Both the position numbers and the translations under genes were made by a program. This document shows positions 1 through 33,763 of a stretch of 33,763 nucleotides of DNA, one piece after another. Position 1 is the stretch's first letter, and every line of letters begins with the position of its first letter. Where the stretch lies: assembly GCF_017814435.1 (NCBI RefSeq), contig NZ_JAGJCB010000030.1, positions 1-33,763 of the forward strand, in the 5' to 3' direction. The notes under the pieces are model-generated. The model was not told the origin of the DNA and did no database searches. It worked only from the letters and a program-made list of their open reading frames with translations. This DNA comes from Mariniflexile gromovii. GTDB lineage: Bacteria > Bacteroidota > Bacteroidia > Flavobacteriales > Flavobacteriaceae.

Positions 1-314
1 GAACAACCTGAAGCTTAAAAGAAATCGAATAATCTTTTTGAGTACGCTTTACATACCCACTGTTTTCTGGTGTTTTCATTACACTAAGGTTTGAGTGTAT
101 CGCTATTGCAGGACGGGACAATTTTAAATAATAAAAAGCCAGTTATTCATTTAGCTGGCTTTTTTATTTTTTTTGAGAGTATTCTTTTTTTCAGACAATC
201 AGTTAGTTAGATATTTTAGGCTTTTAATTCTATAAATTTTAATAAAAATCATGTAAAGCACTTACCGTCTAGGTTACCGAGATTTGCTGTATAAATATTT
301 AAAAAAAGAACATT
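1..314. other. Leading intergenic region with terminator
   Basis: No complete gene is visible. Frame 1 reads five codons (EQPEA) to a TAA at 16-18, which could be the very end of an upstream gene, but this cannot be confirmed from so few codons. The only clear structure is the hairpin at 133-164. The stretch before the ATG at 315 is AT-rich and has no clean TAnnTTTG promoter core. Confidence 0.4.
133..170. terminator. Intrinsic terminator, possibly bidirectional
   Basis: AAAAAGCCAG (133-142) pairs with CTGGCTTTTT (155-164), and the stem extends inward by two or three pairs around a TTCATT loop. It is followed by a T-rich tail to 170 and preceded by an A-run, so it could stop transcription from either side. 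It most likely closes a gene lying left of the window. Confidence 0.8.
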
Positions 315-833
315 ATGAAAAAATTATTTTTAGTTATCGGAATCGCATTAATAGGATCAACTGCCATGTATGCGCAACAAACGGACATAGATATTACACC
401 AAACAATTCTTGGTTGAAAGCTGGATTAACCGTTGGTGTTCCAGTAGGTGATGCTAGTGATTTTTCCTCATTTTCAGCTGGTGTAGATTTAAGAGGTCAG
501 TATTTGTTCAATCCTAATTTTGCCATTGGTGTCGCTTCTGGTTATAGCCACTATTTTGGTAAAGATGGTTCGGATGATTTTGGTTTGGTGCCAGTAGCAG
601 GTTTTGCCCGTTATTATTTTACGCCAAACGGGTTGTTTTTAGGTACCGATTTGGGGTATGGTTTATTAACCAATGTAGATAACAACGAGGGTGGTTTATA
701 CGTAAACCCACAAATTGGTTACCATAACCGCGATTGGAATATTTATGCCTTTTACCAAAATACCTTTGCAGAAAACGATATCGATTTGCAAAACGTAGGT
801 GTAGGTGTAACTTACAATATTCGATTTAAATAA
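315..833 (+). CDS. Outer-membrane beta-barrel protein
   Basis: A 172-aa secreted protein. Residues 1-21 form a Sec signal peptide (MKK, hydrophobic core, then MYAQQ, the common Bacteroidetes cleavage context). The mature part has alternating polar and aromatic stretches with many Gly/Tyr/Phe residues (YFTPNGLFLG, NWNIYAFYQN) and ends in a strand VGVGVTYNIRFK typical of small eight-stranded outer-membrane barrels. Known members of this broad porin-like family have mostly unknown substrates, so only location and fold can be claimed. It is monocistronic: a terminator follows at 857-882 and purC has its own promoter. Confidence 0.8.
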   Translation: MKKLFLVIGIALIGSTAMYAQQTDIDITPNNSWLKAGLTVGVPVGDASDFSSFSAGVDLRGQYLFNPNFAIGVASGYSHYFGKDGSDDFGLVPVAGFARYYFTPNGLFLGTDLGYGLLTNVDNNEGGLYVNPQIGYHNRDWNIYAFYQNTFAENDIDLQNVGVGVTYNIRFK

Positions 834-856
834 TTAGGAAAAATTTTTATAAGGGT

Positions 857-887
857 AAAAGGAGCATGTAAGTGCTCCTTTTTTTGT
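857..887 (+). terminator. Intrinsic terminator of the beta-barrel gene
   Basis: A 10-bp perfect stem, AAAAGGAGCA (857-866) with TGCTCCTTTT (873-882), a six-base loop and a continuing T-run. It lies 24 bp after the stop codon of the barrel gene. Confidence 0.9.
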
Positions 888-893
888 TTACTA

Positions 894-924
894 TTGTTTG
901 GCAAGCCTAAACAAATTACATTTG
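894..924 (+). promoter_or_regulatory. Flavobacterial-type promoter of purC
   Basis: TTG at 894-896 is followed after 20 bases by TACATTTG (917-924). This matches the Bacteroidetes consensus TTG-N17-23-TAnnTTTG. The expected start of transcription is near 931, about 19 bases before the purC ATG. No purine-repressor type operator is apparent. Confidence 0.7.
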
Positions 925-949
925 CAAAACAAACAACACGTTACTTTAA

Positions 950-1897
950 ATGAATACTATAACGAGTACCAATTTCAATTTCCCAAATCAAAAATCGGTT
1001 TATCACGGAAAAGTTAGAGAAGTTTATAACATAAACAACGAGCAGTTGGTTATGATTGCTACCGATCGTTTATCGGCTTTCGATGTGGTAATGCCAAAAG
1101 GAATTCCATACAAAGGGCAAATATTAAATCAAATAGCTACCAAAATGATGGCAGCTACCGAAGACTTGGTGCCCAATTGGTTAACAGCAACACCCGACCC
1201 AAACGTAGCAGTTGGGCATTTATGTGAACCTTTTAAGGTAGAAATGGTAATTCGTGGGTATATGAGTGGACATGCAGCACGCGAGTATAAAGCAGGAAAA
1301 CGTATGCTTTGTGGTGTGGCCATGCCAGAAGGAATGAAAGAAAACGATAAGTTTCCAGAACCTATTATTACGCCAGCAACCAAAGCTGAAATGGGAGACC
1401 ACGACGAAGATATTTCTCGAGAAGACATTTTAAAACGTGGTATTGTAAGCGAAGCAGATTATGTGGTATTGGAAGATTATACCCGTAAATTATTTAACCG
1501 AGGTACCGAAATAGCGGCAAGCCGTGGATTGATTTTGGTGGATACCAAATACGAATTTGGAAAAACCAAAGACGGTCAAATTGTGTTGATTGACGAAATA
1601 CACACTCCGGACTCATCTCGTTATTTTTATGCGGATGGTTATGAAGACAGACAAGCAAAAGGCGAAGCACAAAAACAATTAAGTAAAGAGTTTGTACGCC
1701 AATGGCTTATTGCCAATAACTTTCAAGGTTTAAAAGGACAAACCGTACCTGTAATGAGTGATGCGTATATTGAAACCGTAAGCGAACGCTATATAGAACT
1801 TTACGAAAACATAACAGGCGAAACCTTTGTAAAAGGTGACGTAAGCGATATACAAAAGCGTATTGAGATTAATGTTTTGGAATATTTGAAGAAATAA
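950..1897 (+). CDS. purC: Phosphoribosylaminoimidazole-succinocarboxamide synthase
   Basis: SAICAR synthetase, the ATP-dependent ligation of aspartate to CAIR in cytosolic purine biosynthesis. At 315 aa it is the longer form found in Bacteroidetes and fungi (E. coli PurC is about 237 aa). Visible signatures are ATDRLSAFD (37-45), the Gly-rich [16 protein letters not shown] near 103-118, and [11 protein letters not shown] (215-225). A flavobacterial promoter precedes it. The 3' end is notable: codons 286-315 (from 1805) recur three more times downstream at 2006, 2628 and 2829, each after a palindromic repeat. The present C-terminus may therefore have been swapped in by an inserting element. 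The gene itself looks intact and functional. Confidence 0.97.
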
Positions 1898-1915
1898 CAT
1901 TTTTAAGTGCTTTTC

Positions 1916-2003
1916 AGTCATTTCGACGCAAGGAGAAATCGCATAATTTATATGCTGCCAAGTTTGATGTGATGTCTCAATCGTGCCTCATTTCGACATG
2001 ACT
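1916..2003. repeat. Palindromic element, copy 1 (REPIN-like)
   Basis: An 88-bp element. Half A (GTCATTTCGACG through AATCGCAT) and an inverted half B (ATGTGATG through GACATGAC) flank a spacer of about 22 bp. Outer ends AGTCAT/ATGACT and inner arms ATCGCAT/ATGTGAT are inverted repeats; the inner arms pair with one G-U in RNA form. Near-identical copies lie at 2538-2624 and 2739-2826, and an A half alone at 2115-2142. Sequences of the GTCATTTCGACG-GAGAAATC type are frequent dispersed repeats in flavobacterial genomes as I know them. Each full copy here is followed at once by a purC 3' end copy. Confidence 0.85.
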
Positions 2004-2005
2004 AA

Positions 2006-2098
2006 CAAAATATTACAAGCGAAACTTTTGTGAAAGGTCATGTAAGCGATATGCAAAAGCGTATTGAGACTAATGTTCTGGCTTATTTGAAAAAATAG
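2006..2098 (+). pseudogene. Displaced purC 3' end, copy 1
   Basis: Aligns base for base without gaps to 1805-1897 at an offset of 201 bp. The purC frame stays open (NITSETFVKGHVSDMQKR onward) and ends in TAG at 2096-2098. Many differences from the live gene are synonymous (for example ATA/ATT, ACC/ACT, GTA/GTG, TTG/CTG), which suggests it once served as the coding end of a purC gene. There is no start codon or promoter, so it is a relic. Confidence 0.85.
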
Positions 2099-2114
2099 TT
2101 TTTTGAATTTCGAT

Positions 2115-2142
2115 GTCATTTCGACGCTAGGAGAAATCGCAT
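2115..2142. repeat. Isolated A half of the palindromic element
   Basis: GTCATTTCGACG followed by CTAGGAGAAATCGCAT repeats the A half of the elements at 1916, 2538 and 2739. No B half follows; about 90 bp of unique AT-rich DNA and the GIY-YIG gene come next. This makes the order here A, nuclease gene, A-B, as though the nuclease gene occupies the interior of one element copy. Confidence 0.75.
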
Positions 2143-2231
2143 AATTATTGGTTTTAATAATTCTATGCAATACCTTAATAGTATCCCTTTTTTAGATAAG
2201 TGCGTCTATGATTTTTTAATATATTTATCAT

Positions 2232-2486
2232 ATGCAGCATAATTACTTTGTTTACATAACAACCAATCAATATAGGACTACTTTATATATTGGTTTTACC
2301 AATAATATTCAAAATAGACTATCTCAACATTATTTTGATAATCAGAATGCTAAAAAATCATTTGCAGGTAAATATGCGTGCATTTATTTGGTTTATTATG
2401 AAATATTTGAATTCCCAAAACAAGGTATTGCGAGAGAAAAGCAGTTAAAAGGATGGAGACGCGAAAAGAAGAATAAGTTGATTTAA
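2232..2486 (+). CDS. Small solitary GIY-YIG endonuclease, prematurely stopped
   Basis: An 84-aa single-domain GIY-YIG nuclease of the short URI/YhbQ-like type. The two half-motifs are YFVYI (5-9) and LYIG (18-21); the conserved Arg is R29, His H33, and the metal-binding Glu is E69 in AREKQLKGWRR. The fold should hydrolyse phosphodiester bonds with one metal ion. The ORF stops at TAA 2484-2486, but the same frame continues beyond it as DFNPKWENLNMQIF to a second stop at 2529-2531. NPxWxxL is the usual C-terminus of this family, so the gene appears shortened by one nonsense change although all catalytic residues remain. It lies between an isolated A half-repeat and a full palindromic element inside the purC-tail array. 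It may mobilise or home these elements; that is inference. Confidence 0.85.
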   Translation: MQHNYFVYITTNQYRTTLYIGFTNNIQNRLSQHYFDNQNAKKSFAGKYACIYLVYYEIFEFPKQGIAREKQLKGWRREKKNKLI

Positions 2487-2531
2487 GATTTTAATCCTAA
2501 GTGGGAAAACTTGAATATGCAGATATTTTAA
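2487..2531 (+). pseudogene. Stranded C-terminal codons of the GIY-YIG gene
   Basis: In frame with 2232-2486 after its TAA, the bases read DFNPKWENLNMQIF and then TAA at 2529-2531. The NPKWENL piece matches the C-terminal NP-x-W motif typical of short GIY-YIG proteins. The 2484 stop is therefore best read as a recent nonsense mutation, or less likely as recoding or a sequencing error. Confidence 0.65.
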
Positions 2532-2537
2532 TTTCTC

Positions 2538-2624
2538 AGTCATTTCGACGTTAGGAGAAATCACATAATTTATGTACTTCCAAATATTATGTGATGTCTC
2601 AATCGTGCCTCATTTCGACATGAC
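2538..2624. repeat. Palindromic element, copy 2
   Basis: Same A-spacer-B layout as 1916-2003. The inner arms are ATCACAT and ATGTGAT, a perfect Watson-Crick pair where the other copies have a G-U, and the spacer sequence differs. It follows the GIY-YIG gene and precedes purC tail copy 2. Confidence 0.85.
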
Positions 2625-2627
2625 AAA

Positions 2628-2720
2628 CAAAACATTACAGGTGAAACTTTTGTGAAAGGTGACGTAAGCGATATACAAAAACATATTGAATGGAATGCTT
2701 TGGTTTATTTGAAGAACTGA
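2628..2720 (+). pseudogene. Displaced purC 3' end, copy 2
   Basis: Ungapped match to 1805-1897 at offset 823. It reads [18 protein letters not shown] onward in the purC frame and ends in TGA at 2718-2720. The first 18 codons differ from purC almost only at third positions, with amino-acid changes confined to the last dozen codons. This is the pattern of a real protein end under selection before displacement. Confidence 0.85.
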
Positions 2721-2738
2721 ACTTTTTTTAAACTTCCC

Positions 2739-2826
2739 AGTCATTTCGACGCGAGGAGAAATCGCATAATTTATGTGTTGCCAAGTATGATGTGATGTCT
2801 CAATCGTGCCTCATTTCGACATGACT
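2739..2826. repeat. Palindromic element, copy 3
   Basis: Nearly identical to copy 1 over its 88 bp, including the spacer (GTGTTGCCAAGTATG against ATGCTGCCAAGTTTG). It starts 19 bp after the stop of purC tail copy 2, as copy 1 does after the real purC stop. Confidence 0.85.
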
Positions 2827-2828
2827 AA

Positions 2829-2889
2829 GAAAACATTACAGGCGAAACCTTTGTAAAAGATGAAGTCAGTGATATACAAAAACGTTTTA
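2829..2889 (+). pseudogene. Displaced purC 3' end, copy 3 (partial)
   Basis: Matches purC from 1805 at offset 1024 for about 60 bp ([18 protein letters not shown] in frame) and then diverges near 2886, where the 3' end of the convergent HEPN-like gene begins. The frame stays open a little further (FKEFRFC, stop TAA). The loss of match marks the outer edge of the array and perhaps the oldest insertion. Confidence 0.75.
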
Positions 2890-2895
2890 AAGAGT

Positions 2896-3825
2896 TTAGG
2901 TTTTGTTAACGGCCTTTGTTTTTTTGTCTATTAAAGATATTAATTCTATTACTGATTCTACACTTGCATTTATCATGGTACTAGCATCTTTATGACTAAT
3001 TGTAATCCCATCATTGAGTTTTTCATTTTTATATGCTGTACGTCTCAAATAATCCTCATCAATTATTCCTGCATTGTGTACAATCAAATGTCGAGTAATT
3101 TCAAGTTGTCTTATTTGTTTATCATTTAGAAAAGCTAATTCTGTTTTCTCTAAGTTAAGTAAATCTATATAAGCAGTTTTTATTCCACTGGCACTTGTGA
3201 AATCATATTTAGGGGCAAGAATATCTCCTAAATTATTCGATAAATCAAAATTGAATTTTGATAAAAGACTTATTGAAATCTGCTTTCCGTTAATTCCTTC
3301 AATATCATTTAAAAATCTGTTATTAGATTTTAATAAATTATTTATAAATTTTTGTGGTTGTTTGTTTAATACGTATTTCCAAAGGTCTTTTGAAAATGCT
3401 TCAAAAATTGTCCATGAATTTACAAGAGCATTTAACCCTAATATTCTATAAGCATTAACTAAAGGTGGGGTATTTTCCAACAATTTGTTTATTTCTTCTT
3501 CTGCTAATGCAGAGGACTGAGAACTACTTTCCTTTACTTTGTTTTCAAAGTGCTTTACAATTGCTTCAGCATATTTTTTCGGGTCTTTTTCCTTGTATCC
3601 ATCTAACTTTTCAATTTCATTTAAACCTGTCGAATAAGGCAAGCACTTAAGCATACCTTGTTGGTATCCAACTGTCATAAACAAATATGGAATAGCTAGT
3701 GTGGTTATAATTTGATCCAAGGATAAGCAATAATTATCCATAAAGGGTTTTAAGCCTATATTTGATATATTGTCCCTAACAGCTTCAGCTTTTTTTATGT
3801 TAAATTTAACTTTGTCTATTCTCAT
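2896..3825 (-). CDS. HEPN-like protein, putative RNase or defence protein
   Basis: A 309-aa, mostly helical cytosolic protein with no signal peptide. The C-terminal third carries RHLIVHNAGIIDEDYL (from residue 245). The R-x4-H core with following N is the hallmark of HEPN domains, many of which are RNA-cutting toxins or abortive-infection effectors. It resembles proteins annotated RiboL-PSP-HEPN. I use the ATG at 3825; a TTG at 3834 would add three residues and is less likely. No antitoxin or nucleotidyltransferase partner lies beside it. It sits at the outer edge of the purC-tail array and converges on it, consistent with cargo in an insertion hotspot. Function beyond the motif is inference. 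Confidence 0.6.
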   Translation of the reverse strand: MRIDKVKFNIKKAEAVRDNISNIGLKPFMDNYCLSLDQIITTLAIPYLFMTVGYQQGMLKCLPYSTGLNEIEKLDGYKEKDPKKYAEAIVKHFENKVKESSSQSSALAEEEINKLLENTPPLVNAYRILGLNALVNSWTIFEAFSKDLWKYVLNKQPQKFINNLLKSNNRFLNDIEGINGKQISISLLSKFNFDLSNNLGDILAPKYDFTSASGIKTAYIDLLNLEKTELAFLNDKQIRQLEITRHLIVHNAGIIDEDYLRRTAYKNEKLNDGITISHKDASTMINASVESVIELISLIDKKTKAVNKT

Positions 3826-4014
3826 TTCATTCAATTACACCTATAAGCGAAGTTAGTTTTTTAAAATAAGAAAACCAATATGTAATATTAGGTTTACAAC
3901 AAAAAGTTATAAACATAAGCTATCATTCTAGAATTATTTCAGAATAGCATCTTCAATAATTTAGGAAGTTTTGTATAAGAATCTAAAACAAGTCCAGATT
4001 AACAAAAATGAGTT

Positions 4015-4776
4015 TTAGCGTCGTTTCTTCTTAACAATAACTTGTTTTGCTTTAATACGTACAAAAATGAGTTTATGGCGACTTTTAGGATTTTCGCGTT
4101 GTTCCAATTCAAAAATATCAATGGATTTTATTAAAGGCGTAAGCTTATCAAAACCAAAGTTTCTGGAATCGAAATTGGGTTGTTTTTTTTGTAGCAAGCT
4201 ACCAACATCACCTAAAAACGCCCATCCATCATCGTCGGAAACATCGGCAATGGTGGTTTTAATAAGTTCGATGTCTTTTGGGGTCAGTTTGTCAACGTTG
4301 TCTTTGGTATCTTCAGCATCTTTATTTTCCCTATCGGCTTTGTTCTTTAAAATTTCAACATAAATAAACTTATCGCATGCCACAATAAACGGGTTGGGTG
4401 TCTTTTTTTCACCAATGCCAATTACCAACATGCCCGCTTCCCGAAGTCTAACTGCCAAACGTGTAAAATCGCTATCGCTGGATACCAAACAAAAACCATT
4501 TACTTTTCCCGAATAGAGCACATCCATCGCATCAATAATCATAGCGGAATCGGTAGCGTTTTTTCCAGTGGTGTAACCGTATTGCTGAATGGGCGTGATG
4601 GCGTTTTCAAGCAAAAGGTTTTTCCATTTGGAAAGGTGTGGTTTGGTCCAGTCGCCATAAATACGTTTGATGGTGGGATTGCCGTATTTGGCAATTTCTT
4701 CCATCATTTCCTTTACGTGTGCCGACGGGATATTGTCACCATCAATAAGTACTGCTAAATTTATATTTGTGTCCAT
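4015..4776 (-). CDS. NYN-domain ribonuclease-like protein with OST-HTH/LOTUS C-terminus
   Basis: A 253-aa protein of the LabA/DUF88-like NYN group (PIN-like RNase fold). The acidic residues of the active site appear in LIDGDN near the N-terminus, TDSAMIIDAMD in the middle and VSSDSDFTRLA. The C-terminal part (LTPKDIELIKTTI through KSRHKLIFVRIK) fits the OST-HTH/LOTUS domain that often follows NYN in bacteria and may bind RNA. The start is taken at ATG 4776 (MDTNINLAVLIDG); the ORF extends 22 residues upstream, but that part is unlike the family. It is monocistronic. An RNA-processing role is inferred from the family. Confidence 0.85.
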   Translation of the reverse strand: MDTNINLAVLIDGDNIPSAHVKEMMEEIAKYGNPTIKRIYGDWTKPHLSKWKNLLLENAITPIQQYGYTTGKNATDSAMIIDAMDVLYSGKVNGFCLVSSDSDFTRLAVRLREAGMLVIGIGEKKTPNPFIVACDKFIYVEILKNKADRENKDAEDTKDNVDKLTPKDIELIKTTIADVSDDDGWAFLGDVGSLLQKKQPNFDSRNFGFDKLTPLIKSIDIFELEQRENPKSRHKLIFVRIKAKQVIVKKKRR

Positions 4777-4911
4777 AAAATTCTTATTCCATATCGTATT
4801 AAGGTTGTTTTGTTGCAAAAAAAACAACAACTTATACTGCATGAGCTAAGATAGGTATTAAATATAAATTTAGCTTGGTAAAACTAGTTTAGCTTAAAAT
4901 TATAAAGCCAT

Positions 4912-5457
4912 TTAAACAAATGTAATACCGTATTTGGCGCAAATGTTTGTTGCTTTTTCAAAATCTGGCGGCCCAGGGGGAAGTTCAGACAAGGTTTTGA
5001 ACATATGTTCTATGCCTGCGGGAAATGCCGAGGTTATCATTTTTGCTTTTTCCGTTCCTACTACTTTCCAAGCATGAGGAACATTTTTTGGGGCAAAGGC
5101 AACATCGCCAGCTTCTAAAATAAATTTATTTCCATCTATCATAATTTCAACCTGTCCTTTTATAACTCTAAAAATTTCATCTTCTAGAGTATGGATGTGC
5201 GGTGGGATGCCCACCCCTGGTTCTACGTTATCTACCCATTCTACAATTTGGTTGCCAGTGTCGCTACCACTCAATTTGTGGGTTTGTATATCGCCAATAA
5301 CATTTAAAATATGGCCATCTTTGTTTTTAATGATTTTTGGAATAGCCTTGTTTAAAAGTTCGGTTTTAGAAAGGTTTGTTTGGCTGTGGAAAAGTCCTGG
5401 AATTAAAGACATGCCTATGCCCATGCCTGATGCTTTTATAAATTGTTTACGGTCCAT
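4912..5457 (-). CDS. Cupin-domain protein, exported
   Basis: A 181-aa protein with an N-terminal export signal (MDRKQFIKASGMGIGMSLIPG) that resembles flavobacterial Tat-like leaders but lacks the RR pair. A cupin_2 barrel follows: motif 1 is PGVGIPPHIHTLEDEIFRVIKG, supplying H-x-H and E metal ligands, and motif 2 is GDVAFAPKNVPHAW. Substrate unknown; such single cupins bind a metal and small molecules or act as dioxygenases or isomerases. The start is ATG 5457; a TTG 18 bp upstream is less likely. It lies 90 bp downstream of the AraC-type gene on the same strand, so they may be cotranscribed or the regulator may control it. Confidence 0.8.
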   Translation of the reverse strand: MDRKQFIKASGMGIGMSLIPGLFHSQTNLSKTELLNKAIPKIIKNKDGHILNVIGDIQTHKLSGSDTGNQIVEWVDNVEPGVGIPPHIHTLEDEIFRVIKGQVEIMIDGNKFILEAGDVAFAPKNVPHAWKVVGTEKAKMITSAFPAGIEHMFKTLSELPPGPPDFEKATNICAKYGITFV

Positions 5458-5546
5458 AATATGTTTTTTAGGCAAATTATAATTTAAAACATTAGGATGC
5501 CTTGTGTAAAACGGGGTAAGACCTTAGAATTTTAAAGGTTGGGAGG

Positions 5547-6344
5547 TTATCGTAACGCTGAAGGGGTTGTGCCAGTGTGTTTTTTAAAAAAATAGCTAAA
5601 ATATTCTGGTGAAGCAAAACCCATTTCAAAACAGATTTCCTTAATGGATTTATTGGTGAATTTCAACTCGTGCCGTGATCTCATAATACGTTGTTCTGTT
5701 ATGATTTGCATGGCATTTACGCCTAGAATTTCTTTAACACATTCGTTTAAATAACTGTTGGAGATGTTTAATAAGCGCGCATATTCACTTACTTCATGAT
5801 ATTCCGAAATTCGTTTATCAACCAGTTTTTTAAATTTATATACAATGTTTTTTTTGGTGTTGTTTTCACTAATAATGGATTTAATGTTGCATTGCCCATC
5901 GCAATACACAAAAAAGGTGTTTAATAATGAAATAATGGCATCGTCTTTATGTTTTAAATGGGAACCTATCAATTCATCAAGCATTTCTAAAATGGACTGG
6001 ATTCTTTTTTCTATGCCAGGAGCTAAATTAATTTTCGGGATTTCATTTGATGCAAATAAAGCCACTTCGTTAATATGTAGTTGACTTAACAATGGATTGT
6101 CTAACACACGCTTTGGTAGATATAACACATAACCCGAAGAAGTGTTGGTGTTTTCTTTGATTATTTTCCATTGGATACTAGAATTTAAAAAGAAAATGGA
6201 ATTGGAGATGTCTTTATAAATTACCTTATTAATCTCAATGAATGACACATCGTTTTTTATCCAACAAACCGCATAATAATCACCTTTTTTCTTTTTGGTA
6301 GTTTTGTTGATGATGGGCGCTATGTTTATGATGTTTTTTTGCAT
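5547..6344 (-). CDS. AraC-family transcriptional regulator
   Basis: A 265-aa regulator. The last 100 residues hold two HTHs of the AraC/XylS type: VSEYARLLNISNSYLNECVKEILG for the first and SIKEICFEMGFASPEYFSYFFKKHTGTTPSALR for the second, ending right at the usual C-terminus. The N-terminal part is the cupin-like sensor common in Bacteroidetes regulators of this size. The start is ATG 6344; the longer ORF would begin with TTG. It is upstream of the cupin gene in the same direction, a common regulator-target arrangement. The inducer is unknown. Confidence 0.88.
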   Translation of the reverse strand: MQKNIINIAPIINKTTKKKKGDYYAVCWIKNDVSFIEINKVIYKDISNSIFFLNSSIQWKIIKENTNTSSGYVLYLPKRVLDNPLLSQLHINEVALFASNEIPKINLAPGIEKRIQSILEMLDELIGSHLKHKDDAIISLLNTFFVYCDGQCNIKSIISENNTKKNIVYKFKKLVDKRISEYHEVSEYARLLNISNSYLNECVKEILGVNAMQIITEQRIMRSRHELKFTNKSIKEICFEMGFASPEYFSYFFKKHTGTTPSALR

Positions 6345-6434
6345 TAGCAACAGATGCTGATAGCCCAAATTTACAATTTTTAAACAAAAAAACAGACGTC
6401 ATATTTAGTTTTTGAAGCGCTGACTATTGTGATT

Positions 6435-6800
6435 TTATTTTTTTCTTGGTTTGCTGGCTTTAGCCAATGGATTGAAAGCTAAACATAAATCGAGCCAATA
6501 GGATAGGTCTGCATCGGCATCAAAACCATCGGGCGTTACAAAAATATAACCTTTCATGGGTCTGCCCGTAAAATCCATAGGTAAGCAATTTGGTTTTTCC
6601 AGTGCTTCTTCATAAACAGCTTCACCCACACGTGCCATGAGTAAGTTGTCTCCAAATTTTTTATCGAAATGGATGCCACAAAGCATCTTGTTATCTACTT
6701 TAAAACATAAACCACCCATCATGTTGAGTTCTTCAAAAAAAATGTGTTTTTCTTTGAGTTGTTGACGTATTCTATCGGCTAAAAAAGCATCAAATGCCAT
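6435..6800 (-). CDS. TfoX N-terminal domain protein
   Basis: A 121-aa protein made of a TfoX/Sxy N-terminal domain alone (MAFDAFLADRIRQQL, then MMGGLCFKVDNKMLCGIHFD and FTGRPMKGYIFV). In gammaproteobacteria full-length TfoX/Sxy controls competence, but single-domain homologues in Bacteroidetes have no settled role. The ATG at 6800 lies inside the last codons of the upstream acyltransferase gene (overlap 11 bp), with an AAAAGGA ribosome site inside that gene. Translational coupling is therefore likely. Confidence 0.85.
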   Translation of the reverse strand: MAFDAFLADRIRQQLKEKHIFFEELNMMGGLCFKVDNKMLCGIHFDKKFGDNLLMARVGEAVYEEALEKPNCLPMDFTGRPMKGYIFVTPDGFDADADLSYWLDLCLAFNPLAKASKPRKK

Positions 6801-7893
6801 GTGGTTTCCTTTTAAATAAATTAGCAATCTTTCTAGCTAAATTATAAACAAAGTGATTTGTTTTGGCGTAGTAAAACGATATAAGGCAAACAACAATAAC
6901 AAACATAGCGGCACCAAAAATGGCTTCCCAAGGGCTTAAAGATTGGTTGTAGAATTTTTTTAATCCGTAGCCCGTAAAACTTCCGTAAAGAAGAATGAAA
7001 TGTATCACATACATAGACAATGTTTTTTCACCTATTCTTGAAATAATGGATTGTTTTAAGTAGCGTTCAAACGTATAAAACAAACCAAAAAGGATTAAAA
7101 CATTACCCATTCTTATAAATAGATAGTTAAAATCGGCACTTCTGTATAACAGTTCATAGCCTGTTACTTTATGAAGATAAAATAGAAAATCGGTGGAGTA
7201 ATAAATTAAAAACAAGCCTACAATAAAAAATGTAGCGATGGTAAATTGTTTAAAACGACTGCGATGTGAGTGTCTAAAAAATACGGTTGATAAAAAAGCG
7301 CCACTTGCTGAATATCCAAACCATGGCAATATGGTGAATACAGAACCATTAACTTTGGTCATGTAATTGGCGAATATTAAAGGAACATCATCTATAACTA
7401 AATTTCTATATAGAGGCTCTGATACAAAGATGGCACAGGCAATACAAAAAAGTACTATGGAGAAAATATAGCTATGGTTTTTAAATATAGAATAAAGAAT
7501 TACCAATAGTATAAGGGATAAACCAATACATTGTAACACGTCTATTACTAAGAAGTACGGACTGAAATACCCCGTAAACCAGCTCACCAAATTTACACGT
7601 AAACTATAACCAATACCCAATAGTAAAAGCCCTCTAAATATGCCTTTTTTCATTCGTTTCCTATCGTCGCCTTTGGCATTGGCGCGCAATAACAAATACG
7701 TAAAAACTAACCCGGAAATAGTAAAAAAAGTAGGTGCCGTTATACCTCTAAAATACGACCATACATTATAAGCAGGGTATATGGGATTTCTATAAAGAGG
7801 ATCTAATAGGGTATCAATAAAATGCCCTTGTAGCATCATTAAAATGGCAAATGCGCGAACGGCATCAATAAAATATAAGCGATTAGTTTGCAA
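6790..7893 (-). CDS. Membrane acyltransferase of the HGSNAT/DUF1624 type
   Basis: A 367-aa integral membrane protein with about ten hydrophobic segments. The N-terminus RLYFIDAVRAFAILMMLQGHFIDTLL has the conserved Asp/Arg/His pattern of the heparan-alpha-glucosaminide N-acetyltransferase catalytic domain; the substrate in bacteria is not known. No ATG precedes this motif in frame. The first codon compatible with it is TTG at 7891-7893, since the first internal Met (residue 19) would delete half of the motif. The gene is therefore called with a TTG start. It forms an overlapping pair with the TfoX-N gene downstream. Confidence 0.8.
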   Translation of the reverse strand: MQTNRLYFIDAVRAFAILMMLQGHFIDTLLDPLYRNPIYPAYNVWSYFRGITAPTFFTISGLVFTYLLLRANAKGDDRKRMKKGIFRGLLLLGIGYSLRVNLVSWFTGYFSPYFLVIDVLQCIGLSLILLVILYSIFKNHSYIFSIVLFCIACAIFVSEPLYRNLVIDDVPLIFANYMTKVNGSVFTILPWFGYSASGAFLSTVFFRHSHRSRFKQFTIATFFIVGLFLIYYSTDFLFYLHKVTGYELLYRSADFNYLFIRMGNVLILFGLFYTFERYLKQSIISRIGEKTLSMYVIHFILLYGSFTGYGLKKFYNQSLSPWEAIFGAAMFVIVVCLISFYYAKTNHFVYNLARKIANLFKRKPHGI

Positions 7894-8297
7894 TCTTAAA
7901 TTCGGTTTGATTAGGGTAAATATACTTCTAATAATTAAAACTAAGTAAACCTTCTATAATATTTATAAAATTATATTAAGATATTTTTAACAGAAAATGC
8001 AACGCTTTGAAAATCTGATACATTCCGTTTAAATTAATAATTGTAGTGGGGTTGGGTTTTTAAACCCCTTCAGATTAAAGCGGAAATTGTATTCAGATTT
8101 ACTTAGTAAATATTATATTAGCACTTTGTCCTAATTCAATTTTTCAGTTAAAAATTAAATATTTGAATAATTTTTTTAGAAAAAAAATGAAGAATTCTGA
8201 TAAAACGTACACTTATTTTGATACCTATCTATTCATTGAGCACGTACACATGAAAAAAGATTAAATTTAAAATTACAGCCAACTAATAAAATAAACC
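7894..8297. other. Divergent intergenic region before the acetate operon
   Basis: About 400 bp without a credible ORF. It should hold promoters for the acyltransferase (leftward) and for the symporter operon (rightward). A small hairpin GGGGTT/AACCCC lies at 8048-8068 without a T-run. I see no clear TAnnTTTG core and no recognised riboswitch. Confidence 0.4.
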
Positions 8298-8552
8298 ATG
8301 ACTAAAAACAACGCAAAAGCCTATTGGAAAGAAAATATCCGATACCTCTTTATACTATTAACTATATGGTTTGTGGTATCGTATGGAGCGGGTATTTTAT
8401 TTAAAGATGCCTTAAATAATATAAAAATGGGGGGCTTTAAATTGGGCTTTTGGTTTGCGCAACAAGGTTCTATTTATGTGTTTGTAGTACTCATATTCGT
8501 ATACGTTCGCCTTATGAACAAACTGGATAAAAAATACGGATATGATGAATAG
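8298..8552 (+). CDS. Sodium/substrate symporter small subunit (DUF4212)
   Basis: An 84-aa membrane protein with two transmembrane helices (YLFILLTIWFVVSYGAGILF and GSIYVFVVLIFVYVRLM) joined by a loop with GFKLGFWFAQQG, the signature of the DUF4212 family. Members are encoded directly before VC_2705-type sodium:solute symporters and are thought to be an accessory subunit. Its last codons overlap the start of the next gene by 11 bp, which supports coupled translation of the two subunits. Confidence 0.9.
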   Translation: MTKNNAKAYWKENIRYLFILLTIWFVVSYGAGILFKDALNNIKMGGFKLGFWFAQQGSIYVFVVLIFVYVRLMNKLDKKYGYDE

Positions 8553-10266
8553 TTTATTTTTAGCATCTGGTTTAGGAGTACAAAATTGGACTTACATTAT
8601 AGTCGGACTTACATTCGCACTTTATATAGGAATTGCCATTTGGTCTAGAGCGGGCTCCACCAAAGAGTTTTACGTTGCAGGAGGTGGTGTATCGCCGTTG
8701 GCCAACGGTATGGCAACTGCAGCCGATTGGATGAGTGCAGCATCATTTATTTCCATGGCAGGCATTATTTCTTTTGCAGGGTACGATGGTGCGGTCTATT
8801 TAATGGGATGGACCGGTGGTTACGTATTGCTAGCCTTACTATTAGCGCCTTATTTACGGAAATTCGGAAAGTTTACCGTTCCCGATTTTATAGGGGATAG
8901 ATATTATTCCAACTCTGCCCGTATGGTGGGGGTTTTTTGCGCCCTTTTAGTTTCGTTTACTTATGTGGCAGGACAAATGCGTGGGGTAGGTTTGGTTTTT
9001 TCACGGTTTTTGGAAGTTGATATCAATACCGGGGTTATTATTGGTATGATAATCGTGTTGTTTTATGCCGTTCTTGGAGGTATGAAAGGGATCACCTATA
9101 CACAAGTAGCACAATATTGCGTGCTGATTTTTGCTTTTATGGTACCTGCTATTTTTATATCCATTCAAATGACGGGGAACCCCATTCCGCAATTGGGTTT
9201 TGGTAGTACCTTGGTAGATGGTTCTGGAACCTATTTATTAGATAAATTAGATGGTTTAAGTACCGATTTAGGTTTTGCTGAATACACTGAAGGTTCAAAA
9301 TCTATGATAGATGTATTCGCCATAACGTTAGCATTAATGGTTGGTACGGCAGGTTTACCGCATGTTATTGTGCGCTTTTTTACAGTAAAACGTGTGAAAG
9401 ATGCCCGTAAATCGGCAGGTTTAGCTTTGTTGTTAATCGCTATTTTATACACAGCAGCACCAGCGGTCTCTGTTTTTGCAAGAACGAATTTAATTGAAAC
9501 CGTTTCGAATCAACCGTATGCCACCATGCCAGAGTGGTTTAAAAAATGGGAAACCACAGGGTTGATTGTGTTTGATGATAAGAATAACGACGGACACATT
9601 CAATATCTAGCCGATGCTACTAAAAACGAACTGATGGTAGATAACGATATCATGGTGCTTGCCAACCCAGAAATTGCAAATTTACCCGATTGGGTTATTG
9701 CTTTGGTAGCAGCAGGAGCATTGGCCGCGGCACTATCTACCGCAGCAGGATTGTTGTTGGTTATTTCATCATCAGTATCTCACGATTTAATTAAGAAGAT
9801 GATCAACCCAAACATTTCAGAAAAAGGCGAATTAATTGCAGCACGTTTATCAGCTGTAGTAGCCGTTTGTGTGGCGGGTTATTTTGGTATCAATCCACCA
9901 GGTTTTGTGGCAGCAACCGTGGCTTTGGCCTTTGGTTTAGCAGCAGCATCCTTTTTTCCAGCCATTATTTTAGGGATCTTTTATAAGAAGATGAATAAAG
10001 AAGGCGCTATTGCTGGTATGGTTGTGGGTATTTCATCTATGTTATTTTACATGCTTAAATTTAAGTTCGATTGGTTTGGTGGCGGAGGAAAAGCAGATTG
10101 GTGGTTCGGAATTTCACCCGAAGGTTTTGGTACTATCGCAATGATTCTTAATTTTATAGTATCTATTCTCATTATGAAATTTACACCCGAACCGCCACAA
10201 GACGTACAGGATATAGTTGAAAATATACGTATACCTAGTGGTGCTGGTGAAGCTACTGGACATTAA
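8542..10266 (+). CDS. Sodium:solute symporter, VC_2705 subfamily (acetate permease-like)
   Basis: A 574-aa inner-membrane transporter of the SSS family with about 13 helices. FYVAGGGVSPLANGMATAADWMSAASFISMAG near the N-terminus is the typical SSS/ActP start, and GTAGLPHVIVRFFTVK in the middle is strongly conserved. The VC_2705 subfamily carries a longer loop after helix 8, seen here around residues 320-375. Position between a DUF4212 subunit and acetyl-CoA synthetase points to acetate or another short carboxylate as substrate, driven by sodium. ATG codons at 8542 and 8545 are both possible starts. Confidence 0.93.
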   Translation: MMNSLFLASGLGVQNWTYIIVGLTFALYIGIAIWSRAGSTKEFYVAGGGVSPLANGMATAADWMSAASFISMAGIISFAGYDGAVYLMGWTGGYVLLALLLAPYLRKFGKFTVPDFIGDRYYSNSARMVGVFCALLVSFTYVAGQMRGVGLVFSRFLEVDINTGVIIGMIIVLFYAVLGGMKGITYTQVAQYCVLIFAFMVPAIFISIQMTGNPIPQLGFGSTLVDGSGTYLLDKLDGLSTDLGFAEYTEGSKSMIDVFAITLALMVGTAGLPHVIVRFFTVKRVKDARKSAGLALLLIAILYTAAPAVSVFARTNLIETVSNQPYATMPEWFKKWETTGLIVFDDKNNDGHIQYLADATKNELMVDNDIMVLANPEIANLPDWVIALVAAGALAAALSTAAGLLLVISSSVSHDLIKKMINPNISEKGELIAARLSAVVAVCVAGYFGINPPGFVAATVALAFGLAAASFFPAIILGIFYKKMNKEGAIAGMVVGISSMLFYMLKFKFDWFGGGGKADWWFGISPEGFGTIAMILNFIVSILIMKFTPEPPQDVQDIVENIRIPSGAGEATGH

Positions 10267-10314
10267 TTAATGAAAATGAATAGTTAATAATTAGTTGTTG
10301 TTTTTAATATTTGA

Positions 10315-10860
10315 ATGAAAAGTATTTCGGTAATCTTAATTTTACTTCTAGTCGGTTATTCATCAAATGCTCAACATACGACTAGGTTTCTAGAAATTGT
10401 AAAAAATTTAGAGCAAGTTAGTTGTGAAACAGACACTACATTTTATAAAAACGGTAAAGTGTATTGGACAACTTGTTGGACGACTTACGAGTATAATTCT
10501 GAAAATTACTCATGTAAAATAGGGAGCATGGTTCAATATTATAAAAACGGAATGATTGCAAACGAATACAGTTTGGATAATTATGGTAATATAAAATCTA
10601 TAAAGGGATTTGACCGAAAAGGGAATAAAACTTTTGAAAGTTTAGCTATCGAAATCGATTCTAAAGCAAAATCTTTAGACGAGTTTTTTGAATCACTAGA
10701 CCACATGAATTTTAAAACATGGACTTCTATGTACCGGTGCTCAAGTAATCTAGGAGTATCTTATTTATATAAAGAAGGTTTGTGGATTAATGGAAAAAAA
10801 AATGGTGTTTGGACAACTTATCATGAAAACGGAGACATAAAAAAAGAAAAAATATTTTAG
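10315..10860 (+). CDS. Secreted MORN/YwqK-like repeat protein
   Basis: A 181-aa protein with a signal peptide (MKSISVILILLLVGYSSNAQ) and MORN_2-like segments: DTTFYKNGKVYW, GSMVQYYKNGMIANEY, GLWINGKKNGVWTTYHENGDIKKEK. Databases often label such repeats YwqK-family antitoxin, but the secreted Bacteroidetes versions have no shown antitoxin role. It sits between the acetate symporter and acs, 48 bp after one and 64 bp before the other, in the same direction. Its function in that operon is unknown and it may be a later insertion. Confidence 0.75.
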   Translation: MKSISVILILLLVGYSSNAQHTTRFLEIVKNLEQVSCETDTTFYKNGKVYWTTCWTTYEYNSENYSCKIGSMVQYYKNGMIANEYSLDNYGNIKSIKGFDRKGNKTFESLAIEIDSKAKSLDEFFESLDHMNFKTWTSMYRCSSNLGVSYLYKEGLWINGKKNGVWTTYHENGDIKKEKIF

Positions 10861-10924
10861 AAAACGACGTAGGTTTATTAACAAATCAACGCATCAACAG
10901 ATAAACACATCAACATAATAAAAA

Positions 10925-12832
10925 ATGAGTAATTACCACATAAAGCATTTAGAAGAATACTATCAAGTTTATAGAAAATCTATCAGAGAACCTGAAAATT
11001 TTTGGGAAGAAGTTGCCGAAGAGCATTTTGTATGGCGCAAAAAATGGGACAATGTATTAAGTTGGGATTTTACCAAACCCGAAGTAAAATGGTTTGAAGG
11101 TGCGAAATTGAACATTACCGAAAACTGCATCGATAGGCATTTGGCAACACGTGGTGATAAAACAGCTATTTTGTTTGAACCCAATAATCCCGATGAACCT
11201 TCGGAACATATTACGTATAGCCAATTGCACAAACGGGTTAACCAGTTTGCCAATGTACTTAAAGCACAAGGCATTCAAAAAGGAGACCGCGTGTGTATTT
11301 ATGTGCCTATGATTCCGGAACTTGCTATTTCAGTGTTAGCATGTGCCCGTATTGGAGCCATTCATTCGGTGGTGTTTGCTGGATTTTCGGCAACAGCTTT
11401 AGCCACCCGTATTAACGATAGCGACTGTAAAATGGTTATTACGGCCGATGGATCGTATCGAGGTGCTAAATCCATCGATTTAAAAGGTATTGTAGACGAA
11501 GCTCTGGAACAATGCCCATGTGTAAAAAGTGTATTGGTAGCAAAACGCACCCATTCTGAAATTATGATGAAAGAAGGTCGTGACTTATGGTTGCAACCAC
11601 TTTTGGACGCTGCTTCAACAGATTGTAAAGCCGAAATAATGGATGCTGAAGATCCTTTGTTCATATTGTATACTTCAGGTTCCACAGGAATGCCAAAAGG
11701 CATGGTACACACCACGGCTGGTTATATGGTATATACCGCTTATACGTTTAAAAATGCCTTTCAATATCGTGAAAATGACGTGTATTGGTGTACTGCCGAT
11801 ATTGGTTGGATTACCGGGCATAGTTATATTGTTTACGGGCCATTAGCAAATGGGGCAACAACCGTTATGTTTGAAGGCGTGCCTAGTTATCCAGATTTTG
11901 GTCGTTTTTGGCAAATAGTAGAAAAGCATAAGGTAACCCAATTTTATACAGCACCAACCGCCATTCGTGCGTTGGCAAAACAAGGTGTAGAGTTGGTTGA
12001 AAAATTCGATTTGTCATCCTTAAAAGTATTGGGAAGTGTGGGTGAACCAATCAACGAAGAAGCATGGCATTGGTACAACGATGTGGTAGGTAAAAACAAA
12101 AGTCCGATTATAGATTCCTGGTGGCAAACCGAAACTGGAGGTATTATGATAACTCCTATTCCGTACGTAACACCAACCAAACCAACCTACGCCACCTTAC
12201 CATTTATAGGCGTACAACCAGCATTAATGGATGAACTTGGTAATGAACTTAAAGGCAATCAAGTAGAAGGGCGTTTGTGTATTAAATTCCCGTGGCCATC
12301 TATAGCACGTACCATTTGGGGAAATCATGAACGCTATAGAGAAACCTATTTTTCGGCCTACGAAAATAAATATTTCACAGGTGATGGTGCCTTGCGCGAT
12401 GAAGTGGGATATTACCGTATTACGGGTAGGGTAGATGATGTTATTATTGTATCGGGTCATAATTTAGGAACAGCTCCTATTGAAGATGCTATTAACGAAC
12501 ATCCAGCAGTAGCGGAGTCTGCCATTGTAGGTTTCCCTCATGATATTAAAGGGAGTGCTTTATACGGCTACGTAACGCTTAAAGATACGGGCGAATCTAG
12601 AAACCATGATAATTTACGAAAAGAAATCAATCAACTTATTTCCGATAAAATAGGCCCTATTGCTAAACTGGATAAAATACAGTTTACACAAGGTTTACCA
12701 AAAACACGTTCAGGAAAAATTATGCGTCGTATTTTACGTAAAATTGCAAGTAAGGATACCTCGAATTTAGGAGACACAAGTACGCTATTGAATCCAGAGG
12801 TGGTACAGGATATTATGGATAATGCGTTATAA
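10925..12832 (+). CDS. acs: Acetyl-coenzyme A synthetase
   Basis: A 635-aa AMP-forming acetate-CoA ligase (acetate + ATP + CoA to acetyl-CoA, via acetyl-AMP). Visible motifs are the P-loop YTSGSTGMPKGMVHT (about 249-263), DSWWQTETGG (about 396-406), the hinge region YRITGRVDDVI, and the C-terminal KTRSGKIMRR (about 592-601), whose second Lys is the site of regulatory acetylation in known enzymes. Length is normal for Acs (about 650). It is the downstream partner of the symporter genes, giving uptake plus activation of acetate. A strong bidirectional terminator follows. Confidence 0.96.
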   Translation: MSNYHIKHLEEYYQVYRKSIREPENFWEEVAEEHFVWRKKWDNVLSWDFTKPEVKWFEGAKLNITENCIDRHLATRGDKTAILFEPNNPDEPSEHITYSQLHKRVNQFANVLKAQGIQKGDRVCIYVPMIPELAISVLACARIGAIHSVVFAGFSATALATRINDSDCKMVITADGSYRGAKSIDLKGIVDEALEQCPCVKSVLVAKRTHSEIMMKEGRDLWLQPLLDAASTDCKAEIMDAEDPLFILYTSGSTGMPKGMVHTTAGYMVYTAYTFKNAFQYRENDVYWCTADIGWITGHSYIVYGPLANGATTVMFEGVPSYPDFGRFWQIVEKHKVTQFYTAPTAIRALAKQGVELVEKFDLSSLKVLGSVGEPINEEAWHWYNDVVGKNKSPIIDSWWQTETGGIMITPIPYVTPTKPTYATLPFIGVQPALMDELGNELKGNQVEGRLCIKFPWPSIARTIWGNHERYRETYFSAYENKYFTGDGALRDEVGYYRITGRVDDVIIVSGHNLGTAPIEDAINEHPAVAESAIVGFPHDIKGSALYGYVTLKDTGESRNHDNLRKEINQLISDKIGPIAKLDKIQFTQGLPKTRSGKIMRRILRKIASKDTSNLGDTSTLLNPEVVQDIMDNAL

Positions 12833-12839
12833 ATAAAGT

Positions 12840-12879
12840 AAATAACTGACAATCATCAATGGGTGATTGTCAGTTATTT
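12840..12879. terminator. Bidirectional terminator between acs and the exonuclease gene
   Basis: A 16-bp perfect stem, AAATAACTGACAATCA (12840-12855) with TGATTGTCAGTTATTT (12864-12879), and an eight-base loop. A-rich and T-rich flanks suit both directions. The right arm overlaps the last codons of the convergent exonuclease gene. Confidence 0.92.
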
Positions 12880-13542
12880 TTGCAACAAATAGCCCCAATT
12901 TAAATGTTTGCGTTTATCTAATCGGGATACTATTTTTAAAAATATTAAGGCAGTAATTAAGGCATCGCCTGTAGCCGTATGTCTATCTACTGTGGGAACG
13001 TTCAGTTCTTTTGCTAAATCGTCCAATGAGTAGTGCTTATCTTTTTCCCTATAGATAAGGTGAATTGATTTTTTGTACAATACACCAGTATCAATAAACT
13101 TATTTTTTAGCTTCCCCAAACCATGTCTTAATAGCATTTCGTTAACCATACATCTATCAAAATTGGCATGGTGCGCAATTAAAACATCATTTTTAATATA
13201 ATCCAAAAAGACTTTTATGGCTTCTAATTCCGATATTTTTTCTTGAGAACCTGTTTTCATGAGTCCATGAATTTTAACGGTTTCGGGTTTAAAAACATCT
13301 TGTTCTAAATACAATTCTAAACTATGGTTTACCTGAATGGTTTTTCCAATAAATGATACGGCACCAATGGATAAAATACGGTCTTCTTTTTTATCAAAGC
13401 CTGTGGTTTCGGTATCAAAAGCTATAAAGCGTGTGTTTGCAATGGGAGTATCTTTACTCTGTTTTTGTTTGAACAATTCCAAGTATTCGTTCCAGAAATC
13501 TGGAAACACTTGCTTTTTCTTAAATAAACAATCAAAATTCAT
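12874..13542 (-). CDS. DnaQ-type 3'-5' exonuclease
   Basis: A 222-aa DEDDh exonuclease of the DNA polymerase III epsilon type. ExoI is FIAFDTETTGF (Asp and Glu metal ligands), ExoII is LIAHHANFDRCM, and ExoIII is DRHTATGDALIT with the His and Asp of the DEDDh class. It is probably a stand-alone nuclease, as it lacks the polymerase-binding tail. The start is ATG 13542, four bases after the upstream stop; a TTG 12 bp earlier would overlap that gene. It pairs with the DUF294 gene, an association also seen near acs and acetate symporter genes in other bacteria. Confidence 0.9.
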   Translation of the reverse strand: MNFDCLFKKKQVFPDFWNEYLELFKQKQSKDTPIANTRFIAFDTETTGFDKKEDRILSIGAVSFIGKTIQVNHSLELYLEQDVFKPETVKIHGLMKTGSQEKISELEAIKVFLDYIKNDVLIAHHANFDRCMVNEMLLRHGLGKLKNKFIDTGVLYKKSIHLIYREKDKHYSLDDLAKELNVPTVDRHTATGDALITALIFLKIVSRLDKRKHLNWGYLLQK

Positions 13543-13546
13543 TTTG

Positions 13547-15466
13547 TTACACAAAGTTTTTTAAATCGAACCTTATTTTTAAGCTTTCCTGAATTTCCTG
13601 TATAGGTTTAAAGCAACGTTTTAGCTTTAGTTTTTCTTCTTTATTAAGGGTTTCCAGTTTAATAAACTTACCAGAATTGTTATGGAGCAATCCCTGTTTG
13701 GTTTTGAATTTTAACAAGGCTTTGAATGCATACGAACACGATTGATACAGCTCTTTGTTGTTGGGGTCTAATTCTGCTAACTTTTCAAAACGTTCGTAGG
13801 TGCTATTTATGCCCTTTATATTCTTACTTAAAGTAAGCAATCTGCCAGCATCTATAAGGGGCATCATCGCTTTGCTTTTTATATTGAAAAGGTCTTTTTG
13901 TTCGCCGTTTTCTTCAACCAAAAACTGTTTAAAAAAACCAAGCGGCGGTGGGTTTTTAAGCGCATCTCTTCCTAAAAATTTAAAAAACAAAGATGTTTTA
14001 CTTAATGATTCATAAATAGAATCGGATAATTCATCAATGAGTTTGCTTTCACCATAAACAGCACTATAATCAAAAAATATAGATGATAATAAAATGGCTT
14101 TTTCATCGGGGTTTAAAATCCAATTCTCAAATTGCAGTTTCCATTTTGTAATGGATTGACACCATGCTACATTGCTAGCCATCATATGGGCTTCGCAATA
14201 TTCAAAACCTATTTTGTTTAATGATTTTGTAACCAATTTTGCCAGTTCTAAAAAATAGGCTTGGGTTTCTTCGTATTTGTCATTTTCAACATCTTCAAAA
14301 ACAATAGCGTTGTCTTGGTCTGTAAAAAGCAATTGTTCTTTTCTGCCTTGACTTCCAATAGACATCCAGGTAAAAGCAACGGGAGGAGGCGATGGCATTT
14401 TTTTTAAAGCAATTTCTATGGCACGAACCGTAACGGCATCATTAATTTGAGAAATGATTTTAACGATGTGTGAAATAGGGATGTTCTGCTCCAAATAGCT
14501 TTTTAAGAGTGTGTTGGCTTTGAGTCTGGCTGTTCTAAGTTTTTTTGTGCGTTTGGCGCGTTTTATCTCTTTTAAAATTACGGACGGGTTGTTACCTAAA
14601 GTCACTAAAACGTCGTGGTGGGTTAACACGCCTACAAGCTTAGAGTTTACCGTGCCGTCTTTGGTAATGCACAAATGACCAATATTGTGTTTTATCATTT
14701 GAAGTTGCCCATCGGCTACCGTTAAGTCTTTTTTATTGGTGAAAACAGGCGAACTCATAATATTGGTAACTGGCGTTTCTATGGGGAATAAACCAGTGGC
14801 AATTTTATTTTTTATGTCGCTATTGGTAATGATGCCAACAGGTTTTATATCATCATCTACAACAACAATACATCCAATTTTATGTGTACTCATTTTAATG
14901 GCAGCATCTTTTAATGAGGACTTAAAACTACATGTAATGGGATTTTTAGAGTAATTTGCTGTTTGAAAACTAACAATGTCTTGCGAGGTGCTTGGTAAGT
15001 AATCGGCAAATATTTTACCGGTTTCCTCGGCCGTATAGGGGTCGTAGGCATTGGTAGCAAACGCCGTGATTAAAAATTTATAAACACTAGGGTTATCATT
15101 GGTAACCTTTTGAAAAGTGTCTATAGGAATGCCATATACAATAGATTCTTCGTTAGCGGTTGCGGTAAGTTTGTAATCTTCTTTGGCAATAAGCGGTCGT
15201 ACGCCAAAAATATCGCCAGCATCACTAATGTTTACAATTTCTTGTACGTTGTTATTGTTTGTATGAAATGAGGTAATGGCGCCATTTCTTACCATGTAGA
15301 AATATTCGTTAAAGGCATCCCCTTTTTTAAACAAGGTATCTCCTTTTTCTAAATAAATAATGGAGACTTGTTTTGAAATCTCCAATAAATCATCAGCTTT
15401 TAAAATATTAAAGGGTGGATAATTTTTTAGAAAATCATAAACACGTTCTGCAATAGAATTTTTCAT
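13547..15466 (-). CDS. cNMP-binding, CBS and DUF294 nucleotidyltransferase-like protein
   Basis: A 639-aa soluble multidomain protein. In order: a cyclic-nucleotide-binding-like domain (about 10-130, with EKGDTLFKKGDAFNEYFYMVRNGAI), a CBS pair (about 165-290, with GCIVVVDDDIKPVGIITNSDI and LVGVLTHHDV), a DUF294 nucleotidyltransferase-like domain with GSQGRKEQLLFTDQDNA (from 371), and the DUF294 C-terminal helical domain. GS-x(n)-D-x-D is the metal-binding core of nucleotidyltransferases such as GlnD, so protein or nucleotide modification is plausible; the target is unknown. It is first in an operon with the exonuclease. Closeness to acs and the symporter suggests a role in sensing energy or acetate state, which is inference. 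Confidence 0.9.
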   Translation of the reverse strand: MKNSIAERVYDFLKNYPPFNILKADDLLEISKQVSIIYLEKGDTLFKKGDAFNEYFYMVRNGAITSFHTNNNNVQEIVNISDAGDIFGVRPLIAKEDYKLTATANEESIVYGIPIDTFQKVTNDNPSVYKFLITAFATNAYDPYTAEETGKIFADYLPSTSQDIVSFQTANYSKNPITCSFKSSLKDAAIKMSTHKIGCIVVVDDDIKPVGIITNSDIKNKIATGLFPIETPVTNIMSSPVFTNKKDLTVADGQLQMIKHNIGHLCITKDGTVNSKLVGVLTHHDVLVTLGNNPSVILKEIKRAKRTKKLRTARLKANTLLKSYLEQNIPISHIVKIISQINDAVTVRAIEIALKKMPSPPPVAFTWMSIGSQGRKEQLLFTDQDNAIVFEDVENDKYEETQAYFLELAKLVTKSLNKIGFEYCEAHMMASNVAWCQSITKWKLQFENWILNPDEKAILLSSIFFDYSAVYGESKLIDELSDSIYESLSKTSLFFKFLGRDALKNPPPLGFFKQFLVEENGEQKDLFNIKSKAMMPLIDAGRLLTLSKNIKGINSTYERFEKLAELDPNNKELYQSCSYAFKALLKFKTKQGLLHNNSGKFIKLETLNKEEKLKLKRCFKPIQEIQESLKIRFDLKNFV

Positions 15467-15500
15467 TTACTTAGAGTTCAATTTTATGGACATTAATTCT

Positions 15501-15524
15501 CGCAAAGACGCAAAGACGCAAAGC
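15501..15524. repeat. Three 8-bp tandem repeats
   Basis: CGCAAAGA CGCAAAGA CGCAAAGC. This motif is a common short repeat in flavobacterial intergenic DNA. It lies in the 140-bp gap between the DUF294 promoter side and the FAH gene end, followed by a second small repeat of CATCAGT/CACCAGT at about 15580-15600. Confidence 0.7.
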
Positions 15525-15606
15525 TAAGCTTAAAAATTACCAAATAACTCAAAAACTAAATAACTGATTCTTTTCCGCCATCAGTCATCAGTCACCAGTC
15601 ATTTTT

Positions 15607-16221
15607 TTAAATCATTTTAAAATCTAAAAGCAATTCACCTTCAACATAGCCTTGTAAATGGTCGCCTTTATGTATTTCGCCAGTACCAGCTGCGGGAGTT
15701 CCTGTAAAAATAAGGTCACCTGGTTCTAAAGTCATGTATTTAGATGTGAATGAAATAATATCGCTAAAAGTGTAGATCATTAACGAAGTATTTCCCACTT
15801 GTTTTTCTTCACCATTAATTACCAAACGAAAATTAATATCATCCAATTTTGGGAAATTAGAAACCGGTTTAAAGTTTGAAATAGGAGCAGCACCATCAAA
15901 GCCTTTACCTAAATCCCACGGACCTTTGGTTTCTCTACAGGCATTAAAAACATCTTTAGCCGTATAATCGATACCAACGCCAATTTCCGAAATGTACGAA
16001 GCAGCATCTTCTAAACTAATGTCTTTTCCTTTTTTACCTATTTTAATAACCAATTCAATTTCATAGTTTAATTGATTGGTAAAACTTGGGTAAACCACAT
16101 CTTTGTTGTCTCGTACAAGACTAGATTCTGGCTTAGAAAATATAATTTGATTTCCTGTTTTATTGCCACTTATTTCTTCTTTGTTACTTACATAGTTTTT
16201 GCCTATAGCCAGAATTTTCAT
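15607..16221 (-). CDS. Fumarylacetoacetate hydrolase family protein
   Basis: A 204-aa enzyme with only the FAH catalytic fold, similar to YcgM-type acylpyruvate hydrolases. Evidence includes the N-terminal KILAIGKNYVSNKEE, metal ligand region NYEIELVIKIGKKGK, GVGIDYTAKDVFNACRETKGPWDLGKGFDG and GDLIFTGTPAAGTGEI near the C-terminus, where GTPAG is the family signature. It likely hydrolyses or decarboxylates a small 2,4-dioxo acid; the substrate cannot be told. It is divergent from the alcohol dehydrogenase gene. Confidence 0.9.
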   Translation of the reverse strand: MKILAIGKNYVSNKEEISGNKTGNQIIFSKPESSLVRDNKDVVYPSFTNQLNYEIELVIKIGKKGKDISLEDAASYISEIGVGIDYTAKDVFNACRETKGPWDLGKGFDGAAPISNFKPVSNFPKLDDINFRLVINGEEKQVGNTSLMIYTFSDIISFTSKYMTLEPGDLIFTGTPAAGTGEIHKGDHLQGYVEGELLLDFKMI

Positions 16222-16364
16222 AATATTTTAATTTAGTTTAAAAATTTAGATTGTAAATTTAGTGAAATATGAGGTTTAAAATTAAAAGAAATTTAACTTC
16301 TTTATGCTCTGTACTGCTGAAGTTTTTCCGTATCTTCATAAACACTAATCCAACATTTGAAATC

Positions 16365-17372
16365 ATGAAAAAAATTAATGCGTATGCCTCAAAGGAAGCT
16401 GGTGCTAAACTAGAGAAGTTTCAGTACGATTTACCAGATATCGGTAAAGAAGAAGTAGATATTAAAGTACTCTATTGCGGTATTTGTCATTCTGATTTAA
16501 GCATGATTAATAACGATTGGGGCATGAGCCAATTTCCGTTAGTACCCGGACATGAAATTGTTGGCGAAGTTTCAGCCTTAGGAAGCGATGTAAAAGGTTT
16601 GAAAATTGGCGATAAAGTAGGGATGGGCTGGAGTTCTGGCGCTTGTATGCACTGTAACCAATGTTTGGATGGGAAACAGCATTTATGTGGCAGTTCAGAA
16701 GCTACTATTGTGGGGCGTCATGGTGGTTTTGCAGATGCAGTGCGTGGGCATTGGTCCTGGGTGATTCCATTGCCAAAAGGTTTAGATATCGCAAAAGCAG
16801 GCCCTTTATTTTGTGGAGGTATTACGGTTTTTAACCCCATTGTGCTGTCTGGTGTACGGCCTACCGATAAAGTAGGGGTGATAGGTGTTGGTGGACTTGG
16901 GCATATGGCCATTAAGTTTTTAAAAGCTTGGGGTTGCGAGGTTACGGCTTTTAGTTCAAACCCTAATAAAAAAGAAGAGATTCTAAAAATGGGCGCACAC
17001 CATGTGGTCGATTCAACAAAACCAGAAGCTTTAGAAAGTATTGCGGGCACATTGGATTTTATTTTGAATACCACCAACGTAACGCTCGATTGGAATTCTT
17101 TTTTAACTACATTGGCACCACAAGGTAAATTGCATACGGTTGGAGCAGTGTTAGAGCCTATGGCCATACCTGCGTTTAGTTTGATTATGGGAGAAAAAAC
17201 AGTTGGAGGTAGCCCCATAGGAAGTATTGCATTAACTAAAAAAATGTTGGAATTTTGTGTAAGGCACGATATATACCCAACGGTTGAAGAATTTAAAATG
17301 GAAGATGTTAATAAGGCTATAAAGCACTTGGAAGACGGCAAAGCCCGATTTAGAATTGTACTAAAAGCTTAA
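16365..17372 (+). CDS. Zinc-dependent NAD(P) alcohol dehydrogenase (CAD-like)
   Basis: A 335-aa medium-chain dehydrogenase. Catalytic zinc ligands C38 and H63-E64 appear in CGICHSDL and GHEIVGEV. The structural zinc set is C94, C97, C100 and C108 (ACMHCNQCLDGKQHLC). The nucleotide fold is GVGGLGHMAIKF. The pattern matches YahK or cinnamyl-alcohol-type NADPH aldehyde reductases. I start at ATG 16365 (MKKINAYASKEAG), which fits the family; an in-frame ATG at 16269 would add 32 unrelated residues. Its physiological aldehyde is unknown. Confidence 0.93.
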   Translation: MKKINAYASKEAGAKLEKFQYDLPDIGKEEVDIKVLYCGICHSDLSMINNDWGMSQFPLVPGHEIVGEVSALGSDVKGLKIGDKVGMGWSSGACMHCNQCLDGKQHLCGSSEATIVGRHGGFADAVRGHWSWVIPLPKGLDIAKAGPLFCGGITVFNPIVLSGVRPTDKVGVIGVGGLGHMAIKFLKAWGCEVTAFSSNPNKKEEILKMGAHHVVDSTKPEALESIAGTLDFILNTTNVTLDWNSFLTTLAPQGKLHTVGAVLEPMAIPAFSLIMGEKTVGGSPIGSIALTKKMLEFCVRHDIYPTVEEFKMEDVNKAIKHLEDGKARFRIVLKA

Positions 17373-17398
17373 AAATTGTTTAATTTAATTTATTTATT

Positions 17399-17503
17399 AT
17401 GGCAAAATCACACGACGCTAAGAAAACGGTTAAAAAAGAGCCCCTTTTAACACCAAAAGAAAAGAAAGCAGCAAAACTTGCTAAAAAAGCAAAACGCGAT
17501 TAA
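17399..17503 (+). CDS. 34-aa lysine-rich small protein
   Basis: An ORF of 35 codons starting ATG 17399, 26 bp after the alcohol dehydrogenase stop. It begins MAKSHDAKKTVKKEPLL and ends AAKLAKKAKRD; 14 of 34 residues are Lys or Arg. I recall similar tiny basic proteins in other flavobacteria, which supports a real gene. It may bind nucleic acid or be a ribosome-associated peptide, but nothing in the sequence proves that. Confidence 0.55.
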   Translation: MAKSHDAKKTVKKEPLLTPKEKKAAKLAKKAKRD

Positions 17504-17526
17504 AGGTTTATAACATTTATGACACT

Positions 17527-17662
17527 AAGAGGCTGTCTAAAAAGTGTAGTTCTAAGTCATATTGAGCTTGTGGAAATATTTCAAAATACTGATAATCAAT
17601 ATCGGTTTCGACAAGCTCAACCTGACACATAAAACTTAATACACTTTTTTAGATAGCCTCTT
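17527..17662. repeat. Palindromic dispersed repeat (MITE-like)
   Basis: Ends AAGAGGCTGTCTAAAAAGTGT (a shorter part at 17527-17546) and its inverse ending AGATAGCCTCTT (to 17662) form a terminal inverted repeat of about 21 bp with one mismatch and one extra base. Inside are two inverted GTCATATTGAGCTTGT / ACAAGCTCAACCTGAC arms of a type repeated in many flavobacterial genomes. No ORF is present. As RNA it would fold into one long hairpin and could also stop transcription between the small protein gene and the ABC transporter. Confidence 0.8.
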
Positions 17663-17697
17663 TTATTTAAAACCAAATTAGTAGAATACACCATTTA

Positions 17698-17718
17698 GAA
17701 TGGTTAATTTTACCATTC
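17698..17718. promoter_or_regulatory. Inverted repeat ahead of the ABC transporter gene
   Basis: GAATGGT (17698-17704) and ACCATTC (17712-17718) are perfect inverted repeats separated by seven bases, 25 bp before the ATG at 17743. The dyad has the size of a repressor operator or a 5' UTR hairpin. No regulator can be assigned. Confidence 0.35.
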
Positions 17719-17742
17719 ATTTCTATTATAAGTTATTTTATA

Positions 17743-19515
17743 ATGCAACACCTAAGAACACATTCAAAAAACACAGATAAATCAAAACCCAGAGTTACCA
17801 TGGCGCAAGCCTTTAAAACCATTATTTGGCCAAGGCGTAATCTGGTTTTCATTGGGTTGATTTTAATAGTGATTAAAAGTATATCAGGTTTAATTTTACC
17901 TTGGCAAAGTAAAGTATTGTTGGACGAGGTAATCCCCAACAAAGATTTTTCACAACTTTATACCTTAATAGCTATTGTACTAACAGCTATTTTGGTACAA
18001 GCGGTAACCTCCTTTTTATTAACAAGGGTATTAAGCGTACAGGCACAGTATTTAATAAGTGAATTGCGCGCACAGGTTCAAAAAAAGGTATTATCGTTGC
18101 CCATAAGTTTTTTTGATAATACTAAATCGGGCGCCCTGGTATCGCGTATTATGAGTGATGTTGAAGGGGTAAGAAACTTAATTGGTACCGGTTTGGTGCA
18201 AATGGTTGGTGGCAGTTTTACAGCTATTGTTTCATTGGTTATTTTAATAAAATTAAATCCGTGGATGACACTTTTTGTATTCGTACCACTTTCAATTTTT
18301 GGATATATTGCATTAAGGGCCTTTAAATACATTCGACCCATTTTTAGAACCAGAGGAAAAATTAATGCCGAAGTTACCGGTCGCTTAACTGAAACTTTAG
18401 CAGGTGTGCGTGTTATTAAAGCTTTTAATGCGGAGGAACAAGAACAAATTGTGTTCGAAAAGGGCGTTGATAAACTATACCAAAACGTAAAAAAGAGTTT
18501 AACAGCCACGGCGTTAATGACAAGTTCTTCAACTTTTCTAATAGGCGTTGCCACCACAGGTATTATGGGCATGGGTGGTTATTATATGATTATTGGTGAA
18601 ATGACTACGGGCGATTTTCTGTTCTTCACCTTAATTCTTGGTTTTATGATTGCACCCATTGTACAAATGAGTAATATTGGAAGCCAACTTACTGAAGCTT
18701 TAGCAGGTTTAGATAGAACTGAGGAATTAATGAACATGACAGCAGAAGAAGATAATAACCAGCGCACCATTCACTTAAAAGACTTAAAAGGCGAAATTAC
18801 TTTTAAAAACGTGTCGTTTTCTTATGAGGAAGGTAAAGAAGTGCTGCATAACATCAATTTTACAGCGCCAGCAGGTTCTGTAACAGCACTTGTAGGAAGC
18901 TCGGGATCTGGAAAATCAACCATGGCAGGTTTATCGGCCACCTTTTTAACCCCAAAATCGGGGATGGTAACTATTGATAATCAAGATTTATCAAAAGTAA
19001 AATTAAGTACCTACCGCAAATATTTAGGTGTGGTTTTACAAGATGAATTTTTATTTGAAGGTACTATACGTGAAAATATTCTATTCCCAAGACCCAATGC
19101 TACTGAAAGCGAATTACAAAATGCTGTAAAAGCTGCTTATGTAAACGAGTTTACCGACCGTTTTGATAATGGTTTAGATACTTTGATTGGTGAACGCGGA
19201 GTGAAATTATCAGGCGGACAGCGACAACGTTTGGCCATTGCTCGTGCTATTCTTGCTAACCCAAAAATTATTATCTTAGATGAGGCAACTTCGAGTTTAG
19301 ATACAGAAAGTGAAGCCTTAATTCAGAAAAGTTTATCAGAGTTAATAAAAGATCGAACCACCATCGTAATTGCGCACCGTTTGAGTACTATAAAAAAAGC
19401 TGATCAAATTTTAGTAATTGAAGCTGGAAATATAGTTGAAAGAGGCAACCATGATGAATTGATTGCTTTACAGGGTAGATATTACGATTTATACACGTAT
19501 CAAGCGAAAATTTAA
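17743..19515 (+). CDS. ABC exporter, fused permease and ATPase
   Basis: A 590-aa half-transporter of the MsbA/LmrA-like type IV exporter class that would work as a homodimer in the inner membrane. Six membrane helices span about 30-320, with the conserved FFDNTKSGALVSRIMSDVEGVRN coupling region. The ATPase domain has Walker A GSSGSGKST (385-393), Q-loop VVLQDEFLFEGTIREN, signature LSGGQRQRLAIARAIL, Walker B IIILDEATSSLD and switch His in AHRLST. The substrate cannot be told from sequence; lipid, drug or peptide are options. The following DinB gene starts 10 bp after its stop. Confidence 0.93.
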   Translation: MQHLRTHSKNTDKSKPRVTMAQAFKTIIWPRRNLVFIGLILIVIKSISGLILPWQSKVLLDEVIPNKDFSQLYTLIAIVLTAILVQAVTSFLLTRVLSVQAQYLISELRAQVQKKVLSLPISFFDNTKSGALVSRIMSDVEGVRNLIGTGLVQMVGGSFTAIVSLVILIKLNPWMTLFVFVPLSIFGYIALRAFKYIRPIFRTRGKINAEVTGRLTETLAGVRVIKAFNAEEQEQIVFEKGVDKLYQNVKKSLTATALMTSSSTFLIGVATTGIMGMGGYYMIIGEMTTGDFLFFTLILGFMIAPIVQMSNIGSQLTEALAGLDRTEELMNMTAEEDNNQRTIHLKDLKGEITFKNVSFSYEEGKEVLHNINFTAPAGSVTALVGSSGSGKSTMAGLSATFLTPKSGMVTIDNQDLSKVKLSTYRKYLGVVLQDEFLFEGTIRENILFPRPNATESELQNAVKAAYVNEFTDRFDNGLDTLIGERGVKLSGGQRQRLAIARAILANPKIIILDEATSSLDTESEALIQKSLSELIKDRTTIVIAHRLSTIKKADQILVIEAGNIVERGNHDELIALQGRYYDLYTYQAKI

Positions 19516-19525
19516 AAAGGCTATT

Positions 19526-20044
19526 ATGAAAATTTCAGAACTACATACCACAGAATACCATACGTATTACGGTAATTATTTGGCATTAGTGCCTAAAGAC
19601 CTATCGCTAATAGAGGGGTTTAAGGAAAGTTCTCAAAATATTATTGACTTCTTTCAAAACATTCCTGCTATTAAGTTGAATTATGCTTATGCTAATGAAA
19701 AATGGAGCGTGAAGGAAGTTTTTCAACACCTCATTGACACCGAACGTGTATTTCAATACCGTTGTTTCTGTATTGCAAGACAGGATAAAACATCATTACC
19801 TGGGTTTGAGCAAAACGATTATATTTTACCTTCAAACGCAAAAAATAAAAGCTTGGAATTGTTAATGGAAGAATTTAAAACGGTTCGACAAAGTTTTATT
19901 GCCTTGCTTAATTCTTTAAGTGATGAAGATTTAAAATGTATAGGGATGGCCAATGGCAATGCCATGTCTGCCAGAGCCGCAGCGTTTATTATTTTAGGGC
20001 ATTACCAATGGCATATAGATATTATTAAAGAAAGGTATTTGTAA
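19526..20044 (+). CDS. DinB-family protein
   Basis: A 172-aa four-helix DinB/DfsB-like protein. The likely metal-binding His residues lie in EVFQHLIDTERVFQYR and ILGHYQWHIDIIKERYL, where the spaced His pattern is typical. The start is ATG 19526 with AAAAAGG just upstream; the longer frame begins with a TTG inside the ABC gene. It is probably cotranscribed with the ABC exporter. Bacteroidetes members may be thiol transferases (bacillithiol-type S-transferases share this fold), but that is not shown here. Confidence 0.87.
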   Translation: MKISELHTTEYHTYYGNYLALVPKDLSLIEGFKESSQNIIDFFQNIPAIKLNYAYANEKWSVKEVFQHLIDTERVFQYRCFCIARQDKTSLPGFEQNDYILPSNAKNKSLELLMEEFKTVRQSFIALLNSLSDEDLKCIGMANGNAMSARAAAFIILGHYQWHIDIIKERYL

Positions 20045-20056
20045 TTAGGTTCTATA

Positions 20057-21265
20057 TTAACTAGCTAAAGCTAAGGCTGTTTTTCGTTTTAAGGTAACAA
20101 AAACCAAAACAGATAAAACACCAAAAACAGAAAACCCAATAAACAGCGGTAAAACAGATGTTTTAACATACCCACCTATAAAATTAGCAATAGGAACTGC
20201 CATAACTGTAGAAATAAAACCGTTTAATGCAGCTCCAATACCAGCTATATGGCCTAAAGGTTGCATAGCCAAAGCTCGTAAGTTTCCAAATATAAAGCCT
20301 ACTGCAAAAAATTGTAAACCAAAAAAACTGATTAAAATATAAATACTTGGGTTGTTTCCAGACCAAAATAAAACTACATATAAAATGGAAACCACACTAT
20401 AGGCAATGGTTGCCATATAACCCAGTTTAAACATACCAAACCTTACAACCAAGGCACTATTTAAATAGGTAGAAAGCCCAATGGAAATGGCTAAACTCGC
20501 AAATATATACGGGAACATATCAGACAAATGGTATTGGTCCACAAAGATTTGTTGAGAAGTACTTAAATAAACCATAAACGAGCCCGTAATAAAACCAGAA
20601 ACCAATGTGTAAGAGATGGCCTCAGGGTATTTAAAGAATTCTTTAATGCCATTTGTGAATAGATGCGACGTAAAATTCACGCGTTTTTCTTTTTGAAGGG
20701 TTTCGGGTTGGCGTAACCAAAACCAAGTCATGATCATTATTCCAAATGCTAAATTGAAATAAAATATAGATTGCCAATTAAAAAACTGAAGAAAAAAGGT
20801 GCCTAATGTAGGAGCTATTACAGGTACTAAAATAAAGAACATGACAACAATGGATACTATTTTTGCCATATAATCACCACTGTACGAATCTCTTACCATA
20901 GAAATGCTTAAACTTCTGGGAGAAGATAAACCAATACCTTGAAACACTCTCCCAATAAGCATCACTTCAAAGTTATCAGTAGTTACACAAACAATACTGG
21001 CAACTATAAAAACTAAAAATCCAAAAAACACAATGGGCTTTCTTCCAAAGCTATCAGATAAAGGCCCAAAAATAAGTTGTCCAAACCCCAAGCCTAAAAA
21101 AATCATGGTAATAAGCAATTGGTTATCGCTAGGGTTTGTAATATGTAATGAACTACCAATAACTGGTAAAGCTGGTAATAAAGCATCGATGGAGAGGGCT
21201 ACTATAGACATTAAAGAAGCCATTAACGCTACAAATTCAAATTTAAATGTTTGTGCTTTTTGCAT
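20057..21265 (-). CDS. Bcr/CflA-type multidrug MFS exporter
   Basis: A 402-aa inner-membrane transporter with 12 predicted helices. Motif A is FGPLSDSFGRKPIVFFGF between helices 2 and 3; VFQGIGLSSPRSLSISMVRD matches motif B/C of the proton-driven drug exporters in the Bcr/CflA group. Substrate unknown. It is divergent from the Crp-type regulator gene across a 94-bp gap, so the regulator may act on it. Confidence 0.9.
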   Translation of the reverse strand: MQKAQTFKFEFVALMASLMSIVALSIDALLPALPVIGSSLHITNPSDNQLLITMIFLGLGFGQLIFGPLSDSFGRKPIVFFGFLVFIVASIVCVTTDNFEVMLIGRVFQGIGLSSPRSLSISMVRDSYSGDYMAKIVSIVVMFFILVPVIAPTLGTFFLQFFNWQSIFYFNLAFGIMIMTWFWLRQPETLQKEKRVNFTSHLFTNGIKEFFKYPEAISYTLVSGFITGSFMVYLSTSQQIFVDQYHLSDMFPYIFASLAISIGLSTYLNSALVVRFGMFKLGYMATIAYSVVSILYVVLFWSGNNPSIYILISFFGLQFFAVGFIFGNLRALAMQPLGHIAGIGAALNGFISTVMAVPIANFIGGYVKTSVLPLFIGFSVFGVLSVLVFVTLKRKTALALAS

Positions 21266-21332
21266 GTGGCAAAAGTACCTCTATTAAATAAGTTAAAAGT
21301 TAATTTAGATTAATAAACCCGCGATATATTGT

Positions 21333-21340
21333 TAAATTTG
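21333..21340 (+). promoter_or_regulatory. Putative -7 element of the Crp-type gene
   Basis: TAAATTTG matches TAnnTTTG and lies 19 bp before the ATG at 21360. No TTG sits at the usual distance upstream, so confidence is limited. Confidence 0.4.
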
Positions 21341-21359
21341 TATTAAAACCTTTTTGTAA

Positions 21360-21944
21360 ATGAACTTCGACCCCTTATTAAAATACATAAACAATTATAT
21401 AGATTTAACCGATGATGAGATTGCTTTTTTAAAATCCAAACTCATAATTAGAAAATATTTAAAAGGACAATATATTGTACAACAAGGTGATATATGTAAA
21501 TATGAATGTTTTGTATTGAAGGGCTGTACCAAAACCTTTTATGTAGATAAAGAAGGGCAGGAGCATATTCTTATGTTTTCAATTGAAGATTGGTGGACCT
21601 CTGATATGGGCAGCTTCATCACGCAAACCCCGGCCGATTTTAATGTGCAATGTTTGGAAAATTCAGAATTGGTCATGTTTTCCTATGATATTATTGAAGA
21701 TTTATACAGAGAAATCCCAAAACTAGAGCGTTTTTTTAGACAAATTATAGAACGTGCTTTTGTAGCATCGCAAAAACGTATTGTTAGAAGTTTTAGTCTT
21801 TCGGCCAAAGAACAATACCTTTATTTTAGAGACCAATATCCTCTTATAGAGCAGCGTATCCCTCAGTATATGATTGCATCTTACCTTGGTATTACTAAAG
21901 AATTTCTTAGTAAAATTAAAAGCCAGCTAATTTTGGAACAATAA
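21360..21944 (+). CDS. Crp/Fnr-family transcriptional regulator
   Basis: A 194-aa regulator. The N-terminal cyclic-nucleotide-binding-like barrel spans about 20-120 (LKGQYIVQQGDICKYECFVLKGCTKTFYVDKEG). The C-terminal winged HTH is short (SAKEQYLYFRDQYPLIEQRIPQYMIASYLGITKEFLSKIKSQL). There are no Fnr-type N-terminal cysteines, and the ligand pocket lacks the cAMP Arg/Ser signature, so the signal is unknown. The SnoaL and YceI genes follow in the same direction and are its likely targets. Confidence 0.9.
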   Translation: MNFDPLLKYINNYIDLTDDEIAFLKSKLIIRKYLKGQYIVQQGDICKYECFVLKGCTKTFYVDKEGQEHILMFSIEDWWTSDMGSFITQTPADFNVQCLENSELVMFSYDIIEDLYREIPKLERFFRQIIERAFVASQKRIVRSFSLSAKEQYLYFRDQYPLIEQRIPQYMIASYLGITKEFLSKIKSQLILEQ

Positions 21945-22029
21945 ATGTTAAACTAGATTAACATCATTTGATAATCTATGTCATTTTCTATAGCGTACAT
22001 ATTTTAGATATTTGTACCAGTAATTTATT

Positions 22030-22383
22030 ATGAATACTTTAATAGAAAAAATAAGCGCTGTAAATGATTTAATCCTTCAAGGTAAGGGGTTGGAAGCTTT
22101 TGAGACTTATTATCATGATGACGTTATAATGCAAGAAAATGATAACGAAGTATTTATAGGTAAAGAAGTAAACAGAAAACGCGAAGAAGCCTTTTTTGCT
22201 GCTATAACGGAATTTAGATGTGCAAAACCCTTAAAAGTAACCGTGGGCGAAAAAACAACCATGGTAGAATGGCAGTTTGATTATACTCATAAAGACTTGG
22301 GTTGTAAAAACTATACTCAAGTAGCTGTTCAAGAGTGGCAAGACGGAAAAATTATAAAAGAAAAATTTTATCACGGATCATAA
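22030..22383 (+). CDS. SnoaL/NTF2-like protein
   Basis: A 117-aa NTF2-fold protein (MNTLIEKISAVNDLILQGKGLEAFETYYHDDVIMQEN, then WQFDYTHKDLGCKNYTQVAVQEWQDGKIIKEKFYH), the layout of SnoaL-like domains that bind small hydrophobic molecules or act as isomerases. No catalytic residues can be named with confidence. It lies 85 bp after the Crp-type gene and 22 bp before yceI, so the latter two are probably one transcript. Confidence 0.83.
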   Translation: MNTLIEKISAVNDLILQGKGLEAFETYYHDDVIMQENDNEVFIGKEVNRKREEAFFAAITEFRCAKPLKVTVGEKTTMVEWQFDYTHKDLGCKNYTQVAVQEWQDGKIIKEKFYHGS

Positions 22384-22405
22384 ACAAAAACAAAACAATA
22401 ACAAG

Positions 22406-22984
22406 ATGAAAAAAACAATTAAAAATTTAGCAATCGTAGCTTTAGTAGCATTTACAACATTTTCTTTCACAACAAAAGCGGGAGAGAAAAAAGAAATTAA
22501 AACAGACAAAAGTAAAGTAGTTTGGAAAGGTTACAAAGTAACAGGTTCACACGAAGGTACTGTTGCTATCCAATCAGGCTCTTTAACATTTGATAATAAT
22601 AAATTAGTAGGTGGTGAGTTTGTAATGGATATGAACAGCATCGGTTCTACCGATTTAGAAGGTACCATGAAAGGGAAATTAGATGGACACTTAAAATCGG
22701 ACGATTTCTTTGGTGTTGAAAAACATCCAACAGCAAAATTAGTATTCACTAAAGTAACGGCTTCAGGTAAAAATGCATACACTGTTACTGGCGATTTAAC
22801 CATAAAAGGAAAAACAAATCCAGCAACGTTTACCATTTCTATTTACGGAAACAAAGCAACAGCATCATTAAAAGTTGATAGAACATTATACGATGTACGT
22901 TACGGATCAACAAGCTTTTTTGATGGGTTGAAAGATAAAGCTATTTACGATGAATTTGACTTAGTAGCAGATTTAGAGTTTTAA
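22406..22984 (+). CDS. YceI-family periplasmic lipid-binding protein
   Basis: A 192-aa exported protein with a signal peptide (MKKTIKNLAIVALVAFTTFSFTTKA) and a lipocalin-like YceI barrel: KTDKSKVVWKGYKVTGSHEGTV, GKLDGHLKSDDFFGVEKHPTAKLVF, GDLTIKGKTNPATFTIS and DRTLYDVRYGSTSFF. YceI proteins bind isoprenoid chains and are stress- or polyisoprenoid-linked. Transcription ends at a strong terminator at 23014-23043. Confidence 0.93.
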   Translation: MKKTIKNLAIVALVAFTTFSFTTKAGEKKEIKTDKSKVVWKGYKVTGSHEGTVAIQSGSLTFDNNKLVGGEFVMDMNSIGSTDLEGTMKGKLDGHLKSDDFFGVEKHPTAKLVFTKVTASGKNAYTVTGDLTIKGKTNPATFTISIYGNKATASLKVDRTLYDVRYGSTSFFDGLKDKAIYDEFDLVADLEF

Positions 22985-23013
22985 TTACAGAGTGACTGAT
23001 TTAATAGCTTAAG

Positions 23014-23045
23014 AAAAGGGTGTTCAGAAATGAACGCCCTTTTTG
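23014..23045 (+). terminator. Intrinsic terminator of the SnoaL-YceI operon
   Basis: A 13-bp stem (23014-23026 with 23031-23043, one G-U) capped by a GAAA tetraloop and ending in a T-run. It lies 30 bp after the yceI stop. Confidence 0.92.
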
Positions 23046-23080
23046 ATTTAATTAATTCAATAAAAATTAAATTAAAATAT

Positions 23081-23088
23081 TACATTTG
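23081..23088 (+). promoter_or_regulatory. Putative -7 element of the metallopeptidase gene
   Basis: TACATTTG, identical to the purC -7 element, 45 bp before the ATG at 23134. The upstream region is AT-rich without a clear TTG at the right spacing. Confidence 0.45.
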
Positions 23089-23133
23089 GCTAAACCAACC
23101 ATTCTTAAATAAAAGTGTTTAAACCATATCACT

Positions 23134-24156
23134 ATGAAAGTTTTTGAATGTCCTAATTGTAAATCACCTGTTTTTTTTGAAAACACCGTTTGCCAATATT
23201 GTAATACATCCATAGGGTATAATCACTATTTGGATGTCTTTGATATTCCCAATAACAATCAAGATAACTTTCATAAGTTGTGTTCTAATTTTGATTTGGG
23301 CGTGTGTAATTGGTTAGTAGATAATAATAAAAATACCGAATTTTGTTTAGCGTGCAGTTTAAATCGTACGGTTCCAAATCAGTCTAATACAGACCATTTT
23401 GATAAGTGGACAAAGTTAGAAATTGCCAAACACCGTTTAATTTATCAGTTGTTAAAGCTTAAGTTACCCATCAAATCTAAACTTGTAGATGAGGAAGGTG
23501 TGGCTTTTGATTTTTTATCGGAAAATAATGATGAAAATAAACTTACAGGGCATGCAAATGGGGTGGTTACCATCATTCTTTCAGAAGCAGATTCTGTACA
23601 CCGCGAGCAATTACGAACGCAAATGAATGAAGCCTACCGAACACTTTTAGGACATTTTAGGCACGAAATTGGGCATTATTATTGGGAACTTTTGTTTGAT
23701 GATTCCAACATAGAATCATATAGAAATATATTTGGTGATGAACGTGAAGATTATGGAGAAGCTTTAAAAAACCATTACAATAATGGGGCTCCTAGCCATT
23801 GGAACCAAAATTTCATTAGCAAGTATGCCAGTTCACATTCTTGGGAAGATTGGGCAGAAACCTGGTCTCATTATTTGCACTTAATGGATACTTTAGAAAC
23901 GGCCCATTGTTTTGGAATAACGTTTAACCCAAATACCGAATATGTAAAAAAACTGGTGACAAACACCTGTCCAAACCCTTACAAAACAGAGAATTTCAAA
24001 GATATTTTTGATGCCAGTATAGCCTTAACATGTGCGGTTAATAGTTTGAACAGATCTATGGGACTACCAGATATTTATCCATTTATGGTGCCTAACAAAG
24101 TGCTGCAGAAGCTAACATTTATCCATAATTTGTTAAAAAAACAGAATATAAAGTAG
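23134..24156 (+). CDS. Putative zinc-binding metallopeptidase with N-terminal zinc ribbon
   Basis: A 340-aa cytosolic protein. The N-terminus has a zinc ribbon (CPNCKSPVFFENTVCQYC, two C-x2-C knuckles) and a second Cys set (LCSNFDLGVCNW and FCLACSLNR). The centre holds HEIGHYYW (H177, E178, H181), a metallopeptidase HExxH, and later SWEDWAETWSHYLH, which may supply the third ligand. This matches the family annotated as zinc-ribbon and metallopeptidase (DUF2248-like) in Bacteroidetes and other bacteria. Its substrate is unknown. It is monocistronic with its own promoter core. Confidence 0.87.
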   Translation: MKVFECPNCKSPVFFENTVCQYCNTSIGYNHYLDVFDIPNNNQDNFHKLCSNFDLGVCNWLVDNNKNTEFCLACSLNRTVPNQSNTDHFDKWTKLEIAKHRLIYQLLKLKLPIKSKLVDEEGVAFDFLSENNDENKLTGHANGVVTIILSEADSVHREQLRTQMNEAYRTLLGHFRHEIGHYYWELLFDDSNIESYRNIFGDEREDYGEALKNHYNNGAPSHWNQNFISKYASSHSWEDWAETWSHYLHLMDTLETAHCFGITFNPNTEYVKKLVTNTCPNPYKTENFKDIFDASIALTCAVNSLNRSMGLPDIYPFMVPNKVLQKLTFIHNLLKKQNIK

Positions 24157-24227
24157 TTAGTAAAGAAACGGATTTCTAGATCATATTATTATTCTTACCA
24201 ACAATTTCTAATTGAACTTTAAAAGGC

Positions 24228-24235
24228 TATCTTTG
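24228..24235 (+). promoter_or_regulatory. Putative -7 element of the helicase-like gene
   Basis: TATCTTTG matches TAnnTTTG, 25 bp before the ATG at 24260. A TTG at 24212 lies only 13 bp upstream, shorter than the usual 17-23. If this is the promoter, a longer protein start at 24212 is ruled out. Confidence 0.5.
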
Positions 24236-24259
24236 TTTTTAATAAAACGAAATTCATCA

Positions 24260-24874
24260 ATGTCTTTTAAAAAACTTATAGAACCTCTCAAAGATAATTT
24301 ACAACAAAACGGTATTACACAGCCCAATCCACTGCAAACAGCCATCCTTTCAAAAATAAAAGGCGGTAAAAGCATGTTTGTAATGGCGCCAAAAAATGCC
24401 GGAAAAACTACAAGCATTGTAATAAGTGTAATAAACAAATTGAAGGAAGCTTTTGAAGATGCCCCTCGTGCTTTAATTTTTGTAAAAGATAAAGAAGAAG
24501 CATTAAAACTTGAAGAAATTTTCAATACTTATAAAAGAGGGACCGATTTGCGTGTGTATTGTGCTTATGAAGAACATAATATGGAGTTACAGCGTGAAGA
24601 ACTTTACTTAGGGACCGATATCGTTATAGCAACTCCAAAACGCCTGAATAGAATTTTTTATTTAAACGGAATTAACTTGAACAAATTACAAATGTGTATT
24701 GTTGAAGATGCCGAATTTTTATTTAGAAACAATAATTTTGCTGAGGTAACCAGAACGCCCGAAAGCATCGGTAAATGTCAATATCTTGTGTTTTCAGAAA
24801 AATTTGATGCCCGTTTTGAGCGTTGGCAAGACTCCTTTATGTATCTATCTGAAACAGTACAATTTTCTAAATAG
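24260..24874 (+). CDS. DEAD-box-like protein with a single RecA domain
   Basis: A 204-aa protein that begins like a DEAD-box helicase: a Q-motif-like GITQPNPLQTAIL, Walker A MAPKNAGKTTS, motif Ib-like ATPKRLNRIFYL and motif II as VEDAEFL in place of DEAD. It stops after the first RecA-like domain, and no second domain or frameshifted remainder follows in the next 110 bp. Without RecA2 it cannot be a normal helicase. The ordered motifs and clean ends argue for a genuine small family in flavobacteria, not a broken gene. It may bind ATP or RNA without unwinding. Confidence 0.75.
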   Translation: MSFKKLIEPLKDNLQQNGITQPNPLQTAILSKIKGGKSMFVMAPKNAGKTTSIVISVINKLKEAFEDAPRALIFVKDKEEALKLEEIFNTYKRGTDLRVYCAYEEHNMELQREELYLGTDIVIATPKRLNRIFYLNGINLNKLQMCIVEDAEFLFRNNNFAEVTRTPESIGKCQYLVFSEKFDARFERWQDSFMYLSETVQFSK

Positions 24875-24986
24875 CTAATAATCTTTTACTTAATTGCCCC
24901 AATTCTATAAATTTTAAACTAAAAGATAAATTAGCTTTTTTTGTATAATTTCAATAAATTAATAAAAACTTTCAAAAGTATATTTT

Positions 24987-26594
24987 TTGTTTAAGTCTCT
25001 CAAATACAAGGCTATTATTAAGGGGTTTGTTTTTATATGCTTTTTAGTATGTAAAACAGTTGCATATTCACAAAATAGTGGGAATGGCAACTATATTCGT
25101 TTTATAGATTCTGCCGATAATTATATTGATGATTACCCTGATAAAGCACATATCTTTTTAGATTCCATTCCAAAGCCCACTGAAAGAACCATTAAAGGCC
25201 GTCTTGCCGATTATTATGCGATAAAAGCGTTAATACATGATGGAAGAAATGAGTATGCACGGTTATACCAAAGTTATATTCTGGCTCTTAAATATGCCGA
25301 TAAAGAAAAAAATTATAAAGTAGGTGGCGAAGCTAGTTTAGAACTTTTTGCAAACCTGCATTTTGCTAAAAAAGACTCTTTAGCATTTAAGTATCTAAAA
25401 AAAGCAAAAGAATATTTCCTGCTAGACAAAAATACCAATGGTTTAATAGAGGTAGAGCAAATGTATGCTTACATAGAATTTTCAAATAGAAATTATGAGA
25501 AGTGTAATGAATTAATTCACAAGTACCTTGATACATATAAATCTATTGAAGATGATGCTTACCTGTATATGTTTGCCACCTATATGTTAACATTAAACTA
25601 TATGGACTTGAACCAATTGGATGAAGCGTATACCTACTTAAAAGAGTTTGAAGGTTTAAAAAACAATCCAACAATTGTAAGGTATAATTATGCATCATTT
25701 AATGTAGGTCTCGACGTAAATTTTGCTGAGTTTTATTTTAAAAATAAAAAAACGGATTCTGTATCATTTTATTTAAATAAGTCAACAAAGCTTAGAAACT
25801 ATATGAGTGATGATTTGGTAAGGCGGTATTTTAACCTTAAAACCGATTTTTACAAATCGCTTGGAGATATTGATAATGCTAAAACATATTTAGATTCGTT
25901 AGCGGTTTTTGAACGGAAAATGTATAAAAATAACGTGGAAGCAAGTTTTCAACTAAGCAATACATTATTGCAAACCGAAAGCGAATTAAAAAAGGAAAGT
26001 GATAAAAAGTTTTGGAACGGTGCATTGGCTGTATTGTTATTCTGTATATTATTCTTTTTAAGTATTTTGTTTTTTGTTCATTATAGAAAACATAAATTTA
26101 AATTGAATGATACCATTAATAAAGTGAATAATCTATCCTATTTAAAATCGAATAATGAAAAACTTACGGGTAAGTTATTAGGTTTGGAAGAATACATTAC
26201 TAACTTAAAGAAAGAAGTTAAAAGCATCTCAACTTTAAGTGAAGTTTCAATTCAAAAAGAGAAAATAAAAGATTTGTATAAAAACCTACTACACAATTCA
26301 TCTACGTTGTTAGATAAAAGTGAAAACCATCTGGAATTGGTTAATGAACTTAATGTAGAATTTTTTAGCAGAATACAATCTAGGTATCCACAGTTAAATG
26401 ACTCTGAGGTTATTACATGTTATTATTTGTATATGGACTTTAAAAATAAAGAGATAGCCTTGTTTTTAGGTATATCTGTTAGAGCCTTAGAAAGTAAGAG
26501 GTATAGGATTAGTAAAAAAATTAATCTGAACACCAAAGAAACATCTTTGGTAGAACATCTTAAAGAAACATTTAAAGAAATTACAATAGCTTAA
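24987..26594 (+). CDS. Membrane-anchored TPR and HTH (LuxR-like) regulator
   Basis: A 535-aa protein typical of Bacteroidetes one-component regulators. It has a signal peptide (to about 29, ending AYSQN), a periplasmic TPR-like helical region (about 40-330), one transmembrane helix (about 347-368, FWNGALAVLLFCILFFLSILFF), a coiled coil, and a C-terminal HTH (LNDSEVITCYYLYMDFKNKEIALFLGISVRALESKRYRISKKI). The only start compatible with the signal peptide is TTG at 24987; an in-frame TAA lies 22 bp upstream and no ATG follows until about residue 157. The signal and targets are unknown. Confidence 0.85.
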   Translation: MFKSLKYKAIIKGFVFICFLVCKTVAYSQNSGNGNYIRFIDSADNYIDDYPDKAHIFLDSIPKPTERTIKGRLADYYAIKALIHDGRNEYARLYQSYILALKYADKEKNYKVGGEASLELFANLHFAKKDSLAFKYLKKAKEYFLLDKNTNGLIEVEQMYAYIEFSNRNYEKCNELIHKYLDTYKSIEDDAYLYMFATYMLTLNYMDLNQLDEAYTYLKEFEGLKNNPTIVRYNYASFNVGLDVNFAEFYFKNKKTDSVSFYLNKSTKLRNYMSDDLVRRYFNLKTDFYKSLGDIDNAKTYLDSLAVFERKMYKNNVEASFQLSNTLLQTESELKKESDKKFWNGALAVLLFCILFFLSILFFVHYRKHKFKLNDTINKVNNLSYLKSNNEKLTGKLLGLEEYITNLKKEVKSISTLSEVSIQKEKIKDLYKNLLHNSSTLLDKSENHLELVNELNVEFFSRIQSRYPQLNDSEVITCYYLYMDFKNKEIALFLGISVRALESKRYRISKKINLNTKETSLVEHLKETFKEITIA

Positions 26595-26977
26595 AATTCT
26601 AAATGAGCTAAGTTAAATTATAGCTTTAATCATACAAAAGCACTCGTTTTTTGCACATGCGTAGTAAATGCGTAGTTAATTTTAGTGCCATATAATATCT
26701 AATAACAATATTTGCACTGCTATTAATTAGTTATAACTGAATTTATCAGTAACCCTTTGCTTTTGTTTTCTAAGTGGTTGGAATTTGGTTAAATTATTAA
26801 GTTTTATAAGGTACTTATATTTAACCTGAACAAAAGTTGTTATTGACAAAGAAGTTGTTTTAGGGATTTTTTTAAAAAGGGGTCTTTCCGGAGACTCCTT
26901 TTTATTTTACTTTCTTTTAAAATATATGTAACTTGCCTTAAACAAAAAGCAAACCATTAAACTAGCCCAAGCTGCTA
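26595..26977. other. 383-bp intergenic region, possible small RNA
   Basis: No credible ORF. It contains a direct repeat ATGCGTAGT (twice, near 26658-26678) and a strong terminator at 26874-26903 that belongs to no annotated gene: the upstream gene ends 280 bp earlier. This leaves room for a small RNA of roughly 100-200 nt ending there, or a long 3' UTR. No clean promoter core is visible. Confidence 0.4.
26874..26907 (+). terminator. Orphan intrinsic terminator
   Basis: A 12-bp stem (26874-26885 with 26892-26903, one G-U) with loop TTCCGG and a T-run. It precedes the sigma factor gene by about 70 bp. Confidence 0.85.
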
Positions 26978-27550
26978 TTGGAAACCCTCACTAACCATAA
27001 CCACTTATCTGATGAAGATTTAGTTAAGCTCATTGTAATTAACAATGATACTTTACTGTTTGAAGTCTTATACGATAGATTTTCCAGATTGGTTTTTAAT
27101 AAATGTTATGGTTTTGCCAAAGATGAAGAAGAGGCTAAAGATTTAACCCAAGATGTGTTTTTAAAACTCTTTGTTAAATTGGCGAGTTTTAAAGGCACTT
27201 CTAAATTTTCCACATGGCTCTATGCATTTACATATAACCATTGTGTAAATTATGTAACCAGAAACACCGCTAAAAAAATAGAAAAACAATCGGTAGATTA
27301 TACCGACATAGAAAACATTTCCGATATTGAGAACGAAAGTGATTTTCTAACCATGAAAGTAGATAAATTACAGGCAGCATTAGAACTCATTTCACCAGAT
27401 GAAAAGATGATTTTATTACTGAAATATCAAGACTTTTTGTCTATAAAAGATATTGAAAGTGTTTTAGGTATTGGTGAAAGTGCTGTTAAAATGAGGATTA
27501 AGCGTGCTAAAGACAAGCTTATAACCGTGTATAATGAAAACTTTAGTTAA
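26978..27550 (+). CDS. ECF-type RNA polymerase sigma factor
   Basis: A 190-aa group IV sigma factor. Region 2 is FEVLYDRFSRLVFNKCYGFAKDEEEAKDLTQDVFLKLF followed by FKGTSKFSTWLYAFTYNHCVNYVTR. Region 4 is LELISPDEKMILLLKYQDFLSIKDIESVLGIGESAVKMRIKRAKDKL, a classic sigma-70 HTH. No ATG precedes region 2; a TTG at 26978 is the only start after an in-frame TAG at 26963. No recognisable anti-sigma gene follows; instead a 58-aa ORF overlaps its stop by one base (TAATG), then an MscS-type channel. Confidence 0.9.
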   Translation: METLTNHNHLSDEDLVKLIVINNDTLLFEVLYDRFSRLVFNKCYGFAKDEEEAKDLTQDVFLKLFVKLASFKGTSKFSTWLYAFTYNHCVNYVTRNTAKKIEKQSVDYTDIENISDIENESDFLTMKVDKLQAALELISPDEKMILLLKYQDFLSIKDIESVLGIGESAVKMRIKRAKDKLITVYNENFS

Positions 27551-27726
27551 TGGAAAACCCGTTTAAACATATAAACCAGCCACTTAAAGAAGTTCCACCA
27601 GAACTTAAGGCCAAGGTAATGAACGATATTGCCATGGCTAAGTTGCTTATGGATTTAGCAGCGTTATTCTCCTATAATATTGGAAACGTTATAGAAACAG
27701 TTATAAACAATAGAAAAAAGCAATAA
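27550..27726 (+). CDS. 58-aa protein coupled to the sigma factor
   Basis: The ATG overlaps the sigma stop by one base, strong evidence of coupling. It reads MENPFKHINQPLKEVPPELK, then AKVMNDIAMAKLLMDLAALFSYNIGNV and a basic tail NNRKKQ. It has one weakly hydrophobic helix and no zinc-type anti-sigma motif. By position it could modulate the sigma factor or the channel. I recall the same gene order in other flavobacteria, but the protein is otherwise unknown. Confidence 0.8.
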   Translation: MENPFKHINQPLKEVPPELKAKVMNDIAMAKLLMDLAALFSYNIGNVIETVINNRKKQ

Positions 27727-27754
27727 AATAAATAAACCTTAATAATAGCAAATT

Positions 27755-28588
27755 ATGGAAAAAGCAGCAAGATGGAAAGAGATTGCCATGGAATCTTTAA
27801 CCAAAGTATGGTTTGAAATATCCAGCATATTCCCTAATATTATTGGCACATTGGTCATTTTAATATTTGGTTGGTTTTTTACAAAATTGGTCATTCGTAT
27901 TATTAAAAAAGTATTGGTATTGGCTAAGGTACACAAGATAGACGATGCTATAAACCAGATAGAAATTGTTGAAGGTAAAAAACTGAATTTCAATACCGTA
28001 AAAGTGGTTTCTCTTTTTGTGAAAATGCTTATTTATATCATGCTGCTTATCATGGCTTCCGATATTTTAGGACTGCAAATCATATCGCAAGAAATAAGCA
28101 ACTTTTTAGGCTACCTGCCAAAGCTATTTAGTGCATTAATCATTTTTATGGGAGGCTTGCTATTAGCCAACATGATAAAAAATGGCATCAAATCTTTTTT
28201 TGAATCTATAGAACTGTCGGGTGCAAAACTCATCAGTCAATTGGTGTTTATTATTTTTTTAATATTCATTTCTATCACCGCATTAGATCAGGCAGGTGTA
28301 GATACCGAAATAATAAGCAATAACGTTTCATTCATTATAGGCGGTTTTATATTAACTGTTGTATTGGCAGTTGGTATTGGTGCCCAAAAAGTAGTGGGCG
28401 ATTTACTAAAAACATTTTATGTACGTAAAACTTATGAAGTTGGGCAAAAAATAGAGTTTAATAATATAAAAGGCGAAGTAGTATCTATAGATGGAATTTC
28501 AGTAACCTTAAAAACAGAAAAAGGGAAACTTATTGTACCAATTAAAGATATTGTAGAAAGTCAGGTGCATATTGAAGATTCGCTTTAG
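27755..28588 (+). CDS. MscS-family mechanosensitive channel
   Basis: A 277-aa inner-membrane protein. There are four or five hydrophobic helices (PNIIGTLVILIFGWFFTKLVI, MLIYIMLLIMASDILGL, FSALIIFMGGLLLANMI, LVFIIFLIFISITALDQAG, FIIGGFILTVVLAVGIGAQKVVGDLL). The last of these continues into the beta domain (YEVGQKIEFNNIKGEVVSIDGISVTLKTEKGKLIVPIKDIV). The helix repeats resemble the 'conserved TM helix' type (CmpX-like). It lies 28 bp after the 58-aa gene, so sigma factor, small protein and channel form one operon, suggesting an envelope or osmotic stress circuit. Confidence 0.92.
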   Translation: MEKAARWKEIAMESLTKVWFEISSIFPNIIGTLVILIFGWFFTKLVIRIIKKVLVLAKVHKIDDAINQIEIVEGKKLNFNTVKVVSLFVKMLIYIMLLIMASDILGLQIISQEISNFLGYLPKLFSALIIFMGGLLLANMIKNGIKSFFESIELSGAKLISQLVFIIFLIFISITALDQAGVDTEIISNNVSFIIGGFILTVVLAVGIGAQKVVGDLLKTFYVRKTYEVGQKIEFNNIKGEVVSIDGISVTLKTEKGKLIVPIKDIVESQVHIEDSL

Positions 28589-28622
28589 ATTTATAGTTCC
28601 GTAATTAAAAATAACAAGTATT

Positions 28623-28658
28623 AAATCTCTTTTTATGTTTATGAAAAGGGATTTTTTT
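28623..28658 (+). terminator. Intrinsic terminator of the sigma-channel operon
   Basis: An 11-bp stem (28623-28633 with 28644-28654, one G-U) followed by a T-run, 35 bp after the channel stop codon. Confidence 0.85.
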
Positions 28659-28850
28659 ATGAATTATAAACGAAATGAATAAACCCCAAATAAAAAAAGG
28701 TTAAAGAATATACAAACTACAAATTTGCTATAAATAATATTTCACAATACAAGCCAATAGCATGTGTGCCTTCAAAACACAGGTTATATATAGAAAAAGG
28801 GAAATACCAGCAAAACAACGAAACCCTAAGTTGAATTACCAAACCGTGAC

Positions 28851-28920
28851 GCATATTGACACAATTTGACACAATTTGAGACGATTTGAGACGATTTGAC
28901 ACAATTTGACACACATTGAG
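28851..28920. repeat. Seven direct repeats with exact 10-bp period
   Basis: Seven consecutive decamers with consensus ACAATTTGAC: GCATATTGAC, ACAATTTGAC, ACAATTTGAG, ACGATTTGAG, ACGATTTGAC, ACAATTTGAC, ACACATTGAG. There is no spacer, so this is not CRISPR. A 10-bp period places each unit on the same face of the DNA helix, as in iterons or arrays of protein-binding sites. Confidence 0.85.
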
Positions 28921-28925
28921 ACACC

Positions 28926-28975
28926 ACCCCAAAAAACTAGGGGTTTTGTTCCAGTTTTGTTCGGGTTTTGTTCGT
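28926..28975. repeat. Hairpin and three 11-bp repeats
   Basis: ACCCC (28926-28930) and GGGGT (28940-28944) are inverted repeats. They run directly into three units with an 11-bp period: GTTTTGTTCCA, GTTTTGTTCGG, GTTTTGTTCGT (28943-28975). They lie immediately after the decamer array. Together they look like a binding or recombination region, perhaps the remains of a mobile element end. Confidence 0.75.
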
Positions 28976-29265
28976 CTACGGTTCGGGTGTATTTTTTTTA
29001 AATAGGGCTTTAACTGAACAAAGGGCGCAGGAGGGTGCATGGAAACAAAACTTTATGGCTTTGTGAAAAATATGCTTTGATATATTGTAAAACATTTCTA
29101 AATTGCCACGTACTATAATTTTTACCTTAAAAATGGAAGCTAAAAAATATAAAAAGCAACAAAACTTTCCTCATAGCCAACCAAAATGGCGGTATAAAAG
29201 GATAAAAGTTCAGTGTATAAACAAGTTGTGAGCCAATACGAGAAAAATACAGAGAAACCAATAAA

Positions 29266-30747
29266 ATGCTAGACCAATCATTCTCATATGAAAATTTCAG
29301 AATACTCCTTGATGTTGAGAATAGGAAAGGTCGTTATCTCGAAGATAAAGTATTTTTCGATTCAGACATTTTTCAAAAATCAAGAGAGGTTTCTGATTCA
29401 ATAATTTTAAAAAATAAAGAAATAAGAGAGGAGGCTTACAAATTAAAATCTATATCAAAAATTGAAGATAGGGATTACACAAAACTTGATAAGTTAAATT
29501 CAGAAAAAGACGAACTTAAAAAAACTAGAGAAAAAGAACTCGAAAACATTTTAATAAAAATAGCAGAAAAAACAGATGTTGAAGATTATGAGTTAAAAAT
29601 CAAAAAAGGACAAATAAAGTGGGGCAGTCAATTATATGAGATTGAATATAATCCTGAAAATTATTTTGTTACTAAGCAGTTACAAAGAAATATTTACAAA
29701 ACATTTAAAGTTAAGCAAGCTAACAGAAAGGTAATCGTTGACCAATTAAGATTATTACTTAATGACAGCTTCCCTAAGGTAATCATCAGAACGGACATTA
29801 AAAAATTCTACGAGTCTATTCCACACAAGGAACTTTTAGCCAAAATTGAAGAAAATAGTCTACTTAGCTATCCTTCAAAGAAAATGATAAAACGAGTTTT
29901 AAACCAATATTGGAATATATTATTAGCAGACGGGTTAAAAACAAATAATGACGAACGTGTAGGAATACCTAGAGGCATCGGCTTTAGTGCTTATTTAGCT
30001 GAATTATATTTAAGAAGTTTTGATAAAAAAGTTAAATCATTAAATACCGTAACTTATTACTGTAGATATGTAGATGATATAGTAATTATAATAACTCCTA
30101 ACCATAGGAGTGAAACTAAGGCTATTGCTACTTATCAAAATGAAGTTAAAAGAATATTATTAAGTTCCACTAGATTAAAAATTAACACAAGCAAAACAAA
30201 GATAATTGACCTTACACCGAATAATCAAGACAGAAAAAAATCTATCAAATACGAATTAACATATTTAGGTTATAAATTTATTATACCATATAGCAAAAAA
30301 GATAAATCAATTACCAAGGATGATATTCAAATCTTTATGTCTGATGAGAAATTTGAAAGATATAAGAAAAAAATTGACAATTCATTTTCAGACTATTATG
30401 GTTCAATTACAAAATATTCTGCAAGGAAAAATTCAACTGAAAGAATGCTATTAAAACGAATCAAGTTTTTAACTAATAATCATCAACTCCTTAGAAGAAA
30501 AAGTAATGTTTTTATTGGTATTTATTTTTCTAATGAGTTTCTAAGTACACCTTATTCTGATTTAAAAAAACTCGATAAATACTTAAAAGGCAAAATAACA
30601 GCCTTACCGTCTTCAACAAATAGTCAACTTATAGATAAGCTCAAAAAAATGTCTTTTGAAAGTGGTTTTAGGACAAAAAGCTTAGTAAGATTTAATACAA
30701 AGTCTTACAAAAACGGAAAAATGATTCAAATCTGGAAAAACTTATAG
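29266..30747 (+). CDS. drt3a: Reverse transcriptase, probable Drt3a (DRT type 3 defence)
   Basis: A 493-aa reverse transcriptase. The palm motifs are clear: VIIRTDIKKFYESIP with catalytic D177, GIPRGIGFSAYLAELYL (motif B), and CRYVDDIVII with D270-D271 (YVDD 268-271). Residues 1-150 are a charged, coiled-coil-like region with no known domain; residues after about 340 form a helical thumb and tail. There is no maturase or endonuclease domain, so it is not a group II intron protein. The next gene, 3 bp later, is a second RT; such a tandem pair is the layout of DRT type 3 (UG3 plus UG8). In that system, as I recall, Drt3a copies an ACACAC template in an ncRNA to make poly(GT). The type assignment rests on gene order plus the AC-tract RNA, not on an alignment. 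Confidence 0.82.
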   Translation: MLDQSFSYENFRILLDVENRKGRYLEDKVFFDSDIFQKSREVSDSIILKNKEIREEAYKLKSISKIEDRDYTKLDKLNSEKDELKKTREKELENILIKIAEKTDVEDYELKIKKGQIKWGSQLYEIEYNPENYFVTKQLQRNIYKTFKVKQANRKVIVDQLRLLLNDSFPKVIIRTDIKKFYESIPHKELLAKIEENSLLSYPSKKMIKRVLNQYWNILLADGLKTNNDERVGIPRGIGFSAYLAELYLRSFDKKVKSLNTVTYYCRYVDDIVIIITPNHRSETKAIATYQNEVKRILLSSTRLKINTSKTKIIDLTPNNQDRKKSIKYELTYLGYKFIIPYSKKDKSITKDDIQIFMSDEKFERYKKKIDNSFSDYYGSITKYSARKNSTERMLLKRIKFLTNNHQLLRRKSNVFIGIYFSNEFLSTPYSDLKKLDKYLKGKITALPSSTNSQLIDKLKKMSFESGFRTKSLVRFNTKSYKNGKMIQIWKNL

Positions 30748-30750
30748 GAA

Positions 30751-32892
30751 ATGAAAAAGAAAATTCCAATATCATATTCCAAAGAACGAGTTGTTTTATC
30801 TGATGTTTTACCATATGAAACTCCAGTAACTTTTTCAAATAGGTATTTTTATAAATATTTAATAAATAGTCAAAAATTTTACACCAAACTCTACCAATTA
30901 AAAGGCAAAGAGAAAGCAGATTATAAATTAAAATGTGGTAAGGCTTATCACGAAATAGAATCAATTCTTTTTGGTGTTGAGGAGAGGACTAAACCATTTA
31001 GATTTAATATCACACATAAAAAAAATGACTTTAGAGAATTATGCGTAATTCATCCTGTAAATCAACGTAAGATGGTAGACTTTTATGAAAAATATAAAAA
31101 CATAATAGTCTATTACTCCTCGTTAAGTCCTTTTTCAATTAGAAAGCCATCCAAGGTAGCTAATTTTACATTTTACAATGATGTACTTCATAAAAGAAAT
31201 GAAGATAAAGACCTGCAACACTCTCAAATTGAACAGGATGACAGTGAGTATGAAAACTTAAAATCATTTTTCAGTTACAGAAAATACAGTAACATCCATA
31301 AATTTTATGAATCATATCAATTTCATAGAAGTGAAAAAAAGTATAACAAATTACTAAAAATAGATATCACAAAATGTTTCGATAGCATTTACACTCACAC
31401 TCTTCCTTGGGCATTAACTAACAAAAGAATTGTTAAATCAAATATTAATTCATTAGAATCTACATTTGGTGGTGAGTTTGACTGCTTAATGCAAGACCTA
31501 AATGCAAATGAAACAAATGGGATTATTATTGGTCCTGAATTTTCAAGAATATTTGCTGAATTAATTTTACAACAAATAGATGTTAATATCTACGAAAAGC
31601 TAAAATCAATAGATTCAAAAGTAAACAATTTAATACATAAGGTCGATTACGAGATTTTTAGATATGTTGATGACTACTTCATCTTTTACAATGAAGAATC
31701 ACAGATTGATAAAATAACAGAAGCATTTAAGTTATCATTGAAAGAGTACAGAATGTACTTGAATGATAAAAAGTCATTACTATATTCCAAGCCAATAATT
31801 ACTGAAATAAGTATTGCTAAACAGAAAATAAATGACCTTTTTAATAGTCATTTAGTTTTAAAAGAAAAAGAAATAATAGTAGAAGAGAGTGAGCAATCAA
31901 ATTCAATACTATATTTCAGTTCTAATAATGTAATAACTCGATTTAAATCAATTATTAAAGAATCTGAAGTAGAATATAAGGACATAATGAATTACACATT
32001 AGCTGTCCTAGATAATAAGACTAAAAAATTAATCAAAAAGTATAAAAATTTTGAAGATGAAAGCACCATTAAAACTCAAAAAGAATTTGAAAAAGGATTT
32101 TTAGAAATTCTTGATGTAACATTCTTTTTATACTCTGTCTCACCTAGAGTTAATTCAACAATTAAAGTTTGTCTAATAATTGACAGTATTAATAGTTTTT
32201 TGAAAAAAAATAAAACAAATCAATATAAAGAACCTTTCACTTCTAATAATAAACATAACATTTTCAAAAAAATATCTGATGAAATAAATTTAATTCTTCA
32301 TAAAAATAAAAGCAAAAAAGAAACTCAGATTGAGACGCTTTATCTCTTAATTGCATTAAGCCAATTAGGAAGAGAATATAGATTAAATATAAATGTTTTA
32401 TGCTCGTACTTTAATGCAACAATTAGAAAAAATAATTCTGTACGTTTTAATAGTGAATTAAACTATTTTTCAATAACAGTTTTGCTCTTTTATATTAAAG
32501 ACGTTAAAGCTTACGCTCCAATTTTGGAAGAGTTGAAAAATGTTATTCTAAAAAAATTTAAAACAGGTAAAATATATGGCTGGAAAGATGATGCAGAATT
32601 GGTCTTACTTTTTTTTGACATATTGACTTGCCCATATCTAAATAACGAAGTCAGGTCACATCTTAAATGGAAAGTTAAAGATGCTAAGACAAGAGGTTCA
32701 AAAAGTTTAAAAAGCTATATTAAAGAGTTAAAGGATGAAAAATATAAGTACAAAAAAGAATTATTATCTTTAGTTGATATAAAAGACAATCAAATTACAT
32801 TAATTGAGCAAGAAAAATTCTGGTTTACAAAATGGACAGAGTTTGATTTTGGATTAGAACTCCAAGCTAAAAGAAGCCAAGAAGTGTATTAA
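30751..32892 (+). CDS. drt3b: Reverse transcriptase, probable Drt3b (DRT type 3 defence)
   Basis: A 713-aa second reverse transcriptase, translationally linked to the first (3-bp gap, GGAAATG at the start). Motif A is LLKIDITKCFDSIY with D205, motif B is GIIIGPEFSRIFAELIL, and motif C is FRYVDDYFIFY (YVDD 305-308), so the catalytic Asp residues are intact. Residues from about 340 to the end form a long helical region without a recognised nuclease or protease fold. Length and order fit the larger partner of DRT3. From recollection, Drt3b makes the complementary poly(AC) strand without a nucleic-acid template, using residues of its own active site. Low GC and neighbouring mobile DNA support horizontal transfer. 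Confidence 0.82.
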   Translation: MKKKIPISYSKERVVLSDVLPYETPVTFSNRYFYKYLINSQKFYTKLYQLKGKEKADYKLKCGKAYHEIESILFGVEERTKPFRFNITHKKNDFRELCVIHPVNQRKMVDFYEKYKNIIVYYSSLSPFSIRKPSKVANFTFYNDVLHKRNEDKDLQHSQIEQDDSEYENLKSFFSYRKYSNIHKFYESYQFHRSEKKYNKLLKIDITKCFDSIYTHTLPWALTNKRIVKSNINSLESTFGGEFDCLMQDLNANETNGIIIGPEFSRIFAELILQQIDVNIYEKLKSIDSKVNNLIHKVDYEIFRYVDDYFIFYNEESQIDKITEAFKLSLKEYRMYLNDKKSLLYSKPIITEISIAKQKINDLFNSHLVLKEKEIIVEESEQSNSILYFSSNNVITRFKSIIKESEVEYKDIMNYTLAVLDNKTKKLIKKYKNFEDESTIKTQKEFEKGFLEILDVTFFLYSVSPRVNSTIKVCLIIDSINSFLKKNKTNQYKEPFTSNNKHNIFKKISDEINLILHKNKSKKETQIETLYLLIALSQLGREYRLNINVLCSYFNATIRKNNSVRFNSELNYFSITVLLFYIKDVKAYAPILEELKNVILKKFKTGKIYGWKDDAELVLLFFDILTCPYLNNEVRSHLKWKVKDAKTRGSKSLKSYIKELKDEKYKYKKELLSLVDIKDNQITLIEQEKFWFTKWTEFDFGLELQAKRSQEVY

Positions 32893-33000
32893 AGCATACC
32901 GTAACTGACAGCTAGCAATAGCAACACACACAAACGGTGTAAGTAAACTCTATAGTTGAGTTCTTACTAAAAAGTAGTCTGAGTCAGGGGCTACTTTTAA
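32893..33000 (+). ncRNA. Probable DRT3 template RNA with ACACACACA tract
   Basis: It begins right after the drt3b stop. ATACCGT (32896-32902) pairs with ACGGTGT (32934-32940), seven pairs including one G-U. Inside that loop are a GCTA/TAGC hairpin with a GCAA tetraloop (32911-32922) and the unpaired tract ACACACACA (32924-32932). A second hairpin follows (GTAAG and AACTC with GAGTT and CTTAC, 32939-32967), and then an intrinsic terminator (32970-32998). The open AC tract is just what a poly(GT)-making reverse transcriptase would copy. The true 5' end could lie inside drt3b. Confidence 0.72.
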
Positions 33001-33003
33001 TTA
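32970..33003 (+). terminator. Intrinsic terminator of the drt3 operon and RNA
   Basis: AAAAGTAG (32970-32977) pairs perfectly with CTACTTTT (32991-32998), with a 13-base loop; the stem's own T-run gives the U-tract. It would set the 3' end of the candidate ncRNA. Confidence 0.75.
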
Positions 33004-33049
33004 AATTAATAAATCAAAATAAAGGAGACCGTTGTAAAACATTTGAGAA

Positions 33050-33532
33050 ATGAGACGATTAATGTTAATATTGATAGTTGTTTTGGGGAGTCAAACAACT
33101 ATTTCCCAAAACATAACCGAATCAGACAGTTTGCAAATTGTGACCAAAATCGATGATTGGAATAGAGGTTGGAAAGTAAAAGATGCGGAATTAGCCTGTA
33201 AATGGTATTCAGAAAATGCGGATTTTACTAATGCATTTGGGATTAATCAAATTGGACAATCAGAAATACAAAAATATCTGACCAAAGTGTTTGAATTTGA
33301 CTTTGTAATGGCTGGAATTTCTGAACAAACCACACTAAAACTCAAAAGAATAACCGACAAAGCCATATTAGTAATTTCAATAGTCGAACGGAAAGGACAG
33401 AAAACAGCTGAAAACAAAAATTTGGGAACTCGAAAAACTTCTCATTATAGATTATTTGAAAAAACTGACCAATGGAGAATTACAGCACACCTTATTTCGG
33501 ATGCAAGAAGCATTGAGACAGAAAAACACTAA
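33050..33532 (+). CDS. Exported NTF2-like protein (DUF4440/SgcJ-like)
   Basis: A 160-aa protein with a signal peptide (MRRLMLILIVVLGSQTTISQ) and one NTF2-like domain (IVTKIDDWNRGWKVKDAELACKWYSENADFTNAFG, then SEIQKYLTKVF, and a closing HYRLFEKTDQWRITAHLIS). Proteins of this type are often named SgcJ/EcaC-family or DUF4440; their ligands are unknown. It follows the DRT terminator and has no clear link to defence. It may be a passenger gene of the island. Confidence 0.82.
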   Translation: MRRLMLILIVVLGSQTTISQNITESDSLQIVTKIDDWNRGWKVKDAELACKWYSENADFTNAFGINQIGQSEIQKYLTKVFEFDFVMAGISEQTTLKLKRITDKAILVISIVERKGQKTAENKNLGTRKTSHYRLFEKTDQWRITAHLISDARSIETEKH

Positions 33533-33640
33533 AAACGTTTTTACAACAATGTATAAAAATAATTGCTACTTTTAGCTTAACCAAAGTTAGTTACTCATTT
33601 GCTTGCTTCTGATTTTCCTTCGGAAAATCCTCGCCCATAA
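33533..33640. other. Repeat-like DNA before the IS element
   Basis: An AT-rich stretch with GATTTTCC-TTC-GGAAAATC (33611-33629), an 8-bp hairpin, preceded by ACAACAATGTATAAAAATAATTGC-type sequence. I recall similar blocks between accessory genes in Bacteroidetes genomes. The block is cut off by the IS end at 33641, so its full extent is unknown. Confidence 0.35.
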
Positions 33641-33763
33641 TGAACTGCCCCCAAAAAGTTAGACACTATTTGAGGGTATTTTTATGGAAAGAAAAGTCAA
33701 GTACAATTACGATTTTAAACTTCGTTGCGTAAAGGAAGTGTTGAAAAATCATCAAACAGTAGA
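33641..33763 (+). mobile_element. IS3-family insertion sequence, left end (partial)
   Basis: The sequence TGAACTGCCCCCAAAAAGTT (33641-33660), continuing with AGACAC, matches terminal inverted repeats of IS3-family elements common in Bacteroidetes. A transposase OrfA frame starts 43 bp inside. The right end is beyond the window, so target duplication and completeness cannot be judged. Confidence 0.85.
33684..33763 (+). CDS. IS3-family transposase OrfA (5' part)
   Basis: ATG at 33684, then MERKVKYNYDFKLRCVKEVL and KNHQTV before the window ends after 26 codons. The start matches the helix-turn-helix OrfA of IS3-family elements (YDFKLRCVKEVL). In this family OrfA and OrfB are joined by a -1 frameshift; neither that site nor OrfB is visible. 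Confidence 0.82.
   Translation, partial: MERKVKYNYDFKLRCVKEVLKNHQTV

Follow-up and report, generated by a model that had tools for sequence, protein, structure and literature searches.

The 3' end of purC in Mariniflexile gromovii is followed by three further copies of itself, and this array is probably the work of a small mobile element that inserted in purC and supplied the gene with a replacement tail. The element consists of a palindrome and, in one unit, a gene for a GIY-YIG nuclease. The window, meaning the whole stretch of DNA that was analysed, comprises the 33,763 nucleotides of contig NZ_JAGJCB010000030.1 (assembly GCF_017814435.1). Its genome is G000 in a sample of six Mariniflexile genomes. 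The features of the array are listed in Table 1.

Table 1. Features of the purC array, in positions of the window
Feature	Position	Strand	Remarks
purC, SAICAR synthetase, 315 aa, host gene	950..1897	+	PF01259, E 3.4e-71; NF009251 above cut-off
T1, live tail of purC, from codon 286 through the stop	1805..1897	+	presumably the newest tail
Palindrome P1, 86 bp	1917..2002	+	
T2, displaced purC tail	2006..2098	+	open in frame, stop TAG
Left palindrome arm (family D2)	2115..2146	+	opens the nuclease unit
GIY-YIG nuclease ORF, 84 aa	2232..2486	+	PF01541, E 7.6e-14, residues 4-80
Palindrome P2, 86 bp	2539..2624	+	closes the nuclease unit
T3, displaced purC tail	2628..2720	+	open in frame, stop TGA
Palindrome P3, 86 bp	2740..2825	+	
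T4, truncated and decayed purC tail	2829..2892	+	presumably the oldest tail; counterpart of the decayed tail in G005

Tails, palindromes and nuclease in the window

The final 93 bp of purC recur without gaps as T2, T3 and T4, at offsets of 201, 823 and 1024 bp. T4 is recognisable over about 64 bp. Self-BLAST of the window returned repeat matches with E values of 1.9e-71 (261 bp, 85%) and 1.7e-46 (203 bp, 81%), and the repetition of the purC tail is far beyond chance. The first-pass annotation of this DNA had described the repeated 3' end, the start of the copies at purC codon 286, the palindrome directly ahead of each extra tail, and the two displaced tails that stay open in the purC frame up to their own, different stop codons. 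All of these are borne out. Each of P1, P2 and P3 ends 3 bp ahead of a tail copy. In the ORF reading, the upstream tail T1 is in phase with the body of purC.

The nuclease frame of the window has 84 aa as against 99 aa in its relatives, owing to a premature stop that falls after the matched domain. Y19, I20, G21, R29 and E69 of the GIY-YIG core are invariant across four relatives, and we take these residues to be catalytic. With both the domain and the conserved core residues present, the ORF is a predicted member of the GIY-YIG nucleases. It is truncated, and its role in homing is putative. The array holds no ORF of at least 80 aa other than the GIY-YIG gene, and no Y1 (HUH) transposase adjoins the palindromes. 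Tyrosine and serine recombinases were likewise not found among the ORFs of at least 80 aa between the tails.

Two neighbours of the array are recorded here for completeness. A 312-aa protein is encoded directly past the last tail (2896-3834, minus strand) and also adjoins the purC array of G005; it has no Pfam or PADLOC match. Far downstream, at 29266-32892, the window carries a pair of reverse-transcriptase genes whose products correspond to both proteins of DRT3, a defence system (Drt3a, E 1.9e-105; Drt3b, E 7.9e-200).

The tails of the window are well separated from one another. Of the sites compared with T1, 15 of 93 differ in T2, 16 of 93 in T3 and 9 of 64 in T4; the remaining pairs differ at 19/93 (T2 and T3), 15/64 (T2 and T4) and 11/64 (T3 and T4). 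The distances of 14-23% are at least those of most congeners' live tails from that of the window: compared with T1, the live tails differ at 9/90 sites in G001, 11/93 in G003, 12/93 in G005, 15/93 in G004 and 26/93 in G002. Across the genus, the purC bodies lie 10.1-16.2% from that of the window. With this divergence among them, the window tails are therefore not recent local copies. T2 is closest to the live tail of G005, from which it differs at 10 of 93 sites. Displaced tails evolve without constraint, so divergence alone is no proof of import.

The codon pattern carries traces of past selection. In the comparisons of T1 with T2, T3 and T4, 24 of 40 changes fall on third positions (one-sided binomial p 0.0005, with T1 common to the three comparisons). 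Between displaced tails and their own live tails there are 26 synonymous and 38 non-synonymous codon differences (six tails, in non-independent pairs). The corresponding numbers between live tails, again in non-independent pairs, are 62 and 27 for ten pairs from five genomes without G002, and 129 and 49 for 15 pairs when the more distant G002 is included. The displaced tails look like former real C-termini, as had been proposed in the annotation, and their constraint is relaxed, as after release from selection. The annotation had also called the differences from T1 largely synonymous. This part needs correction, for 7 of the 13 differing codons are synonymous in T2 and also in T3, which is about half and not most.

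The tree of the short tails is weak. Uniting the four window tails in one clade gave an AU p of 0.062, and other constraints gave 0.063 (T1-T3), 0.365 (T1 with T2) and 0.079 (T1 with T3), none of them rejected. By the distances, the inserted tail may be of foreign origin, but the short-tail tree, with its AU p of 0.062 for a single clade, does not decide between foreign and local origin.

Carriers, empty sites and the order of the tails

Extra purC tails are present in three of the six Mariniflexile genomes (G000, G004 and G005), and the other three (G001, G002 and G003) have a single tail. The latter are the empty one-tail sites in related species that the annotation had named as a check. A PurC search of 60 relatives gave a match in 58, a few of them very weak, and found extra tails in G000 and G004; the decayed extra tail of G005 was found at the DNA level. 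When up to 1.5 kb downstream of purC was searched for palindrome arms and tail copies, both appeared at the same three of 30 loci. The 27 loci that have neither include G001, G002 and G003, and one of these 27 offers only 155 bp of downstream sequence.

The carriers differ in arrangement. In G004, purC is followed first by the nuclease unit with a tail behind it, and then by a palindrome with the last tail. In G005, it is followed by one palindrome and the decayed tail. All six displaced tails share one start position in purC and begin 2-3 bp past the end of a palindrome. In the window and in G004, the endonuclease ORF is flanked on its far side by a second purC 3' part. The carriers are not sisters in the tree of purC bodies, which contains (G000,(G005,G003)) and (G004,G001) with support of 83-89, none starred. 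Among these genomes the element is patchy at purC, apparently through gains or losses. T4 of G000 groups with the displaced tail T2 of G005 (support 88/84), and at both loci the tail joins the same following gene at a common junction. This tail therefore predates the split between G000 and G005.

The direction of insertion can be read from the far ends of the arrays, which terminate in a tail in all three carriers. Terminators were compared by folding and alignment. Past the last tail of G004 stands a hairpin (z -3.11), and it aligns with the terminators of purC at two empty loci, G003 (z -5.61) and G022 (z -5.16). What comes after the live tail of G004, in contrast, is element sequence. A scan with a consensus terminator found none in L003 or L005. 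The native terminator is thus kept behind the last tail of G004 and not behind the live one, which makes the last tail native and the live tail the newcomer. The annotation had anticipated this order, with old ends pushed downstream, and the decay of the displaced tails agrees with it.

Other host genes and the wider families

A second host gene was found in G004, where a beta-Ala-His dipeptidase (TIGR01893 above cut-off) shows a tail, a palindrome and a second tail copy. It is a further gene with the same palindrome and a tail copy, for which the annotation had suggested a search. The copy spans 48 bp (94%, E 5e-14). The first 37 bp of the two tails are identical and the distal part differs; the identical stretch is as compatible with local copying as with import. 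Among 30 dipeptidase loci, the tail copy occurs in G004 only, and two of these loci have short downstream stretches (208 and 636 bp). In G001 (L238), a left palindrome arm lies 7 bp past the dipeptidase stop, with no right arm and no tail copy. In G247, a palindrome array stands further downstream of the dipeptidase gene, past a hairpin resembling the terminator of the gene.

A separate GIY-YIG subfamily is found behind tRNA-Arg in G002 and is present in 26 of 299 family genomes. We examined 26 loci of this series, leaving out four of 30 as second matches in the same genomes. A tRNA gene on the same strand lies within 200 nt upstream at 21 of the 26, and at 14 of the 21 a displaced 3' part of the tRNA follows on the far side of the nuclease gene. 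For the Arg and Val loci, the displaced part was found at 14 of 19, compared with 6 of 156 pairs of mismatched isotype and with 0 of 19 when the reverse complement was used; L300 and L303, which are outside these 19, have no tRNA remnant. Identity between displaced part and intact tRNA is 80-100%; the displaced parts extend to the 3' end of the tRNA and measure 20 to about 73 nt. The layout is that of purC, without palindromes. The tRNA series is the strongest argument that GIY-YIG elements of such size would replace gene tails. Along L278-L303, which come from G002 and other family genomes, the GIY-YIG genes lie directly behind tRNA-Val(TAC) or tRNA-Arg(TCT) and are often in tandem.

GIY-YIG relatives comprise 32 loci in named records at 38-100% identity, and at E 1e-20 they are present in 128 of 397 family genomes. 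Direct repeats occur in 51 of 62 GIY-YIG loci, counting some places that were doubly sampled and a few repeats away from the nuclease gene. At one such locus (L224), an ORF at 1918-2214 on the minus strand ends with a 44-bp overlap with a repeat near the GIY-YIG gene. The right arm of the palindrome, with at most two mismatches, was found in 22 of 299 family genomes. In the arrays read, the unit is a palindrome with an array-specific spacer of about 25 to 250 bp. In the palindrome array L165 (G247:C1:2634500-2638000), the units measure about 300 bp and a long spacer is present.

The spacers of 16 arrays behind gene ends, some of them doubly sampled, were tested for likeness to the tail of their own gene. 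Clear tail-like spacers were seen only in two purC arrays, the own gene ranking first for G004 and second of 30 for the window. L175 also ranked first, with an upstream stretch that is itself palindrome-like, and an MscS-like gene of G002 ranked second of 29; the remaining arrays ranked fourth or lower. In 57 palindrome regions outside the genus, no convincing gene-tail copy was found, and the matches in five loci were weak or lay within arrays. A general rule by which the palindrome would bring a tail is thus not supported. As far as examined, tail replacement is a minority outcome for the palindrome family.

Palindromes recur at the same gene ends across genomes. The end of a LytR-like regulator, which scores below NCBIfam cut-offs, is accompanied by the palindrome at L117, L138, L145, L173, L174, L175 and L190. 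This gene had suggested by eye that array spacers are short gene tails without exception, an idea that was rejected: the own gene ranked 4th of 27 at L173 and 9th of 27 at L174. Of the LytR-like loci compared, 13 of 14 have no downstream palindrome arm, and where an array is present, the flank native to the empty sites follows it and no clear tail copy is seen. A fixed orientation of the palindrome relative to gene 3' ends was also dismissed, with 31 ends facing the left arm and 22 the right (p 0.27, 67 sites). The apparent gene-tail copy at L191 proved to be only a gapped match of 66%. A gene end reading ...VPGKIVNIVG, taken by eye for leuS, faces the left arm in L072 and L076 and the right arm in L124, L127, L136 and L148. 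Six genomes have the palindrome beside this leuS-like end, in either orientation, which suggests that a single gene was hit repeatedly.

Mechanism, alternatives and known systems

Layout, order, empty sites and decay are observed at the array, and the following course of events is proposed for it. The element would enter purC at codon 286. The inserted stretch would open with a complete replacement for the rest of purC, so that the gene stays whole. The new stop codon would be followed by the element, and further downstream the original tail would remain, unused and decaying. We infer that the nuclease, or a similar one acting in trans, makes a cut or a nick in purC where its 3' end is uninterrupted, and that repair from an element-bearing purC would copy the new tail and the element into the gap, as in homing. 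The altered tail may guard purC against recutting. Further units may come from repeated homing or from recombination between the repeats, the latter as reported for the SegB-driven amplification in phage T6 (PMC13096335). The annotation had proposed repeated insertions at one site inside purC, each bringing a new 3' end. Insertion at one site is supported by the empty sites in three congeners and the same layout at the dipeptidase and tRNA loci. Each unit may have come by a separate insertion with a foreign tail, though the tails are too short to yield a firm tree (AU p 0.062 for a clade of all four).

A similar array might be built locally, if a palindrome landed behind purC and tail and palindrome were then duplicated in tandem, by recombination or by segmental amplification that the nuclease triggers, with no imported tail. 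Within the family, arrays are common whose unit is a palindrome and an array-specific spacer of about 25 to 250 bp, and SegB, a GIY-YIG enzyme of phage T6, drives tandem segmental amplification via homologous recombination, according to the part of PMC13096335 that deals with it. The dipeptidase tails, identical over their first 37 bp, also fit this course. However, such duplication would leave a palindrome bordering the native downstream DNA, whereas the purC arrays of G000, G004 and G005 and the dipeptidase array of G004 end in a tail on the native side. No two window tails, being 14-23% apart, are recent copies. We consider local amplification unlikely. About equally improbable is a long target-site duplication, in which the palindrome transposes with two nicks tens to about 100 bp apart and gap filling copies the target on both sides, so that at insertion the new tail would equal the old. 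It would yield the same layout with the gene kept whole, and the 37 identical bp of the dipeptidase tails are again what it predicts; their distal parts, however, differ, and the duplicated lengths would be unequal (about 93 bp at purC as against 37-48 bp). In addition, the stretch from the new stop to the palindrome resembles the left flank of the element and not the native DNA downstream of purC, and the array has no transposase-like ORF of at least 80 aa besides the GIY-YIG gene.

That the tails are kept as alternative C-termini and shuffled into purC by inversion- or recombination-based switching is very hard to credit. T2 and T3 are open in frame with different stops, as such a reserve would be, but decay has affected T4 as well as the extra tails in G004 and G005, the displaced tails have no start signal of their own as far as examined, and half of the genus has one tail. 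Insertion of an element that brings a replacement tail is the reading that we carry forward. Beyond purC, it is possible, and we put it forward tentatively, that flavobacteria and their kin hold widespread minimal GIY-YIG elements whose homing targets are 3' parts of tRNA genes and protein genes, and which make the gene whole again by means of a replacement tail that they carry. In one branch, the elements would have joined REP-like palindromes, so that a nuclease and not a transposase would spread a palindrome family.

A selfish element can occupy an essential gene without splicing if it carries the gene's own end. If the above is true, a bacterial case in a gene of purine synthesis, together with the tRNA parallel, would show that the strategy is general, and would point to an enzyme that might newly account for the mobility of bacterial palindrome families. 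It would also be a warning that, in core genes on which phylogenies are built, the C-terminus may have had a history apart from the rest.

Several known systems share features with the array. In Rickettsia palindromic elements, the repeat is translated within the protein. As these elements are outlined in the literature, they resemble the present case in that a palindromic repeat enters a coding sequence without killing the gene, but the palindrome of the window stays behind a restored stop codon. The short palindromes of the REP/BIME type with RAYT, in the accounts available, likewise occur at numerous sites, frequently as arrays, and are accompanied by a single enzyme gene; here the enzyme is GIY-YIG and not a Y1 transposase, and gene tails of purC are duplicated. 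REP/RAYT and integrase islands do not fit because the enzyme differs, being GIY-YIG with neither a Y1 transposase nor a recombinase among the array's ORFs of at least 80 aa. Like the purC nuclease, SegB of phage T6 is a free-standing GIY-YIG enzyme, located beside a tRNA gene, and produces tandem repeats that include gene parts. In the portion of PMC13096335 that describes it, however, a full-length tRNA is amplified under selection and a displaced gene tail is not the defining product.

A literature search of one open-access library found no bacterial element of the tail-replacing kind. The statement in the first-pass annotation that no named system combines these features was nevertheless too strong, since endonuclease ORFs that replace C-termini are described in fungal mitochondria. 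In the sections of PMC3630166 devoted to them, endonuclease mORFs replace the C-termini of genes. In atp6, atp9, cox2 and nad3 of Glomus sp., an inserted C-terminal part is followed by an endonuclease ORF and the native C-terminal part downstream. The mORF of Glomus atp9 is a GIY-YIG enzyme, and the layout was first seen in atp6 of Allomyces (PMC3630166). As in these mORFs, a free-standing endonuclease ORF lies in the 3' part of an essential gene, with the new C-terminus in phase and the native one downstream. Unlike the mORFs as presented there, the array at purC lies on a bacterial chromosome, has palindromes and several units, and encodes a nuclease of only 84-99 aa, for which cutting, transfer and a donor are putative. 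The C-terminal replacement of fungal mitochondria is the closest known system, and the purC case looks like a bacterial, palindrome-bearing variant of it.
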